Below are positions 1 to 59,658 of a stretch of DNA of 59,658 nt, piece by piece. The position numbers were made by a program, and so were the translations under genes. The notes under the pieces were generated by a model that saw only the letters and a program-made list of their open reading frames with translations, had not been told where the DNA came from and did not search any database. The number at the start of each line of letters is the position of its first letter. Within the stretch, counting starts at the first letter, position 1. The DNA is from Clostridiales bacterium (GTDB lineage: Bacteria > Bacillota > Clostridia > Tissierellales > GPF-1): assembly GCA_013619125.1 (NCBI GenBank), contig JABXKS010000036.1, positions 1 through 59,658 of the forward strand. The letters run 5' to 3'.

Positions 1-300
1 CTTCAAGTGAGCTGCAACATTCGATAACGGTTCAATCCCTTTAATCTCAAAAGTGGAATCCGCGGCGACGCCAGTATCATCGGTCGTTTCTGCCGTCAAT
101 TTCAATGGCGTGACTAAAAAAGCCCCTCTCCATTTTGTGGCTTCCACAATCTCCGCTACTTGCTCTTCCAATACAGCCGCCGGGTTTTCAAGCACAGGAT
201 CAGCAGGAGTTTCCACCACCGGTTCCTGCAGCTGTGAACAGCCCGATAATAGTAGTACTATACATAAAAGAATCATAAACACAGATAACCATTTCTTCAT
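1..300 (-). CDS. Lipoprotein, partial (C-terminus off the window)
   Basis: Only the first 100 residues are present. The start ATG at 300 follows a good ribosome binding site (AAGGAG). The N-terminus is a classic lipoprotein signal: a short basic start (MKKWL), a hydrophobic stretch and the lipobox LLLSGC, with Cys near residue 21. An acidic, proline-containing linker follows. The remainder (TPLKLTAETTDDTGVAADST) resembles the first Ig-like beta domain of large surface proteins, for example alpha-2-macroglobulin-type lipoproteins. That last assignment is a guess from a short stretch; the lipid-anchored surface location is well supported. Confidence 0.7.
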   Translation of the reverse strand, partial: MKKWLSVFMILLCIVLLLSGCSQLQEPVVETPADPVLENPAAVLEEQVAEIVEATKWRGAFLVTPLKLTAETTDDTGVAADSTFEIKGIEPLSNVAAHLK

Positions 301-467
301 CTTTTCTCTCCTTTCTCTTCTATTATCAGTTTAACACAAACACTGTTTTGTCAAACAAAATTCCCTTTGATTTCGTTAAAATTTAAACTTTGTTCAAATT
401 TCCATTCTATTAAAAGCTTACCCACAAAAAAAGCTCCGTCAACCAATCACAATCTTATTATATAAAA

Positions 468-514
468 AAATAAGTGCAAGCCTTCAACCTACTGGTTGTA
501 GCTTACACTTATTT
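468..514 (-). terminator. Long imperfect hairpin, probable terminator of the small membrane protein gene
   Basis: AAATAAGTG and a mostly complementary partner form a stem of roughly 20 bp with a few mismatches. Read leftward, the hairpin is followed by a run of seven T. It lies about 40 bases after the stop of the 556-846 gene. Between them are two direct copies of a GAAATGCxTACGCAT-like motif (about 527-540 and 549-563). Positions 301-467 hold the leader of the upstream lipoprotein and nothing else recognisable. Confidence 0.6.
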
Positions 515-555
515 CGTACAAAAAAAGAAATGCCTACGCATAAAAAAAGAAATGC

Positions 556-846
556 TTACGCATTTCTTCTTCGAACTTCCACGATGCATATAATCACACT
601 GCAAATAAAAATCCCAATTATAGTATCCACAGTATCCCAATTCCTGGAAAACAAATCCAACCAAGTAAAGAGTATCATGCTACCGCCCAAAATCATGGCG
701 TTAGCGCCCCGTTTTTTCGATAGCTGAGACTGTTTCTTTGCCGTACCTTTTTGATTCACCGAATGAACATGAACCACATTGGACTGCACCAGGACAAATC
801 CAACCAGCGCCAAGATAATCCCACTCATTAAAATAAGCTCTTGCAT
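556..846 (-). CDS. Small membrane protein of unknown function
   Basis: About 96 residues. The ATG at 846 (MQELILMSG) is chosen because GGGGAG lies eight bases upstream of it; the longer GTG start at 867 would bury that site in the coding region. Three hydrophobic stretches are visible, near residues 4-22, 52-66 and 74-90. A basic, polar segment (QKGTAKKQSQLSKKRG) follows the first. I do not recognise the family. It stands alone, with its own terminator, and nothing around it suggests a function. Confidence 0.6.
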   Translation of the reverse strand: MQELILMSGIILALVGFVLVQSNVVHVHSVNQKGTAKKQSQLSKKRGANAMILGGSMILFTWLDLFSRNWDTVDTIIGIFICSVIICIVEVRRRNA

Positions 847-954
847 CGAAACACTCCCCTTCCTCACGTTTGTTCTATTCTATCGGAAAATTGTCTCAAA
901 AGAATGAAGAGAGTGTTTCACTTTCTGCTATGTTTTCTTACAGTTTTGACTTTT

Positions 955-990
955 TTTCAAAAAAAAGAGAAGGGAGAATTTCTCCCTTCT
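955..990 (-). terminator. Terminator of the SFCGS/DgaE operon
   Basis: AGAAGGGAG / CTCCCTTCT hairpin (968-990) followed, reading leftward, by a T-rich run. It lies 14 bases after the stop of the aldolase gene and closes the leftward operon that begins at 8304. Confidence 0.85.
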
Positions 991-1003
991 GCAAGAAAAG
1001 GAT

Positions 1004-1756
1004 CTAGAGGAGTTTTTCCAAAACCTCATAGATCTTGCGGACTTGGTTACAATTGGTCATTCCGGTTTCTTTATTCATCACCGATCCATAGACATGAGGC
1101 ATCACATATGGTACTCCCGCGTCCAAACAGACCTGTACAATTTCTTCAAAATTCTCTGGTGTGATTCCACCGGTAGGTTCAATCAATTGAACCCCTTGAC
1201 GCACGCAAGCGTTCGCAACTTCCTTGAGTTCCTCAATGGATTTAAGACCACCCATTGGAAAGAACTTTACAGAATCGGCTTCCATATCCTTGATCATGGC
1301 CATGGCCGTATCAACATCAACCAAGGCATCCGATTCTTCCACACTGTTTTTCCCGGTATTGATTTTCACCTTCCCAGGAATCCCTGTTGGCGCCATCATG
1401 ACATTGATCGCTGTTTGATTAGCACCCTTCGCCCGAAGCGCACCGGATGCAAATCCAGCACCAGTAAAGGGCTGGTTCACATGACCCGGATTGGTTTGAC
1501 AAGCAATCATGGCCGCTTTCACCGCTTGGGCTGGATCGCCCCCGCCCATTCCAACCGATACAGAAGGAAGTTCTTTCAGCCATTCATTGACCTTCTCGAC
1601 ACCTTCTTCCACCGAGTTGAATTGCTTGGACAGAACACCCACCAAGGCGTGTCCCTCCATGGCTGCCATCACACTCTTCGCATTCTCCAAATCTCCCGCG
1701 AGAAAGTTGACAGCGACCCTGTTTTTCATAAAACTGATTTTCTCTAATCGATTCAT
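1004..1756 (-). CDS. dgaF: 2-dehydro-3-deoxy-phosphogluconate aldolase-type protein, DgaF-like
   Basis: 250 residues, similar to the KDGP aldolase family member DgaF, which splits 2-keto-3-deoxygluconate 6-phosphate into pyruvate and glyceraldehyde 3-phosphate in D-glucosaminate breakdown. TIM-barrel aldolase features are visible: VKFFPMGG with the likely Schiff-base Lys, and LIEPTGGI for phosphate binding. It starts five bases after the DgaE-like gene, with AGAGGT upstream, and is the last gene of the operon. The family call is firm. The substrate is less certain, because this operon has no mannose-type PTS like that of the Salmonella dga system. Confidence 0.82.
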   Translation of the reverse strand: MNRLEKISFMKNRVAVNFLAGDLENAKSVMAAMEGHALVGVLSKQFNSVEEGVEKVNEWLKELPSVSVGMGGGDPAQAVKAAMIACQTNPGHVNQPFTGAGFASGALRAKGANQTAINVMMAPTGIPGKVKINTGKNSVEESDALVDVDTAMAMIKDMEADSVKFFPMGGLKSIEELKEVANACVRQGVQLIEPTGGITPENFEEIVQVCLDAGVPYVMPHVYGSVMNKETGMTNCNQVRKIYEVLEKLL

Positions 1757-1761
1757 CTATT

Positions 1762-2871
1762 TTACCTCTCTAAACACCCAATAATTACAGCCGTTATTTT
1801 CACTAAATCAGTTTCTTGCACAGAACGAAGATCGAAGGTCAATACACCGGTATTTACGTAATGCTCACGAATATACACCGCTGGATCTGCTTCCTTCATT
1901 CGAGCCACCAAGTCTGCTGCCGTCATGCCCACAACCGCTGAATCAACCTTTGCCGCGGTTCTGAAAATCGCGCGACCCGCTTCATCTTGGACAACACTCG
2001 CGGTAAATCCCGGCAAAGCATTTAATTCAATAGCCAGTCTTTCCGCCCACGCCTTCATGGTTTCAATCTCTTCTGCTGTTCGTTCTTCTTTATAATCCGC
2101 CAGAGCCGTAAGAAGCCCCATGATATTTTCTTTTCCAATTTTCATGGCTCGTCCAATTCCCAGATATTGCAGATGACAAGCTTGTATCCATTCTTTCTTT
2201 CCCGTTATAAATCCGGAGGTTGGTCCCTCAATCGCTTTTGATCCGCTATAGATCACCATGTCGGCGCCTGCTTCGCCATACTTCGACAAGCTTTCTTCCG
2301 CCGCTGCGTCCACGATCAAAGGCAGTTGATGATTGTGCGCAATCTCTGCCATTTCTTCCACCGACAGCATGCCTTTTTGCACACAATGGTGAGACTTCAC
2401 ATAGAACAATGCCGCTGTTCGTTCATTGATCGCTGCAATCACATGCTCTTTATGCACCTTGTTCGCCTGTCCTGCCAATACTGGTTTCCCGCCACCCACG
2501 CGAATCATGGTTTCAATGGGCGCGCCAAAGTTAACGGCATGTCCCTTTTGCAAAATAATCTCATTTTTAAATCCATCTAGTACCTGAGGGAGGGTTTCTA
2601 TCTGCAAAAGATTTTCCTTTGCAATGGTTGCAGCCACTGAGATCGCGATCCCAGCAGACGCGCAGGCTGTTGGACAGCTTGCTTCCGCTCCAGTAAACTT
2701 GCTTATTTCTTGATCTGCATAATCCATTAATTCATGTAGAATAACAAAATTTTGCCCCGCCGAAGCCATCGCTTCGAGGGTTGCAGCGCGAGGGGTTGAA
2801 ACCCCTAGCGCCGTCATTCTGCCACTTGCATTAATAATCTCTGTTAATCCCTTACTCTTATAAAGATTCAC
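1762..2871 (-). CDS. dgaE: PLP-dependent ammonia-lyase, DgaE/SelA-like
   Basis: About 370 residues of the SelA-like fold type I PLP family. DgaE converts D-glucosaminate 6-phosphate to 2-keto-3-deoxygluconate 6-phosphate plus ammonia, the step before DgaF. The N-terminal INASGRMTALGVSTP and the PLP-lysine motif YSGSKAIEGPTSG are clear. I prefer the GTG at 2871 because GAGGG sits six bases upstream and the protein then begins NLYKSKGL like its relatives; an ATG two codons earlier lies directly on the ribosome binding site. The DgaE-DgaF order supports beta-elimination followed by aldol cleavage. The exact substrate is inferred. Confidence 0.82.
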   Translation of the reverse strand: MNLYKSKGLTEIINASGRMTALGVSTPRAATLEAMASAGQNFVILHELMDYADQEISKFTGAEASCPTACASAGIAISVAATIAKENLLQIETLPQVLDGFKNEIILQKGHAVNFGAPIETMIRVGGGKPVLAGQANKVHKEHVIAAINERTAALFYVKSHHCVQKGMLSVEEMAEIAHNHQLPLIVDAAAEESLSKYGEAGADMVIYSGSKAIEGPTSGFITGKKEWIQACHLQYLGIGRAMKIGKENIMGLLTALADYKEERTAEEIETMKAWAERLAIELNALPGFTASVVQDEAGRAIFRTAAKVDSAVVGMTAADLVARMKEADPAVYIREHYVNTGVLTFDLRSVQETDLVKITAVIIGCLER

Positions 2872-2900
2872 ATGCATCCCTCTTTCGTCTTGATTTCACT

Positions 2901-3548
2901 TTACATAAAAGCAAATACACCAGCTAACAACATCGCACCCAAAATTGCGCCACCTGCGATTGGACGGTCTTTGCTATAAGCAATTGCAGCCCCGACAAAT
3001 GCGCCGATACCGGCTGGAATGCTGAACTGAATCGCGGAAATGATGATCAATGGTCCCAAGAAACGACCCGTCTTGTTTCCCGCACCCATCATGACATCGG
3101 TCCCGCTTGCGGACAATCCTTCCGGCATTGCTTTTCGAACAGCAATAATCAAAAGACCCAAGGCAATCCCAATTCCAGCGCCTGTCAGTAAAGACAAACC
3201 AAAGTTATCCAACGGTGCTGTGATTCCTGCCGCTAAAAGCATGGCAGGGATGCCGATTCCAACACCCGTCATCAAAGATCCGCCAATATCCAAGATCCCA
3301 ACCAATGGACCTTCCAAAATTCGTGCTAAGAGAAAGCCTGTTGCAAATCCAGCTGCAGCCGCGTAATCCCCCGTCGCCAAACCTTCATCCAGCATTTGAA
3401 CAACAAAGATTTCGTTGAACGCGCCAGTTCCATAAACAATATACAAATGTGTTCCCGCAAAAATCGCTGCACAGGCCAAGGCCATCAAAAGAGGGAAGGT
3501 CTTGTTCGCTAGCAATAATGCTTTTAAATTCTTGTTTGTTGTTTCCAT
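2901..3548 (-). CDS. DUF4310 family membrane protein
   Basis: 215 residues, almost entirely hydrophobic, with about six Gly/Ala-rich membrane segments and a short charged N-terminus (METTNKNLKALLLANKTFP). I recognise it as DUF4310, which occurs with DUF4311, DUF4312 and SFCGS genes next to DgaE/DgaF-type enzymes. No biochemical function is established that I know of. The pair of integral membrane proteins in an operon that otherwise has no transporter suggests DUF4310 and DUF4311 form the permease. The ribosome binding site is AAGGAGG. Confidence 0.78.
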   Translation of the reverse strand: METTNKNLKALLLANKTFPLLMALACAAIFAGTHLYIVYGTGAFNEIFVVQMLDEGLATGDYAAAAGFATGFLLARILEGPLVGILDIGGSLMTGVGIGIPAMLLAAGITAPLDNFGLSLLTGAGIGIALGLLIIAVRKAMPEGLSASGTDVMMGAGNKTGRFLGPLIIISAIQFSIPAGIGAFVGAAIAYSKDRPIAGGAILGAMLLAGVFAFM

Positions 3549-3566
3549 TTAATTTTCCTCCTTCTT

Positions 3567-4280
3567 CTATAGACCCAGTTTCGCAAAGAAACCACGGAAG
3601 TACGCGATGATCACGAACAATGCAATGATAATACCCAACATCACTTTCACTGCTTTGTTGAATCCTTTTTCTTCAATCGATTGACCGATCAAGATCCCAA
3701 GAACCAATCCAGGAACCGCGTTGCCCATAATCATTTGTCCAGTACCGCCTAGAATGGTAGCCCATACACCAGTTTTCTTGCCCGCGTCCAAAGCCGCTAA
3801 CCAGAAGATAATCGGCATAACAGGGTTGATCATCAGGCTTGCCGCAGGCGACAAAATTTCTTTCGCAATAAGCGACAGCTGCTCAGGAATCACAGATGCC
3901 AAGGTGTTCAAGAAGGTCACCACAACTGCGCCAGAAATTGCGCCCGTTACGATCATCTTTGATGGATCGTATAGGGTTTCCTCTACCGATTTGTTCTTAA
4001 GCAAGAGAGCTCCTGCCGCAAAGTTCGGAACAATTCGATGGAATACATCTTGTGTCAAAGCACCGGTTGCAACAGCCGCTGCTGCTGCGTTGAAGAAAAA
4101 GCCCATACCAAATGAGAAATGCGCAATTGGATCGCCCTTGCAGGCATTTAATTCGCCAAGGGTACGAAACGCCCCCATGGCTTGAGATTCCGGCGAATGA
4201 AACATTCTCGCCGCGCCGGCCGCAATGGCGCCACCGCCAAGCAGACCAATGATAATCGATTTGATAATAAGTCCAGTCAC
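3567..4280 (-). CDS. DUF4311 family membrane protein
   Basis: 237 residues with about six membrane segments, several glycine-rich (GLLGGGAIAAGAARMFHSP near the N-terminus and GGTGQMIMGNAVPGLVLGI later). Starts with GTG after GAGGAGG. It belongs to the DUF4311 family and is always found beside DUF4310 in clusters of this kind. By context it is the second half of a putative two-part transporter. A soluble DUF4312 protein and an SFCGS protein precede it in the operon, as EIIA/EIIB components precede PTS permeases. That analogy is inference. Confidence 0.78.
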   Translation of the reverse strand: MTGLIIKSIIIGLLGGGAIAAGAARMFHSPESQAMGAFRTLGELNACKGDPIAHFSFGMGFFFNAAAAAVATGALTQDVFHRIVPNFAAGALLLKNKSVEETLYDPSKMIVTGAISGAVVVTFLNTLASVIPEQLSLIAKEILSPAASLMINPVMPIIFWLAALDAGKKTGVWATILGGTGQMIMGNAVPGLVLGILIGQSIEEKGFNKAVKVMLGIIIALFVIIAYFRGFFAKLGL

Positions 4281-4293
4281 AATACTTCCTCCT

Positions 4294-4575
4294 CTAAGGA
4301 TTAATAAATTTCAACCGGGTAAGAATTCTTACCTTCAGTTGGACCTGGGTTTTCACCTTCGGCATAAAAATAAATAAGAATCGTTCGGTTGTCTCCACAA
4401 CCTTTTCTTCCAGGATTTCCACTTCCATGGGCTCCATTTGAAGGATTAGTGCTTCATCGAGTTGTTTGTACGCTTCCTTTTTAAATTTAGCAAAGGCGTT
4501 GCCGAGCGCATCTTTTCTAGATTCGCCACTGGCAGCAAGTAAGATCTCCGCAGTCTTTTCTTGCAAACAATTCAT
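4294..4575 (-). CDS. DUF4312 family protein
   Basis: 93 residues, soluble, mixed alpha/beta by appearance: an N-terminal amphipathic helix (ALGNAFAKFKKEAYKQ), then a strand-rich segment alternating charged and hydrophobic residues. Assigned to DUF4312 from length, pattern and its place between SFCGS and DUF4311. Function unknown. No Cys or conserved active-site His is apparent, so a phosphocarrier role would need another residue. It is well spaced, with its own ribosome binding site GGAGAG. Confidence 0.72.
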   Translation of the reverse strand: MNCLQEKTAEILLAASGESRKDALGNAFAKFKKEAYKQLDEALILQMEPMEVEILEEKVVETTERFLFIFMPKVKTQVQLKVRILTRLKFINP

Positions 4576-4591
4576 TTTCTCTCCTCCTTCA

Positions 4592-4951
4592 TTATTTTCG
4601 AGCCAGGTAAGCTTTCACTAAGGCCTCGCCCAATTCCTCTATATCCATAAAGCCAAATCCCACCACTTCGTTGCCTTCTTTCACAGCCGTTACGCCGGCT
4701 TCCACGCTACGCAGGTGGTGTTTCACTTTATATCCATACTTATTGGCTGCCATCAAGGCGCCAGCGCCACCGGAACCGCAAAAAGAAATTCCAAGATCCG
4801 CTTGTTGTTCATGCATCACGTCGCCGAGTTTCATATCGGCTGCCATGCCCGGGATAACAATCGCTTTGCCGCCGGCCTTTTCAATGCCCTTGGCTACTTT
4901 TTGTCCTTTGCCCAATCGATGTCCTATGACAATCGTAATTTGCTTATCCAT
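4592..4951 (-). CDS. SFCGS-family glycine-rich protein
   Basis: 119 residues with the defining motif ISFCGSGGAGALMAANKYGY. The N-terminus (ITIVIGHRLGKGQKVAKGIE) begins with a beta strand and glycine loop as in small Rossmann-like or EIIB-like proteins. Family function is unknown. The motif carries a Cys followed by a Gly-rich loop, as in PTS EIIB phosphocysteine loops. Together with two PRD proteins in the operon, this makes an EIIB-like phosphocarrier role worth considering, but that is inference. Confidence 0.78.
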   Translation of the reverse strand: MDKQITIVIGHRLGKGQKVAKGIEKAGGKAIVIPGMAADMKLGDVMHEQQADLGISFCGSGGAGALMAANKYGYKVKHHLRSVEAGVTAVKEGNEVVGFGFMDIEELGEALVKAYLARK

Positions 4952-4953
4952 GT

Positions 4954-5295
4954 TTACTCCTCTCTCAACGCCATTTCATAATGGGTTGAAACCAATAAAA
5001 CTTCCGAGCGGTGTTCCGCTCCCTCCTTTGAAAATGCTTCAACAATCTCTTGCGCCAACTGAATGGCGGTTGGAGAAACTTCTTCAAACAAGCTTTCATC
5101 CATTTCCGCGACCCACTCCCCGTCCCGCGCTCGGCGGATTAAAGAAATGATATGGGACAAGAATCCCAATCGAAAATGTTCTTTCCATGTAATCCCCTGT
5201 TTTTCAGTAAAGCGCAATACCTCGCGCACAACTTCCTTCTCGTCAGGTGTCAGCTCTAAGCGCTCTTCTACTTCTCTGATAATTTCTGGCACCAC
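4954..5295 (-). CDS. Stand-alone PRD-domain protein
   Basis: About 113 residues that form one PTS regulation domain (PRD-like): helices around LTPDEKEVVREVLRFTEKQ, a His in WKEHFRLGFLSHIISLIRRA, and a C-terminal His (VLLVSTHYEMA). The start is a GTG overlapping the TAG stop of the amidohydrolase gene, with GGAGGG just upstream; the longer frame runs into that gene. It has no DNA- or RNA-binding domain. It probably senses transport phosphorylation and partners the BglG-type regulator of the same operon (inferred). Confidence 0.7.
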   Translation of the reverse strand: MVPEIIREVEERLELTPDEKEVVREVLRFTEKQGITWKEHFRLGFLSHIISLIRRARDGEWVAEMDESLFEEVSPTAIQLAQEIVEAFSKEGAEHRSEVLLVSTHYEMALREE

Positions 5296-6416
5296 TAGCC
5301 CTCCCATTTTGTTACTTCTCCATCTACGATGGACCAAACTTTTGAAAAATACTCTCTTCCTTCTCGTTGAACGCCCACACTGTCCGTCCAACTCATCTGC
5401 TTATTCTCTCTGCAGTAGGCCGTCAACCTGGCCTTTGCACCAATTTCAAGCGTTCCAAGACCAGTGAGCGCAAACTTTTTCGCCGGCGCTACGGTCACGC
5501 GATCGATTACATCCTCCACCGGTATGCCCATTGCAATCATCTTGTCCATCACATGGGACAAAGAAACAACAGGACCGTCCATATTCTTCTCATAGAGATC
5601 TGTACTGATCAAGTCCGCAGCAAATCCGTTTTTAAAAGCACGCTCAGCAATTTCAAAACTAAAACTCGCAGATCCATGCCCAACATCGAACAAAACGCCT
5701 CGTTCCTTGGCGGCACGTGCAGATGGAATCAAATTTCCGACTGGATCAAATAAGCCATTGGGCTTGTTGTGAAAACAATGGGTAATCACATCGCCATGAT
5801 CCAATAGCTCCAGTACCTCTTCCACCTTCGGCGGCAAATTGCCAATATGCACAACCAAGGGAAGCTTGACTTCCTTCGCAATGGCCTTGGCGCGCCTGAT
5901 AGGCAAAATACCTTGATTGCCCACCACACTTCCACTCGCTCTGGCCTTGATCCCGACGATCAAGTCAGGATATTTCACAACTGCTTTTCGAATGGCCTCT
6001 TCATCGATCCACTCCGGGTTTGACCCCTCATCCAATCGTTGAAGTCCGATCCGCGAGATATTCAATAAAATCTTCACCTCGGTTTTCGATGTCTTTACCA
6101 TTTTTTCCACATAATCGTCCAGTTGATCGGTTCCCACGGTACCCGCATCAAACACGACAGGGCTTCCCCGAAGGATTCCCACCTGATCCGGGTGTAGGCC
6201 AATGACCGTATCCATTGGATTGGCATGGACGTGAATATCAATCCATCCCGGTGTTAACGTCATTCCCGGCAAAGAAATTATCTCTTCTCCGTCTACGGGT
6301 TCCAGTTTTTCACCTATTGCCTCAATTCGTCCATTTGCTATCCGAATCTCCGCCTGTTCATAGTCCTGTCTGCCCGGATGATAAATTTGATCCGGACATA
6401 AACGTACGCTTTTCAT
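5295..6416 (-). CDS. Amidohydrolase / deacetylase family metallohydrolase (cog3964 type)
   Basis: About 373 residues of the amidohydrolase superfamily. Metal ligands are visible: HxH in DIHVHANP, a candidate carboxylated Lys in GIKARASG, His in VVHIGN and THCFHNK, and Asp in DLISTDLY. The sequence resembles the group often misannotated as dihydroorotase, whose members sit next to SelA-like and aldolase genes. A likely role is to remove an N-acyl group or open a ring before the DgaE-like lyase acts. Start at 6416 (MKSVRLC), with GAGGTG upstream. Substrate not known. Confidence 0.8.
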   Translation of the reverse strand: MKSVRLCPDQIYHPGRQDYEQAEIRIANGRIEAIGEKLEPVDGEEIISLPGMTLTPGWIDIHVHANPMDTVIGLHPDQVGILRGSPVVFDAGTVGTDQLDDYVEKMVKTSKTEVKILLNISRIGLQRLDEGSNPEWIDEEAIRKAVVKYPDLIVGIKARASGSVVGNQGILPIRRAKAIAKEVKLPLVVHIGNLPPKVEEVLELLDHGDVITHCFHNKPNGLFDPVGNLIPSARAAKERGVLFDVGHGSASFSFEIAERAFKNGFAADLISTDLYEKNMDGPVVSLSHVMDKMIAMGIPVEDVIDRVTVAPAKKFALTGLGTLEIGAKARLTAYCRENKQMSWTDSVGVQREGREYFSKVWSIVDGEVTKWEG

Positions 6417-6426
6417 CTCTTTCACC

Positions 6427-8304
6427 TCACACAATATATCGCATTACCGCCACCACTTCATCGCTTGGAATCACCAAATCATAGGTTTGTCCAATTCGAA
6501 ACAAGGTGTTTTCAACCTTTTTATAGAGGATCGGGTATTGGGACTGATAGCGTTCCAGGTCGCCTTCCGACACATAATCCCCATAGATCCATCTCGGAAT
6601 CGACAGGATGACATGTAGCGTCAGTCCCCATAGATTTTGCCTCTCCAGGGTAATTCCCTCTTCATCGGCAAGCTTCATAATCATTTCTCCAAACTCAACG
6701 ACAGCCATTCCTGTCAAATGCGCGTAATCTTCCAATCCATCCCGTTGGATACCCGGAATTTCCTTTTTCCCTTGTTGACTCGCCAACTGTTTGCGCACAC
6801 GGTCGCCCGCCACACTTCTTTTTGTTTCTTTCAGGGCTTGAAACCCATACAAATGACTGTGGATCATCCCCAGTTCTTCATTGGAGATCACCGGGCTTAC
6901 CAGCAAATAGGGAATCGCAATTTCCAGATGCACCGTGGAAACAACAAAATCCAGAACCCCAAACAACGAGAGGTTTTCCTCCGCCTCAAAGGCTGAAGTT
7001 GGACCCACGATCTCAACATGAGGCAGGTTATTACGAATCCGCTTCTCTAAAAGCTTAGCCGCACCCTTGCCGCTGCTGCACACAATCAAAATTTTACGTT
7101 TATCGCCTTCTTTTCTCTTTTCTGTATTCTCGCAAAGATACATCGTAAGAAAACCAATCTCATCTTCATTCAGTGGAATTTTAAAATATTCTTCAAATAC
7201 TTTTGCCATCTTTTCTGCAATGGAAAAAAGCGATTCATATTGGTTTCTGATTTCTTCCAGCAAGTAATTCTTGCTATCTATCTGCAATTGAGATTTTTCC
7301 AGAGTCAACTCCAAATGAAGCAGAAGTTCCTCTTTTAAATGGAGCAATGCTTCATCTTCCAAGGTCAATTCGAAGGATGCGATTCTCAGCATCTCATAGA
7401 CCGCATCAATTAACTTGGGGTCGAAGACGCGGCGACCCTTAATCTCAAATACGGTACAATTGTTTTTTAAAAGTACCCGCTCCAGTCTGTGAATCTCTTG
7501 AATCGGTACCTCCAGATCAAGCCATGATGACAATCCTGTTAAAATGTCCTTGGCCATCCATTGCAGGGACTGATTCTTGCCGCCTTCCTCACGATTTGTC
7601 TCACTCACATACCGAGAGAGTTTCATGCTTTGAATCGAGAGAAAGATAAAGGAGGCAATCAACTGAAATTGCTCCTGTGGGATCCAGATGGCATATTCCT
7701 TCTTCGTCATAGAGATTCGCTTGCGGATCTCTCGAAACAAGGGCTCAACGTCATTGAAGGGCAAAATCCCCCTCACCTCGCCATAGGTCTGATCCTTCAG
7801 GCTTTCCGCTAAGTACAATGCCGCAAAGATTCGCTTATCTGTTTCTTTTCCTTCTAACCGATATCCATATCGCGCTCGACTGATCAATTCCAATCGTCCA
7901 GTCTTCGCCTCGTCTTTCAATTCCTTCAGTGTTGAAACAATGGTGGATCTGCTGACACCCACTTCTTCCGCTAAATACTCCGTCGTAATAAATTCCTTTG
8001 CGATAAATAATTGAACAACCACAAGCAACCGACGTGCTTTTGAGGAATAATTTCGATAGTCTTGATCCGGGCTTTCGGAAATTAATCTTCTCGCTGCTTC
8101 CTTCTTTTCGATCCAGATGCCAACCCTGGGCTTGGAGTGGATCTCTGCTCCGACTCGCTTCAGCCAATAGTTCATCTCTTTGATGTCATATCGAATGGTG
8201 CGAATCGAGACCTGCAATTGCTCCGCCAAGTCTTGCACCACCATGGGGGCATCCTCTCTCAATAAGATCTTTAGAATTCCGACTTGCCTTTCCTTTAAAT
8301 CCAT
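6427..8304 (-). CDS. BglG-family PRD transcriptional regulator
   Basis: About 625 residues. Order: two winged-HTH segments (about 1-60 and 100-150, including VSIRTIRYDIKEM and VSRSTIVSTLKEL), PRD region (about 190-395), an EIIB-like domain (about 403-495, KILIVCSSGKGAAKLL), and a C-terminal PRD-like helical domain. This is the DNA-binding activator class (MtlR/LicR-like), not an RNA antiterminator, because it begins with HTH domains rather than a CAT domain. First gene of the operon, probably controlling it in response to PTS-dependent phosphorylation. A second ATG with better spacing from AGGAGG was taken as the start. Confidence 0.85.
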   Translation of the reverse strand: MDLKERQVGILKILLREDAPMVVQDLAEQLQVSIRTIRYDIKEMNYWLKRVGAEIHSKPRVGIWIEKKEAARRLISESPDQDYRNYSSKARRLLVVVQLFIAKEFITTEYLAEEVGVSRSTIVSTLKELKDEAKTGRLELISRARYGYRLEGKETDKRIFAALYLAESLKDQTYGEVRGILPFNDVEPLFREIRKRISMTKKEYAIWIPQEQFQLIASFIFLSIQSMKLSRYVSETNREEGGKNQSLQWMAKDILTGLSSWLDLEVPIQEIHRLERVLLKNNCTVFEIKGRRVFDPKLIDAVYEMLRIASFELTLEDEALLHLKEELLLHLELTLEKSQLQIDSKNYLLEEIRNQYESLFSIAEKMAKVFEEYFKIPLNEDEIGFLTMYLCENTEKRKEGDKRKILIVCSSGKGAAKLLEKRIRNNLPHVEIVGPTSAFEAEENLSLFGVLDFVVSTVHLEIAIPYLLVSPVISNEELGMIHSHLYGFQALKETKRSVAGDRVRKQLASQQGKKEIPGIQRDGLEDYAHLTGMAVVEFGEMIMKLADEEGITLERQNLWGLTLHVILSIPRWIYGDYVSEGDLERYQSQYPILYKKVENTLFRIGQTYDLVIPSDEVVAVMRYIV

Positions 8305-8399
8305 CATTTCCTCCTAAGTGCATTCTATACGCTTTGTTAATCATGCAAAACAATAAAGTCATTCCTTTTATATCGTGCAATTTTATACGATAAGTCTAT
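8305..8399 (-). promoter_or_regulatory. Upstream region of the SFCGS/DgaE operon with a candidate operator
   Basis: An inverted repeat TATCGT-N10-ACGATA lies at 8371-8392, about 70-90 bases upstream of the regulator start. Reading leftward, a weak promoter can be drawn (TTGTTT, 18 bases, TATAGA) just upstream of the AGGAGG site. The weak -35 fits an activator-dependent promoter. The palindrome is directly visible; binding by the PRD regulator is inferred. Confidence 0.4.
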
Positions 8400-8431
8400 C
8401 AAAAAAAGGGATCCCTCTCAACAGGATCCCT
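8400..8431 (-). terminator. Terminator of the radical SAM gene
   Basis: AGGGATCC / GGATCCCT stem with a 9-base loop, followed leftward by seven T. It lies 25 bases after the stop of the radical SAM gene and ends the kinase-DUF362-radical SAM transcript. Confidence 0.85.
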
Positions 8432-8455
8432 CTACTACGTTGCATTTTGCAGGAT

Positions 8456-9859
8456 TTATCTCTCCAATTGAGGCGCTAGACGTTGACGAATTCGTCCCCA
8501 ATAGTATTGCGCCGCTTGCGGCACCGCATTGTTGCGCAAGAAATTCCGATGATGATTCAGCTTCCGGTACCGATGCAAAGCGGGCGTGAAAATGGTGTCG
8601 ATTTCACTTTGCAGCGTTTTTGACAGATGGTCCGTCCGATAATATGCATTCACATTTTCCTCGGTCCAAACGCTTTCTTCAAAGAACCGCTTCCCTTTCT
8701 CCCGATAATCTCGAGATCCCGGCAGCAGCATTAAGAGTCCCCACGAGAAGTTATCGAGGGGCATGGTTTTCATCCACTCAATCGTGGCCATCAAATCCTC
8801 AAGGGTCTCATCCTCCATCCCCCGGATCAGATTCGCCTGAACTCGGATTCCCTTTTCCTGACAAATCCGAATCGCTTCCTCCATCGTCTCAATGGAAATG
8901 TTTTTTGCAATGCTTTTCAAATCGCCCGGCTTGATGGTCTCAATACCAAGCTCAATTTTTCTGCATCCTGCCTCGTATAATAGATCGACAATTTCTCGAT
9001 CCAAATGATTGGCTCGTGATTGGATGCAGAATACCATCCGCTTCTGATATCCGCGTTCCATAATCCCTCGACATACCGACTTAATGATGTCTCGATCCGC
9101 TAAAAAATCGCTATCCAAAAATGTAATGCCGTCGATCTGGGTCTGATCCAGCAGATTTCCCATCCAATCCAAGACATATTCGGGACTGTGGTATCGCACC
9201 CCCTTTGAATACGTCAAGGTTTCCGTACAAAAACTGCAACGATTCTTGCACCCTCTTGAAATCATCATGGTTCCGACCGACAAATAGAATTCTCGGATTA
9301 CCCATGCATTTCTGAAGGTATAAAAATCAAGGTCCAACAGATCGATTGCCGGCATTGGCAATTCATCCAAATCCAAAATTTGATCCGTCGGATTCTGATG
9401 AAAATCACCATCATCCATCCATGCCAATCCCGGAATTTCTTTATACTCGCGCCCTTCGACAAACATGCAAAGGCCCCTTTCGCCTTCGCCACAGAATACG
9501 GCATCGATTTCTGAAATTCGTTCCAATGTCAATTTTGGCATCGCTGTCGGATGATGCCCACCCAAGACAATCTTCCCCGAAAACTTCCTTCGTATCAATT
9601 TGACCGTTTCGACCGCGTCAAAGATATAGGGAGAAACCGCGTTCAACCCAATGCAGTCTGGTTGAAAGTCCGCAATCACCTTTTCCATTTTCTTTTCCAT
9701 CTCTACTGTCCCTAATTTCCGATCGACTGCAAAGCGATCAAAGATCACCACAGAATGACCATGCTCGCGTAGCATCCCAGCCAAATAACAGATCCCCAAA
9801 GGCATCCACCGCACATCCACCTTGCTGAATTTCAATGTCAATAAAAGTACTTTCATCAT
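8456..9859 (-). CDS. B12-binding-domain radical SAM enzyme
   Basis: 467 residues. The N-terminal 140 residues look like a cobalamin-binding Rossmann domain (VLLLTLKFSKVDVRW at the start; GGHHPTAMP). The radical SAM domain follows, with the 4Fe-4S motif RGCKNRCSFC (Cx3Cx2C) near residue 205 and an SPASM-free C-terminus. Members of this class often methylate unactivated carbon or rearrange rings using cobalamin. The start overlaps the DUF362 gene by four bases, so they are translationally coupled. In this locus it is the best candidate for modifying the precursor peptides; the reaction is unknown. Confidence 0.82.
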   Translation of the reverse strand: MMKVLLLTLKFSKVDVRWMPLGICYLAGMLREHGHSVVIFDRFAVDRKLGTVEMEKKMEKVIADFQPDCIGLNAVSPYIFDAVETVKLIRRKFSGKIVLGGHHPTAMPKLTLERISEIDAVFCGEGERGLCMFVEGREYKEIPGLAWMDDGDFHQNPTDQILDLDELPMPAIDLLDLDFYTFRNAWVIREFYLSVGTMMISRGCKNRCSFCTETLTYSKGVRYHSPEYVLDWMGNLLDQTQIDGITFLDSDFLADRDIIKSVCRGIMERGYQKRMVFCIQSRANHLDREIVDLLYEAGCRKIELGIETIKPGDLKSIAKNISIETMEEAIRICQEKGIRVQANLIRGMEDETLEDLMATIEWMKTMPLDNFSWGLLMLLPGSRDYREKGKRFFEESVWTEENVNAYYRTDHLSKTLQSEIDTIFTPALHRYRKLNHHRNFLRNNAVPQAAQYYWGRIRQRLAPQLER

Positions 9860-10782
9860 TTTTCTCCCTGCAAACCGCCTTCTCGTTGAAACAGAACATC
9901 TCGCGCATATCGCAATTGTTTCATCTCATATGGGTCTTCCGTAAAATTTCCCAGGCACTGAAACTTCTTTTTCAATTCGAGCAAACCTTCATAACCCAGT
10001 TGATCTGTTTGTAAGAGGTCGGTCCCAATAATCACGCAATCGCCGCGTTCAACCCGGCCTATGTTCGGACCGCCCTCGACAAAGGCTTTCCGTCCATCCA
10101 AAAAAATCAAGTCGGGTTGAATCGCCGCGGCGATCTCAACGACCTTTTCGTGCAAATGATCCCGATGCAAATTAATCCGCTGCAAAGGGTGCATAAATCC
10201 AACTGCCAATTTCATGCCTAATGAAAAATCCGCATGGCGATGAGTTTTCACGTTTGCCAGATAAATGATTTTATCCACCTGGTCCACCAGTCTTGGAACA
10301 ACAAGATCCGGCAAAACTGAAAAATCTCCTTTGACCCGAACCCATTCCAATTCGTCGAAACAGGCAAATTCCACTTGCCTCTCTAAACGCGAGAAAAAAC
10401 CCGCGTCTTTCATCACCTTCCGGGTCGGCAATTCTGTATTGGAGGAACAATCTCCGACAATAATCCGATGGATACCACGATTCTTCAGTTTTTTCACAAC
10501 CCACTCAATCATGTCGGGGGCAGTTGATGCCGGATACGGATTGGCGGTGTTTAAATTCACCTTAATGAGAACCCGATCATAGGAATGAAATTCCTGAAAA
10601 ATTTGCCCGATCACCGGTTCCATCTTTTGATCGATTTCAGTTAAATCACGTCCGTCAAACCGACGAGCCGGCATTTTCTTGCCGCGGCGAATCCGCGGTG
10701 CAATATTCCCGCCAACCTCCATTTTTCTCAACACCTTTGGTCCAAAGGTAAGTTTGACTTTTCGCTTGATTTTTTTAATCAT
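9856..10782 (-). CDS. DUF362 domain-containing protein
   Basis: 308 residues of the DUF362 family, recognised from VLIKVNLNTANPYPASTAPD, IIVGDCSSN, and the NVKTHRHADFSLGMKLAVG block. Unlike many family members it has no 4Fe-4S ferredoxin motif. The N-terminus is very basic (MIKKIKRKVKLTF). Biochemical role of the family is unclear. It is coupled on both sides: it overlaps the kinase gene by eight bases and the radical SAM gene by four. This strongly suggests all three act in one pathway. Confidence 0.8.
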   Translation of the reverse strand: MIKKIKRKVKLTFGPKVLRKMEVGGNIAPRIRRGKKMPARRFDGRDLTEIDQKMEPVIGQIFQEFHSYDRVLIKVNLNTANPYPASTAPDMIEWVVKKLKNRGIHRIIVGDCSSNTELPTRKVMKDAGFFSRLERQVEFACFDELEWVRVKGDFSVLPDLVVPRLVDQVDKIIYLANVKTHRHADFSLGMKLAVGFMHPLQRINLHRDHLHEKVVEIAAAIQPDLIFLDGRKAFVEGGPNIGRVERGDCVIIGTDLLQTDQLGYEGLLELKKKFQCLGNFTEDPYEMKQLRYARDVLFQREGGLQGEK

Positions 10783-11752
10783 CGAGAACTCCTTCTATGG
10801 CTTGCACAAATAAATCCATATCTGTTCCGAATGCCACCTCATAGCACGAAATATCATTCAAAAAATCCATAACAAAGCAAAAGACCGCTTTTGTTTCTCT
10901 TCCACTTCCCAACTTCATCGTAACCGGAAAAAGTGAAGATACTGCTGCCGCCGAATGCATGGCTGTAATTCTGGTCTCTGACTTCCCTGTCTTTTTCAGC
11001 ACAAACAGATGCCGAATATCCGCCATCTTCTGAACCGAATGTCCTTGCTCCCTCAGCTGCAAATACCATTCATCCCGCCAACTTTCAAGGGGTAACTCCT
11101 TGGAAAAACTTTCAAAAAACCTTTGCCGAGAATCCTCGCAGATTTTGACCGTATCACTAATTGAAACCGCATGGTATTGGCCGTTTTCAAATCGAATCAA
11201 GGGCATTTCATCGGACAATGCGGGATACCCTTTCGCCAGAAAAGCAAAGGTTGCCGTTGATTTTCCTCCGCCACTTTCTCCCGACAATAGAATCGAATGC
11301 CCGTTGACTTCTACGCAACTGGTGTGAAAGCGATGATAATCGAAAGAGCGCAATACATCCATCAGAGGTTTTAGAATCAAGAGAAAGACCGAGTAATACT
11401 CAAATTCAATTGAGGGGAGAACCCGTTCTACGACTATTTTTCTTTCTTCCAGATTGATGGTACTGCTTCCATAGCCTTCATAGCGATTCCAAAATGACTC
11501 TCCTTTATGATAAACCGTGTACGCGCGTACTGTCTCCAGCTTGACTGACCCTTGGGCAATGATCGCTGCATCAGCGGGCACCGATTGCGTGATGCTCCCT
11601 TGATGAAGGTCCTGCACACTTAATTCGATCTGATTTTCACGCATAGTAGCGTCTTCCACAAGGGTCGTATACCGATGAATCAAATCGCTGACCCGGTTCG
11701 AATTTGTTTCCAAATGAATCGTAAAATTTTGCCACCCGTATTGTTTCTTCAC
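10775..11752 (-). CDS. HprK-like peptide kinase of the RiPP-like locus
   Basis: About 325 residues with a Walker A motif GESGGGKST and a downstream ALSDEMPLI segment as in HPr kinase/PEP carboxykinase-fold kinases. Related proteins in lasso-peptide clusters phosphorylate the C-terminal Ser of the precursor. I chose the GTG at 11752 (KKQYGWQNF) because AAAGGAG lies seven bases upstream; the longer TTG start at 11800 would place that site inside the gene. It is transcribed divergently from the first precursor gene across a 107-base gap. One precursor ends in Ser, a plausible target (inferred). Confidence 0.75.
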   Translation of the reverse strand: MKKQYGWQNFTIHLETNSNRVSDLIHRYTTLVEDATMRENQIELSVQDLHQGSITQSVPADAAIIAQGSVKLETVRAYTVYHKGESFWNRYEGYGSSTINLEERKIVVERVLPSIEFEYYSVFLLILKPLMDVLRSFDYHRFHTSCVEVNGHSILLSGESGGGKSTATFAFLAKGYPALSDEMPLIRFENGQYHAVSISDTVKICEDSRQRFFESFSKELPLESWRDEWYLQLREQGHSVQKMADIRHLFVLKKTGKSETRITAMHSAAAVSSLFPVTMKLGSGRETKAVFCFVMDFLNDISCYEVAFGTDMDLFVQAIEGVLDD

Positions 11753-11859
11753 GTTTTGACTCCTTTCCTCTAGATCAAACTTCTTGATTATCGCGATCAA
11801 TACGAGGTATCAATATACCATCGGGGCAGGTTTCTCACGCCTACAGATAGGAGGAACTG
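11753..11859. promoter_or_regulatory. Divergent promoter region between the kinase and precursor genes
   Basis: Leftward: TTGATA, 17 bases, TAATCA. Rightward: TTGATT, 18 bases, TATCAA. Both are weak but in suitable places. Between them lies an imperfect palindrome TTGATTATCGCGATCAA (11784-11800) around ATCGCGAT, a candidate operator. The rightward ribosome binding site is AGGAGG before 11860. Confidence 0.4.
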
Positions 11860-11946
11860 ATGAAAGCCTATGTAAAACCAGCATTGACAGAATATGAGAA
11901 CCTCAAAAGAAACACCGCAGGCGATCCACCATCTGGAATGCCATAA
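11860..11946 (+). CDS. RiPP precursor peptide 1 (28 aa)
   Basis: Codes for 28 residues: leader MKAYVKPALTEYENLK, then RNTA, then the C-terminal GDPPSGMP. AGGAGG lies six bases upstream of the ATG. Tyr4, Pro7, Leu9 and Thr19 match the spacing of lasso leaders (YxxPxL, Thr ten residues after Leu), except that the usual Gly after Leu is Glu13. Cleavage after residue 20 would release an eight-residue core beginning with Gly. The second peptide at 12038 is alike in protein, with mostly synonymous or conservative codon changes, which shows real coding. No acidic residue lies at core positions 7-9, so a lasso ring is excluded. Confidence 0.75.
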   Translation: MKAYVKPALTEYENLKRNTAGDPPSGMP

Positions 11947-11958
11947 ATCCTGTAACGA

Positions 11959-11980
11959 CAAGCCTTCGGGTTTGGTTTCT
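11959..11980 (+). terminator. Weak terminator between the two precursor genes
   Basis: CAAGCC-TTCG-GGTTTG: a six-pair stem with one G-T pair and a UUCG-type loop, followed by GTTTCT rather than a full T run. It is probably leaky, letting some transcripts reach the second precursor. Its sequence resembles the strong terminator after the second gene, suggesting duplication of a gene-plus-terminator unit. An eight-base inverted repeat TGTTCTTT / AAAGAACA (11994-12019) lies between this and the second gene. Confidence 0.5.
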
Positions 11981-12037
11981 GCCACAAGGCGCCTGTTCTT
12001 TGCAATACATAAAAGAACAATGCAGAAGGAGAAAAAA

Positions 12038-12124
12038 ATGAAAACCTATCAAAGACCGGAATTGACGGAATATGAGAATCTGAAAAAGAACACAACTGGT
12101 GTTACACCACCATCAGGTAGCTAA
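12038..12124 (+). CDS. RiPP precursor peptide 2 (28 aa)
   Basis: Codes for 28 residues: leader MKTYQRPELTEYENLK, then KNTT, then GVTPPSGS. The ribosome binding site is AAGGAG. Fifteen of the first twenty residues are identical to precursor 1, and the block LTEYENLK is invariant. PPSG is also kept in the tail, but the surrounding core residues differ, the usual pattern of conserved leader and variable core. The C-terminal residue is Ser, a possible target of the HprK-like kinase. The core has no acidic residue and cannot form an Asp/Glu macrolactam. Confidence 0.75.
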   Translation: MKTYQRPELTEYENLKKNTTGVTPPSGS

Positions 12125-12152
12125 AAAACAAACCTTCGGGTTTGTTTTTTTT
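12123..12152. terminator. Bidirectional terminator, precursor 2 / nucleotidyltransferase
   Basis: AAACAAACC-TTCG-GGTTTGTTT stem with T runs on both strands. It overlaps the stop codon of each convergent gene. It ends the precursor transcript rightward and the PqqD-B2-nucleotidyltransferase transcript leftward. Confidence 0.9.
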
Positions 12153-13359
12153 AGTTTCGGTGATTTTTTCGGTCTGTCACAAACAACTTTATCAACGAAA
12201 AAAAGTTAGCGAAGACATTCCCGCCCGGTTCTCTGCCCGTACGCTGCGCAATTGATTCCCCGCTACCAAAATAATAAACAAACATCTTCCATCGATCGCG
12301 CCCGAGACTCGGCATTAAGATCTTAACCAGCCGCCCCTGAATCTTTGCGCGCCATCCCTTGGAATGCTCGAATGAAAAAGATCGATAGAGCCGATATTCG
12401 GATTCGACTCTTGAAGCGTTCCAATAATAGTGCCACGGCTCCCCGCCAAATAAATTCTCTCCGGTGATTTCTTCCACCATGCGAAAACAGATCCCCATAA
12501 GCTTGCGTTCATTGGGATGGTCATATTCATTGCGCATATAGTCCCAATCCAGGTCTTCCTTATGGTTGGTCAGGACTTCGCAAAGATCGATCAACCATTT
12601 CATTCCACAAAAAGAATGATGAATTGAAAAATGGACGATCATCTGCATCAAGGCATCTTCTTTTCGCAAGACAGGGACACTTGATCCCCGTATTTCCTTT
12701 TTTTGATATGTAGAAAACCAATCCCGCTCATCCAAATGATAAATCAATTTCGGTATCGATCCCTGGGGAAAACCCGTTAAATCCAAATGCAAATCCAAGT
12801 TCAAGGGCAATACCGGTGTCTCCTTGATATAATGCATTTCATGCGCCCATTCAGCCAGCTCCTCTTCCGAGAAGACCACGCCGCGAGTATCCATTGTTTG
12901 TTGTGGATATTTGAAACCTAGACGCTTCACCAACTCCGCCGCTCTTTTTCGATCCTGGGGAGGAATTAAGAAATCCAAATCCGATGTGCTTCTAACCGTA
13001 TAGTTCTGATAAATCCAATTGATATTCGGATTTCCTTTAAACCAGATCACTGGTATTTCCTCTTTTTCAAATTCTCGAATCAGAGAAACACCTTGCATTT
13101 CGAGAAATTGATTTTCAAGCGCGATGCGCTTCATATCCGCTTCCACATGATTTTTCAATGTTTTTGAAATCACAGGAAATATTTCAGGATGCCGAAACAC
13201 CTCAAAGAGAACACCACTCAACCGCAATGAATCAATCAATTGCCGTAGTCGCTGTTCTTCGCATTCCGCCATCAGACTATGAATGCTCGATGCGTCACCA
13301 TTGCCATAACGGCATTTCACCCATCCTAAAATGATTTGTTCTTCCTTCGCCATCGCCAT
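12151..13359 (-). CDS. Nucleotidyltransferase-family protein of the RiPP-like locus
   Basis: 402 residues of the uncharacterised nucleotidyltransferase family (NTP_transf_5 type) that often accompanies PqqD/B2 genes and kinases in lasso and related clusters. Visible: IPVIWFKGNPNINWIYQN, the metal-binding STSDLDFLIP (DxD) near residue 130, and LNLDLHLDLTG with a further acidic pair. The C-terminal half is helical and rich in His, Trp and Arg. A nucleotide-transfer activity on the peptide is plausible but untested. The ribosome binding site GAGGTG lies in the gap after the B2 gene. Confidence 0.78.
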   Translation of the reverse strand: MAMAKEEQIILGWVKCRYGNGDASSIHSLMAECEEQRLRQLIDSLRLSGVLFEVFRHPEIFPVISKTLKNHVEADMKRIALENQFLEMQGVSLIREFEKEEIPVIWFKGNPNINWIYQNYTVRSTSDLDFLIPPQDRKRAAELVKRLGFKYPQQTMDTRGVVFSEEELAEWAHEMHYIKETPVLPLNLDLHLDLTGFPQGSIPKLIYHLDERDWFSTYQKKEIRGSSVPVLRKEDALMQMIVHFSIHHSFCGMKWLIDLCEVLTNHKEDLDWDYMRNEYDHPNERKLMGICFRMVEEITGENLFGGEPWHYYWNASRVESEYRLYRSFSFEHSKGWRAKIQGRLVKILMPSLGRDRWKMFVYYFGSGESIAQRTGREPGGNVFANFFSLIKLFVTDRKNHRN

Positions 13360-13368
13360 TCGATCACC

Positions 13369-13785
13369 TCACCAGGAAAGAATTTCTGTATATGTTTGAA
13401 CAAAAGACTCCTGATCGCAAAAGAGCTCGCCATTCAGAAGAATCCACGCATGTCCACTAATCTTTTCATTTTTACGGAACCCGACAACCAGTTGTACGTC
13501 GAATCCGATCTTTTTCGCGCGATCGTATAAAATCAAACTACGTACAAAACATGGATTTTTTTCCTTCAACACGCGCCGATAATACCAAGAAATCAGCCGA
13601 TACCTCTTGATCAAATCCTTGACTTCATGCCTTCTCGCCAAGCCGTGCTGATCTGGAAAAACGGATTCTTCCATCAGCTCCTGCAAGGTCCTCTTCCGTA
13701 ATTTTCTGCGAGTTATATAAATTTTCTCGATTGTCGAAAGCATCATTGGCAGATCGCCGGGAAGAGAAAATTCTTTCACATTCAC
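13369..13785 (-). CDS. Lasso-type B2 protease (transglutaminase-like)
   Basis: 138 residues matching the B2 transglutaminase-like cysteine protease that removes RiPP leaders. The Cys-His-Asp set is visible: NPCFVRSLILYDRAK (Cys), SGHAWILLNGE (His), then a C-terminal acidic residue (CDQESFV). Starts with GTG overlapping the PqqD stop codon (GTGA). Length is normal for B2 proteins. The pairing with a stand-alone PqqD protein is diagnostic of split B1/B2 leader-processing systems. It predicts cleavage of the two precursors just after their conserved Thr. Confidence 0.85.
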   Translation of the reverse strand: MNVKEFSLPGDLPMMLSTIEKIYITRRKLRKRTLQELMEESVFPDQHGLARRHEVKDLIKRYRLISWYYRRVLKEKNPCFVRSLILYDRAKKIGFDVQLVVGFRKNEKISGHAWILLNGELFCDQESFVQTYTEILSW

Positions 13786-14048
13786 TCACTGTCACCATTC
13801 AACAAAATTTCTTTATCCAAAAGTCGAGCCACCAATCCCTCCAGATCCGCCTTTAGAAGCTCTCGCTGCACATCATATTCCTGATTCAGCAAATCGATGA
13901 TCTCGTCCAAGTTTTTCTTTCCATCCACCAATTGATAAAAATCGCTGCCCACCTCGTTCAAGCCAAAATAGTCCCCTGTTTTTGCATTCAACAATACTGC
14001 TTCACCCTTTACTACTTGCACCAAAAAATCTTGATTTTGAATCAGCAT
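13782..14048 (-). CDS. PqqD-family RiPP recognition protein (B1)
   Basis: 88 residues of the PqqD/RRE fold: VVKGEAVLLNAKTGDYFGLNE followed by VGSDFYQLVDGKKNLDEIIDLL is the typical strand-helix pattern. Such proteins bind the precursor leader and present it to the B2 protease and tailoring enzymes. First gene of the leftward PqqD-B2-nucleotidyltransferase transcript, with AAAGGAG upstream. Positions 14049-14129 before it contain no clear promoter hexamers. Confidence 0.88.
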   Translation of the reverse strand: MLIQNQDFLVQVVKGEAVLLNAKTGDYFGLNEVGSDFYQLVDGKKNLDEIIDLLNQEYDVQRELLKADLEGLVARLLDKEILLNGDSE

Positions 14049-14129
14049 ACGCTTCTCCTTTCACGTTTTCTTACCTTACCGTTACCCATTCAACCCATAA
14101 GAGCAACAGCCACCCACCTAAATTCTGTA

Positions 14130-14164
14130 TAAAAAAAGACCCAAAGAAATGATCCTTTGGGTCT
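14130..14164 (-). terminator. Terminator of the Dabb gene
   Basis: AGACCCAAAG / CTTTGGGTCT stem (14137-14164) followed leftward by seven T. It separates the nucleotide-metabolism operon from the RiPP-like locus. Confidence 0.9.
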
Positions 14165-14180
14165 CTCGATAATTTAACCT

Positions 14181-14480
14181 TTATATTTCGTAATCAACAA
14201 CAACGCGAGCCGTTGCAACCATTCGTACAAAATCGCGTACTGCTTCATGCTTCGGATGAATCTGATAGGCATTCAAGTCCTCGACTGTATCAAAGTTGGT
14301 TTCCAATACAACATCATAAGCGGCGTCGGAAGGATTAAAATTGATGCCCACTGTGATTGCTTTCAATTCCTCGATCTGTCCGGAAAGCCCCATCAATCTC
14401 GCCTTCGTCTCCATCATGTTTTCTTCCTTCGTTCGATCTTCTGTACGTTGGATTCTCCACATCACCAAATGCCTGATCAT
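14181..14480 (-). CDS. Dabb (stress-responsive A/B barrel) domain protein
   Basis: 99 residues of the dimeric alpha/beta-barrel (Dabb) family: MIRHLVMWRI at the start, DVVLETNFDTVEDLNAYQIH in the middle, a conserved helix (HPKHEAVRDFV) and a final strand. The ATG at 14480 has a full AGGAGG upstream; a longer frame reads into dut and is rejected. Family members bind small hydrophobic ligands or respond to stress, and none of this is specific here. It follows dut closely and probably shares its transcript. Confidence 0.8.
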   Translation of the reverse strand: MIRHLVMWRIQRTEDRTKEENMMETKARLMGLSGQIEELKAITVGINFNPSDAAYDVVLETNFDTVEDLNAYQIHPKHEAVRDFVRMVATARVVVDYEI

Positions 14481-14523
14481 TGATTTCCTCCTATGGAAAA
14501 GCGGCACTTCCGCGCCGCCCAAT

Positions 14524-14985
14524 TTATTTCGTTCCTGTTGATCCGATGCCGCCTGCGCGTTCAGAATTTGTATTCCCATTGTCCGCAACCAGAAAAGATA
14601 AAAACAATCCCTGTGCGATTCGCTCTCCCGCTTCAATGGTCACTGCTTCCTCGCGGCAATTAAACAACGCGATCCCAATATTTCCGTCATTGGATGGATT
14701 ATTGTAGTAATCCGCATCAATGATTCCCGTACCATTCGCCAATACCAAGCCACGTTTGATGCCGATGGAAGAACGCACATAAAGATTCAGCACTTCCCCT
14801 TCTTGCATATAAGACTTAACATCCGTCCATACCACGTAGACTTTTCCCGCCGGGACGGTAAAAGCTTCTGGTGCGTAAAAATCATAACCGGCCGCAATTT
14901 TCGAGCCTCGTGTCGGCAATTGAATTTCTAAGGCACCAAATTTTCTCGCGTCTTCGCGAACAACTTCAAATCCTCGTATCTTCAT
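14524..14985 (-). CDS. dut: dUTP diphosphatase
   Basis: 153 residues of the trimeric dUTPase family, which hydrolyses dUTP to dUMP. The five family motifs are visible: AGYDFYAPE, VRSSIGIKRGL, NGTGIIDADYY, GERIAQGLF and the C-terminal GGIGSTGTK. Start at 14985 (MKIRGFEV), with AGGGGG just upstream. It begins eight bases after nrdJ, so deoxynucleotide synthesis and dUTP removal are coupled in one transcript. Confidence 0.93.
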   Translation of the reverse strand: MKIRGFEVVREDARKFGALEIQLPTRGSKIAAGYDFYAPEAFTVPAGKVYVVWTDVKSYMQEGEVLNLYVRSSIGIKRGLVLANGTGIIDADYYNNPSNDGNIGIALFNCREEAVTIEAGERIAQGLFLSFLVADNGNTNSERAGGIGSTGTK

Positions 14986-14993
14986 GGTTCCCC

Positions 14994-17345
14994 CTATCGA
15001 ATCGGACATACGCCTGTATCACAGCCATCTGTTCCGATATCCAATTGCTGCTCATGCTTCTCATATTTGCTGATCAAATTCGGAATAAATGGTCGCATTT
15101 CTTCAACCCGGCGCTCGTACTCGTCCTTATCGATGGATTCATACGGCAACAAATCATAGAAGCTATCGTCAAGAGACAAGAAGGATAAGGCAACAACCTC
15201 TTCCCAATGATCATAGACCCATTCTTCCACAAGATCCCACTCATGCTCTCGCACATGAACCGTGATCGAGCAATTGTGCTCCACGTAGGAATCCATAAAT
15301 AGCTTGTAGTTTTGCAATTGTTCCAAAGCACTGACATCATACTTGGTGCGGCCTTCCGGCGCTTTTACCGGGAATTCAACGACCTTGGTCGAACAAGTTT
15401 TCCACTCTTGTCCCACCTCTGGGTATACAGGCCAATCCAATTCTTCCGCAACCTTTGCCAATGGATCTGTCGCATTGATTCGCACTCGACGAATATAATA
15501 CGGTGAATGTGAGTAATGCACGCCGCTTGATACGGTTGGTAATTGAGACAGGGTGCCTTCCGGCTTCACTGTTGTTACCAGAATTGGTGCATTTTCGCCA
15601 ATTTCTTCCGCGTAGTGCTCCGCCGCCTCATTGGCTGCAACCCGAAGTTCCGCCAAGAGTACCGCTTGCTCATCCACAGACATATCAACGGCATTGACCA
15701 TATCTTGCCAGCCAGTCAAAGAACAGCCAACCAATTTGTCTCGGTTTTGCGTGGAGTCCCACATTGGTAATTCCAATTCCACGCAGGTCATTCGATAACC
15801 CGCTTTTGCGGAAAGTCGCTGCGCGTCTAGCAAGCCCTCTTTGTCCAGCGTGCCGTTAGCCTGTACAAAGGCAAACGTGTTGATGGTTGTCAGGTTGCAT
15901 AATCCACGTGTGTCCAAAAGAATCTCTCCGCAAGGATTGACACCCTTGAAATTCGGACGTCGTTTCTCTGCGGCAATCGCGTTTACAAAACCCGGTTCTC
16001 CAGAATAACGCATCTTTTCAATCTGCCAATGCCATTGTTCGCGACTCGGCTTTTCACGGTAAAAGATGGAATTGTTGGACATTTGACGATGGATAATTTC
16101 CTTGTCCACAATCCATTGCCCGTCAATCTGCTTGTATAGTTCGCTTTTCGCGTCGATGCATTCCGTATCATCCGCATCCACCAAGACGATCTCCGCTGTT
16201 CGGCGTACGCCGCCAACCACAACATTTTCCCCAATAATATTGGCAATGTCCATGCAATCTATCGGCTTCAGCTTCACGCGCTTCGCGCTGTGAATCACGC
16301 CGAGTTTCTTTATCACACGATCAATCTTAAAGAACATATTCTTCAACGACTCATGACCCGATGCCGTTCCGCCAAAGGTCTTCAACTTCTCACCCTTCGG
16401 ACGAACATGGTCATAATTGATGATAAGGGTTTTAATATCGCGATACTCATTGGAATACAAGACCTTGATGTAATAGTCCAATGCCTGCGTCCATCCCTCT
16501 TTGCTGTCGCCAACGATGATTTTCACCGATGCGTTACGAGAGAAATGAAGGCTGGTTGAATCTTCCCGATCCGATTTCGAAACCGGCGAGTAATCTTGAT
16601 GAATCAATTCATAGTCCGTTCGAACCTTAGGCAACTGCTGAACGTCGTCCTTCAAGATTCGTACGCCAACGCCTGAACCGACCATTAACAAATAAAATAA
16701 ATCCTTAAATGAATCAAAGCTGTCGATCACTTCAAAGGCACAATTATAGTTAGAGATTGGGTAATTCTGCGCCACTGGCGTTCCACCGACCCAGAATGTA
16801 CGGCCTGATAAGAATTGTCTCAAATGGAAAATATTATCGAATAATCGTTCCGCTTCCGCTTTTGTCGTCGGTACCAGACCCGCATTGTACTCCACTGCTC
16901 GACGAATCGTTTCCCACCAATACTCCCGGCGGTTTTGCTCCGGCAACCAACGGGAATAGGTGCGGTAATAAACAAAATTTCCCAATTGTTTCATTGGAGA
17001 CGGAAGATGCTTGTAACGGCTGACAAATTCATCCGTTAAAATACGGTCATCTGTCCGCTTTCGTGCATCCCTTGTTTTGTCTCGCTCATATCGATACAAG
17101 ATATAGGCCTTGGCAACATCTTTGCGTGGTGAATCCATCAGATAATTTTCGACCCAATCCTGGACTTCCTCTACTTGCATGGGAATGCGAGAATCGCTGG
17201 CTGCCTGTCCAATCAACTCTGCTATCTTTTGACTAAGCGCGGTATCCACACCGTCTTTCGTCGCTTTCATCGCATTCTCAATGGCGCGAACGATCTTTTC
17301 GAGATTAAATTCTACCATTCTCCCGTCGCGTTTTGATACTTTCAT
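14994..17345 (-). CDS. nrdJ: Adenosylcobalamin-dependent ribonucleoside-triphosphate reductase (class II)
   Basis: 783 residues. An N-terminal ATP-cone (VSKRDGRMVEFNLEKIVRAI) is followed by the ten-stranded barrel, with NCAFEVIDSF for the first active-site Cys, FKGVNPCGEILL for the radical Cys loop, and the C-terminal redox pair CDTGVC. This is the monomeric B12-dependent RTPR type, which makes dNTPs without oxygen. AAGGAGG lies upstream. Paired NrdR-like boxes cover its promoter. The organism must make or import cobalamin; no such genes are in the window. Confidence 0.92.
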   Translation of the reverse strand: MKVSKRDGRMVEFNLEKIVRAIENAMKATKDGVDTALSQKIAELIGQAASDSRIPMQVEEVQDWVENYLMDSPRKDVAKAYILYRYERDKTRDARKRTDDRILTDEFVSRYKHLPSPMKQLGNFVYYRTYSRWLPEQNRREYWWETIRRAVEYNAGLVPTTKAEAERLFDNIFHLRQFLSGRTFWVGGTPVAQNYPISNYNCAFEVIDSFDSFKDLFYLLMVGSGVGVRILKDDVQQLPKVRTDYELIHQDYSPVSKSDREDSTSLHFSRNASVKIIVGDSKEGWTQALDYYIKVLYSNEYRDIKTLIINYDHVRPKGEKLKTFGGTASGHESLKNMFFKIDRVIKKLGVIHSAKRVKLKPIDCMDIANIIGENVVVGGVRRTAEIVLVDADDTECIDAKSELYKQIDGQWIVDKEIIHRQMSNNSIFYREKPSREQWHWQIEKMRYSGEPGFVNAIAAEKRRPNFKGVNPCGEILLDTRGLCNLTTINTFAFVQANGTLDKEGLLDAQRLSAKAGYRMTCVELELPMWDSTQNRDKLVGCSLTGWQDMVNAVDMSVDEQAVLLAELRVAANEAAEHYAEEIGENAPILVTTVKPEGTLSQLPTVSSGVHYSHSPYYIRRVRINATDPLAKVAEELDWPVYPEVGQEWKTCSTKVVEFPVKAPEGRTKYDVSALEQLQNYKLFMDSYVEHNCSITVHVREHEWDLVEEWVYDHWEEVVALSFLSLDDSFYDLLPYESIDKDEYERRVEEMRPFIPNLISKYEKHEQQLDIGTDGCDTGVCPIR

Positions 17346-17366
17346 TCCATCGCCTCCTTATTCGTA

Positions 17367-17436
17367 ACCACTAAATATAGTGTTATTCATTCTTCTTCAC
17401 TCTTCATATTGTACACCTAACGGTTTTTCATCACAA
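17367..17436 (-). promoter_or_regulatory. nrdJ promoter with two NrdR-like boxes
   Basis: Reading leftward: -35 TTGTGA (17431-17436), 17 bases, -10 TACAAT (17408-17413). Box 1 is ACACTATATTTAGTGG (17367-17382). A weaker box TACAATATGAAGAGTG (17398-17413) overlaps the -10. The boxes start 31 bases apart, three helical turns, as is typical for NrdR pairs. NrdR itself is not encoded in this window. Confidence 0.7.
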
Positions 17437-17528
17437 GGAATATTTCCCGGGAAACGTCAGGAAAAAATGCGTTGTCCAATCAAATCCCATGGTTGTGCCA
17501 TTTGCTGTTTTTGTCTGAATAATAAGAA

Positions 17529-17553
17529 ATCCGTGAAGAAAATCTTCACGGAT
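17529..17553 (-). terminator. Hairpin after the DUF4015 gene
   Basis: ATCCGTGAAGA-AAA-TCTTCACGGAT, an 11-bp perfect stem, followed leftward by an interrupted T-rich stretch (TTTCTTATTATT). It is 30 bases after the stop of the glycosidase-like gene and is probably its terminator. Confidence 0.65.
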
Positions 17554-17584
17554 CGATGACGCATTAGTTTCCTAAATTTCCCTT

Positions 17585-18898
17585 CTAAACAGAAGGAACT
17601 TCCGTTGTCGGCACCTCAGTTTCCGGCTCCGGTACTGGAATCGTTTCCGGTTCTGGTGCTGGTTCCGGTTTAGGTTGTGGTTTAGGCTGCGCTTTGATGA
17701 TGTATGGCGCTCGAGGATCAAAGGAGAAATAACCTGTTGAGTCAGTTACGCCTTCTGGCAGCAACGCTTCTCGCGTATAATTGTTACCTGCGTTCCATAA
17801 AATCCATTCTTCATAGCCGGCATCATAGGTCGCCTCAATCTGTGCCCGCACCTGTTTCGAACCATAGGTCACAAAATTCACGCCGTAATCCTTCCTGATC
17901 CACGGAGCTGAAAAATCCTGTAGCCAAGGGCGCATCAATGCTTTCTTTCTGGTTGTCTCCGCCACTTCAATTCGCTCATTCGCTTTTTTCATGGTGCCGT
18001 AAATAATAGCATATGGATCACTGTCAGGGTATTTCACCCCCAAGGTATTTTGGTAGAAATGAGATGGATAAACCATCGGTGAAAGCACATCACAGGCATC
18101 CGCCAGGGTTTCTAATTGATGGCCAACCCCTTCTCCTGTTCTCGAAATCGTGACCTGCCCGAAGATATCCGCCGAGACCCGAACTCCGAATGGAGACAAG
18201 ACATCCGTTGCATGTTGAAGAAAATCCGCAATCGCTTGATTGCGATCAGCATCTTCATATTCCTTATAATCGATCAGACTCAGTTTTCCCTTATCCGGGA
18301 AACGGACATAATCAAATTGAATTTCGTCAAATCCCATTTTAACGGCTTCCAGCGCAATCGCCAAGGGATATTCCCAGGCCTCTGGTCGGTATGGATTCAA
18401 CCACGCGTTGCCATCCTTGTCGCGCCATACATTACCAGCAGCGTCTTGGATCGCCAATTCTGGATAAGCTTCTGCTACCCGCGAATTTTTAAAGGTAACC
18501 ACCCGTGCGACCGTATAGATCTTTTCCGCCTTCAAACGATCCCAATTCACCGAAAACTTTGGTGATAAAGGGGCATTGTCAAGGCCTTCCGCAACTGCCA
18601 TGGGCACTCGCGTCGGATAAGTGAAATGTCCATTGTCATTGTTCACGTCAATAATCATGGAATTGATCTCTGTCGTCACCGCCAAATCCAGCAAAATATC
18701 AAATTTTTTGTTATAACCGATCACGTTGCCAGTGACATAAATTCCCTTGACCTTCGTTTGATTCTCAAAAGCCTTCCAGCTTCGATCCACCGGCATATAT
18801 TCCGGTTCACTGAAAGGATCCTGGGTTGCGGCAAATCCTGTAGAAATGCTTGCTATGAATAATCCGGCCATCAAACCGGCAAGTACTTTTTTCTTCAT
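17585..18898 (-). CDS. Secreted putative glycoside hydrolase (DUF4015)
   Basis: 437 residues. Signal peptide (MKKKVLAGLMAGLFIASIS, cleavage after the GFAA region). The body matches the DUF4015 putative glycosyl hydrolase family: VKGIYVTGNVIG, MIIDVNNDNGHFTYPT, FDEIQFDYVRFPD (likely catalytic acids), VSADIFGQV and LSPMVYPSHF. The last 45 residues are a Pro/Glu/Lys linker (PKPQPKPEPAPEPE), typical of cell-wall-spanning tails. It probably acts outside the cell on a wall or environmental glycan; substrate unknown. Own promoter and terminator. Confidence 0.82.
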   Translation of the reverse strand: MKKKVLAGLMAGLFIASISTGFAATQDPFSEPEYMPVDRSWKAFENQTKVKGIYVTGNVIGYNKKFDILLDLAVTTEINSMIIDVNNDNGHFTYPTRVPMAVAEGLDNAPLSPKFSVNWDRLKAEKIYTVARVVTFKNSRVAEAYPELAIQDAAGNVWRDKDGNAWLNPYRPEAWEYPLAIALEAVKMGFDEIQFDYVRFPDKGKLSLIDYKEYEDADRNQAIADFLQHATDVLSPFGVRVSADIFGQVTISRTGEGVGHQLETLADACDVLSPMVYPSHFYQNTLGVKYPDSDPYAIIYGTMKKANERIEVAETTRKKALMRPWLQDFSAPWIRKDYGVNFVTYGSKQVRAQIEATYDAGYEEWILWNAGNNYTREALLPEGVTDSTGYFSFDPRAPYIIKAQPKPQPKPEPAPEPETIPVPEPETEVPTTEVPSV

Positions 18899-18998
18899 GG
18901 GTTTCGCTCCTTCAAATATGCTTTCTTTATTATATCCTAGGAAGGATGGGGTAGCAATCCAAATTCACGATGTTATAATGAATCAGAGGTGATTGTAA
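18899..18998. promoter_or_regulatory. Divergent promoters for the DUF4015 and alpha/beta hydrolase genes
   Basis: Leftward: TTGCTA (18952-18957), 17 bases, TATAAT (18929-18934). Rightward: extended -10 TGTTATAAT (18971-18979) with no good -35. Both are simple housekeeping-type promoters; no operator is evident. Confidence 0.65.
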
Positions 18999-19760
18999 AT
19001 GAAAAGTAAACGAATCCGCATCGAGAAGCAAAATGGCGAGAAATTGACTGCAATTATCGATCTCCCGGACAATGGCGAATACCGCGCCCTCGTCATTACC
19101 GTCCATTGCTTCAGTTGCGAAAAAAATTATCATATTTATCGACGCCTGCATCAATCCTTCACGGATGCAGGAATTGCCGGTTGCCGTTTCGACTTGACCG
19201 GACTTGGTGAAAGCGAAGGCGAATTTTCCGAAACCAATTTTACAGAGAATGTAACGGACACCCTTGCAGTGGTCAAAACCCTGTGCAAGGATTTGACCTG
19301 CCCGGTATTCTTGATGGGTCACTCCTTGGGTGGACTCATCGTCCAGTCGGCTGCCTTGTATCTGCCTGCCGTAAAGGGAATTGTCACTCTGGCAACCCCT
19401 TCCAACCTCAATGGGATTTCCACCATCGTCAACACGCAGCTGAAAGATCTTAGCGCCAACGAAGAAACAACCATCCAAATTCAAGGCAGACCGTTTCATG
19501 TATGCGGGTCTTTCTATCAAGATCTAGCTTCAATTGATTTGGATGAATCCCTTCACAATCTGGATGTCCCACACCTGATTCTCCACCCCGAAAAGGATTC
19601 TGTCGTTCCCTTGTCCCATGCCTACCGCCTTTTCGAGCATCACAGAGAAAACAAGGAATTGCTGGTGATTCGAAACGCGAACCATCTTTTTTCCACCCAG
19701 GATGCGGCGGATCGCGTAGGGCAAATCATTTTGAATTGGTTTCAAAACTTTCTGTCATAA
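18999..19760 (+). CDS. Alpha/beta hydrolase
   Basis: 253 residues of the alpha/beta hydrolase fold. The nucleophile elbow is GHSLGG near residue 108, the acid is probably Asp in HPEKDSVVP, and the base is His in IRNANHLFS. LVITVHCFSCEKN supplies the oxyanion-hole strand. No signal peptide, so cytoplasmic. Similar to general serine esterases or peptidases of the DUF-like YjfP/FrsA kind. The substrate cannot be read from sequence. It is a single gene, followed by a bidirectional terminator. Confidence 0.8.
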   Translation: MKSKRIRIEKQNGEKLTAIIDLPDNGEYRALVITVHCFSCEKNYHIYRRLHQSFTDAGIAGCRFDLTGLGESEGEFSETNFTENVTDTLAVVKTLCKDLTCPVFLMGHSLGGLIVQSAALYLPAVKGIVTLATPSNLNGISTIVNTQLKDLSANEETTIQIQGRPFHVCGSFYQDLASIDLDESLHNLDVPHLILHPEKDSVVPLSHAYRLFEHHRENKELLVIRNANHLFSTQDAADRVGQIILNWFQNFLS

Positions 19761-19849
19761 CTTTGTTTAAAGGCATAAATCAACGGGTAACTTTTTAATG
19801 GCAAAGTAGATCACTTTGTACCTTTCCTTTAAGTATACCTGTTCCATAC

Positions 19850-19879
19850 AAAAAGACCCGTCGACGGACGGGTCTTTTT
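19850..19879. terminator. Bidirectional terminator, sugar operon / alpha/beta hydrolase
   Basis: A 13-bp perfect stem AAAAAGACCCGTC / GACGGGTCTTTTT with loop GACG. T runs occur on both strands, so it ends the 12-gene leftward operon and the rightward hydrolase gene. The 19761-19849 gap also holds a short inverted repeat CAAAGT-N5-ACTTTG of unknown meaning. Confidence 0.92.
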
Positions 19880-19883
19880 GTGT

Positions 19884-21017
19884 TTATAGCGCGCGATAGA
19901 TCGCGGTTACTTCTTCTTTCGACAAGGCCTTCGGATTCAACCCCGTACAACCGTGAATCATGGCATCCTCTACCATAGCGGCAAGTGTCGCCTCTTCGAT
20001 TGTCGCTTCCAACTTAGCTGGAAATCCGATGGTTTCTTCCAATTTTTCAATCGCTTCGATTAGAGCTTCCACTGGATCCGTTCCTTCGATTTTCAACTCC
20101 CGATTGATCCGGGCAACCTTTTCTTCGATGACAGGCTTGCTGATTCTCAGCATGGGAATTTGAAGGATTCCGACGGTCAGCCCATGAGGCAAGTCCAAAT
20201 GCCCACTCAATGGACATCCCAATCCATGAGGGAGCGCCGCGCCGCAATGACTCATGGCAGCACCGGCAAGCATAGCCGAAAAAGCCATTTCTTCTCGTGC
20301 TTCCCTATCTTTTTGCACCGCTTTAGGTAGATTTGTAAAGATCCGCTTCATCGCTTCGATGGCATAGACTTCAGCCATGGGATTTTCGATGGTGGACAAA
20401 ATGGCTTCCAGCGCATGCCCCAAGGCATCCATTCCAGTGAAAGCCGTGATATGCGCCGGCAATCCATCCATCAAATCCGGATCAATCCATGCGACTTTTG
20501 GATAGATACCACCCTCACTCAAAGAGTCCTTGATTCTTGTTTTCTCATTCGTGATCACTGCATACAAGGAAACCTCAGAACCAGTGCCCGCCGTTGTCGA
20601 GACAGCCAATACAGGCAAAATCTCGCCATTCAAAACCCTTTTTTTAGTGCCGCGCCCATCGAGATATTCCTCAATTTCTCCAGCTTGGTTGGCCATATAG
20701 GCGATCGCTTTGGCTGTATCCATGGCACTTCCGCCACCGATGGCCAAGACGCCCGTACAACCTGCCGCTTTCAACGCCGCAACGCCATCTCGAATATTCC
20801 CGGTTTCCGGATTGGGTCGAACCTTCGGATAAATCGTATAGCGGTTGGCCTCAACACCGGCAAGAACTTTCTCGACGATTCCCAAAGAAACAAGGGTTTC
20901 ATCAGTCACAATCATCCATCGCTCAACGCCCCACGCATCCATCCCCTGTGCAACACCGTTTACGCTTCCCCGACCAAATCGAATCTCAGTGGGTACTACA
21001 AATTGAAATCCATTCAC
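19884..21017 (-). CDS. Iron-type (group III) alcohol dehydrogenase
   Basis: 377 residues. The GTG at 21017 is used because AAGGAGG precedes it by six bases; the longer frame reads into the HAD gene. Visible: FGRGSVNGVAQ, the dinucleotide motif GGGSAMDTAKAIA, TAGTGSEVS, GMDALGHALEA and the metal region LPHGLGCPLSGHLDLPHG. At one metal-ligand position that is His in FucO, this protein appears to have Cys (HGLGC). It probably reduces an aldehyde made by the operon's aldolase step, or oxidises a polyol. Last gene of the operon. Confidence 0.85.
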   Translation of the reverse strand: MNGFQFVVPTEIRFGRGSVNGVAQGMDAWGVERWMIVTDETLVSLGIVEKVLAGVEANRYTIYPKVRPNPETGNIRDGVAALKAAGCTGVLAIGGGSAMDTAKAIAYMANQAGEIEEYLDGRGTKKRVLNGEILPVLAVSTTAGTGSEVSLYAVITNEKTRIKDSLSEGGIYPKVAWIDPDLMDGLPAHITAFTGMDALGHALEAILSTIENPMAEVYAIEAMKRIFTNLPKAVQKDREAREEMAFSAMLAGAAMSHCGAALPHGLGCPLSGHLDLPHGLTVGILQIPMLRISKPVIEEKVARINRELKIEGTDPVEALIEAIEKLEETIGFPAKLEATIEEATLAAMVEDAMIHGCTGLNPKALSKEEVTAIYRAL

Positions 21018-21018
21018 C

Positions 21019-21819
21019 TTATGCCTCCTTAAGCGCTTCTGCCAATTCTTTGACAGACTCAAAAACGAAACTTGCCTGAATATCCGATTTTTCGTAATCG
21101 ATTGGAGTCGTTTCTCCCGAATACACCAAAATTGATGTAATTCCAGCAACTTCTCCCATTCGTATATCCGTATACAAACGGTCCCCAACCATGGCAATTT
21201 TCCCCAAGTCCACATCGAATTTCGCAGATACCGCTTCGATCATGGTTTTCTCCGGCTTGCCGATCACCTCGGGCAACATCCCTGTGGAGCCTTCAATCAT
21301 TTTGATCATGGCGCCAGTATCCGGCATCCATTTTCCGCCCGCCAAGGGACAATTGAAATCTGGGTGTGTCGCATAATACACGGCCCCTTCCCGAATACGG
21401 TCACAGGCCTGCCAGATTTTATCATAGGTCAGGGTTGTGTCAAATCCCAACACAACCAGATCTGCCGCTTCTTCTCGCTCTTTCACAAGGACGAATCCAT
21501 GCTCCAAAAATACGGATTCCAATGCGGGGGTTCCCATCAGAAAAACCCGTGCCCCAGGATGGCGCAATTGCAATGTTTTGGCTGTTGCTTCACCCGAGGT
21601 AAAAATTTCATCCACGCTCGCTTCAATCCCCAGCCCCTTCAACTTTGCTTCATAATCAGCAGCATTTTTTGATGAGTTGTTGGTTAAAAAAATAGTTCGC
21701 CGTTTCTGACTTTTCAACAATGCCAAAAACTCCTTGGCACCCTCGATCAGCTCTCCCCCCAAATAGATCGTTCCATCCATATCCAATAAGAAACATTCAA
21801 TCTCATTCAATTCTTTCAT
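21019..21819 (-). CDS. HAD-IIA family sugar phosphatase (NagD/AraL type)
   Basis: 266 residues. Catalytic motif I LLDMDGTIYLGG (first Asp the nucleophile), motif II FLTNNSSK, motif III Lys in VIGKPEKTM, and motif IV MVGDRLYTDIRMG. The cap type matches the NagD/AraL group that removes phosphate from accumulated sugar phosphates. AraL is likewise placed inside a sugar operon. It overlaps the GH42 gene by four bases (ATGA). It may protect against build-up of a toxic sugar phosphate in this pathway (inferred). Confidence 0.85.
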   Translation of the reverse strand: MKELNEIECFLLDMDGTIYLGGELIEGAKEFLALLKSQKRRTIFLTNNSSKNAADYEAKLKGLGIEASVDEIFTSGEATAKTLQLRHPGARVFLMGTPALESVFLEHGFVLVKEREEAADLVVLGFDTTLTYDKIWQACDRIREGAVYYATHPDFNCPLAGGKWMPDTGAMIKMIEGSTGMLPEVIGKPEKTMIEAVSAKFDVDLGKIAMVGDRLYTDIRMGEVAGITSILVYSGETTPIDYEKSDIQASFVFESVKELAEALKEA

Positions 21820-23984
21820 GCTTTCACTCCCCTAAGTCGCAGGATCCTCGGTTCTTTCCCGGTCACCTGAATCACCAAACTCGCTCCCCGCTCTGTTTGC
21901 TTCACTTGAATGGTTTCGCCGCTCACGGCATCCTCGCACCGCGAAACTTCCCCATAATCGGGCAAAGTGATTTCCACTCTTTTCCCTGACCCGAAATAGG
22001 ACGATGATGGCGCATAGGCTGTCACAACCAACAAGGTTGATTCTCCTTCTTCCAAACGATGTACATCGATCTCGCGATTCATACGATTGGTATACTGTAC
22101 CTCCACCTCCGGGCGGATGCCATGTTCCACAGCAATATCGCGTACCAAATCCCAAAAAAGATCGGATCCTTGCAAGACACCATTCCCCGGATGGGTGCCG
22201 ACAAAATACGCGGTTCCCTTTCCAAAGATATTTTTTGTCACTGCCGGACTCTCGTCGATAAACCGCGCGAGTACCTCCACATGGTCATGGAGCACTTGAA
22301 TCTCGTCTTGATGCCACGCACCTTGATAATTCTTGCCGCGATAGCATACAACAGGATCCTGCCCTGCGTTGGTGTCAAAGGCGCGAATGCCAAAGGTCTG
22401 ATCCAAACCAGAACCTGGAATCACATGCTGATACCAGCCGCGTTCCGTCAACATGCCCAAGCGAGATGATCCAACCAAGACCCCACCCTGCTGCACATAG
22501 GCGGACAATGCCGCTCCCGTTTCTTCTGGTAACACGGTCAGAAATGGCGTGAAAATCATCTGATAGTTTTCTGCTAGCCCTTCTTCTACCTGTGTCGTCG
22601 TCAAAAAGTCAACACCAAAAGATTGATCCCAAAGCCCGCGATAGGTTCCTCGAAGGGCTTCCATCAAAAACGTTTCCTGACCCATGCCATTCAAGACAAT
22701 GGCGTTTTCCCGCGAAATCACAATGGCGACCTTTCGAGGCGCTACTTTTGCCTGTCCAATCTCCTCCACGGCTTGTACGGTCTTGCCAATCCAAGCAGCC
22801 GCTTCGGTTCTCTCTGTCGGCAGACCGTCAAGATCCACGATCGCACCCCAATGAATAGGCTGAAAATCCCATTCCCGCCATCCCTGATACAGACTCATGG
22901 TGGCACCATGGCCAATTGCCTCAAAGATATTTCGCTTCAAGTCAAAACCCTTTACGTTGCGGCTTGGTCCCAATACCCATCCATTGATTGGACCACTCTC
23001 CGTTTCCATCATCCAGAATCGTCCGCCTTGATCCAACACGGTACTGCGCGCCAAATCCAAAAACATCGAAGCAAATTCCGGCATTTTGTTTAACTTATTG
23101 CCGCTTCCTGGATAGAGATCATAGCCAATATAGTCGACGACCTTCGCCATCTGATGTTGGTCCAACCCCGTCAAGACACCCATAGGGTCTTGCGATTTCA
23201 GGAAGAAAATATTTGTGCTGGTTGGATGAACAATATCCAACTCCTTGATGATCTTGGCTTGCCAGTCAACAAATTGAACCGTATTATCCATCCAAAACAG
23301 ACGCCAATCCAACCATCGCGTCACACTGGACCAGCTGCTTGGCTTTGTCATCGGCGGTTCCACCTGCTCGAATGACTGCACCACGGTATTGGTCGCACCC
23401 CAACGGTAGGCGTAGTTTAATTTTTCAATGGTCTGATATTTTTTTTGTAAGTATGCCTGAAAAGCCAGTTTCGAATGATCGCAATAGCAGTACAAATCAA
23501 CGCCACCCGCCTGCAAAGGCATAAAGGGAAATCCGATTTCATTATGAATCTGATACGCGCCCAATGCGGCATGATCCTTATATCGCCCGACCAAAGTACG
23601 AATATACCGTTCGCTCTCACTCAAAAATCCTGGATGATCCATGCACGCCCATGAGTATGACACATTATTGGGGTATCTCTCCCCATGGTTGTTGAGAATA
23701 TTCACATCTGGGTATTTTTCATGGATCCATAATGGCGGCGAAACGGTTCCCGTCCCCAGCAAGATCTGGAAACCCAGCTCCGCACACAGATCAAAAAATT
23801 CATCCAAAAAGTCGAATCGATATTTGCCTTCTTCCGGCTCGATTTGATCCCAGGTATTAAACAACTCAGCTGTACGAATCCATTGAATCCCGGTTTCCTT
23901 CATAAGCGTCAGATCCCGTCTCCAATCACCATGCTCCTGCATCAGCGGATAGTATCCGGCCGCGTAATGAAATTGTTCTTTCAT
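21816..23984 (-). CDS. GH42-type beta-galactosidase-like glycosidase
   Basis: 722 residues with the GH42 arrangement: a TIM barrel (YYPLMQEHGDWRRDL, MKETGIQWIRTAELFNTWDQI), acid/base Glu in YQIHNEIGFP, nucleophile Glu in MMETESGP, then the glutamine-amidotransferase-like trimerisation domain and a C-terminal beta domain. No signal peptide, so it acts inside the cell. Family members cut beta-galactosides or alpha-L-arabinopyranosides. A non-phosphorylated-substrate glycosidase beside a PTS is odd, unless it has a modified preference. Overlaps both neighbours by four bases. Confidence 0.85.
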   Translation of the reverse strand: MKEQFHYAAGYYPLMQEHGDWRRDLTLMKETGIQWIRTAELFNTWDQIEPEEGKYRFDFLDEFFDLCAELGFQILLGTGTVSPPLWIHEKYPDVNILNNHGERYPNNVSYSWACMDHPGFLSESERYIRTLVGRYKDHAALGAYQIHNEIGFPFMPLQAGGVDLYCYCDHSKLAFQAYLQKKYQTIEKLNYAYRWGATNTVVQSFEQVEPPMTKPSSWSSVTRWLDWRLFWMDNTVQFVDWQAKIIKELDIVHPTSTNIFFLKSQDPMGVLTGLDQHQMAKVVDYIGYDLYPGSGNKLNKMPEFASMFLDLARSTVLDQGGRFWMMETESGPINGWVLGPSRNVKGFDLKRNIFEAIGHGATMSLYQGWREWDFQPIHWGAIVDLDGLPTERTEAAAWIGKTVQAVEEIGQAKVAPRKVAIVISRENAIVLNGMGQETFLMEALRGTYRGLWDQSFGVDFLTTTQVEEGLAENYQMIFTPFLTVLPEETGAALSAYVQQGGVLVGSSRLGMLTERGWYQHVIPGSGLDQTFGIRAFDTNAGQDPVVCYRGKNYQGAWHQDEIQVLHDHVEVLARFIDESPAVTKNIFGKGTAYFVGTHPGNGVLQGSDLFWDLVRDIAVEHGIRPEVEVQYTNRMNREIDVHRLEEGESTLLVVTAYAPSSSYFGSGKRVEITLPDYGEVSRCEDAVSGETIQVKQTERGASLVIQVTGKEPRILRLRGVKA

Positions 23985-25327
23985 GACTTTCCTCCGATCA
24001 CATCAACACCCAGCCATTTGCAGAGCATCTTCATTTCTTTTTCGTACGCCCCATAGGCAAGCACATAATGATGCTCAAATCCATTCTCCATCACACGGGC
24101 CAGGATTTGATTCGCATCCTCTTTGAAACGAACATCCATCTGATTGGCAAACAGGTTTCGATCCGGCGAAACTGAATCACCCGATTCCAGCAGCATGCGA
24201 TACCCCTTGGGTCCTTCGCTCAGCTTCATCATGGTCACGGCGCCTGTCTTCAAAGAAAACTCCATGGCCGTTCCCATCCCTTGTCGAATCGTTGGATGAT
24301 CCGTCAATCGCACCGGTTCTCCCTTCGCCGCCAAGGATGGCGCCGCGGGTCCGCAATGCCACATTTTGGCATCTCCCTTTTCATTGATATTCACCCAATC
24401 CGCTAAGAAACAGGGTTGATCGGACCACTGCTTTTGAACCACCATGGTTGCCAATGCCGTCACATCACCCTCACACGCCGTCATGATGCCGGCCTCGTTT
24501 AGTAGCGCAACCGCCCCGCAGGCGCTGATCCCTAGAATCGATTGAAACTCTGGCCAGCATTTTATCGCAAAGCCTGTAATGCCTTCTTCCTTTGCCATAT
24601 GCATCAATGCCAAAGTCAAACGAAGGGTTTGTTCCACATTTCGATCTCCGGCCGTGATCACATCAATCGGCTGAAGCAGGCGATCGCCTGCCGCCTTGAC
24701 TTCAACGCTAGAAAATGTCTTCATCTTTGCCATCACTTCGCTTAAATCCTTGCGGAGTATGGCAGGACCAATTTGCTGTCGAAAAGTCAACTCATTGACC
24801 TCTGACAAATAGAATCCCGGCACACGTCCCCCCACCACACAAAATTTCGCTTTTGACAGAACGACCTTCGCCTTCACTGCCTGAAGGAAGACATCAGCCT
24901 CCTGCCAGACCGTTTCCGACTCGACTCCCCCATAAACGTAGGAAAACGCGTGATCCCATCGATGTAAAAAACTGGCATACATATTTAATCCGCAAAGAGA
25001 ATTTAATGGCAATTCCGTATTGCCCTCCAATCGCGGCTCTTCAAATCCCCACATCAAAAGCGGAGTCGTTGGAAATCTGCGAGTCAATTCCGAAAGAATC
25101 GAACCGTATGAATAGGTCGCGCATACCAAAATCAAGGCATCGACCGATTCGATAGAGAGGTCTTCTATTGCGCTTATAATTGCCTCTTCCGTAATGCCGA
25201 TGGATTCTGGTCCCACTACAGTAACGCCCGATTTTTCTCCCCATTTTCTTCGCACGGTTTGAAAGTATTCGTTTCCAATATCATGGCGAAAATTAGGAAA
25301 CCCTACGCCAATCATTCCTAGTTTCAT
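23981..25327 (-). CDS. L-fucose/L-arabinose isomerase-like protein
   Basis: About 448 residues of the FucI/AraA-like isomerase superfamily. N-terminal Rossmann-like domain (LGMIGVGFPNFRHDIGNEY), a central domain with AIKCWPEFQSILGISACGAVALLNEAG, and a C-terminal part with CEGDVTALATM and the HCGPAA metal/substrate block. It should interconvert an aldose and a ketose; family alone does not fix the sugar. Start at 25327 (MKLGMIG), preceded by GGAGGG and overlapping the aldolase stop (ATGA). Confidence 0.75.
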   Translation of the reverse strand: MKLGMIGVGFPNFRHDIGNEYFQTVRRKWGEKSGVTVVGPESIGITEEAIISAIEDLSIESVDALILVCATYSYGSILSELTRRFPTTPLLMWGFEEPRLEGNTELPLNSLCGLNMYASFLHRWDHAFSYVYGGVESETVWQEADVFLQAVKAKVVLSKAKFCVVGGRVPGFYLSEVNELTFRQQIGPAILRKDLSEVMAKMKTFSSVEVKAAGDRLLQPIDVITAGDRNVEQTLRLTLALMHMAKEEGITGFAIKCWPEFQSILGISACGAVALLNEAGIMTACEGDVTALATMVVQKQWSDQPCFLADWVNINEKGDAKMWHCGPAAPSLAAKGEPVRLTDHPTIRQGMGTAMEFSLKTGAVTMMKLSEGPKGYRMLLESGDSVSPDRNLFANQMDVRFKEDANQILARVMENGFEHHYVLAYGAYEKEMKMLCKWLGVDVIGGKS

Positions 25328-26151
25328 GCTCTTCCCTCCGATCCACATTCCTTGATCTTTTGCTTCACTTGCATCTTCATTCTGCGACGGGCATTCTTTT
25401 GCTTTTGCATATACATCCCGTTTTTCTCCGGTTCTTCGAACAATCCTTCCTGAAAGGCTCGATCAATTTCACTAAAGAAATTGCACTTGCACATCCCATG
25501 CTGAATCGCCTTTTTTAAATCTTTTTCTGGGATCCCGGTTCCCCCGTGAAGAACGAGAGGAATTTTCGTCGCCTTTTCAATCTCTTCCAATCGCTGAAAA
25601 TCCAATTTCGGCTCTCCCTTGTAAAATCCATGGGCATTCCCAATGGATACGGCTAAAAAATCTACCCCGGTTTCCTGTACGAATTCCGCTGCTTGAGTCG
25701 GATCTGTCATCACGGAGGTCAATGATTCTTCCGTCGCTTCCGCACCGCCGATAGCACCCAATTCTCCCTCTAGGGTAATGGCATTTCCAACAGCCTTGCG
25801 CAGCTCCTTCAAGATGCCTATATTGGTCTCGATCTTTAAATGCGATCCATCAAACATCACAGAATCAAACCCTGCCCGTACGGCCTCCAAACATTGTTCC
25901 TTCGTTGTGGCATGATCCAAATGAAGTGCCCATGGGATTGAAATATCTCGACCGATCCGCCTGAGCAGATCAATAAACAGCACGAAGGAAATCTCATGAT
26001 ACTGTAGTTGCATCGGAGAAACCTGCACGATAATTGGTGATTTCATTTCTTCTGCGGCTTCCAATAGGGTCTGCATCGTTTCCATATTACTGACATTGAT
26101 GGCTGGCAATCCATAGCCGTTTTGTTTTGCATCCGCCATCAAGTCTCTCAT
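25324..26151 (-). CDS. Class II fructose-bisphosphate-type aldolase
   Basis: About 275 residues of the zinc-dependent class II aldolase family (FbaA/GatY/KbaY). Zn and catalytic residues are visible: ALHLDHATT (Asp, His), SVMFDGSHL, ELGAIGG, NAHGFYKG (Zn His) and VLHGGTGIPE (Zn His). It cleaves a ketose bisphosphate or phosphate to DHAP and an aldehyde. The start is uncertain: ATG 26151 (MRDLMADA) fits the family length best; GTG 26157 and ATG 26166 are alternatives. Its DHAP product and the DhaKL genes point to three-carbon chemistry. Confidence 0.85.
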   Translation of the reverse strand: MRDLMADAKQNGYGLPAINVSNMETMQTLLEAAEEMKSPIIVQVSPMQLQYHEISFVLFIDLLRRIGRDISIPWALHLDHATTKEQCLEAVRAGFDSVMFDGSHLKIETNIGILKELRKAVGNAITLEGELGAIGGAEATEESLTSVMTDPTQAAEFVQETGVDFLAVSIGNAHGFYKGEPKLDFQRLEEIEKATKIPLVLHGGTGIPEKDLKKAIQHGMCKCNFFSEIDRAFQEGLFEEPEKNGMYMQKQKNARRRMKMQVKQKIKECGSEGRA

Positions 26152-26167
26152 CGTCACTCGTCCCATC

Positions 26168-27166
26168 CTACCAAGCGAACCCTGGCGCGTTTGTGGGCTT
26201 TTCCCACTGCTTTTGCATCTCGTCATCCATGGCGCAGAAAGCGAGAGCAATACCGCCCATTTCTTGGGTCGTGATAAAATTGCCAATGGCTGGCTTAATC
26301 ACTTCAATACCCGCGGCTTCCAAAATCTCCCGAACATCGTTATAGAAGATCAGCATCTCCATTTGCGTCGTTTGTCCGCAGCCATTCACCAATATAGCTA
26401 CTTTCTCTCCTGCCACAAAGGGGCGGTCTTCCAATAATTTCTCCGCCATCACCTTTGCAATCACCTTGGAAGAATCCATTTTCATATTGTGAGCCGCCGC
26501 TTCCCCATGAACCCCCATGCCGATCTCCACTTCGTCATCAGCGATTTCAAACATCGGAATCCCCGTAATTGGCGACGTGCCTGGCAAGGTAGCCACTGTC
26601 AGCGTACGCGTATTGTCTCGCACCTTTTCAGCCATCTTGCAGACGGCTTCCAGATCGTGTCCCTCTTCTGCGAAACTCCCGGTAATTTTATAGTTGAACA
26701 AGGTTCCAGCCGTTCCTCTGCGTTCCTCCGGCTGATCCTTTGGCGCTGAAGCGATATCATCGTATAAAATAACGCTCTTGCAAACCAAATCATCATCCTC
26801 TGCCATATCCATGGCCATTTTTGAGTTGATGACATCTCCGGCATGATTGGAAATCAAGACACAGATGCCCGCGCCTTGATCACTTGATTCAATGGCGTCA
26901 TACAGCGTATCCGGGCTTGGAGCCGCAAACATGCCACCGTAGGCATTGGCATCCAGCATATTGTACCCGACAAATCCGATGCAAGCCGGTTCATGTCCGG
27001 ATCCGTTTCCAATAATGACAGAAACCTTTCCTGTCTTTTTCTGATTTTTTCTGAGAATCACATGGCTTCCTTCCAGGTTCGTTAATCGATCTTGATAGGC
27101 ATGCACATAACCGGCAATCATCTCTTCAACAATCAACTCCGGATCATTAATAAATTTTTTACTCAT
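26168..27166 (-). CDS. dhaK: Dihydroxyacetone kinase-type subunit DhaK
   Basis: 332 residues. GNGSGHEPACIGFVG and GMGVHGEAAAH are the DhaK signatures; the His of the latter forms the covalent hemiaminal with the keto substrate. Relatives act on dihydroxyacetone, or on erythrulose and other short ketoses. It overlaps dhaL by eight bases. No DhaM phosphocarrier gene lies in the operon or the window, so the phosphoryl donor (ATP, or a PTS protein encoded elsewhere) is open. Confidence 0.9.
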   Translation of the reverse strand: MSKKFINDPELIVEEMIAGYVHAYQDRLTNLEGSHVILRKNQKKTGKVSVIIGNGSGHEPACIGFVGYNMLDANAYGGMFAAPSPDTLYDAIESSDQGAGICVLISNHAGDVINSKMAMDMAEDDDLVCKSVILYDDIASAPKDQPEERRGTAGTLFNYKITGSFAEEGHDLEAVCKMAEKVRDNTRTLTVATLPGTSPITGIPMFEIADDEVEIGMGVHGEAAAHNMKMDSSKVIAKVMAEKLLEDRPFVAGEKVAILVNGCGQTTQMEMLIFYNDVREILEAAGIEVIKPAIGNFITTQEMGGIALAFCAMDDEMQKQWEKPTNAPGFAW

Positions 27167-27800
27167 GGCTGATTTCCTCCTTTAGCGCAATTGTCAAGGT
27201 TTCCAGCAAATACGCAATGGATGTTGCGCCCGCATCTTGATGGCCGATTGCCTTCTCCTGCGCGTAGCGTGAACGACCGCGGTTTGCAATCATCGGAATG
27301 GTCGCTTCCATGCCCTCTTTCGCGCCCTTCGCCCCTTTTTCCAGGATTTCAACAAGAGAATCACCCGCTGTAACCGCTTCATTCATGGCATCTACTGCCA
27401 TTGCCATGGCATCCACCATGGTTTTATCGCCAGGTTTTGCGCCCCCCAATTCCATCACCTTGTTCATGGCGTTTTCAAAGCCTTGCGCAAAGGATGCTGC
27501 ATCAACCGCTTCCTTGCCCTTTACAGCCTTTGACAACTCTAAGAATATGCTGCCAAACAGTGGACCCATCGCACCACCTAGTGTTGATACCAGCGTTCTT
27601 CCATAGATTTTAAAATAATCCCGACACGTAGCCTCTTCCATCTCCGTCAATTTGGCCTTTGCCGCCTTCGCGCCTCTTGCCATGGTAATGCCGTGGTCTC
27701 CATCACCAATGACCGCATCATAAGAGGAAAGTTCCTCTTTCTTTTCTTCAAACATGTTCGCAACTGCCAATAGGCAAGATTTTGTCATTTTTGCATTCAT
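27159..27800 (-). CDS. dhaL: Dihydroxyacetone kinase-type subunit DhaL
   Basis: About 213 residues of the DhaL ADP-binding helical barrel: VIGDGDHGITMARGA (Mg-binding Asp residues), STLGGAMGPLFGSIFLEL, GDKTMVDAM, and the C-terminal GHQDAGATS. Start at 27800 (MNAKMTKS), with GGAGG upstream. Partner of DhaK in phosphorylating a short ketose. Overlaps the epimerase gene by four bases (ATGA). Confidence 0.9.
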   Translation of the reverse strand: MNAKMTKSCLLAVANMFEEKKEELSSYDAVIGDGDHGITMARGAKAAKAKLTEMEEATCRDYFKIYGRTLVSTLGGAMGPLFGSIFLELSKAVKGKEAVDAASFAQGFENAMNKVMELGGAKPGDKTMVDAMAMAVDAMNEAVTAGDSLVEILEKGAKGAKEGMEATIPMIANRGRSRYAQEKAIGHQDAGATSIAYLLETLTIALKEEISHE

Positions 27801-28645
27801 TTCGATTCCTCCCAACAACGCTTCGCGTATACCAATCCCTGTTCTGCTGCCTCAAATGGATCTGCTGTTTTGGATGTCCAGATCGCGCAATCATTTCCGA
27901 TTTCACAATCCGCCAAAGCAAAATTCTCCAAAGTCAGCCATCGATCATATCCGATTTTCCTCAATCCCCTTGCCACCTTTGAAAAATCAACCTGTCCTGT
28001 TCCGGGAACACCCCTGTGATTCTCACAGAAATGCACATGGAACAGATTGTCACCTAGCCGCAGAATGGCTTCTTCTTGATCGGCTTCCTCAATATGTGCA
28101 TGAAAGGTGTCGTAATGAATCCCCACCGATGGATGTTGAATCGCCTTCATCCATTCCATGGCGTCTTCTGTATGATTCAAATAGGATGTCTCATAGCGGT
28201 TGATCATTTCAAGCGCCAAATTCACCCCATAAGATTTCGCTGTATCGGCCAAGCGCAAAAGCGTCTCCTGGCTTCTTTTCTTGCCGTCCAATGTTTCCCT
28301 TCGAGGTTGTGTCGCTCCCCAGGGCGCGTAGAGTACGCCTCCCAAACAATCGCTTTCCAAATCGTGTGCAATTTCAATGCATTTTGTCAATCGATTCACG
28401 CCAGCCTGATAAATCACTGGCTCTGTCGAGCTAATATCGGCATGCGGCAAAAGTCCCGTTCCACAGGTTGCCTGCAACTTCAATCGTTTTAATTCTGCCT
28501 GTGCTTTCTCAACTGAGAAATGCTCCGGGTCCATCAACGGAAATTCCACTCCGTCAAATCCAATTTCTTTCAGCCGCTCCATGGATGCAAAATGATCATC
28601 TCCCCAAGAGTGAACGAGGGTTGATAGATGAATGCCAAATTTCAT
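27797..28645 (-). CDS. Sugar phosphate isomerase/epimerase (xylose isomerase-like TIM barrel)
   Basis: About 282 residues of the AP-endonuclease-2-like epimerase family. Metal-binding acidic residues and His are visible in NLALEMINR, VGIHYDTFHAHIEE, FHVHFCENH and LTLENFAL. Members include D-tagatose/D-psicose 3-epimerases and IolE-like enzymes. Starts at 28645 (MKFGIHLS), with AAGGAGG upstream. It probably changes the configuration of the ketose before aldol cleavage (inferred). Confidence 0.82.
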   Translation of the reverse strand: MKFGIHLSTLVHSWGDDHFASMERLKEIGFDGVEFPLMDPEHFSVEKAQAELKRLKLQATCGTGLLPHADISSTEPVIYQAGVNRLTKCIEIAHDLESDCLGGVLYAPWGATQPRRETLDGKKRSQETLLRLADTAKSYGVNLALEMINRYETSYLNHTEDAMEWMKAIQHPSVGIHYDTFHAHIEEADQEEAILRLGDNLFHVHFCENHRGVPGTGQVDFSKVARGLRKIGYDRWLTLENFALADCEIGNDCAIWTSKTADPFEAAEQGLVYAKRCWEESK

Positions 28646-28664
28646 ACTTTCCTCCTTGAAATGA

Positions 28665-28692
28665 AGATGACACACATCTCTGTGTGTCATCT
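28665..28692 (-). repeat. Perfect 12-bp intercistronic stem-loop
   Basis: AGATGACACACA / TGTGTGTCATCT with loop TCTC, between the EIIC and epimerase genes. It has no T run, so it is unlikely to terminate. It more likely stabilises the upstream PTS message or marks a processing site, which would give uneven expression within the operon. Confidence 0.6.
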
Positions 28693-28708
28693 CCCTCAAC
28701 CTATTAAC

Positions 28709-29980
28709 TTAAAACAGTCCCGCAAAGAAGGATGAAATGATTGCCCACAATGAGAAATCATTGCCTCCAAACGCTTGAACAAAGTCGGAAACGGTGTGCT
28801 GTAGGAATGGAATTGACCAAGCTTCTAAGAGGATCAAAACAACCCCGCCTAGGATACTTGTCAATATGACACCCCGTCGCCCACCCGTTGCGTTCGCGAA
28901 AACTGCTCCAGGGGCTATATCGAAGAAACATGCTACCGTTAATGGGATGACTGCATAAGAGATTGATCCGGTTGCCGCAAGAATTGCGATTGTCGCAATG
29001 CTGGCAATCATACTAACAACAAAGCCGATCAAAACGGCATTTGGAGCGTATGGGAAGATCATTGGGCAATCCAATGCTGGGATCGCGCCTGGAATCAATT
29101 TCATTGCAATTCCACGGAATGCAGGGATGATTTCACCCAACATCAAACGAACACCTGTCAATAGAACCGTAAGGCCAGCGCCAAACGTCAAACCTTGCAT
29201 CAAGCTGAAAGTGAATACATCGGCACCGCCAAATGCTGCAATGCGTGCTTCTGAACCGATCAATAGACCGACTACGAAGTATACAATAAACATAACCAAA
29301 CCAGTGGCAATGGTTGTATCTCGCATGAAATCCAATGATTCAGGTAATTTCAAGTCTTCCGTTGATTGTTCTTTGTTTCCAAACAGTTTTCCAACCCATG
29401 ATCCAATCAAGCAGAACAATGAACACGTATGACCGATGGTGAAGCTGTCATTTCCGGTGATCTCTCTGACATATGGACGAATCAAGGCTGGTGTCACAAC
29501 AATGTAAATTGATAAGAAGATCGTTGCAAAGATTGTCAAAGCTGTACCGGATAATCCTGTTTCTACACCTACAGCAACGAAGATGAAAGACATCCAGAAG
29601 AAAATGTGACCCGTTAAGAAGATGTTCTTAATCGGTGTAAATCGTGCGACCAGTAGGTTCACAATGAAAGACAATACCATAACGAGTCCAACAACAGAAC
29701 CATACTCAGTTAAAAATCCTCCCATTCCCATAGGATTGATCACTTCTGATGCCGGAATTGCGTAAAGCGATGTAAACGCGGCTGCCAACGGATTAATCGA
29801 GGCAACAATGATGTCAACCCCCTTCATCAATACGATGACACCAATAACAGTTTTTAAGGTTCCCTTAAGCGTGTCGCTTAACCCCTTCTTTTGAAGAAGC
29901 AAACCCAATAATGCAATAAGACCTAAAAATAACGGCGGTTGACGAAATACTGTGTTAACCAAATAATTCAATACTACCAT
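28709..29980 (-). CDS. PTS ascorbate-type transporter EIIC (UlaA-like)
   Basis: 423 residues with about ten membrane segments and the family's landmarks: FRQPPLFLGLIALLGLLLQ at the start, NPMGMGGFLTEYGSVVG, and GGRRGVILTSILGG near the C-terminus. This is the SgaT/UlaA permease type (L-ascorbate and relatives). It lies directly downstream of its EIIB. The substrate may be another acid or alditol, since none of the ulaDEF ascorbate genes are here. Confidence 0.88.
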   Translation of the reverse strand: MVVLNYLVNTVFRQPPLFLGLIALLGLLLQKKGLSDTLKGTLKTVIGVIVLMKGVDIIVASINPLAAAFTSLYAIPASEVINPMGMGGFLTEYGSVVGLVMVLSFIVNLLVARFTPIKNIFLTGHIFFWMSFIFVAVGVETGLSGTALTIFATIFLSIYIVVTPALIRPYVREITGNDSFTIGHTCSLFCLIGSWVGKLFGNKEQSTEDLKLPESLDFMRDTTIATGLVMFIVYFVVGLLIGSEARIAAFGGADVFTFSLMQGLTFGAGLTVLLTGVRLMLGEIIPAFRGIAMKLIPGAIPALDCPMIFPYAPNAVLIGFVVSMIASIATIAILAATGSISYAVIPLTVACFFDIAPGAVFANATGGRRGVILTSILGGVVLILLEAWSIPFLQHTVSDFVQAFGGNDFSLWAIISSFFAGLF

Positions 29981-30001
29981 TCTCCAACTTCCTCCCTTTG
30001 T

Positions 30002-30295
30002 TTATTGACCGAGTATTTCCCTGATAATCGGCATGCACTTTTCCTCAATCTCTTTGTGATCCATAAAATTGAGAATTTCGATCAGCGGAATGGTCACCTT
30101 ATCTTTGAGTTGACCGTATAATTCCTTGGATGTGAAAATCAAATCCGCATTCACCGACGACGCTGTCATAATGTCCGCTGTTTCGACCTCTGCTCTGATC
30201 CCTTGCGCTTGCATAACGTCATCTACATTCATTTTCAACAACATACTGCTACCTACACCAAAACCACACACTGCCAATATCTTTATTTTTTTCAT
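30002..30295 (-). CDS. PTS EIIB, ascorbate/galactitol type (UlaB-like)
   Basis: 97 residues. The phosphorylated Cys is in ILAVCGFGVGSSMLLKMNV. The rest is a compact Rossmann-like domain (LIFTSKELYGQL). It should pass phosphate to the substrate through the adjacent EIIC. There is no separate EIIA gene; the only EIIA domain nearby is at the end of the regulator. Confidence 0.9.
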   Translation of the reverse strand: MKKIKILAVCGFGVGSSMLLKMNVDDVMQAQGIRAEVETADIMTASSVNADLIFTSKELYGQLKDKVTIPLIEILNFMDHKEIEEKCMPIIREILGQ

Positions 30296-30313
30296 GCTCC
30301 TCTACCCCCCTGG

Positions 30314-32320
30314 TTAGTATTCAAGCAATTTATTTAATGCAAGGTCTTTGTCCTCGCATTCCATCAAGAATGTTACGTTCTCTGGCTTCGACAAGAATTT
30401 TGCCAAATCCTGCAACGCCTTCATATGAGAAGTGCCCGTTTCAGCCGCAAAAGCAAAAACAATCGATACAGGATCATTGGCTTCGCTGCCAAATTCCACA
30501 GGCTCCTTCAACGTGATCACACTCATGCAGCTCTCATTGACCGTTTCATCCGGTCGTGCATGGGCAAATGCAACATGGGGCATAATGACAATATACGGAC
30601 CCAAGTCATGAATTGCTGTAATCATATTATCGATATAAGCTGGCTCAATGGACTTTTGTGCGACCAAAAGGATACCAGCCTCTCGAATCGCCGCTTCCCA
30701 ATCATTTGCTTCCACATTTAGTCGAACCACGTCCGCGTGGAGTACATCTTTTAGCATGATTTCTTTCCCTCCGTTTTCCGATTTCGAAGGAGCGGTCATG
30801 TCCGAAATTTGGCGAAACTTCGCCGCTTGGATCATATGCTCTCGAATCTTCATTAATTCTGCATTCTCCAAAAATGGACTAACATGGATCACATCCACTC
30901 CGGGCAATTCATAGTCTAGGGTCGAAATCACAAAGTGAATCCGATCCTTATAGATTTCATAGTCTTGCACGGAACAGGTATCGATCACTGTTAGTTCCGG
31001 CAAGAGACTCTCCAATCTCATTTTCAAAAACTCTGATGTCGCGATCCCCGATGCACAAATGACCAACGCAGTAATCTTGGTTCCGCGACCTGCATTTCTT
31101 TCGTAAGCTGCACGCAAATGCAGGGCGATATATCCGATTTCATCCTCGCCAATTGTCCGTTCCAGATGCTTTTCCAATCCCTGGACACTTTGTTTCGCCA
31201 TCTGAAACATGAATGGATACTTGTTTTTTATCTCCAGCAAATATGGATTTTTTGCCACCCGGCCCCGACGAAATCGATTCATGGCCGTCTTCATATGCAA
31301 GGTCAAGCTATGTTGTAATTGCTGATCATCCATCAATTGTAGACCTGTTTCTTCTTCAAAATACCTGATAATTTCTTCCACCCAAACTTTCGTTTCATCT
31401 TGGGTTTGCACCGCGTTTTCACTCAACTCATCAATCCGTCGAAACATCTTCGCACCCAAAAGGTGCATGGCAATGGTTTCCCTTTCATTTGGGCCCATTT
31501 CCAATCCAAAGTTTGCTAGAATCTTTTTTTCGATCCAATCGGCAATCTTGAGCTCCGGTGTATCGGAAACCTGCGTATTCGGCAATTCAATTTCCGCACC
31601 AATGCGAATCCTCTCCATAGCGACTAAAATATGAATAGTCAGATTGATAAACGCCACATCTGCCATTGGATGCGAAAAGATCTCCTCGGCTTCCATCAAA
31701 ATCGAAAAAACCTGATCAATCTCGTCATCCCCAAACCATTGGGCGAGGTAGGAAGGAATTTGTTGATTCTTTTTGGTAAAGAACTCCGCCAATTTCCGCC
31801 AATCTACCCGCTCTGCATACAGATCAAAGAGCAGTCGGCGAATGACACTTTCGTTTCCAAAGATCTGATATCCTTTTCCTGTCGCAATGCGAAGCTCCAG
31901 GTTGCGCTCTTCCAGACGAACACGTACAATTTTCATCATCTTAATGACCGTATTGCGGCTGCACTGAATCCGTTGACTCAAATGATCAAGGGTCATGGGT
32001 TTGCCGGATGCAATCAATTCTTGCAGAATCAATCGAACCCGCTCTTCTTCCGTCAGGATCCGATCCAGTGGAGAAAGATTCCGCAGTTGTTTCTCCAATT
32101 GAATTCGCTGAACAGTACTTTCCAAGCGAACGCCCTTTCCCGGACTGCGAACAAGAGTCGCCTGATTTTTGGCGCACCATTCCTCAACCAAATCCAAGTC
32201 ATATCGGATCGTACGACTGCTTACACCGAAAACATCTGCAATTTTCTTTGTAGAAACCGACGTTCTTTCTTTTAAAAGAAAGAGCATGATCTCCACCTGT
32301 CTTTTACTTAAGCTAAACAT
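30314..32320 (-). CDS. PRD transcriptional regulator with fused EIIB-like and EIIA domains
   Basis: About 668 residues from MFSLSKRQ (AAAGGATG upstream). Order: HTH (VSSRTIRYDLDLV, about 1-60), second HTH (CSRNTVIKMMKIV), PRD1 (His in NLTIHILVAMERIR), PRD2 (LTLHMKTAMNRFRRG and GYIALHLRAAYERN), EIIB-like (ALVICASGIATSEFLKM, about 410-500), and a complete EIIA of the fructose/ascorbate class (about 525-668, active His in VIMPHVAFAHARP). MtlR/UlaR-class activator of the sugar operon. Because the operon lacks another EIIA, this domain may also phosphorylate the UlaB-like protein (inferred). Confidence 0.87.
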   Translation of the reverse strand: MFSLSKRQVEIMLFLLKERTSVSTKKIADVFGVSSRTIRYDLDLVEEWCAKNQATLVRSPGKGVRLESTVQRIQLEKQLRNLSPLDRILTEEERVRLILQELIASGKPMTLDHLSQRIQCSRNTVIKMMKIVRVRLEERNLELRIATGKGYQIFGNESVIRRLLFDLYAERVDWRKLAEFFTKKNQQIPSYLAQWFGDDEIDQVFSILMEAEEIFSHPMADVAFINLTIHILVAMERIRIGAEIELPNTQVSDTPELKIADWIEKKILANFGLEMGPNERETIAMHLLGAKMFRRIDELSENAVQTQDETKVWVEEIIRYFEEETGLQLMDDQQLQHSLTLHMKTAMNRFRRGRVAKNPYLLEIKNKYPFMFQMAKQSVQGLEKHLERTIGEDEIGYIALHLRAAYERNAGRGTKITALVICASGIATSEFLKMRLESLLPELTVIDTCSVQDYEIYKDRIHFVISTLDYELPGVDVIHVSPFLENAELMKIREHMIQAAKFRQISDMTAPSKSENGGKEIMLKDVLHADVVRLNVEANDWEAAIREAGILLVAQKSIEPAYIDNMITAIHDLGPYIVIMPHVAFAHARPDETVNESCMSVITLKEPVEFGSEANDPVSIVFAFAAETGTSHMKALQDLAKFLSKPENVTFLMECEDKDLALNKLLEY

Positions 32321-32375
32321 TGTTTCATCCTTTCTCTGCATGCCGAAAATTTCGAAAACGTTTGCTTGTGTGTTC

Positions 32376-32412
32376 ATTATACCCACTCGGCAAAAACTTT
32401 GGATAGTCCAAA
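32376..32412 (-). promoter_or_regulatory. Sugar-operon promoter with a palindromic site
   Basis: Reading leftward, a consensus -10 TATAAT (32376-32381) has no acceptable -35 at 17 bases. Instead the perfect inverted repeat TTTGGA-TAG-TCCAAA (32398-32412) covers the -35 position. That arrangement fits activation by the PRD regulator encoded just downstream. Positions 32413-32535 hold no gene apart from T-rich sequence after the tRNA. Confidence 0.55.
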
Positions 32413-32535
32413 CCTTTTCCGCACCATGTGGCAATATAACTTTCATCGCTTTTTATGATTTTTTACGCAAAAAAAAACAAACCACGGATTCTTCATCGTG
32501 ATCTGTTCTTTTACTTTAGAATAAGTTCTAAAAAC

Positions 32536-32612
<77 letters not shown>

Positions 32613-32633
32613 TTGTCTTTTGACGACTTCTAC

Positions 32634-32662
32634 ATAATATCCAATTCGCAAAAAAAAGTCAA
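32634..32662 (-). promoter_or_regulatory. tRNA-Ile promoter
   Basis: TTGACT (32657-32662), 17 bases, TATTAT (32634-32639), reading leftward, 22 bases upstream of the mature tRNA 5' end. Confidence 0.75.
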
Positions 32663-32673
32663 GCCAATTTCAC

Positions 32674-32704
32674 AAAAAAGCCTAGGGACTTTTCGCCCCT
32701 AGGC
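32674..32704 (-). terminator. hpf terminator
   Basis: GCCTAGGG / CCCTAGGC stem with a 9-base loop (32680-32704) followed leftward by six T, 12 bases after the hpf stop. Confidence 0.9.
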
Positions 32705-32715
32705 CACTCTTCTTT

Positions 32716-33252
32716 TTATTGTACAGATGTAGATTCGATAATCCCGAATCCGCCTTTCTTTCTTCGATACACAACCGCCATTTCCTCCGTGTCGCTATTG
32801 AAGAAAACAAAGAAATCATGCCCCAACAGATCCATTTGCAAAACTGCTTCTTCTGGATTCATCCACTTCATATCAAATCGCTTGCGTTTGATAATCTGAA
32901 TCTCTTCTTCTTCCGCTTCATTATACTCTGGAATATCACCGAATCGAATCGACTCACCCAGATGCTTTCTCTTCTCTAGTTTTGTTTTATGCCTGCGTAC
33001 TTGCCGTTCCAGTATCTCAACCGCTTGATCAAGAGAATCATACATATCGAAACTTGATGCTTCCGCTCTCATGTTGGCGCCTGCAAAAGGAATCATAATT
33101 TCAATGATATGCTGATCCTTTTCCTTCTTGAAGGTGGCAGTCGCTTCCACCTCCTGATTAAACATTCGATCTAACTTTCCGAGCTTTGACTCGACCCTCC
33201 TCTGAAGTGATTCCCTAACATTCAAGTTTTTGCCTACGATTTTGATTTTCAT
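32716..33252 (-). CDS. hpf: Ribosome hibernation promoting factor, long form
   Basis: 178 residues. The N-terminal S30AE domain (about 1-100: MKIKIVGKNLNVRESLQRRV, DHIIEIMI-like core) is joined by a basic linker (RRHKTKLEKRKHLG) to the C-terminal dimerisation domain (KRFDMKWMNPEEAVLQMDLL, GHDFFVFFNSDTEEMAVVYR). The long form is typical of Bacillota and makes 100S ribosome dimers in stationary phase. AAGGAG upstream. A -10 TATAAT lies at 33308-33313, with a poor -35 (TGTTAG), so induction by another sigma factor is possible. Confidence 0.93.
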   Translation of the reverse strand: MKIKIVGKNLNVRESLQRRVESKLGKLDRMFNQEVEATATFKKEKDQHIIEIMIPFAGANMRAEASSFDMYDSLDQAVEILERQVRRHKTKLEKRKHLGESIRFGDIPEYNEAEEEEIQIIKRKRFDMKWMNPEEAVLQMDLLGHDFFVFFNSDTEEMAVVYRRKKGGFGIIESTSVQ

Positions 33253-33366
33253 ATAAACATCTCCTTCCAGGTCGATCCGTTCCTCTTTCGAGTACTGGGT
33301 TACTTATATTATACCGTTAATTTCCGAAATCTAACACGCAATCGTCATTGTTTGATCTGTGCACTA

Positions 33367-33649
33367 TGTGGATAAGTTTGTGGATATGTAAAAATTGGGA
33401 AAACCGCAAAACCATCGGAGTTACAACCCACTGTCGCTATTTTCAGATCATTCTAATCATTTGTTATCCACAGGCTCTAACCCGCACGGTCACTAATTTT
33501 CAGAATGTTTATCCCCCGTTATCCCCACAGGCTTCTGGATAAGTTTTTCTGCGTTGTGGAAACACTAATTTTCCCATTGTGAATCATGTGGATAACCTTG
33601 TGTATAACTGATGAACAGCGCTTCTAAGGGACCTTTACGATGTGAATAA
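33367..33649. other. Cluster of DnaA-box-like 9-mers
   Basis: Within 283 bases of non-coding DNA there are three exact TTATCCACA boxes (33367-33375 on the - strand, 33464-33472 on +, 33587-33595 on -). Two more fit TTATNCACA (33599-33607 and 33641-33649, both -). One-mismatch sites lie at 33379, 33519 and 33534. An AT-rich stretch is adjacent (33301-33335). The density is like an origin or a DnaA-titration/regulatory cluster. dnaA, dnaN, rpmH and rnpA are not in the window, so an oriC call is not made. Confidence 0.7.
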
Positions 33650-33659
33650 ATTGTGAATC

Positions 33660-34364
33660 TTAGCCACGAGTGGCAAACGTGAGAACTTTAATTTCCTCAG
33701 TTTTCCAGTTCAGGAATTCTGAGGAACAGCTTTCCGCCGTTGCGCCGGTAGTCAATACGTCATCAATCAATAAAATCCGACTGATTGTCCTTGTCGGTTC
33801 AAATCTTTCATCCAATTGAAACGCATGGCGCAAACTCTGCTTTCGTTCAGCTGCCGTCAATTCCTTTAACGCTCGCGTTGCCTCTTTTCGGGTCAGCCAA
33901 TCCTCCGCCACTGGAATTCCCCATCGTTTGCCCAAGGCATGTGCCAATAGCCCAGCCTGATTATATCCCCGCTCCCGGTATCGGCTCCGATGGATGGGCA
34001 CAGGAACGATCAACTCAATCATCCTCTCTTCCTTTCTTTCCTCAAAGAACCGTGCCATTTCTCCTGCCATCGCCCGAGCCAATTCCGGTTGATTCTTATA
34101 TTTTAAGCGCAAGATCAATTCCCTCGCCAGTCCTTCATATCGATAGGGGGCGAAGGCTTGAGAAAATCCTCGCTCAAATTTTCGGCACCAATCACAAAGC
34201 TCGCCATCCGCTATCGGTTTTCCACACCTTTGGCAGCAAATCTCCCCCACTGGGGATAACTTTGATCGGCAGGATGGACAAAATCGTGCTCGCCCCAACC
34301 CTTCCACAACCTCACCGCATGCAAAGCAAATATCCGTTTCTGGATAAATCCAATCTGACCACAT
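33660..34364 (-). CDS. comF: ComF family protein
   Basis: 234 residues. Two zinc-ribbon-like Cys clusters at the N-terminus (ICFACGE with FCPSCRS; CCQRCGKP with CDWCRK) precede a phosphoribosyltransferase domain with LIVPVPIHRSRYRERGYNQ and the PRPP loop RILLIDDVLTTGAT. ComF proteins take part in late stages of DNA uptake and homologous recombination of incoming strands. It is monocistronic here. Confidence 0.9.
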   Translation of the reverse strand: MWSDWIYPETDICFACGEVVEGLGRARFCPSCRSKLSPVGEICCQRCGKPIADGELCDWCRKFERGFSQAFAPYRYEGLARELILRLKYKNQPELARAMAGEMARFFEERKEERMIELIVPVPIHRSRYRERGYNQAGLLAHALGKRWGIPVAEDWLTRKEATRALKELTAAERKQSLRHAFQLDERFEPTRTISRILLIDDVLTTGATAESCSSEFLNWKTEEIKVLTFATRG

Positions 34365-34479
34365 ACAATCACCTCTCTTCTATTATAAGGGAATTTTCTA
34401 TTTGCGCTCTGAATCTTGCTAAATTATCGGAGAAAATTTACCCGTTTTTCTTTTGAACTCATTTTCTTTTAATCTTTCC

Positions 34480-34508
34480 TTGACATGATGGGGAAAGATC
34501 CATATACT
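34480..34508 (+). promoter_or_regulatory. Histidine operon promoter
   Basis: TTGACA (34480-34485), 17 bases, TATACT (34503-34508): a near-consensus sigma-A promoter 50 bases before hisZ. It has no T-box or His-codon leader peptide. Confidence 0.85.
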
Positions 34509-34519
34509 CAGAGTAAATA

Positions 34520-34543
34520 CTTTATCGCTTTAGCGTAATAAAG
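34520..34543 (+). promoter_or_regulatory. Leader hairpin before hisZ
   Basis: CTTTATCGC-TTTA-GCG-TA-ATAAAG forms a nine-pair stem with a two-base bulge, ending six bases before the AAAGGAG ribosome binding site. It could affect translation of hisZ. No competing structure is evident. Confidence 0.35.
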
Positions 34544-34558
34544 CAACCAAAGGAGTAC

Positions 34559-35707
34559 ATGATGGTAAAAAACTTTCCCGATGGCGTTCGTGATTTGACC
34601 AGCGAAGACTTTCAACTCGTCGAAGAAACAGCAACTACAATCCGCCGCCTTTTTCAATCCTACGGATACCGTTCCGTACAAACACCAAGCTTTGAAGCAT
34701 ACGATCAATATAACTTCCCGGGAGCACCGGATCGAAATGCCATGTTGAAATGTATCGATGCGTCAGGCCGCGTTCTCGTCCTACGTCCCGATGCAACAGT
34801 TCCCCTGGCACGAATGGTCGCAATGAACTATCCGCAGGAGAAAGCCCTGCGCTTCTCTTATCAGACAACCATCTTCCGTCAAGCGGAGGCAGGTGTCGGA
34901 GATCTCAGCGAATGGCACCAAGCAGGAATTGAAACATTCGGTGATGCAAGCCCAGAGGTCGATGCCGAAGTCGTTTCCATCGGCGTAGAAGCCTTGCTCG
35001 CGCTTCAACTTGACAACCTCCATTTTAATCTGGGTCATGCAGGCTTTTTAGCCGGACTTTTCGAATCCTTATCCCTTACAGAAAAACAAGAAAAAGAATT
35101 ACTAGGGTTTGTGGAGAGCAAAAATCTGCCAGAACTACAACGGGCCATTCACTCTTGGAATCTTCCTGAAGAGGGAGCGCGTGCACTTTTACGCTTGCCT
35201 CTACTCTATGGCGAGCCCAAAGCGGTGCTACTAGAAGCAAAGGCTTTGTGCCTCAACAAGCAGATGGAAGATGCCGTCCAAAACCTTGCCCTTGTCGTGG
35301 AAAACCTGCAGGACTTGATCCAAGTTCCCCTGCAGCTCGATTTTGGTTTTACAAACCGCATGCACTACTATACAGGACTGATCTTTAAAGGATATATGCA
35401 AAATGCGGGTACAGCCCTCGTTTCCGGCGGCCGTTACAACGACTTAAGCACGCAATTTGGACCAACTCGACCAGCCTGCGGCTTTGGACTCAACCTCAGC
35501 TATCTCAACACCCTATTGCCAAAGGCAATCGCGCAAATTCCAGAAGTTGTGCGGTATTCAAAGGAAACGAAAAAAATGGTCTATCAAAAGGCGAAAGCAA
35601 AACGACAAAGCGGTTCCATCGTCATCACCCTTTCAGACGATGCACGCTCACCGCTTGATCAAAAGATTCTTGACCTTCGGAATCTAGAGGAGGCAAAAAA
35701 ATGGTAA
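34559..35707 (+). CDS. hisZ: ATP phosphoribosyltransferase regulatory subunit
   Basis: 382 residues, related to class II histidyl-tRNA synthetase catalytic domains but serving as the regulatory partner of short HisG. LPDG-like start (NFPDGVRDLTSEDFQ), VLVLRPDATVPLARM, FRQAEAGVGDLSEWHQAGIE and the SGGRYNDLSTQFG motif are visible; there is no anticodon-binding domain. It carries His-feedback control of the first committed step. Overlaps hisG by seven bases. Confidence 0.9.
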   Translation: MMVKNFPDGVRDLTSEDFQLVEETATTIRRLFQSYGYRSVQTPSFEAYDQYNFPGAPDRNAMLKCIDASGRVLVLRPDATVPLARMVAMNYPQEKALRFSYQTTIFRQAEAGVGDLSEWHQAGIETFGDASPEVDAEVVSIGVEALLALQLDNLHFNLGHAGFLAGLFESLSLTEKQEKELLGFVESKNLPELQRAIHSWNLPEEGARALLRLPLLYGEPKAVLLEAKALCLNKQMEDAVQNLALVVENLQDLIQVPLQLDFGFTNRMHYYTGLIFKGYMQNAGTALVSGGRYNDLSTQFGPTRPACGFGLNLSYLNTLLPKAIAQIPEVVRYSKETKKMVYQKAKAKRQSGSIVITLSDDARSPLDQKILDLRNLEEAKKW

Positions 35708-36336
35708 AAATTGCACTCGCAAAAGGACGCCTGGCGGAGATTGCGATCGATCTTCTTCAAACAAGTGGCTATCGCTTCCCGGATTATTCCAAGAAAAGCC
35801 GAAAGCTTGTTTTTGAAGACGAAACAAAAACCATCAGTCTTACCTTTGTAAAATCCATGGATGTTCCCATTTATGTAGAAAAAGGTGCTACCGATATCGG
35901 TATCGTCGGAAAAGACATCCTCATGGAGATTGAACCGGACGTCTATGAAATGCTGGATCTAAAGATGGGCGCATGCCGAATCTGTGTAGCCGGATTCCCG
36001 AACACAAAAATTCAGCGACAGCAGTTGGTGATCGGGTCGAAGTATCCCAATGTCGCCAAAAAATATTTTCAAAATCAGGGCATTAAAACTGAAATTATAC
36101 ACTTAAACGGCTCTGTTGAGTTAGCGCCCATTATGGGCTTATCCGATGTCATTGTGGATATCGTGGAGAGCGGCAAAACCTTGAAAGAAAACGGATTGGT
36201 CGTGCTGGAGGAGATGCATCCCATATCCGCACGTATGATCGTCAATAAAGTCTCCCTAAAAACAAAAGGGAAAATCGTTGAAACCTTAATCGAAACCCTT
36301 AGAGAGGAGACGAAGAATCGCTATGAAGATTGTTAA
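35701..36336 (+). CDS. hisG: ATP phosphoribosyltransferase, short form
   Basis: 211 residues; lacks the C-terminal regulatory domain, as expected with HisZ. Condenses ATP and PRPP to phosphoribosyl-ATP. VKIALAKGRLAEIAIDLL, GATDIGIVGKDIL and the PRPP loop DVIVDIVESGKTLKENGL are visible. Overlaps hisD by 14 bases. Confidence 0.93.
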   Translation: MVKIALAKGRLAEIAIDLLQTSGYRFPDYSKKSRKLVFEDETKTISLTFVKSMDVPIYVEKGATDIGIVGKDILMEIEPDVYEMLDLKMGACRICVAGFPNTKIQRQQLVIGSKYPNVAKKYFQNQGIKTEIIHLNGSVELAPIMGLSDVIVDIVESGKTLKENGLVVLEEMHPISARMIVNKVSLKTKGKIVETLIETLREETKNRYEDC

Positions 36337-37609
36337 GAATGCGGGAACACTCACAAGAAAAGACCTCGATGAATTGCTCAATCGTCGAGACAGCGATTTG
36401 GCCGAGGCCGAATCCCTCGTGCGGACAATCCTTCAAGACGTCAATCAAAATGGGGATGCATCCGTGCTTGCCTACACAAAGAAATTCGACTGCCCTTCGC
36501 CCATGAGCTTAAAGGTAGATCCCAAAATTCTACAAGATGCCTTGGAAAACTGCGATCCCGAATTGGTAGCCACCATCCGGGAAGCGGCGGATAATATTCG
36601 ATCTTTCCACCAGGAACAAGTCGAAGAAACATGGTGGACAGAACCTCGTCCCGGTGTGAAGCTCGGACAGAAAATCACGCCCCTCGACCGCGTCGGGCTC
36701 TATATTCCCGGCGGGAAAGCAGCCTATCCGTCTACGGTATTAATGACTGCGATTCCCGCTCAGGTTGCCGGGGTGGAAGAGATTGCCCTAGTATCACCGC
36801 CGGGCGCAAATGGTGAAATCCATGCCATTATCTTGGCAACCGCCGCGATTCTCGGCATTCAAGAAGTCTATCGCGTGGGCGGTGCCCAGGCGATTGCCGC
36901 TTTGGCATACGGCACGGAAACTATTCCAGGTGTTGACAAGATCGTCGGACCCGGAAACTTATATGTTGCCCTAGCAAAAAAGGAAGTCTTCGGCAAAGTG
37001 GATATCGACATGATCGCAGGCCCCAGCGAGATCGCAATCATTGCGGATGAATCCGCCAACCCAAGCTATGTGGCAGCCGACCTCTTAAGCCAAGCGGAGC
37101 ATGATGAAAAAGCCGCCTCCATTTTAATCACAACAAGCGAGGTCTTGGCGAACCAGGTGCAAGACGAAATTCAAATCCAATTGAGCAAGCTGAAACGGCA
37201 AGCCATAATCCAAGAATCCTTGGATAACTACGGCACCATCTTCCTAACAAAAACCTTGGATGAAGCCGTTCGCCTTTCCAATCTGCTTGCTCCCGAACAT
37301 CTTGAGCTACAAATGGAAGAACCCATGAAATGGGTGCCTAAAGTCCGGCATGCCGGCGCTATCTTTATCGGTCCCTATACGCCGGAACCAATCGGCGATT
37401 ACTTTGCAGGACCCAATCACACCCTGCCGACATCCGGTACGGCGCGATTCGCTTCCCCCCTTGGCACCTATGACTATTGCAAACGAAGCAGTCTGCTCTT
37501 CTATGATCAGGCCGCCTTATCCTCTGTAAGTAAAAAAGTCGCCGCCTTTGCGCGGGAAGAAGGGCTCGACGCCCATGCCAACGCTATAGAAAGGAGAGAA
37601 CAATCATGA
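36323..37609 (+). CDS. hisD: Histidinol dehydrogenase
   Basis: 428 residues. Zn-dependent, oxidises L-histidinol to L-histidine in two NAD steps. Visible: [53 protein letters not shown] (Zn Gln/His) and [15 protein letters not shown]. The start lies inside the end of hisG, preceded by GGAGACG. Full length. Confidence 0.95.
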
Positions 37610-38664
37610 ATCCCTATCTTCGGAAAAATCTGGAAGCGATTACACCCTATACAATTGATACAACACCGTATGAGGTCTATCTCCATGCCAACGAAAATCC
37701 ATTTAATCCATTTCGAGACTTGAAGGAAGAGATTATGAGCGCTCTCTTTCAATGCAATGGGAATCGATACCCCAGCATCAACGCGGCGCCCTTGCGTCAG
37801 GCCTTGGCTCGTGATCTAAACCTTCTCGAGGATCAGATTATTTGCGGAAATGGATCCGATGAAATTTTGCAAATGATTTTGCAAGCCTTTATCGATCCTG
37901 GCGATCCCATCGTCAGCCTATCTCCAACCTTTGGCATGTATCGGATCTTCGCGGAAATTCAGGGAGCAAACTTTATTCCGGTGGAAGCGAACCCGGAAAC
38001 CCTGCAATCCTCTTTGGTCGAATTGACGAAAAGAGCCAATGAAGAAAAAGCGAAACTGATCGTCATCTGCAACCCCAATAATCCAACGGGCCAGGGTTTC
38101 ACGAAAAAAGAAATTTTGACTCTTGTTCACGAGACAAAGTCTCTTGTGCTGGTTGATGAAGCCTATATGGAATTCTACGGGGAAACCTTGATCGACCAAA
38201 CCATGAATCATCCGCGGCTGATCGTGACCCGTACCTTTTCGAAGGCATTTGGGTTGGCCGGCATTCGCGTCGGATACGGGATCGCAAATCCCTCTCTGAT
38301 CGAAGCTTTGGATCGCGTTCGCGCTCCCTATAACTTGAACGCAGCCAGCCAAACCATTGCCATGGTTGCCTTAAAGAATCGACTACTTTTCGATAAGCAA
38401 GTCGCCTTTCTTCTGCAGGAACGAAATCGATTGGAAACATCCTTAAAGGATTATCCAGGCGTTTCCCTCTTCCCTTCGGAAGCAAACTTCCTGTTGGTAC
38501 GTACAGAGAATGCGGTTGACATTGAAACCGCCTGCAAAAAATCCTCCATCCAAATTCGAGGATACCAATCAGCAGGACTCTTAAAGAATTGCCTGCGCAT
38601 CAGTGTTGGCAAACCGGAAGAAAACGATCGATTACTTCAGATTTTTCAGGAGGTGCACGCATGA
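37606..38664 (+). CDS. hisC: Histidinol-phosphate aminotransferase
   Basis: 352 residues, PLP fold type I. Transfers an amino group from glutamate to imidazole-acetol phosphate. CNPNNPTGQG, LVLVDEAYMEF and the PLP Lys in RTFSKAFGLAGIRVGY are visible. Overlaps hisD by four bases (ATGA). Confidence 0.94.
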   Translation: MNPYLRKNLEAITPYTIDTTPYEVYLHANENPFNPFRDLKEEIMSALFQCNGNRYPSINAAPLRQALARDLNLLEDQIICGNGSDEILQMILQAFIDPGDPIVSLSPTFGMYRIFAEIQGANFIPVEANPETLQSSLVELTKRANEEKAKLIVICNPNNPTGQGFTKKEILTLVHETKSLVLVDEAYMEFYGETLIDQTMNHPRLIVTRTFSKAFGLAGIRVGYGIANPSLIEALDRVRAPYNLNAASQTIAMVALKNRLLFDKQVAFLLQERNRLETSLKDYPGVSLFPSEANFLLVRTENAVDIETACKKSSIQIRGYQSAGLLKNCLRISVGKPEENDRLLQIFQEVHA

Positions 38665-39245
38665 GAAAAGCAAGCGTAACACGAGACACCTTGGAAACCC
38701 AAATCACTTGTTCCTTGTCCCTGGAAGAAGGCGAATCATCCATCTCCACAGGGATTGGATTTTTTGACCATATGCTTTTGCTTCTGGCCAAACACGGCCG
38801 TTTCTCCCTGATCGTCCAAGCAAAAGGAGACCTAGAAGTGGACACCCACCATACCGTTGAAGATGTGGGCATCGCAATGGGTCAAGCCTTTCGGGACGCC
38901 CTGGGCGATCGCAAGGGCTTGATTCGTTATGGCACCACCTTTACCCCCATGGACGAGTCCTTGGCGCGGGTTTGCACCGATATCGGAGGCCGTTCTTATC
39001 TGGTTTACGAGGCTCTGCTGGTGCGGGAACATGTTGGCGATTTAGAAAGTGAAACCATAGAAGAATTTTTCCTCGCTTTCACCCAAAACGCGAAAATCAA
39101 TTTGCATATTTCCTCCATAACAGGGAGAAATCAACATCATATTTTTGAAGCCATTTTCAAAGGCGTTGGTCGCGCTTTACACGAAGCGTGCACACTGGAC
39201 CCAACGATTAACGGGTATCTTTCCACGAAAGGGGTGATCGAATGA
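38661..39245 (+). CDS. hisB: Imidazoleglycerol-phosphate dehydratase
   Basis: 194 residues, the single-function dehydratase without the N-terminal phosphatase domain found in enterobacteria. Mn-binding motifs: TGIGFFDHMLLLLAKHG, VDTHHTVEDVGI, GRNQHHIFEAIFK. Start at 38661, overlapping the hisC stop (ATGA), with AGGAGG upstream. Confidence 0.95.
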   Translation: MRKASVTRDTLETQITCSLSLEEGESSISTGIGFFDHMLLLLAKHGRFSLIVQAKGDLEVDTHHTVEDVGIAMGQAFRDALGDRKGLIRYGTTFTPMDESLARVCTDIGGRSYLVYEALLVREHVGDLESETIEEFFLAFTQNAKINLHISSITGRNQHHIFEAIFKGVGRALHEACTLDPTINGYLSTKGVIE

Positions 39246-39847
39246 TCGCGATCATAGATTATGGCGTGGGGAACTTAAAGAATGTCCGTCATGTTTTTAA
39301 ACTTCTTGAGATTCCCGCCCAAGTCACCCGTGACCCCGAGGTCATTCGTGCGGCAGATGCCATTGTTTTGCCAGGTGTTGGCGCATTTCGAGACGCCATT
39401 AAGAATTTAAAGAAATACGAATTAATCGATTTATTAAAAGAGCAAGCCAATAGCGGAAAGCCCTTCTTGGGAATCTGTCTTGGGATGCAAGTTCTTTTTG
39501 ACAAAAGCTATGAGGACGGTGAATGGGAAGGTTTGGGCCTAATTGAAGGCGAGATCGTTCGTTTTGAGGACGTTCCCAAGATCCCTCATATGGGATGGAA
39601 CACCTTAATTAAAAAGAACGATAGCCCCATTGCCAATGGAATCGGAGCCGATTCCTATGTTTATTTTGTTCACTCGTATCACGCCGTTGCCAAGAATCCA
39701 GAAGACGTAGTCTTTGCCACAGAGTACGGCACCAAGTTTCCTGCCGTTGTTCAAAGCGGCAACATACTTGGGATGCAATTCCACCCGGAAAAAAGCGCCG
39801 AAGTCGGCATGCAACTATTAAAGAACTTTAAGGAGATGATAGGATGA
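39242..39847 (+). CDS. hisH: Imidazole glycerol phosphate synthase, glutaminase subunit
   Basis: 201 residues, class I glutamine amidotransferase. Catalytic Cys in FLGICLGMQVLF, His and Glu in LGMQFHPEKSAE. Supplies ammonia to HisF. Overlaps hisB and hisA by four bases each. Confidence 0.95.
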   Translation: MIAIIDYGVGNLKNVRHVFKLLEIPAQVTRDPEVIRAADAIVLPGVGAFRDAIKNLKKYELIDLLKEQANSGKPFLGICLGMQVLFDKSYEDGEWEGLGLIEGEIVRFEDVPKIPHMGWNTLIKKNDSPIANGIGADSYVYFVHSYHAVAKNPEDVVFATEYGTKFPAVVQSGNILGMQFHPEKSAEVGMQLLKNFKEMIG

Positions 39848-40560
39848 TTGTTTTTCCCGCTATCGATATTAAAAATGGACAATGTGTCCGCCTCTTTCAA
39901 GGAAAAAAAGAAGAAGTAACCGTATACGGAGAAGATCCCGTTTCCATGGCCAAACAATGGGAAGCGGAAGGAGCCAAATGGCTTCATGTCGTTGACCTTG
40001 ACGGCGCCTTTACCGGGGAGCCTCAAAACAGTGACGCAATTATTCAAATTGCGAAATCCATCTCCATCCCCATTGAAGTGGGCGGAGGAATTCGAACGGA
40101 ATCTCAGGCTCGAACCTATCTGGAAGCCGGCGTGCGCCGTGTAATCTTCGGCACCTCAGCCGTCAATGATCCTGGATTGCTGAAGCGCTTAGCCATTGAA
40201 TTCCCAGGACAGATTGCCGTATCCATCGACGCGAAAGATGGACTCGTACGCGTGGAAGGCTGGGTCAAAGGCTCCGCCATTAACGCGGTGCTTTTTGCCG
40301 AGGAACTATTTGCCATGGGGATCGACACCTTTGTTGTCACCGATATCCGACGAGATGGCGCCATGACGGGGCCAAATTTGGAGATCATGACTGAGATCCA
40401 GGAAAAGATCCCCGCACAATTGATTGTAAGCGGTGGCGTCCGATCCAACGAGGATCTTCTGGAAGCCAAAAAACATGGCTTTTATGGCGCAATTACTGGC
40501 AAAGCTCTTTACGAGGGCGTCATTCGATTGAGTGAATTTTCGGAGGAAGGATCATGTTAG
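39844..40560 (+). CDS. hisA: ProFAR isomerase
   Basis: 238 residues, TIM barrel with two half-barrel phosphate sites. Catalytic Asp near the start ([18 protein letters not shown]), second Asp in [15 protein letters not shown]. Amadori isomerisation of ProFAR to PRFAR. Overlaps hisF by seven bases. Confidence 0.95.
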
Positions 40561-41303
40561 CAAAACGCATTATCCCCTGCCTGGACGTCAATCACGGCCG
40601 AGTGGTAAAAGGAAAAAAATTCAAATCTATTCAAGATGTCGCTGATCCGGTTGAGCTGGCTCGCCGCTACTCCTTGGAGGGAGCGGATGAATTGGTATTC
40701 TACGATATCACAGCTTCTTCGGAGGGTCGCGAAATTTTTCTAGATACGGTGGAACGGGTTGCGGAACATGTTCGCATTCCCTTCACCATCGGCGGCGGGA
40801 TTCGAACCCCAGATGACTTTCGAAAGGTTCTATTGGCAGGGGCCGATAAGGTCTCCGTGAACACTGCAGCCGTTCTCAATCCTACGTTGATCTCCGAAGC
40901 AGCAGGGATCTACGGCAGTCAATGCGTGGTGCTTTCCATTGATGCCAAGAACCAGGGCGATCACTGGGAAGTCTTTATCAATGGCGGCAGAACCCCCACC
41001 GGGATTGATGTGGTGGAATGGGCCAAACAGGGAGAAGCCTTGGGTGCTGGAGAAATCTGCTTGAATGCCATCGATGCTGACGGTGTCAAGACCGGCTACG
41101 CTCTTGGGATTACCAAAGCGGTCAGCCAGGCGGTCCGTCTCCCCATTATCGCTTCAGGCGGTGCGGGAGAAATGGTTCATTTTGCCGACGTGCTGGAAGC
41201 GGGCGCCGACGCAGCCCTCGCCGCAAGCGTCTTCCACTACGAACAAATCCCGATTCCCACATTAAAAAATTATTTACGCAGCCGCGGATTGATCATCCGA
41301 TAA
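40554..41303 (+). CDS. hisF: Imidazole glycerol phosphate synthase, cyclase subunit
   Basis: 249 residues, TIM barrel. Catalytic Asp in [16 protein letters not shown] and [15 protein letters not shown]. With HisH makes IGP and AICAR. GGAGGAAGG upstream within hisA. Confidence 0.96.
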
Positions 41304-41316
41304 AGGAGGACACAAT

Positions 41317-41937
41317 ATGAAACTAGCAATCGACGAACTACAATTTAACCAGGCCGGTTTAATTCCTGCAATCGTACAGGATGAAACGACAGGAGCCATT
41401 TTAATGATGGCTTGGATGAACCGAGAATCCCTGGATCAAACCATTACAACCAAGGAAGCATGGTTCTATTCCCGCAGCCGACAAGAATTATGGCACAAAG
41501 GTGCCACTAGCGGCAATATCCAAGCCGTTTCCTCGATACTCTATGATTGCGATGGAGATACCCTGGTGCTTTTGGTCACACCGAAGGGTCCTGCTTGCCA
41601 CACAGGCAACACCAGCTGCTTCTACCGCGCTCTAGACGGCTCTCCAGCACCAAAGGCGACCATGCTAAGCATCTTGGAAACCTTGGTTCTGGAGCGAAAA
41701 GAAGCCCCTGTGGAAGGCTCATACACCAACTACCTGTTCGACAAGGGCATCGACAAGATTCTTAAGAAGGTCGGCGAGGAAAATGCTGAAGTCATTATCG
41801 CGGCAAAGAATACCGACCGTGGAGAAGTAATCTATGAAACGGCCGATTTGATGTATCACCTGACCGTACTCCTTGCAGAAAAGGACATCAGCTGGGACGA
41901 GATTATGCAGGAATTGAAAATAAGACATAAAAAATAA
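41317..41937 (+). CDS. hisI: Phosphoribosyl-AMP cyclohydrolase / phosphoribosyl-ATP pyrophosphatase fusion
   Basis: 206 residues. N-terminal HisI domain (about 1-115; [38 protein letters not shown] with Zn Cys residues) fused to a C-terminal HisE domain (about 120-206; [28 protein letters not shown]). Catalyses steps 2 and 3 of the pathway. Last gene of the operon; its stop codon lies inside the terminator. Confidence 0.95.
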
Positions 41938-41965
41938 CGCGAGCTAAGCTCGCGTTATTTTTTTT
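41932..41965. terminator. Histidine operon terminator, probably bidirectional
   Basis: ATAACGCGAGC-TAA-GCTCGCGTTAT stem followed by eight T. It overlaps the hisIE stop codon and the 3' end of the convergent ADP-ribosylglycohydrolase gene. Confidence 0.92.
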
Positions 41966-42852
41966 CCACCCATTATTTTTTCAATGCTTTCTTTCGCTCG
42001 AAGGGATTTGATCCAATCCTTTGGAATTCCATCGATCCCATGATAAGCACCCAAAACCATGCCAACAAACATGCCCCGCGCCGCGGAGTCTCCTCCCGCC
42101 ATGGCATTTGCTTCAAGAGCTAAGGCATAACTCTCTTCGAAGCACTGAATCAAATAAATGCTGGAAGGCAGTGCATGGGCAATGTCACAGGTTTGTCCAA
42201 AATGCTTGATCACGTCATTGGCTTGTTGTGAACTAGCTTGCAACCCCTTGGTAATCAAGGGTGCAATGGTATTGTTTTTTGGAAGATCGGTCAAGGCCTT
42301 CTCAATCGCATCAACCGGCTGCACACCATCCACCACCATCATCACGACCCGGGCCAAAAACTGGGCTGCATCCACGATCTTTTGGCTGCGGTGTGTCATA
42401 GCCGTTTCCTCTTCCACATAGGTCAAACAATTCGGATCATTATAATAATAAAAGAGCAAAGGGGCAATTCGAACCGCTCCGCCCAACTCGGTACTCATAG
42501 ATCCAGCTGAAAATCCACCCGCCGTCATCATCGCATCATAGGTCTCATGGCTTGCATGATCATGATACCCCTCATATTTTCCCATCTTCACTTTCCATTC
42601 CAAGTAAAACCGATCCCGGTTCCATCCCTTGTTCTGATCCAGAGACTGAAGCAGCCACATGGTCTGATCCCCATAATGGGTGAAATCTCCTGCTACCTTT
42701 CCAGGATGATACTTGGTACCTGGCGGCAGCAATTCTTCAATCAATCCATACTCCTTGCGGATTCGTTCCTGATCATAAATCCAATGAACACCCAATGCAT
42801 GGGAATCAGCAACCAAGCTCCCCCATAGTAATCCTTGCAGTCGACGATACAT
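41944..42852 (-). CDS. ADP-ribosylglycohydrolase family protein
   Basis: About 302 residues of the DraG/ARH-like all-helical family. Metal-binding motifs: GSLVADSHALGVHW, FTHYGDQTMW, and the C-terminal MAGGDSAARGMFVGMVLGA. Members remove ADP-ribose from proteins or act on related ribosides. I used ATG 42852 (MYRRLQGLL) because AGGAGG lies six bases upstream; two earlier ATGs sit on or before that site. Cytoplasmic; no partner gene nearby. Confidence 0.82.
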   Translation of the reverse strand: MYRRLQGLLWGSLVADSHALGVHWIYDQERIRKEYGLIEELLPPGTKYHPGKVAGDFTHYGDQTMWLLQSLDQNKGWNRDRFYLEWKVKMGKYEGYHDHASHETYDAMMTAGGFSAGSMSTELGGAVRIAPLLFYYYNDPNCLTYVEEETAMTHRSQKIVDAAQFLARVVMMVVDGVQPVDAIEKALTDLPKNNTIAPLITKGLQASSQQANDVIKHFGQTCDIAHALPSSIYLIQCFEESYALALEANAMAGGDSAARGMFVGMVLGAYHGIDGIPKDWIKSLRAKESIEKIMGGKKITRA

Positions 42853-42884
42853 ACGCATCCTCCTCTCTATGCTATTCATACCCG

Positions 42885-42915
42885 AAAAAAAAATAAGAAA
42901 CGGCCAGTCAGGCCG
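42885..42915 (-). terminator. Terminator of the metallopeptidase lipoprotein gene
   Basis: CGGCC-N5-GGCCG hairpin spanning the stop codon, followed leftward by a T-rich run (42885-42893). Confidence 0.75.
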
Positions 42916-44149
42916 CTTCTTCTAATAAATAACATTCTTTTCGAATTTGGTTGCGCATTTTCGTCAATTCTGGAAATTGATAAAAGAAAATAAGTTTCTC
43001 TTCTACAACACTCGGCGTTGAAGTGGGTTGTTCCCGTAAAACAAATTGCGCAAAGGTTTCCGCGAAATCCTCCGTCGGACTGGTAGCCGCGTAATCGTTG
43101 AGAAATTCTGTTTCATGGGCGAGATAAAAATCGAATTGTTCTTCCGTCGTGAGCCCTTCACTACTTTTCGATTCAAGCTCTGGTTCATACTCTCGCCAAA
43201 ATCGCTGATAAAACCGATTCAAATAACTATCTAGCGTCAGCTTCCCCTCATCAAGTTCCAGCGTGTTTGTTGCCTCCGCATCCATTTGTGTTTCATTCAG
43301 AGAGAGAATATGCCCGAATTCATGCAAAAGCGTTTCGTCCGTCAAATCAAATGACAATTGCCCCTCCGCATCCAAAAAATCAAGATAATCAATGGTCAAT
43401 CGCCAGGCGCGCAGCTCCTCTACGGGATAAACATATGCCATGGTATTATCTTTTCCATCTGTAACGGCAGCAAACTCAACAACCCGCGACAAGAGCTCCT
43501 CTGGAATCAATGCATTCACCCTATCCCAAATTTGTAGCACAAGTTCCTCCTGACGACTGGATTTCGCCATTGGCAGCAACCATTGGGGGTCCTTTGCGAT
43601 CAGTTCATTGTTTTTCACCTGATAAATCCCCAATACCGCTTCACGATCATTCACCATGCTGATCAAATCTGCAAAATTCAATTCCAGCTTTTCAAGGATT
43701 TGATCCATTTCCAATTCAATCGCCAAATTGGCTTCATCCCCTTCTGAAATTTCATACCAATTTCCCAACAACTCCAATGCACGCTGGTACGATTCCTTAC
43801 CTAGCGTCTTCTTCTCAGTTTCCAGAAAGCTTTCCAAGTTCGCATATCCAATTGGGATTGAATCTGCTCTCAAGGTCTCCTCAAACTGAATCCATGTCGT
43901 CTGCACCACAGTATTCCACTCTTCCGCTTCCCACTTCGGCAGTGTAGAAAAATCCTTTGCTAATTCCTCACGCTTTTCCTCGTTGACGTCCCCTTTCATC
44001 CCTTGCAAATAACCATCGAAATTTTCCGTATCTCGTTGCCCATACTCATAGCTTTCTTCAAAAAAATCATCGGACGATATTTCGCACCCCGAAAAACCAA
44101 ATAAACTCACCATCAAAATCAAAATTCCAAACCATTTCTTCCCTTGCAT
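42908..44149 (-). CDS. Zinc-metallopeptidase-like lipoprotein
   Basis: About 413 residues. Lipoprotein signal MQGKKWFGILILMVSLFGF with lipobox FSGC. A zinc-peptidase pattern is present: HExxH in ETLLHEFGHILSLN and a downstream Glu in PTEDFAETFAQFVL, as in gluzincins. The rest is acidic and helical (ELAKDFSTLPKWEAEEWN). I do not recognise a named family. It faces away from the two-component system, and both start regions flank the same set of direct repeats, so co-regulation is likely. Confidence 0.72.
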   Translation of the reverse strand: MQGKKWFGILILMVSLFGFSGCEISSDDFFEESYEYGQRDTENFDGYLQGMKGDVNEEKREELAKDFSTLPKWEAEEWNTVVQTTWIQFEETLRADSIPIGYANLESFLETEKKTLGKESYQRALELLGNWYEISEGDEANLAIELEMDQILEKLELNFADLISMVNDREAVLGIYQVKNNELIAKDPQWLLPMAKSSRQEELVLQIWDRVNALIPEELLSRVVEFAAVTDGKDNTMAYVYPVEELRAWRLTIDYLDFLDAEGQLSFDLTDETLLHEFGHILSLNETQMDAEATNTLELDEGKLTLDSYLNRFYQRFWREYEPELESKSSEGLTTEEQFDFYLAHETEFLNDYAATSPTEDFAETFAQFVLREQPTSTPSVVEEKLIFFYQFPELTKMRNQIRKECYLLEEAA

Positions 44150-44192
44150 CTCAATCCCCTTTCCACTCACTGCCCTTAATCATACCTGATAC

Positions 44193-44286
44193 TTCTTAAA
44201 AATCTGCCTGCAGTTTCTTAGGTTCTTCTTAAATTTTCCTAAAAAATTTCCAGAAATTTTCTTTCCTCTTTTGAAATCTGTATAAT
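44193..44286. promoter_or_regulatory. Direct repeats and -10 box upstream of the two-component system
   Basis: TTCTTAAA-like repeats start at 44193, 44215, 44226 and 44236 (spacing 22, 11 and 10 bases), the phasing expected for an OmpR/PhoB-type dimer array. A consensus TATAAT (44281-44286) follows 38 bases later, with no clear -35. This fits autoactivation of the response regulator gene and perhaps control of the divergent lipoprotein gene. Confidence 0.6.
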
Positions 44287-44308
44287 AGGAGTATTGGGAG
44301 GGATTCAA

Positions 44309-45010
44309 ATGGAAACGAAAATTCTAATCGTGGAAGATGATCGAGAGATTCGCGAACTCGTGCGCATGCATTTGGAAACCGACGGCTACACCGTCGTAGA
44401 AGCAGAAAATGGGCAAGTCGCCATCGATCTTTTTCATCCAAACAACTTTCAACTGGTCTTACTTGACCTAATGATGCCGATAAAGGGCGGGTTCGAAACT
44501 CTGCAAGAAATTCGTAGCCGTAGTGATGTACCCATCATTCTTTTGACTGCAAAGGGGAAAGACGAAGACAAGGTACTTGGGTTCGGAATGGGTGCCGATG
44601 ATTACCTGGTCAAGCCCTTCAGCATGGTCGAACTGCTTTCGCGCGTCAAAGCGCAATTGCGCCGCTATACCAAATATACGTCTCAACCTCATAAACAATC
44701 CGTCCTCCTAGAAAACGGAAGCCTCGCTTTGGATCAAAAGCGATTTGAATGCAAAAAAAATGATGAATTTATTAAACTCAATCCCATGGAAATGAAACTG
44801 CTTACCTTTTTTATGGAGAACATCGGCATTACTTTTACCAAGAAGCAATTGTTTGAAAACGTATGGGGAGAACCCTTTTTCGGAGATAACAATACGGTGA
44901 TGGTCCATATCAATTTTCTGAGAAACAAGATCGAGGATGACACAAAAAAACCAACCTTTATCCGCACCATCCATGGAATCGGATATCGAATGGAATCCCA
45001 TCGTGATTAA
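44309..45010 (+). CDS. OmpR-family response regulator
   Basis: 233 residues. Receiver domain (about 1-115): acidic pair in LIVEDDREI, phosphorylated Asp in LVLLDLMMP, Thr/Lys in LLTAKGKDED. C-terminal winged-helix domain: LNPMEMKLLTFFMEN, VWGEPFFGDNNTVMVHINFL, IRTIHGIGYRME. Start METKIL at 44309, after GGGAGG. It overlaps the kinase gene. The stimulus is unknown. Confidence 0.92.
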   Translation: METKILIVEDDREIRELVRMHLETDGYTVVEAENGQVAIDLFHPNNFQLVLLDLMMPIKGGFETLQEIRSRSDVPIILLTAKGKDEDKVLGFGMGADDYLVKPFSMVELLSRVKAQLRRYTKYTSQPHKQSVLLENGSLALDQKRFECKKNDEFIKLNPMEMKLLTFFMENIGITFTKKQLFENVWGEPFFGDNNTVMVHINFLRNKIEDDTKKPTFIRTIHGIGYRMESHRD

Positions 45011-46403
45011 AAATTTGCAGCGCCAACTCAAATGGGAATTCCTGATTTTCATGGTGCTTTTAATGGTCGAGATCGTTCTAACCATCCTTTTCAGCATCAC
45101 TTATACCGCAATCTTTCATGAGGAAGAACTGCTGGATTTTAATGAAATCTATCAGGATGTGACGGAACTCGGTCCAGAAGAGGCGTTTCGTATCAACGAA
45201 CTGCCTGAGGGCGTTGGCATCGAGACCATCAACGACAACAATCAAATTATTGATCGCTACAACAGCCCGCGGCTTCCCGGGTATCAGTACACACAAAAGG
45301 AAATCAACATCTTCCTCAACGATCTTTATATTGATGTGTATGCCTACTACCCAGAGGATGAAAGTCAGGATTTTGTTCTGTTTTTTGTTCCTAGTGCGGA
45401 CGGCGCCATTCCTTACGATGTGATATTGGCGAGCGTTCTTTTTTTCTTACTTCTGGTTTATTTGACAATCCATGTCATCTCAAAACGGTTGGGATTCAAA
45501 TTCCTTGATCCGCTCAATGCATTAATGCGCGGGATCAAAACCCTTCAAAAGGGCGACTATGCCACAAAAATTGTTTTTGTCAGCAACTCCGAGTTCGATC
45601 AAGTGCGCGATGCGATCAACGTCCTGTCCCACGATCTTGATTGTGAAATCAAAAAGAGACAAAAACTTGAGGCCTCGCGCAATCAATTGATTGTCGATGT
45701 TTCCCACGATCTGAAGACGCCGCTTACCAATGTGATCGGCTATAGCGAGGTACTCTTGCGAAATCTGGACCATATTCCCCATCAAAACGAACAACATGTG
45801 GAAATGAAGCGGTATCTCGAAATCATCACAAAAAACGGCAAGCAAGCCAACTACCTTTTGCGTGATCTGTCTGAATTGAGCCAGTTGCAGACACCCGATC
45901 TCCGCGTCAATTGTACCGCGATTGATATGCCGGAATTCTTGCGGGAATTTGCCATCGGCTGCATCCCTGAACTGGAAGAAGCGGGGTTCTCCTATCATTT
46001 CGAAATTCCAGAAAAAGAGATTCTCTGTGAATTTGATGATCAAAAAATACATCGTGCGTTTCAAAACCTGGTCGACAATGCTATTAAATACAATCCAAAA
46101 GGGACCGAATTGAAAATTCAACTCATTGAAGAAGATCAAAAAGTGCTTCTTGTTTTTACTGACAATGGCGTTGGAATTCCTGACGACTGTCAAGCGGATA
46201 TCTTTGAACCCTTTGTCAGAGCTGATCCTGATCGAAATCGAATAACAGGCGGCAGCGGTCTAGGACTGGCCATCACCAAAAAAATCATCGAAAAACATGG
46301 CGGAAGTATTACTATGGAATCGAATACCTCCGGTACAACCTTTCAACTCTTGCTTTATAAGACTTGTCAATGCCATGAAATGAATTTAGAACTTGAACGA
46401 TAA
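45003..46403 (+). CDS. Sensor histidine kinase
   Basis: About 466 residues from GTG 45003, which overlaps the response regulator by eight bases; ATG 44973 in the same frame is an alternative, but neither has a strong ribosome binding site. Two membrane segments (LIFMVLLMVEIVLTILFSI and VILASVLFFLLLVYLTIHV) enclose a ~110-residue acidic extracellular domain. HAMP follows (LDPLNALMRGIKTLQKGDY). The phospho-His is in VDVSHDLKTPLTNVIGY, with N, G1 and G2 boxes (NLVDNAIKYN, DNGVGIP, GGSGLGLAI). Ligand unknown. Confidence 0.9.
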   Translation: MIKNLQRQLKWEFLIFMVLLMVEIVLTILFSITYTAIFHEEELLDFNEIYQDVTELGPEEAFRINELPEGVGIETINDNNQIIDRYNSPRLPGYQYTQKEINIFLNDLYIDVYAYYPEDESQDFVLFFVPSADGAIPYDVILASVLFFLLLVYLTIHVISKRLGFKFLDPLNALMRGIKTLQKGDYATKIVFVSNSEFDQVRDAINVLSHDLDCEIKKRQKLEASRNQLIVDVSHDLKTPLTNVIGYSEVLLRNLDHIPHQNEQHVEMKRYLEIITKNGKQANYLLRDLSELSQLQTPDLRVNCTAIDMPEFLREFAIGCIPELEEAGFSYHFEIPEKEILCEFDDQKIHRAFQNLVDNAIKYNPKGTELKIQLIEEDQKVLLVFTDNGVGIPDDCQADIFEPFVRADPDRNRITGGSGLGLAITKKIIEKHGGSITMESNTSGTTFQLLLYKTCQCHEMNLELER

Positions 46404-46432
46404 AAGCTCTCGCTGTCTGCGAGAGCTTTTTT
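46403..46432. terminator. Bidirectional terminator, histidine kinase / recD2
   Basis: AAAGCTCTCGC-TGTCT-GCGAGAGCTTT stem with T runs on both strands, between two convergent genes. Confidence 0.9.
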
Positions 46433-48653
46433 ATTCCATCAGATATTCGGCTGCCTTTTGCAGTTTATGCTTTAATCCCGAGTATCTCTTTTCTGTTTGA
46501 TTGTTTTGAATCATACGATACAACACCTGAGCCTGCCCGACCAACACTACCAATTGCTTGGCGCGAGTAATAGCCGTGTAGATCAGATTCCTTGTTTCCA
46601 GCATCGGGGGCAGACTCGACAAGGGAATCACCACCACAGGGAACTCGCTTCCCTGGCTCTTGTGGATCGTAATCGCGTAAGAGAGCGTAATCTCCTCCAA
46701 CTGACTGAACTCGTAGAGTACTTCCTTCTCTTCGTCAAAGAGCACTGTCACCTGCTTTTCCTTCTCATTGATCCCGGTAATCCGGCCGAAGTCGCCATTG
46801 AAGACCCCCTCGCCCTGCCCGGAATATACACCATCCACCTTGCGCTTCCACTCGACTTGGTAATTGTTTCTCGTCTGCATCACGCGATCCCCAGCCCGAA
46901 AGGTAATGGTGCCCAGCTCAATCTCCGCCTTATTGGCAGCTGGTGGATTCATGGCTTTTTGCAGTGCCTCGTTCAAGGGCAATACCCCCACACCCCGTTG
47001 CCGGGTTGCCGTCAGCACCTGAATGTCCCGATAGGGATCAAATCCCTTCCATTTCGGCAATCGTTCAGCAACCAAATTCACAACCGTTTCCAATACCTGA
47101 TCATGGTTTTCACGAATAAAGAAGAAATCCTTCTCCTTTTGATTCATTTCCGGTTCCAATCCCTGATTGATTTTATGGGCGTTGACGACAATCATACTCT
47201 CCTGTGCCTGGCGAAATACTTCGGTCAAACGTACCACGGGGACAACACCACTCTCAATGACATCCCGAAGCACATTCCCAGCACCCACAGAGGGCAACTG
47301 ATCCACATCTCCAACCAGAATCACCTGGGCTTCCGGCGGCACTGCACGTAGAAGATAATAAAACAAGAGAATATCAATCATGCTAGCCTCATCGATGATG
47401 ATCAAATCCACTTCCAAGGGATTCTCTTCATCACGACCAAAACTCAACCCCTCGCCGCCTTCTGATCGTCCGTATTCCAGCAAGCGATGAATTGTTTTCG
47501 CTTCCCGCCCCGTCGCTTCCGCCATCCGCTTAGCCGCTCGCCCCGTTGGGGCCGCTAATAAAATATCCAAATCCCGATCCTCCGCCAGATCCAAAAGGGT
47601 GTTGATGGTGGTGGTTTTTCCTGTTCCCGGTCCCCCAGTAATCACCGTTACCGCAGACGTTAACGCGGTGTGAATCGCCTCCTGCTGCGACAGTGCAAGA
47701 TCCAGCTTTTTCTGATCTTGAACGGATTGAATGCGCGCAGTTAGAGCCTCCACGTCGACTTCAATGTTTTTCGTGGCCAGACTGATCAAGGTCTGCGCGC
47801 TAAATGCTTCCGCCGCAAAATAGGCGGGAAGATACACCTGATCCTCCTCACCCCCTGCAACAACTTTCAATTCGCGATTGGCAGCCATCTCCAAAATCAT
47901 GTTTTCAATGGGTAGAATTTCAGCCCCCAAGAGTCGCCTGGCTTGACGCACCAGCATGCTCTTCGGTGCAAATGTATGTCCCTGATTGGTCGTTTGGCCA
48001 AGGGAATAAAGAATTCCGGCATGAATGCGGAAGGATGAGTTTTTATCAATACCCAGACTTGTTGCAATCTTATCTGCCTTCATAAATCCAATCCCCTGAA
48101 TATCCTTCGCCAGCATATAGGGATTGGTCTTGACCTTCTTAACGGCATCATTCCCATAGGCTTTGTAGATCTTCAGACAATTGGTGATGCCAATTCCATA
48201 GTTTTGCAAGAACAGCATAATTTCTCGGATTCCCCGCTGTTCCTGAAAGGAGGTTGCAATGGTCTCCGCTTTTTTGTCTCCAATCCCCTCCACCGATTTC
48301 AATCGTTCCGGATTGTACTGCAGGATGTCCAGAGTTTCCTCGCCAAAGGCGTCCACGATCCTCTTTGCCGTCTTGGTTCCGATACCAGGGATCAAACCCG
48401 AACCCAGATAGCGTAAAATCCCCTCGACATCTGTGGGAGGAACTTCCTCATAATGATCAACCCGTAACTGTTCACCAAACTTGGGATGCTTGATCATGTC
48501 GCCCGATACACGAATCGGCATTTCTTCTTTTAAAAAGGGAAAGGTGCCCACAATGGTAAAGTAGGTGTTTTCAGTCTCAAAAACGGCAACCGTATATCCC
48601 GTGTCTTCATTTCGATAAATGATTTCTATGATTTCTCCTGTCCGTTCGATCAT
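46431..48653 (-). CDS. recD2: ATP-dependent DNA helicase RecD2
   Basis: 740 residues. An N-terminal OB/HhH region with tandem helix-hairpin-helix motifs (RYLGSGLIPGIGTKTAKRI, LKSVEGIGDKKAETI, MLAKDIQGIGFMKADKI) precedes the superfamily 1B helicase core: Walker A TGGPGTGKTTT, AAPTGRAAKRM, Walker B IIDEASM, VGDVDQLPSVG, and the C-terminal SYAITIHKSQGSEFP. RecD2 works without RecBC in Bacillota, in repair and replication-fork maintenance. Single gene, ribosome binding site AAGGGAG. Confidence 0.93.
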   Translation of the reverse strand: MIERTGEIIEIIYRNEDTGYTVAVFETENTYFTIVGTFPFLKEEMPIRVSGDMIKHPKFGEQLRVDHYEEVPPTDVEGILRYLGSGLIPGIGTKTAKRIVDAFGEETLDILQYNPERLKSVEGIGDKKAETIATSFQEQRGIREIMLFLQNYGIGITNCLKIYKAYGNDAVKKVKTNPYMLAKDIQGIGFMKADKIATSLGIDKNSSFRIHAGILYSLGQTTNQGHTFAPKSMLVRQARRLLGAEILPIENMILEMAANRELKVVAGGEEDQVYLPAYFAAEAFSAQTLISLATKNIEVDVEALTARIQSVQDQKKLDLALSQQEAIHTALTSAVTVITGGPGTGKTTTINTLLDLAEDRDLDILLAAPTGRAAKRMAEATGREAKTIHRLLEYGRSEGGEGLSFGRDEENPLEVDLIIIDEASMIDILLFYYLLRAVPPEAQVILVGDVDQLPSVGAGNVLRDVIESGVVPVVRLTEVFRQAQESMIVVNAHKINQGLEPEMNQKEKDFFFIRENHDQVLETVVNLVAERLPKWKGFDPYRDIQVLTATRQRGVGVLPLNEALQKAMNPPAANKAEIELGTITFRAGDRVMQTRNNYQVEWKRKVDGVYSGQGEGVFNGDFGRITGINEKEKQVTVLFDEEKEVLYEFSQLEEITLSYAITIHKSQGSEFPVVVIPLSSLPPMLETRNLIYTAITRAKQLVVLVGQAQVLYRMIQNNQTEKRYSGLKHKLQKAAEYLME

Positions 48654-48700
48654 CTAGCCGTCTCCCTTCATCTTTCTCTATTATACCAAAGGGATGGACA

Positions 48701-48725
48701 AAAAAAAGAGTGGTTTCCCACTCTT
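48701..48725 (-). terminator. Terminator of the zinc-ribbon protein gene
   Basis: AAGAGTGG / CCACTCTT-type hairpin overlapping the stop codon, followed leftward by seven or eight T. Confidence 0.85.
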
Positions 48726-49218
48726 ATTCATCCTTCTGATCTACCTTCCCAAGATTTACATAGGTCGGTTCATCCTCTTTCGGTTTTTCCTCTTTCGTAA
48801 AGGTCTGCGAATACGTCTGTCGAACGATCTCCAACTTTGCCCCGCAATTCTGGCAAAACTTCGCATCCTCCGGATTTCGAGACCCGCAAGCGAAGCAATA
48901 TCCTTCTCCCTCGACCTCTTCTTCACCCAAAGAAGCCTTCAGACCTAGAATATCATCATATAGCTTATCGATTTGTCTGAGCTCCGCTTCAAAAGCAACC
49001 AGCTCAATATTCTCTTTCTTGGCTTGCTGATAAAATCTCTTGCCAATATCCCGTTCCACCCGTCGAATTTCTGCTTCCAACTGCCGAATCTGATATTTCA
49101 CTCGCGAATCACTCAGTTTTTCCTCAGCAACACGGCCGACATCACCCAGCGCGTCTCCCGCCGTATCCACGATTTCTTTAATGTTTTGACCCAATCGGTC
49201 GAAAAATTGTCGTGCCAT
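48724..49218 (-). CDS. Coiled-coil protein with a zinc ribbon
   Basis: 164 residues. The N-terminal 95 residues are a charged coiled coil (IRQLEAEIRRVERDIGKRF, FEAELRQIDKLYDDI) followed by a zinc ribbon with two CxxC pairs (YCFACGSRNPEDAKFCQNCG). The tail is acidic and Lys-rich. Similar small zinc-ribbon proteins are common in Bacillota and mostly uncharacterised. Ribosome binding site GGAGGGG. No operon partner. Confidence 0.75.
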   Translation of the reverse strand: MARQFFDRLGQNIKEIVDTAGDALGDVGRVAEEKLSDSRVKYQIRQLEAEIRRVERDIGKRFYQQAKKENIELVAFEAELRQIDKLYDDILGLKASLGEEEVEGEGYCFACGSRNPEDAKFCQNCGAKLEIVRQTYSQTFTKEEKPKEDEPTYVNLGKVDQKDE

Positions 49219-49279
49219 AGTATCCCCTCCGAATTTCCAACTTCACCATTATTATACCACAAAATTTCAGAATCAAATC

Positions 49280-50206
49280 TTATCGCAACAACAACACAAG
49301 CAAAGGAATGCTTGCCACCGAAAACAGGGTCGTTAAAAATACCGTCTGACTCGATAATTGATAGTCCGCATCATAGATCTGAGCAAAGATCGCGCCATTG
49401 GCCGCTGCTGGCATTCCCGCCATCACAACCGGGATCCCCAATGCCAACCCTTCAATCCCAAATCGTTTCAACACGAAATAGGTCAGAAGCGGCATCCAAA
49501 CCATGCGCAAAAAGCTCGTCAGCCACAGCGTGCGATTCTTAACCATTTCACGAACCGAAGAACCATGAAGCATGGCGCCCACCGTCAGCATCGCAAGAGG
49601 TGTTGTCAATCCACCAATCTGATCAAACACTAGATCGATGGGTTCCGGCTTGTCGATGGAAAACAAAAAGCAAATTAAACCGATCGTCAACGCGATCAGA
49701 TTCGGATTGGCGATTAAGCTCTTCCATTGAAAATGATTCCCTTCTTTTTGATGCTTGCTCAACAAGAGAATCCCAACGGTATACAAGAACAAATTAAACC
49801 AGATGTTATAAACCGCCGCGTAAAACAAACCCTCCGTGCCGTAAATCGCTTGGATAACCGGATACCCCATAAATCCCACATTGGCAAAGATCAACGAGAA
49901 GCCATGGACCCCTTCCTGACGAGGTTGTACTTGAATCAACTTCATATAAGCTGAGGCCATCACAATGGCCGCCACATAATATCCAAATCCAATCACTAGA
50001 ATCATGGTTGCATTCTTCATCATGACCGGATCATAAGCGAAATTCATCGCGCTGATAATTAAAGCTGGCAAAGTAACCGTTCCAATAAACGTCGATAACC
50101 GCTTAACCATACCCTTATCAAAAATTCGAATCTGTACAAGGAAGAATCCCACAATTATCTCTAAAAACAATACGATTACCTGATGAAACACATTTGTTAG
50201 TGCCAT
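49280..50206 (-). CDS. AEC-family transporter
   Basis: 308 residues with about ten membrane segments in two five-helix bundles. Auxin-efflux-carrier family landmarks: TLPALIISAMNFAYDP, IFANVGFMGYPVIQAIYG, VMAGMPAAANGAIFAQIYD. Relatives export or exchange small carboxylates such as malate or malonate. The substrate is not fixed here. It is upstream of no partner; the FAD reductase terminator lies on its far side. Confidence 0.85.
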   Translation of the reverse strand: MALTNVFHQVIVLFLEIIVGFFLVQIRIFDKGMVKRLSTFIGTVTLPALIISAMNFAYDPVMMKNATMILVIGFGYYVAAIVMASAYMKLIQVQPRQEGVHGFSLIFANVGFMGYPVIQAIYGTEGLFYAAVYNIWFNLFLYTVGILLLSKHQKEGNHFQWKSLIANPNLIALTIGLICFLFSIDKPEPIDLVFDQIGGLTTPLAMLTVGAMLHGSSVREMVKNRTLWLTSFLRMVWMPLLTYFVLKRFGIEGLALGIPVVMAGMPAAANGAIFAQIYDADYQLSSQTVFLTTLFSVASIPLLVLLLR

Positions 50207-50263
50207 GAATCCTCCCCAAAAATCTGATACCCCACTTTACCAAGGAAAAGTCACAGTGTCAAT

Positions 50264-50293
50264 TAAAAAAAAGACCCGATTTCTCGGGTCTTT
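50264..50293 (-). terminator. Terminator of the FAD-dependent lipoprotein gene
   Basis: AAAGACCCGA / TCGGGTCTTT stem (50270-50293) followed leftward by a run of eight T-rich bases, three bases after the stop codon. Confidence 0.88.
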
Positions 50294-50295
50294 CC

Positions 50296-51927
50296 TTACT
50301 TTTGATCAGCTACAATTGTTTCGCCTGCAATCTTTCCAAACACGGAGATATCCGTCAAGGCATTTCCGCCCAATCGGTTATTTCCATGAATACCACCAAC
50401 AATCTCTCCAGCCGCATAAAGCCCTGGAATAATAACGTCGTCAGCCGTTTTAACACGGGTTTCCGTATCGATCAATAAACCGCCCATGGTATGATGCGCC
50501 GCTGGAACCACTTTCTCAATGTAGAAAGGTCCTTTGTCGATCATAGCCAATTTTGCATTTCGATTCCACTCGGTATCCGCTTCTTTTGAATCCATGCCGC
50601 CTTCATAGCTTTTAGCGAATCCGTTGTAATCTGCAATAGTTTGCATCAATGTCGCTTCATCAATACCGAAGAATGCAGCTGCTTCTTCCAGTGTATCCGC
50701 TTTCACCAATACACCATCCGAAACCAATTGATCATATTCTTTGCCGTAGATCTCAAGCGTACGCGCTTCTGTCAGAATTTCTTCATCCCAAACCATGTAA
50801 CCGTATCGGTCTGATTGAGAAAGGATAGCCGCAGAAACAAAGTCACGACGGTCATTCTCGTTGATGAATCGTTTTCCTTCAACGTTAACCATTGGCGCAC
50901 CATACATTCTCGTATCTGCTACAAAAGAAATTTTCCCGGTTGTTGGGAAGCAGAACGGATAGGTTTGAATCCATTCCATGTGCGTTGTTCCCGCACCCAA
51001 GGCTTCCGCCATCACGATTCCGTCACCATTGTGTCCCGGTGCATTGGTCGTATTGATGCTTTCATCTAAATCCGGACGATATTTTACGCGGATCTCCGGG
51101 TTGCCGGCAAATCCACCTGATGCCAATACGACACCAAACTCGCCGTTGAATGTCAGCTTTTGTCCCGCCTTGTTCTCAGCGTCGACACCGATCACACGGC
51201 CCGTTTCATCTGTTACCAAAGCAGTCGCCTTTGTATTCATCTTGAATACAACACCCAGCTCTTCCGCTTTCACGTATTCTGCCATAACTAATTGGCTCCC
51301 GATGCCGCCTTCAACAACGATGGCGCGAGCAACCGTATGTCCGCCAAAGTGCTTTTGGAAGTCATCCATAAAAGCAACGCCAACATCATCACGCAGCCAC
51401 TCTGCCATCGGCAAAGCATTTTCCGCCAACACATTGGTCAATTCCATCAGATTGGTTCGATCTCCACCAGCTACAGTGTCTTCCGTATACAATTCAATTG
51501 AATCTTTAATTCCTTGTTTTGCCTGTACCCAGTTGTCCGGAATGTCCATGCCGGCGCCTGACCAGCTGGTATTTCCGCCAACAATATTTTCCTGCTCAAT
51601 GACAACAACCTCTGCTCCATTTTCAGCAGCAGCGATTGCCGCCGTTAATCCGGCTCCACCGGCACCGACAACCACAACATCATAGCCTTGTGTTGTTTCG
51701 GTTTCTTCTACGACTTCAATTTCTGGAATTACCATAAGTCCTGATTCGTCTACAACGATTGACGCGCCTGAATCCGCGTCTGCTTCTGTTTCCTCTGCCA
51801 CCTCTAGTGCCTCGGTGTTATCGTTTGCCTGTGGTTCCGCAACCGCCGCTTCTTCCGTCGAAGATGCGCACGCTGTGAAAGTTACAAGCATCATGCCAAT
51901 CAAAATTAGTGCCAACAGTTTTTTCAT
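50296..51927 (-). CDS. Lipid-anchored FAD-dependent reductase (fumarate-reductase-like)
   Basis: 543 residues. Signal MKKLLALILIGMMLVTFTAC, with the lipobox Cys followed by ASST, then an acidic linker of about 60 residues rich in Glu, Ala and Thr. The FAD domain starts with VVVVGAGGAGLTAAIAAAENG and contains NIVGGNTSWSGAGMD, a substrate domain, the HTMGGLLI active-site region and the C-terminal GLYAAGEIVGGIHGNNRLGG. It resembles flavocytochrome c / urocanate-reductase-type enzymes, but the usual FMN-binding or haem domain is absent. It probably reduces an extracellular electron acceptor; the donor is unknown. Confidence 0.83.
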   Translation of the reverse strand: MKKLLALILIGMMLVTFTACASSTEEAAVAEPQANDNTEALEVAEETEADADSGASIVVDESGLMVIPEIEVVEETETTQGYDVVVVGAGGAGLTAAIAAAENGAEVVVIEQENIVGGNTSWSGAGMDIPDNWVQAKQGIKDSIELYTEDTVAGGDRTNLMELTNVLAENALPMAEWLRDDVGVAFMDDFQKHFGGHTVARAIVVEGGIGSQLVMAEYVKAEELGVVFKMNTKATALVTDETGRVIGVDAENKAGQKLTFNGEFGVVLASGGFAGNPEIRVKYRPDLDESINTTNAPGHNGDGIVMAEALGAGTTHMEWIQTYPFCFPTTGKISFVADTRMYGAPMVNVEGKRFINENDRRDFVSAAILSQSDRYGYMVWDEEILTEARTLEIYGKEYDQLVSDGVLVKADTLEEAAAFFGIDEATLMQTIADYNGFAKSYEGGMDSKEADTEWNRNAKLAMIDKGPFYIEKVVPAAHHTMGGLLIDTETRVKTADDVIIPGLYAAGEIVGGIHGNNRLGGNALTDISVFGKIAGETIVADQK

Positions 51928-51955
51928 GACTACTCCCCTATTTGTTCAGTTTTTT

Positions 51956-52008
51956 GTTTGACGTCAAACTTCAAATCCTATTATAGTTTGCCAGCAAACC
52001 AATTGCAA
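51956..52008 (-). promoter_or_regulatory. FAD-reductase promoter with paired MarR-type operators
   Basis: Reading leftward: TTGCAA (52003-52008), 17 bases, TATAAT (51980-51985). GTTTGCCAGCAAAC (51986-51999) fills the spacer. GTTTGACGTCAAAC (51956-51969) lies just downstream of the -10. Both share GTTTG-N4-CAAAC, and their centres are 30 bases apart. The upstream neighbour encodes a MarR regulator, the likely repressor. Confidence 0.75.
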
Positions 52009-52058
52009 GGTTTTTGTTATTTTTTTAGCAATAAAGTTTTGTCTCCAACTATGTGCGT

Positions 52059-52090
52059 AAAAAAAAGACCTTATCGGGTATCCGATAAAG
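52059..52090 (-). terminator. marR terminator
   Basis: CTTATCGGG-TA-TCCGATAAG-type stem (52070-52090) overlapping the stop codon, followed leftward by eight T. Confidence 0.85.
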
Positions 52091-52529
52091 CCTGATAAAA
52101 ACTCTTATTCATTTTCTTGAGCAATCGCAGCAGTACCAATCGTTCTTCAGGTTCAAACTCACCATAGGCAATTTCAATTAAACGATTAGAAATACGGAAA
52201 AACGGCTCTTTCAAGGCTAAGCCCCGCTCCGTCAATTCGATGTATGTAACACGTCGATCCTCTGATGATTTAACCTTTTCCACATAACCTTCCTGCTCCA
52301 GACGATTGACCAATGACGTAATTGTCGATTTGTCGCGTCGCGTCATTCTTGCAATCTCTTTCATCTGCATGGGATCGTCATTTTCCAGTAAAACAGAAAG
52401 AATCGTTCCATGGGAAGGATCAATCCCTTCAACGCCTTCTTCTTCTAAAAGCATTTGAATCACTCGCTGGCTATTTTTCCTGGTTCGGCTGATATAACCA
52501 ATAATATAATCCGTAACCTCTCGATGCAA
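52071..52529 (-). CDS. MarR-family transcriptional regulator
   Basis: About 152 residues. The start is TTG 52529 with a GGGGGG site six bases upstream; the longer ATG frame reads through the ribosome binding site. Winged HTH: DPMQMKEIARMTRRDKSTIT, the recognition helix, then wing EGYVEKVKSSEDRRVTYIEL. Terminal helices form the dimer. It probably represses the reductase gene 140 bases downstream through the paired GTTTG-N4-CAAAC sites, and may be lifted by a small phenolic or redox signal (inferred). Confidence 0.88.
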   Translation of the reverse strand: MHREVTDYIIGYISRTRKNSQRVIQMLLEEEGVEGIDPSHGTILSVLLENDDPMQMKEIARMTRRDKSTITSLVNRLEQEGYVEKVKSSEDRRVTYIELTERGLALKEPFFRISNRLIEIAYGEFEPEERLVLLRLLKKMNKSFYQALSDTR

Positions 52530-52555
52530 AAAGACCCCCCCTTTCTCTTTCTGAA

Positions 52556-52584
52556 AGCATACCATACCTGGGTTTTCACGTCAA
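52556..52584 (-). promoter_or_regulatory. marR promoter
   Basis: TTGACG (52579-52584), 17 bases, TATGCT (52556-52561), reading leftward. It lies just after the metK terminator. It has no copy of the GTTTG palindrome, so the regulator probably does not repress itself at this site. Confidence 0.75.
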
Positions 52585-52611
52585 AAAAACAGGGGCTCTT
52601 TCGCCCCTGTT
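52583..52611 (-). terminator. metK terminator
   Basis: AACAGGGGC / GCCCCTGTT stem (52588-52611) followed leftward by seven T, directly after the metK stop. Confidence 0.93.
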
Positions 52612-52613
52612 TC

Positions 52614-53798
52614 TTAAGCCAATCCTGCTTCTGCTCTTAATGTTTCTGCAAGATCCGTTTTTTCCCATGGAAGATCCAGATCAGTTCGTCCAAAATGTCC
52701 GTATGCTGCGGTTTGTTTGTAGATTGGTCGTCGAAGTTGAAGGGTTTCAATAATCTTCGCTGGGCGCAGATCAAAATGCTTCTTCACCAACTCCTCAATC
52801 TGTTCTTCCTCAATCTTTGCTGTTCCAAAGGTATCCACAAAAATTGAAACTGGCTGTGCAACGCCAATGGCATAAGCCAATTGTACTTCACACTTCTCTG
52901 CCAAACCAGCCGCAACCACATTTTTCGCCACATAGCGCGCTGCATATGCCGCGGAGCGGTCTACCTTGGTACAATCCTTACCGGAGAAAGCACCGCCGCC
53001 GTGCCTCGCATAGCCGCCGTAGGTATCGACGATAATCTTTCGCCCCGTCAAACCCGCATCTCCCTTAGGTCCGCCAACAACAAAGCGACCCGTTGGATTG
53101 ATCAAGAATCGTGTTTGCTCGTCGATCAATTCCGCAGGAACAACCGGCAAGACAACCTTCTCAATCAAGTCTTTTTCAATCTGAGCATGCTCAACGATCG
53201 GTGAATGTTGAGAAGAAATAACAATCGTATCCACTCGCACAGGTGTATTGTCATGGTATTCGATCGTCACCTGGGTTTTCCCATCGGGACGCAAATACGC
53301 CAAAGTCTCATTTTTTCTCACTTCCGCCAAGCGAAGCGCCAATTTATGTGCCAAAGAGATCGGCAACGGCATCAATTCTTCCGTTTCGTTGCAGGCATAG
53401 CCAAACATCAAACCTTGATCTCCAGCACCAAAATCCACTTCTGAAGAACCCGCTTCCTTCTTTTCCAATGAATTGTTCACGCCCATGGCAATATCAGGAG
53501 ATTGCTCGTCAATAGCAACCAATACCCCGCAGGTATCGCAATCGAATCCATATTTCGCACGGTCATAGCCAATCCCACGAATCGTTTCACGAACCACTTT
53601 TTGCACATCGACATAGTGATTGGTGGTAATTTCACCGCTAACCAATACCAATCCAGTTGTTACGGAAGTCTCACAGGCCACTCGTCCCATGGGGTCATGT
53701 TTCATAATTTCGTCTAGAATCGCGTCAGAGATTTGATCGCAGATCTTATCTGGATGTCCTTCCGTGACAGACTCAGAAGTAAAGAGCCATTTTCTCAT
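52614..53798 (-). CDS. metK: S-adenosylmethionine synthetase
   Basis: 394 residues. Makes S-adenosylmethionine from methionine and [52 protein letters not shown] and [19 protein letters not shown] are the family signatures. Start at the second of two nearby ATGs (MRKWLFT), seven bases after AGGAGG. Expression is under the SAM-I riboswitch in the leader. Confidence 0.96.
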
Positions 53799-53837
53799 TT
53801 TCATTCCTCCTGATTGATCTGAACCTATCTACAGACA

Positions 53838-53992
53838 CAAAAAAAACCCCATGCAAAAGAGGTGTATTCCCTCTTTAATAGAGGTTTGCGCCTCCTCATC
53901 TTGCAACATCACGTTGCGGAATTAGCACCTAATTAAAATAGGTTGCTGGACTTCATCGGGCCGGTTCCCTCAATCTCTCTGGATAAGGTTCA
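53838..53992 (-). ncRNA. SAM-I riboswitch (S-box) leader of metK
   Basis: Reading leftward, the aptamer (about 53892-53992) contains the conserved blocks CTTATCCAGAG, GAGGGAACCGGCCCGATGA and CAGCAACC, and closes P1 with GATGAGG. The expression platform (53838-53892) is a terminator: AAACCTC pairs with GGGGTTT around an inner AAAGAGG / CCTCTTT hairpin, followed by eight T. High SAM should end transcription before metK. Confidence 0.93.
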
Positions 53993-54015
53993 GTTTTCTA
54001 TGTTTTTCACCGTTG

Positions 54016-54044
54016 AGCATATCACTTCGAAATATCCCTGTCAA
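54016..54044 (-). promoter_or_regulatory. metK / riboswitch promoter
   Basis: TTGACA (54039-54044), 17 bases, TATGCT (54016-54021), reading leftward, with the riboswitch aptamer starting about 25 bases downstream. Confidence 0.85.
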
Positions 54045-54065
54045 TCACTCTTCCCGATTTTTCAC

Positions 54066-54087
54066 AAAAAAGGCGCATTATAGCGCC
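54066..54087 (-). terminator. Terminator of the lipoprotein gene
   Basis: GGCGC-N6-GCGCC stem (54072-54087) followed leftward by six T, overlapping the stop codon. Confidence 0.8.
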
Positions 54088-54854
54088 TAGATTGTCCATT
54101 GCCCATGAATGATTCCCACTAATTTCCAATCAACTCCAAATTTTTGAAAAACCAATCGCAAGGATCGCCAATCCATCCCTTCGTAGCTCGGATCGAATCC
54201 CGTATAATGAAACTCAACGGTCTTGGAAATCGAATAAAAGGATTCATGATTGGTAATCATGTTTCCGGTTCCTAATATCCAATTCAAACTGATATGGGGC
54301 GCATTCAAAAAATCTTCATCATAGATAAAATTCGAATAATAATCAGCTTTGGTTAAATCGATAGGATCGCCGCTTCCATCATAGTTGCCGAAGGAATAAA
54401 CAGCGGGATCTGTAAAGAAATCGCTGATTCCCGTGCCTGTAAAAATCAAATTGCTTCCATCGACATAGGGATAGGGACTAAACCGGATTCCCGTGCCGGG
54501 ATCCGCAATTCCTTCTAATGCAGTAAAATCTTGATCCTCTATCATTTCCATCGCTTGCAGCGCCAAGCACATCACCTGTTCATTATCCGTGTCTGCCATG
54601 GTCATGGTGAGGCCATCGGCCATTTCATCAATCTTTTCCTGCAAGAGCTGTCGATCTTTGATAAACTCTTCTTTCAATTTTTCAGTTAATTGCAACTCTT
54701 CTTCCAAAGACGAAGCTTTCTCTTGCACAATTTCCAATTGTGCTTCCGCTTCCTCCAGCGCATTTTTCACTTCACCGGCCGGATCGCTTGTGCAGCCGGT
54801 AACCAGCAACACCAACAATAAAAAAATCCCGAATAGGGAAAGGCGTCTTTTCAT
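54087..54854 (-). CDS. Coiled-coil lipoprotein of unknown function
   Basis: 255 residues. Lipoprotein signal MKRRLSLFGIFLLLVLL with lipobox VTGC. Then about 55 residues of coiled coil (KNALEEAEAQLEIVQEKA, LEEELQLTEKLKEEF), then a globular C-terminal domain of about 155 residues rich in Tyr, Phe, Asp and Gly (RFSPYPYVDGSNLIF; VDWKLVGIIHGQWTI at the end). The C-terminal pattern looks like a small beta-rich extracellular sensor or SH3/NTF2-like domain, but I cannot name it. Confidence 0.7.
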   Translation of the reverse strand: MKRRLSLFGIFLLLVLLVTGCTSDPAGEVKNALEEAEAQLEIVQEKASSLEEELQLTEKLKEEFIKDRQLLQEKIDEMADGLTMTMADTDNEQVMCLALQAMEMIEDQDFTALEGIADPGTGIRFSPYPYVDGSNLIFTGTGISDFFTDPAVYSFGNYDGSGDPIDLTKADYYSNFIYDEDFLNAPHISLNWILGTGNMITNHESFYSISKTVEFHYTGFDPSYEGMDWRSLRLVFQKFGVDWKLVGIIHGQWTI

Positions 54855-54883
54855 CAGCTTCCTCCTTTCGAGATATCTATACC

Positions 54884-55351
54884 CTAAACCAATATGCTAG
54901 TCATGATAAATATGGCAAAAGCTCCCACAAGTCCACCGGCAATAACAATGGGGAGAGCATGACGAAATTTAATATTCATCAAGGACGCGGCCAAACTGCC
55001 TGTCCATACCCCGGTACCCGGCAGCGGCAAAGCCACCAATAAAAACAAGCCCATATACACGCCCGTCTTCATTTTCTGGCTTTTCTTCACGGTCCGATCC
55101 TCAAATCCACGGGCCAAGGGGCTCACTATGGGGATATGATGGGTTCTTAAGAATTGGCAAACGGGTCGTAAAAACAGCAAAAGCACGGGAATAACCAGTA
55201 GATTTCCAACCAAACTATAGCCCAAACTCTCCCACGGAGAAAAACCCATGGCAACACCTGCTGGAATTGCGCCCTTCACTTCGATGATCGGCACCGCCCC
55301 CAACACCATCACATAGATGCGTGCAGGAAGTGTTTGTAAAATTTCTAGCAT
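54884..55351 (-). CDS. Small multidrug export protein family (COG2426-like) membrane protein
   Basis: 155 residues with about four membrane segments: LGAVPIIEVKGAIPAGVAMG, LGYSLVGNLLVIPVLLLF, GLFLLVALPLPGTGVWTGSL and a final segment IVIAGGLVGAFAIFIMTSI. The motif EVKGAIPAG and the PLPGTGVWTGSL loop match the putative small multidrug export family. Start at 55351 (MLEILQTL), with AAAGGAG upstream; the longer frame runs through the tRNA-Pro gene on the other strand and is rejected. Confidence 0.8.
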   Translation of the reverse strand: MLEILQTLPARIYVMVLGAVPIIEVKGAIPAGVAMGFSPWESLGYSLVGNLLVIPVLLLFLRPVCQFLRTHHIPIVSPLARGFEDRTVKKSQKMKTGVYMGLFLLVALPLPGTGVWTGSLAASLMNIKFRHALPIVIAGGLVGAFAIFIMTSILV

Positions 55352-55412
55352 TGTGCGCTCCTTTCCTTTTTGAAACTTCGCTATTATTATATCGAATATT
55401 CTATTCTTTTGC

Positions 55413-55441
55413 TTGATTTTTTCTTTCATAATGGCTATAAT
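55413..55441 (+). promoter_or_regulatory. tRNA-Pro promoter
   Basis: TTGATT (55413-55418), 17 bases, TATAAT (55436-55441), 13 bases before the tRNA. Confidence 0.85.
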
Positions 55442-55453
55442 AGGAACAGTCAT

Positions 55454-55530
55454 CGGGGTGTAGCGCAGTTTGGTAGCGCATCTGGTTTGGGACCAGAGGG
55501 CCGCGGGTTCAAATCCTGCCACCCCGACCA
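55454..55530 (+). tRNA. tRNA-Pro (anticodon TGG)
   Basis: 77 bases with encoded CCA. CGGGGTG pairs with CACCCCG. The anticodon arm CTGGT-TTGGGA-ACCAG carries TGG. The T arm has GGTTCAAATCC. Confidence 0.96.
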
Positions 55531-55535
55531 TATGT

Positions 55536-55566
55536 GAGATGGACCCTTAGGTTCATCTCATTTTTC
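55536..55566 (+). terminator. tRNA-Pro terminator
   Basis: GAGATGGACC-CTTA-GGTTCATCTC stem followed by ATTTTT, six bases after the tRNA. Confidence 0.85.
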
Positions 55567-55580
55567 GTTAGGAGAAAATA

Positions 55581-57449
55581 ATGAACGGATACTTACCCAC
55601 TACAAAAAATGAAATGTCCATACTCGGTTGGGACCAAGCAGATTTCGTCCTGGTTTCAGGCGACGCCTATGTGGATCATCCCAGCTTCGGTCCGGCTATC
55701 ATTGGCCGTGTTCTGGAAAAAATGGGGTACCGCGTTGCGATCCTCGATCAACCTGAGTGGAAACACTGCCAGGATTTCGAACGCTTCGGCAAACCACGCC
55801 TTGCCTTCTTGATTACCAGCGGCAATATTGATTCTATGGTGAATCATTACACCGTTGCAAAAAAAAGAAGAAGCCAAGATCTCTACTCCCCGGGAGGAGT
55901 AGCTGGCAAACGTCCCGATCGAGCAACGATTGTTTACTCGCAGCGGGCGCGGGAAGCCTATCCTGAAATTCCCATCATCCTAGGGGGCATAGAAGCCAGT
56001 CTACGCCGATTCGCCCATTACGACTATTGGTCCGATTCAATCCGGCGTTCGATTCTTCTCGATGCAAAGGCCGATCTATTGGTCTATGGCATGGGAGAAA
56101 AAGCAATCATGGAGATCGCCGAGAATCTCGACAACGGTTTGGACATCACCTATATCCGCCATATTCCAGGAACCTGCTATCTGGTGCATGACGAGACAGA
56201 AGTCTATGATGCCGTTTCCCTGCCGGGATACGATGAGATTAGTAGCGACAAACCAGCCTTCAACCGCGCCTTTCAACTGGCCTATGAAGAACAAGATCCC
56301 ATTCGGGGCAAGACCTTAATCCAACAGCACGGCGCGCGATTCCTCGTGCAAAATCCGCCCATGCATCCGGCGAATGAAAATGAGTTGGATTGGATCTATG
56401 CGCTTCCTTTTCAACGGGATCTGCATCCAAAATATAAAAAGGCAGGCATACCTGCCTTTGAAGAAATCCGCTTTTCCTTGACCAGCAATCGAGGCTGTTT
56501 TGGCAATTGTTCGTTTTGTGCCCTCGCATTTCACCAGGGTCGAATCGTACAGTCCAGAAGCCATGCGTCCATCGTTGAAGAAGCGGAAGGCATGATCGAA
56601 GACCCGAAATTCAAGGGCTACATCCATGATGTAGGCGGTCCTACCGCGAATTTTCGTCGCCCTTCTTGCGATCGGCAAATGAAAATTGGAACCTGCAAAA
56701 AGAAGCAGTGCCTATTTCCAAAGCCTTGTAAGGAACTGGTCGCAGATCATTCCGATTACTTGTCGCTTTTGCGCAAGCTTCGCCATTTGCGCGGTGTGAA
56801 AAAGGTATTTGTCCGTTCCGGTATTCGCTACGATTATGTCTTGGCGGATCAAAAAAACAATTTTATTAAAGAACTGTCCGAACATCATGTCAGCGGTCAA
56901 TTGCGGATTGCCCCAGAGCATATTTCCGATCGTGTTCTCAAGCAAATGGGAAAACCGGGCAAGGATGTATATCTTCGTTTTATGAAGGAATTTGAATCGG
57001 TCAACAAGGATCTCGGCATGGATCAGTATCTGGTCCCCTATCTAATGAGCTCCCATCCAGGAAGCACCTTGAAGGATGCCATCGCCCTCGCTGAATTTTT
57101 GCGGGATATTCACCACCAACCGGAACAAGTGCAAGACTTTTATCCGACACCCGGAACGCGCTCTACTGCAATCTACTATACAGAACTCGATCCGAATACG
57201 GGAAACCCCGTCTATGTGCCAAAAACACAGGAAGAAAAGGCCATGCAGCGCGCCTTGATGCAGTACCGCAATCCGAGAAATGCGCGAATTGTACGAAAAG
57301 CCCTTCATCTGGCACACCGTGAAGATTTAATCGGGACTGGTCATCACGCCCTGGTTACACCCGAACGTGGACATTCAACTGCTCGCACAAACCAATCCCC
57401 ACAGCGATCTGACTCAAAACAAACTTCTCGCAAGCGCAAACGATCATAA
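55581..57449 (+). CDS. YgiQ family radical SAM protein
   Basis: 622 residues. An N-terminal domain (VLVSGDAYVDHPSFGPAIIG) precedes the radical SAM core with TSNRGCFGNCSFCALAFHQGR (Cx3Cx2C) near residue 310. The C-terminal part has MDQYLVPYLMSSHPGSTL and QVQDFYPTPGTRST, as in YgiQ. The tail is Ser/Arg/Lys-rich and disordered, and shorter than in the E. coli relative. Function is unknown. It follows tRNA-Pro by 50 bases, partly isolated by a terminator. Confidence 0.9.
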   Translation: MNGYLPTTKNEMSILGWDQADFVLVSGDAYVDHPSFGPAIIGRVLEKMGYRVAILDQPEWKHCQDFERFGKPRLAFLITSGNIDSMVNHYTVAKKRRSQDLYSPGGVAGKRPDRATIVYSQRAREAYPEIPIILGGIEASLRRFAHYDYWSDSIRRSILLDAKADLLVYGMGEKAIMEIAENLDNGLDITYIRHIPGTCYLVHDETEVYDAVSLPGYDEISSDKPAFNRAFQLAYEEQDPIRGKTLIQQHGARFLVQNPPMHPANENELDWIYALPFQRDLHPKYKKAGIPAFEEIRFSLTSNRGCFGNCSFCALAFHQGRIVQSRSHASIVEEAEGMIEDPKFKGYIHDVGGPTANFRRPSCDRQMKIGTCKKKQCLFPKPCKELVADHSDYLSLLRKLRHLRGVKKVFVRSGIRYDYVLADQKNNFIKELSEHHVSGQLRIAPEHISDRVLKQMGKPGKDVYLRFMKEFESVNKDLGMDQYLVPYLMSSHPGSTLKDAIALAEFLRDIHHQPEQVQDFYPTPGTRSTAIYYTELDPNTGNPVYVPKTQEEKAMQRALMQYRNPRNARIVRKALHLAHREDLIGTGHHALVTPERGHSTARTNQSPQRSDSKQTSRKRKRS

Positions 57450-57462
57450 GGAGGTTTCTTTT

Positions 57463-58380
57463 ATGTTTAAAAAGAGCGTGCTCTTTCTTCTACTTTTTTT
57501 CGCAATCGCTCAAACCGGTTTCGGACTTGATGACGAAGTAATCGCAACGGAAACCATTGCATCAAACCATCAGATTCCAGTTTTGATGTATCATCATATT
57601 TTACCGGAAAATCAGCGGCTAACACTCCCCTATAACTCGGCCATCATCTCCTTCGAATCCTTTAAAGAGCAGATGACTTGGCTGAAGAACGAGGGCTGGC
57701 AGGCCTTAAGCCTGAGTGAATTTTATGATGCTTTAAGAAGTGAAGAACCGCTGCCTGAAAAATCCTTTGTTTTAACCTTCGACGATGGATATGCCAGCAA
57801 CCTTTTCTTTGCCTTTCCAACCTTAAATCGTTATAATTTTCCAGCAGCGGAATTTATCATCACCGCAAATTTAGAAGAAGAAACGCGAAAGTGGGAAGGG
57901 AAGAAACTCTCGTGGAAGGATGCCAAAGCCATCTCCTCTGTCTTCAGCATCCAATCCCACAGCCACGCCTTTCATCAAATGAAAGAGGGCGAGCCCTTTC
58001 TCATAATCAAAGAAAAAGAAGAAATCCAAGCGGATCTTGATTTTGCCTGGGCTGAGATTGATCGGCATATCGAACCAGGATTTCGCGCATTCGCCTATCC
58101 CTATGGGATCTCCAGCGAAACGGCCATTGAAGTGTTAAAAAATCAAAACGTAAAGCTTGCTTTTACGACGACCGAAGGCTATGTAACCAAGGCCACGGAT
58201 CTCATGCTGCTCCCACGGTTTTCCATTACACCTTCCGTGAGTCAGGAAGACTTTCAATCCATCTTTATTCCAGCTCCACCGGTAGCACCGGAAGCATTGG
58301 TAGCACCGGAAGCATTGGAAGCATTGGAAGCATTGGAAGCATTGGAAACACCGGAGGCATTGGAAATCGAATCGGATTAA
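57463..58380 (+). CDS. Secreted polysaccharide deacetylase
   Basis: About 305 residues. Start at 57463 (MFKKSV), with AAGGAGG upstream; the longer frame overlaps ygiQ and is rejected. Signal peptide LFLLLFFAIAQTGFGL. NodB-type carbohydrate esterase 4 domain: LTFDDGYASN (Asp pair), QSHSHAFHQM (metal His), FAYPYGISSE and LPRFSI. It probably removes acetyl groups from peptidoglycan or an exopolysaccharide. The C-terminal tail is a short repeat of Glu-Ala-Leu and Ala-Pro-Glu-Ala-Leu units. Confidence 0.88.
   Translation: MFKKSVLFLLLFFAIAQTGFGLDDEVIATETIASNHQIPVLMYHHILPENQRLTLPYNSAIISFESFKEQMTWLKNEGWQALSLSEFYDALRSEEPLPEKSFVLTFDDGYASNLFFAFPTLNRYNFPAAEFIITANLEEETRKWEGKKLSWKDAKAISSVFSIQSHSHAFHQMKEGEPFLIIKEKEEIQADLDFAWAEIDRHIEPGFRAFAYPYGISSETAIEVLKNQNVKLAFTTTEGYVTKATDLMLLPRFSITPSVSQEDFQSIFIPAPPVAPEALVAPEALEALEALEALETPEALEIESD
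58282..58365 (+). repeat. Tandem 9-base repeat in the deacetylase 3' end
   Basis: Units of the type GAAGCATTG are repeated in tandem, mixed with 18-base GTAGCACCGGAAGCATTG units. They code for E-A-L and A-P-E-A-L steps at the protein's C-terminus. Nine bases keep frame, so copy-number change would alter tail length without breaking the gene. Confidence 0.85.
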
Positions 58381-58416
58381 TCTGCAGATTCGAAACTTTA
58401 ACCTAAACAAAACGAA

Positions 58417-58448
58417 GACCCTCACGAATAATCGCGAGGGTCCTTTTT
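58417..58448. terminator. Bidirectional terminator, deacetylase / GntR gene
   Basis: GACCCTCACGA / TCGCGAGGGTC stem with loop ATAA-like, a T run on the right and T-rich sequence on the left, between convergent genes. Confidence 0.85.
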
Positions 58449-59097
58449 ATGCAAAAAAGTCCATGATTTCACAGGTAAAATCACCAAAGTCTTGAATATC
58501 TTTTTTTAAAGAAGACAATAATTTTTCCGTGTTTCTTTCGCGAATGCAGGCAATGATTTCTTGATGATAGCGCGTATCGTTATGCACCACATTCTCCCAT
58601 CGATTCCAATACAATTGCGCATAGGCGCGTTTCAATCGATTCATGACTCGTTCCAATTCGCTATAGGCACATTCATTTCGTGTAAAGGCCATAAGTTGCA
58701 GGTGAAAGCTCGCGTTGTTTTCCCAGTGGGTCCAAACATCCTGATCCGCCTCGCTGCTCTTCTTTTCATGCTCTTCCAGTTTTTTGATTTGCGCCTCATA
58801 GAATTTATCCATATTCGCCTTGATCAAACCGCCTTCCAGCAAATACCGAAACTGCAGCATGTCTTCAATATCGTCTCGAGTAAGTCGAATCACTTCATAC
58901 CCATACCTTGGTATATTTCGCAAAACCCCATCGTTGCACAAAGAAAGAAGCGCTTCGCGAACTGGTGATTTGCTACACTTATATTTTTCCATCAATTCTT
59001 TTTCATTGATAATCTGATTCGGTTTGAATTCGTAATTCAATATATCTTTAAACACAGAATCATAAATCATCTCTTTTAAGCTTATTTTCGCAGCCAT
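58447..59097 (-). CDS. GntR/FadR-family transcriptional regulator
   Basis: 216 residues. N-terminal winged HTH (INEKELMEKYKCSKSPVREA, then DGVLRNIPRYGYEV) and an FCD ligand-binding domain of helices, with likely metal ligands in ASFHLQLMA (His) and DTRYHQEIIACIRE (His). It is divergent from the cysteine desulfidase-like gene, whose promoter carries a fitting palindrome, so it probably represses that gene. The effector is unknown; a carboxylate or amino acid is usual for FCD domains. Confidence 0.9.
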   Translation of the reverse strand: MAAKISLKEMIYDSVFKDILNYEFKPNQIINEKELMEKYKCSKSPVREALLSLCNDGVLRNIPRYGYEVIRLTRDDIEDMLQFRYLLEGGLIKANMDKFYEAQIKKLEEHEKKSSEADQDVWTHWENNASFHLQLMAFTRNECAYSELERVMNRLKRAYAQLYWNRWENVVHNDTRYHQEIIACIRERNTEKLLSSLKKDIQDFGDFTCEIMDFFA

Positions 59098-59133
59098 GAT
59101 TTTGTTCCTCCAATACTGGATTTCTCTTCATTT

Positions 59134-59162
59134 ATTATATCGATTCCTTTGTCCTGTGTAAA
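59134..59162 (-). promoter_or_regulatory. GntR-gene promoter
   Basis: TTTACA (59157-59162), 17 bases, TATAAT (59134-59139), reading leftward. Confidence 0.85.
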
Positions 59163-59220
59163 GGATCCCCATGTTCAAAACTACCTCCTTATCCATATTG
59201 CGGGATTTTTCTGAAAAAGG

Positions 59221-59266
59221 TTGACAGGAGAAATTATTATTAGATATACTACTGGTGTGATCAGTA
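59221..59266 (+). promoter_or_regulatory. Desulfidase-like gene promoter and candidate GntR operator
   Basis: TTGACA (59221-59226), 18 bases, TATACT (59245-59250). The inverted repeat TACTG-N7-CAGTA (59250-59266) begins at the last base of the -10, an ideal repressor site. Confidence 0.7.
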
Positions 59267-59309
59267 AGCATATTAATAGTACTCATAATAGATGAAAAAG
59301 GAGATTCAA

Positions 59310-59658
59310 ATGAAACCAGAGATTTCTAATGCCTATATTCAGATGCTTCAACAAGAACTGATCCCTGCTTTGGGATGCACCGAACCGATTGCCATTGCTT
59401 TGGCTGCTGCAAAGGCACGCGAGATCTTGAGTTGCTTTCCTGAATCTTTGGAAATCCGATGCAGCGGAAATATCATTAAAAACGTAAAAAGCGTGACTGT
59501 TCCCAATTCAGGTGGTCTGAAAGGAATCGAAGCCGCTGCCACCCTTGGCCTGGTAGGCGGAAACCCAGCAGGTGACTTGGAAGTACTTTCGGGCATCACC
59601 GACGACCACTGCCAAGAAACCCAGAAACTGCTGGAAAAGGGATTTACGACCTGCAAGC
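59310..59658 (+). CDS. L-cysteine desulfidase / UPF0597-like protein, partial (C-terminus off the window)
   Basis: The first 116 codons are visible, from ATG 59310 with AAGGAG six bases upstream. ELIPALGCTEPIAIALAAAK near residue 18 is the hallmark of the UPF0597 / CyuA family, serine-dehydratase-alpha-like 4Fe-4S enzymes that break L-cysteine to pyruvate, ammonia and sulfide. The Cys of ALGCTEP is a cluster ligand in this family. VPNSGGLKGIEAAATLGLVGG follows. It is divergent from the GntR regulator gene, so amino-acid-responsive control is likely. Confidence 0.88.
   Translation, partial: MKPEISNAYIQMLQQELIPALGCTEPIAIALAAAKAREILSCFPESLEIRCSGNIIKNVKSVTVPNSGGLKGIEAAATLGLVGGNPAGDLEVLSGITDDHCQETQKLLEKGFTTCK

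Follow-up and report, generated by a model that had tools for sequence, protein, structure and literature searches.

The nearest published relatives of the cluster described here are the linear polyphosphorylated peptides (LPP; Popov et al., Nat Commun, May 2026; PMC13381572), which are made without a cyclase and are modified by a kinase. In that account a linear phosphorylated peptide was demonstrated by mass spectrometry, the leader peptidase is an archaeal-type/SipW-like signal peptidase (LppS), an MsbA-like transporter accompanies the genes, the precursors of 35–200 residues carry the motif YxxPxVLxHQxIxFETxxS, and LppN is described as being without effect. The phosphorylated lasso peptides paeninodin, pseudomycoidin and Bsf, as described (PMC8498205, PMC9266682, PMC10368454), share with the present cluster homologues of B1, B2, K and N, a YxxPxL or WxxPxL leader, a Thr at −2 (Ile in Bsf) and Gly1 in most tails. 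Related kinases are reported to phosphorylate Ser3 of the core or a C-terminal Ser, with help from B1 in Bsf (PMC10368454, PMC9266682, PMC13381572), and the reaction of PsmN itself is described as unsettled (PMC9266682). Of the almost 8,000 discrete lasso-type RREs in the RRE-Finder account, only about 4,000 neighbour a leader peptidase and a cyclase, and room was left for the others to belong to uncharacterised RiPP classes (PMC7470986).

The window, the whole stretch of 59,658 nucleotides that was analysed, comes from a Clostridiales bacterium (contig JABXKS010000036.1). All coordinates are window positions; the cluster genes span 8456–14048. Six protein genes lie on the minus strand: a B12-binding radical SAM enzyme (8456–9859; PF02310 and PF04055), a DUF362 protein (9856–10782; PF04015, E 4e-36), an HprK-like kinase, K (10775–11800 as the ORF was listed; Hpr_kinase_C, 25 bits), an NTP_transf_5 nucleotidyltransferase, N (12151–13359; PF14907, E 8e-35), a cysteine leader peptidase of the Transglut_core3 family, B2 (13369–13785; NCBIfam lasso_biosyn_B2, 37.5 bits, above the cut-off of 33), and B1, a discrete RRE of the PqqD family that is a leader-binding protein by homology (13782–14048; PF05402, E 1.4e-17; NCBIfam lasso_PqqD_Bac, 46.5 bits, under its cut-off of 80). 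Pfam cut-offs were passed by the radical SAM and B12-binding domains, DUF362, NTP_transf_5, PqqD and Transglut_core3. The initial annotation had given the same six names, and they were right, the kinase match being partial and below the cut-off. K probably begins later than the listed ORF, at the GTG at 11752, matching its counterpart in G001.

Two precursor genes lie on the plus strand. Gene a (11860–11946, ribosome-binding site AGGAGG) encodes MKAYVKPALTEYENLKRNTAGDPPSGMP, made up of the leader MKAYVKPALTEYENLKRNTA and the predicted core GDPPSGMP. Gene b (12038–12124, ribosome-binding site AGAAGGAG) encodes MKTYQRPELTEYENLKKNTTGVTPPSGS, made up of the leader MKTYQRPELTEYENLKKNTT and the predicted core GVTPPSGS. 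Both read as the 28-codon genes first annotated, each behind a good Shine-Dalgarno sequence, and both leaders have Tyr4, Pro7, Leu9 and Thr19 in the places claimed. To call the leaders near-identical was an overstatement, as they agree at 14 of 20 positions; the genes themselves form an 83-nt direct repeat of 75% identity. A weak, terminator-like hairpin repeat lies 3’ of gene a (11958–11978, plus strand; ACAAGCCTTCGGGTTTGGTTT); it drew no call from the terminator scan, and it belongs to one repeat family, D2, with the element that follows gene b. The latter, an intrinsic terminator that is a perfect inverted repeat assigned to neither strand (12123–12150), separates gene b from the NTP_transf_5 gene that converges on it. 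It is symmetrical and therefore possibly bidirectional, and G001 has a similar element. The terminator scan found two elements against 0.5 in shuffled sequence, while a sigma-70 promoter scan of 11700–12200 found none, with 1.2 expected in shuffles.

The two small ORFs stand out from chance by their scores against a leader profile: both reached 50 bits (both are among its 12 training rows), against 2.9 for the next best ORF in the window and at most 7.5 in 20 shuffles, and five leader ORFs outside the training set scored 12.8–44.1. A genome of the same genus keeps both ORFs, with dN of about 0.04 and dS of about 0.6 in the leaders (20 codons each). The G001 counterparts end in GAPPSGMP (gene a) and GIDPSAT (gene b). 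At E ≤ 1 the window precursor ORFs matched no NCBIfam model, lasso-leader models included, and in Pfam they matched DUF5972 alone, below its cut-off.

Seven further loci have the same set of genes, one from the same genus and six from other genera or classes. With the window, these are L008/L015, L009/L018, L016, L017, L045, L052 and L073; each of the paired names denotes a single contig, counted once. Members may have been missed because the search of the phylum scored the best four candidates per genome, so there are at least eight loci. The initial annotation had proposed searching for this neighbourhood and for small ORFs of the same pattern, and the small ORFs proved to be conserved in all eight loci, with 16 intact precursors. 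The RRE, B2, kinase, DUF362 and radical SAM genes are present in every locus (the RRE gene of L017 is cut by the contig end), and the NTP transferase in seven; in L017, where the contig stops inside the cluster, it was not seen. The B2 model was matched in all eight. RRE models were matched by the copies of the window, L009, L016, L045, L052, L073 and the truncated L017, with scores under the NCBIfam cut-offs, and the L008 copy was recognised by alignment.

The loci have one to three precursors each, 26–34 residues long, with the leader consensus YEKPxLxEYExLKxxT and tails of 5–13 residues (n = 16). Tyr, Pro, Leu (L15 in the window) and Thr are invariant in 17 leader ORFs, a number that includes a third leader ORF in G069 (G069_c) with no in-frame start codon, which is outside the 16 intact precursors. 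The leaders fit the lasso pattern [Y/W]xxPx[L/V/I/F/A] with a Thr near the predicted cleavage site, and 8 of the 17 ORFs matched NCBIfam lasso_leader_L3 at E ≤ 1 (best 1.4e-6). Every tail contains a Ser at position 2–6, and in 14 of 16 the first Ser is at 4–6. Measured against the tails’ own composition the argument from Ser is weaker (P about 0.005), and the sequences are related. Gly is the first residue in 15 tails, the exception being the first tail of G069.

Catalytic residues are conserved. In the aligned copies (alignments A5–A9 were made without L073, and A8 and A9 also without L017), Cys79, His112 and an acidic residue 12 positions after the His were kept in 7 of 7 rows for B2, and H159, K180, D197 and D327 of the kinase are invariant in 8 of 8 copies from 7 loci. 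The radical SAM and DUF362 genes are adjacent in all eight loci. Radical SAM matches at E 8e-186 or better came from five genomes, two of which had contributed to the query alignment, and in each the gene lies in this cluster; those that followed, in G525, G564 and G602, were at 1.5e-67 to 3e-66. For the predicted NTP_transf_5 model the best PDB match was LnuA (Foldseek E 9e-4). The AlphaFold model of the DUF362 protein (mean pLDDT 82) is predicted to have the fold of LarA, the lactate racemase: Z was 15–17 against LarA-type entries and 5.4 for the next unrelated entry (VIA, Z 17.3, rmsd 2.8 over 202 residues; best Foldseek E 5e-5). DUF362 and DUF2088 are placed in one Pfam clan (PMC11770544). 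The model thus superposes on the nickel-pincer racemases, and such an activity was considered and rejected: LarC (PF01969), the protein that puts nickel into the pincer cofactor, was found in five of the eight locus-bearing genomes but not in G000, G001 or G069, the window’s genome being one of these three, so the cofactor is unlikely there. In G002 the site of the cluster holds a DUF362 gene alone, so DUF362 may have a separate role.

In lasso-peptide clusters the ring is closed by an asparagine-synthetase-like enzyme, and its absence, claimed at the outset, was borne out. The clusters have the lasso-type RRE and B2, while no macrolactam cyclase gene was found in any of the eight as far as the contigs run (that of L017 ends within the cluster). 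Asp or Glu at tail position 7–9 is missing from both window tails, again as claimed, and from 15 of the 16 intact tails overall; G950_b has Asp7. Further differences from the phosphorylated lasso peptides are the short tails, 13 of 16 of which do not end in Ser, and the added radical SAM and DUF362 genes. An asparagine-synthetase-like gene elsewhere in the genome was not consistently paired with the loci either. PF00733 was searched in seven of the eight locus-bearing genomes (G000, G001, G069, G393, G394, G425 and G527), and in six no protein had the lasso-cyclase model as its closest. G000, G001 and G393 had MnmA only (in the window’s genome, the sole match at E ≤ 0.001), G425 had GuaA and LarE, and G069, an assembly 89% complete, had no match. 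The 12 matches of G394 fall in nine ORFs of AsnB-/amidotransferase, LarE and NadE types, with the lasso-cyclase model closest for none of them; two of the AsnB type are below every cut-off, one ORF is a 133-residue fragment and one is cut by the contig end.

G527 has two AsnB proteins and two lasso cyclases, each cyclase inside its own full lasso cluster, and these two could act in trans. By sequence, the K, B2, B1 and N of its cyclase-less locus are closer to their counterparts in most other cyclase-less loci than to its own lasso copies (30–55% identity to the G393 and G425 proteins against 14–32%), and its leaders are YxxP at the cyclase-less locus and WxxP in the lasso clusters. The cyclase-less lineage is not clean, as its RREs show: that of the G527 cyclase-less locus is 24% identical to that of G069 and 32% to the G527 lasso copies, and the G069 RRE groups with lasso copies in an unrooted tree (support 0.96).

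The clusters are probably a cyclase-free lineage of lasso-type RiPPs that makes linear, phosphorylated, radical-SAM-modified, ultra-short peptides, in a pathway derived from, or sister to, those of the phosphorylated lasso peptides. We infer the reactions, the cleavage site and the product as follows. B1, judged by homology only, would bind the YxxPxL leader, and with the tail so presented the HprK-like kinase would phosphorylate a Ser near its start. By analogy with PadeK, BsfK, LppK and PsmN, the NTP_transf_5 protein may then place a nucleotidyl or sugar group on that phosphate. The B12-radical SAM enzyme and the LarA-fold DUF362 protein could make one further change to the tail (methylation, epimerisation or oxidation). 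B2 would cut one residue past the conserved Thr, leaving Thr at −2 and freeing a linear peptide of about 5–13 residues that usually begins with Gly. No macrolactam would be closed, because the clusters have no cyclase and all tails save one have no Asp or Glu at 7–9. The radical SAM, kinase and nucleotidyl chemistry first proposed for these peptides is, by analogy, plausible. The reading in the initial annotation is thus supported. Since May 2026, when LPP appeared in print as a cyclase-free, kinase-type relative of lasso peptides (PMC13381572), its "different class" is better described as a new lineage beside lasso peptides and LPP. It is possible, though doubtful, that they form a separate RiPP class, with linear products of 5–13 residues among the shortest known, a phosphate-linked nucleotide or sugar on Ser, a radical SAM/DUF362 change, and one to three species-specific peptides per genome for signalling or attachment to cell-surface glycans.

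Membership in LPP itself is unlikely. The two share the RRE, the HprK-like kinase, the NTP transferase (not seen in L017), the lack of a cyclase, a YxxP leader and one to three precursors in which a conserved leader precedes a variable tail, although phosphorylation here is predicted from the genes. Polysaccharide genes, sometimes adjacent in LPP, lie beside three of the eight loci (L073, L016 and L052) as capsule-type genes for O-antigen ligase, a Wzm/Wzt-like exporter and glycosyltransferases; in place of an MsbA-like transporter, L052 has an ABC2_membrane protein and a Wzt_C-like ATPase below the cut-off. In place of the SipW-like peptidase, however, all eight loci have a B2 cysteine protease, and the window cluster’s six protein genes include no signal peptidase and no MsbA-like transporter. 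The precursors are shorter (28 residues in the window) and their motif is different. The RRE of the window is nearer to TbiB1, its closest solved structure (E 2.5e-11), than to LppB (E 0.39); a family profile gave TbiB1 7e-20, PbaB1 2.5e-13 and LppB 1.3e-6. B12-radical SAM and DUF362 are extra here, and the main text of PMC13381572 names neither radical SAM nor DUF362. Quite unlikely is a degenerate or incomplete lasso cluster, whose cyclase has disappeared or works in trans from another site and whose tails are lasso cores in decay. The lasso-type B1 and B2, K and N of kinds known from lasso clusters, and the cyclases of G527 would fit it, and the startless G069 ORF and the DUF362-only site of G002 indicate that turnover of the locus is real. 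The same cyclase-less set nevertheless recurs in eight genomes, six of the seven searched have no lasso-cyclase-like protein, the leaders look constrained in the one genome pair compared, and the enzymes of G527 fall with those of most other loci of the cyclase-less kind.

An RRE, a radical SAM enzyme and a very short tail are also the logic of PQQ and mycofactocin, whose precursors are consumed into a small redox molecule; DUF362 would then be the user or maker of such a cofactor, and its model shares the fold of LarA, described as a hydride-transfer enzyme (PMC11770544). This is very improbable, because a cofactor needs fixed residues, whereas the length and sequence of the tails differ both from genome to genome and inside a single genome, with Ser alone constant and one to three different precursors per locus. 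The SynChlorMet cassette, with a HprK-like ScmC, a PqqD-like ScmD and a radical SAM enzyme, has a similar logic. The ScmC and ScmD models gave 25.2 of 125 bits for the window K and 25.9 of 100 for its PqqD protein, and at most 29.8 and 40.9 for the other copies scanned, none at a cut-off. Unlike SynChlorMet and the discrete-RRE radical SAM systems, the locus here has a radical SAM enzyme of the B12 type together with B2 and NTP_transf_5. A literature search returned no paper on the full gene combination, none combining radical SAM with HPr kinase, and none joining lasso with DUF362 or DUF362 with radical SAM.

For the lasso-type RREs left in uncharacterised classes, one such class is now proposed whose precursors, protease and kinase have been named along with two more enzymes, and it is thus open to expression and testing. 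DUF362, of unknown function in Pfam, would gain a peptide-pathway context, and the locus would test whether the lasso B1/B2 pair can handle linear peptides of only five to eight residues.

Several other candidates were rejected. A weak B2 match in G165 (L011) was read as a housekeeping region, and G476 (L046) as a glycan locus with another B12-radical SAM enzyme. The DUF362 matches in Dehalococcoidia and Bathyarchaeota (L019–L026, L028 and L029) had no other cluster gene by blastp in the DNA around them, and viral contigs scanned with B2 gave one pattern match and no relative. L027 is a partial DUF362 gene near a contig end.

The cyclase-free cluster occupies 8456–14048 of the window, as two minus-strand gene runs with two 28-codon plus-strand genes between them. 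The first run encodes B1 (PqqD/RRE, 13782–14048), the leader peptidase B2 (13369–13785) and N, an NTP_transf_5 protein (12151–13359); the second encodes K, an HprK-like kinase (10775–11800), a DUF362 protein (9856–10782) and a B12-binding radical SAM enzyme (rSAM, 8456–9859). The neighbours proposed in the initial annotation were confirmed by matches above the Pfam cut-offs (PqqD, Transglut_core3, DUF362, NTP_transf_5, B12-binding and Radical_SAM) and by a B2 score above the NCBIfam lasso_biosyn_B2 cut-off, with the kinase a partial Hpr_kinase_C match below cut-off. B2 is the only Transglut_core3 match in the genome. The two small genes it had described are both present, each with a good ribosome-binding site. 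They form an 83-nt direct repeat (75% identity), and a related hairpin-like element lies 3' of each, the second being a clear, symmetrical terminator.

A genome of the same genus (G001; contig DAOUQF010000040, Eubacteriales bacterium CSMAG_119) retains the full six-gene set together with the two small ORFs. In G002, also of this genus, the flanks are present, DUF362 is the sole cluster gene at the site, and a B2 search of the genome gave no match. The cluster was lost in place there (L014); both flanks align at ~84%, and the DUF362 gene (L014 12032–12928) is open, with 69% identity to that of the window. Further loci were sought by a DUF362-alignment scan of named genomes, a B2 search of the class and genome searches with an rSAM alignment, and six more were found: in G069 (Clostridia bacterium Zod_Metabat.2, of the window's class), G393 (Bacillota bacterium JPNA_metabat.60), G394 (Syntrophomonadaceae CSSed165cm_560), G425 (class of G394), G527 (class of G393) and G950 (phylum of G394). 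The B2 search, which counts the window's genome itself, gave matches in two of three family genomes and in 4 of 391 from the class. The three class matches besides the window's are G069, where the cluster is present, G165, which is unrelated, and G097, which looks decayed. At L010 1–1484 in G097 (same genus as G069), a B2 match broken by an internal stop lies between ORFs reading like HprK and PqqD, beside a 2473-residue ORF; a decayed copy of the cluster is the probable explanation. rSAM relatives at E 1e-60 or better occur in 3 of 97 genomes in the class of G394 and 5 of 113 in the class of G393, and at 1e-90 in at least 3 of 398 in the phylum of G394 (at most four candidates scored per genome). 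The five matches at 8e-186 or better (G393, G394, G425, G527 and G950) are all inside the cluster, G393 and G394 being rows of the query alignment. The G476 match (8e-67) is outside such a cluster, and G525, G564 and G602 match at 1.5e-67 to 3e-66. From these search counts, and the cluster membership of the strongest rSAM matches, the system is rare but coherent.

The claimed absence of a ring-closing enzyme held up: in the window's genome (98% complete), the one match to PF00733, the family of the asparagine-synthetase-like lasso cyclase, is MnmA. Such a gene was also sought elsewhere in seven locus-bearing genomes (G000, the window's own, and G001, G069, G393, G394, G425 and G527), and in six of them the lasso-cyclase model is not the closest model for any protein. 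PF00733 matches are MnmA only in G000, G001 and G393, zero in G069 (89% complete), GuaA and LarE in G425, and nine ORFs of AsnB, amidotransferase, LarE or NadE type in G394. G527 is the exception: besides two AsnB, it encodes two proteins for which the lasso cyclase is the best model, with scores below that model's cut-off. Two AsnB-related ORFs of G394 (L038 14084–15502 and L039 1139–2593; ~480 residues) start with MSGIAG, have no Cys at position 2 and adjoin ORFs reading like trimethylamine-type methyltransferases; AsnB is their nearest model, with a score below its cut-off.

Both G527 cyclases lie in lasso clusters (L061 and L062), each with its own B1, B2, K and N. Candidate precursors there, picked by reading, match no model; they combine a WxxP leader with a long tail that has Ser as its last residue. 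The cyclase-less G527 proteins are closer to those of G393 and G425 than to their own lasso paralogues: K has 42% identity to both versus 14–15%, B2 42 and 38% versus 14–16%, B1 55 and 52% versus 32%, and N 30 and 36% versus 21%. Margins are smaller against the window (K 26%, B2 26%, B1 49%, N 24%). G069 does not fit this split cleanly – its RRE has 24% identity to the cyclase-less G527 RRE and 30–31% to the lasso copies, with which it groups (support 0.96 in small, unrooted trees). Work on linear polyphosphorylated peptides (LPP) describes LPP and paeninodin RREs as discriminating between leaders (PMC13381572), and the Y-versus-W leader split within G527 fits this. A YxxP cyclase-less precursor beside two kinase/NTP-transferase lasso clusters with candidate WxxP precursors makes G527 a natural test of RRE discrimination.

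The small ORFs are conserved in related loci: the eight loci contain 16 intact precursors and a further leader ORF that lacks a start codon, the third in G069 (L009 12298–12378). The leader Y, P, L and T are invariant in all 17. Five leaders outside the 12 that trained a leader profile score 44.1, 43.1, 35.1, 29.5 and 12.8, versus at most 7.5 in 20 window shuffles. NCBIfam lasso_leader_L3 matches 8 of the 17 at E ≤ 1 (best 1.4e-6), the window's two leaders not among them; at that threshold no NCBIfam model matches the window's small ORFs, and in Pfam they match DUF5972 only, below its cut-off. Tails, counted from the second residue after Thr, are 5–13 residues long (GAPPSGMP and GIDPSAT in G001), and 15 of 16 begin with Gly. 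Asp/Glu at positions 7–9, noted as lacking from the window's two tails, is absent from 15 of the 16 and present in one. Every tail contains Ser, first at position 4–6 in 14; Pro-Ser occurs in nine and a C-terminal Ser in three. The chance of Ser in all 16 is ~4e-7 at 6% Ser; at the tails' own Ser content it is ~0.005, and the sequences are related, so a constant Ser beyond chance is suggestive only.

In all seven B2 copies compared, Cys79, His112 and, 12 residues beyond the His, an acidic residue are conserved, matching the spacing of the McjB triad. Kinase residues H159, K180, D197 and D327 are kept in eight copies from seven loci; a His-Lys-Asp-Asp set, to which they may correspond, is named for lasso kinases in PMC9266682. 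The G069 cluster (L009) has two HprK-like genes (6163–7131 and 7875–8852). A predicted NTP_transf_5 model (pLDDT 78) has weak Foldseek matches to minimal nucleotidyltransferases: LnuA (E 9e-4), then MenT1 and ANT(2'') at 3e-3 and worse. The DUF362 protein shares the fold of LarA (Z 17.3 across 202 residues versus 5.4 for the first unrelated fold), but genome searches gave no LarC in G000, G001 or G069. The nearest solved structures to rSAM by sequence, the apramycin-pathway enzyme 6fd2 and the tryptophan C2-methyltransferase 6wte, are too distant for its reaction to be named.

Cyclase-free lasso relatives are already known through LPP. In the open-access literature (subscription papers being mostly outside the scope), no description of a B2-type, cyclase-free cluster with rSAM/DUF362 was found. 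Among characterised relatives, PadeK-type kinases phosphorylate a C-terminal Ser and BsfK phosphorylates Ser3 with B1 assisting (PMC8498205, PMC9266682, PMC10368454), LppK adds up to four phosphates at Ser3 and LppN has no visible effect (PMC13381572), and PsmN either attaches hexoses to the phosphate or acts as a nucleotidyltransferase (PMC9266682). The tail Ser, mostly at about position 4–6, is nearer to the LPP/Bsf site than to the C-terminal PadeK-type site. By analogy, the tail would be phosphorylated first, and a nucleotidyl or sugar group might then be added; the rSAM/DUF362 pair may make a radical change before B2 cleavage, which would come last, with no ring closed.

Capsule loci are a frequent setting of LPP and paeninodin clusters (PMC13381572). 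L073 lies amid glycosyltransferases, a bacterial sugar transferase, an O-antigen ligase and an epimerase; an O-antigen ligase adjoins L016, and L052 has an ABC2-type permease and a Wzt_C-like ATPase within the gene run. The L017 contig is too short to judge. By reading, no capsule-type locus surrounds the window's cluster, L009 or L045, the last having one glycosyltransferase-2 gene. Near the window's cluster is an adenosylcobalamin-dependent ribonucleotide reductase (14994–17345), followed by a 161-residue ORF reading like a dUTPase/dCTP deaminase (14524–17345 with the reductase); this order is kept in G001 and G002. The window also has a SAM riboswitch (Rfam RF00162; 53893–53989, minus strand) and tRNAs at 32539–32612 and 55454–55527.
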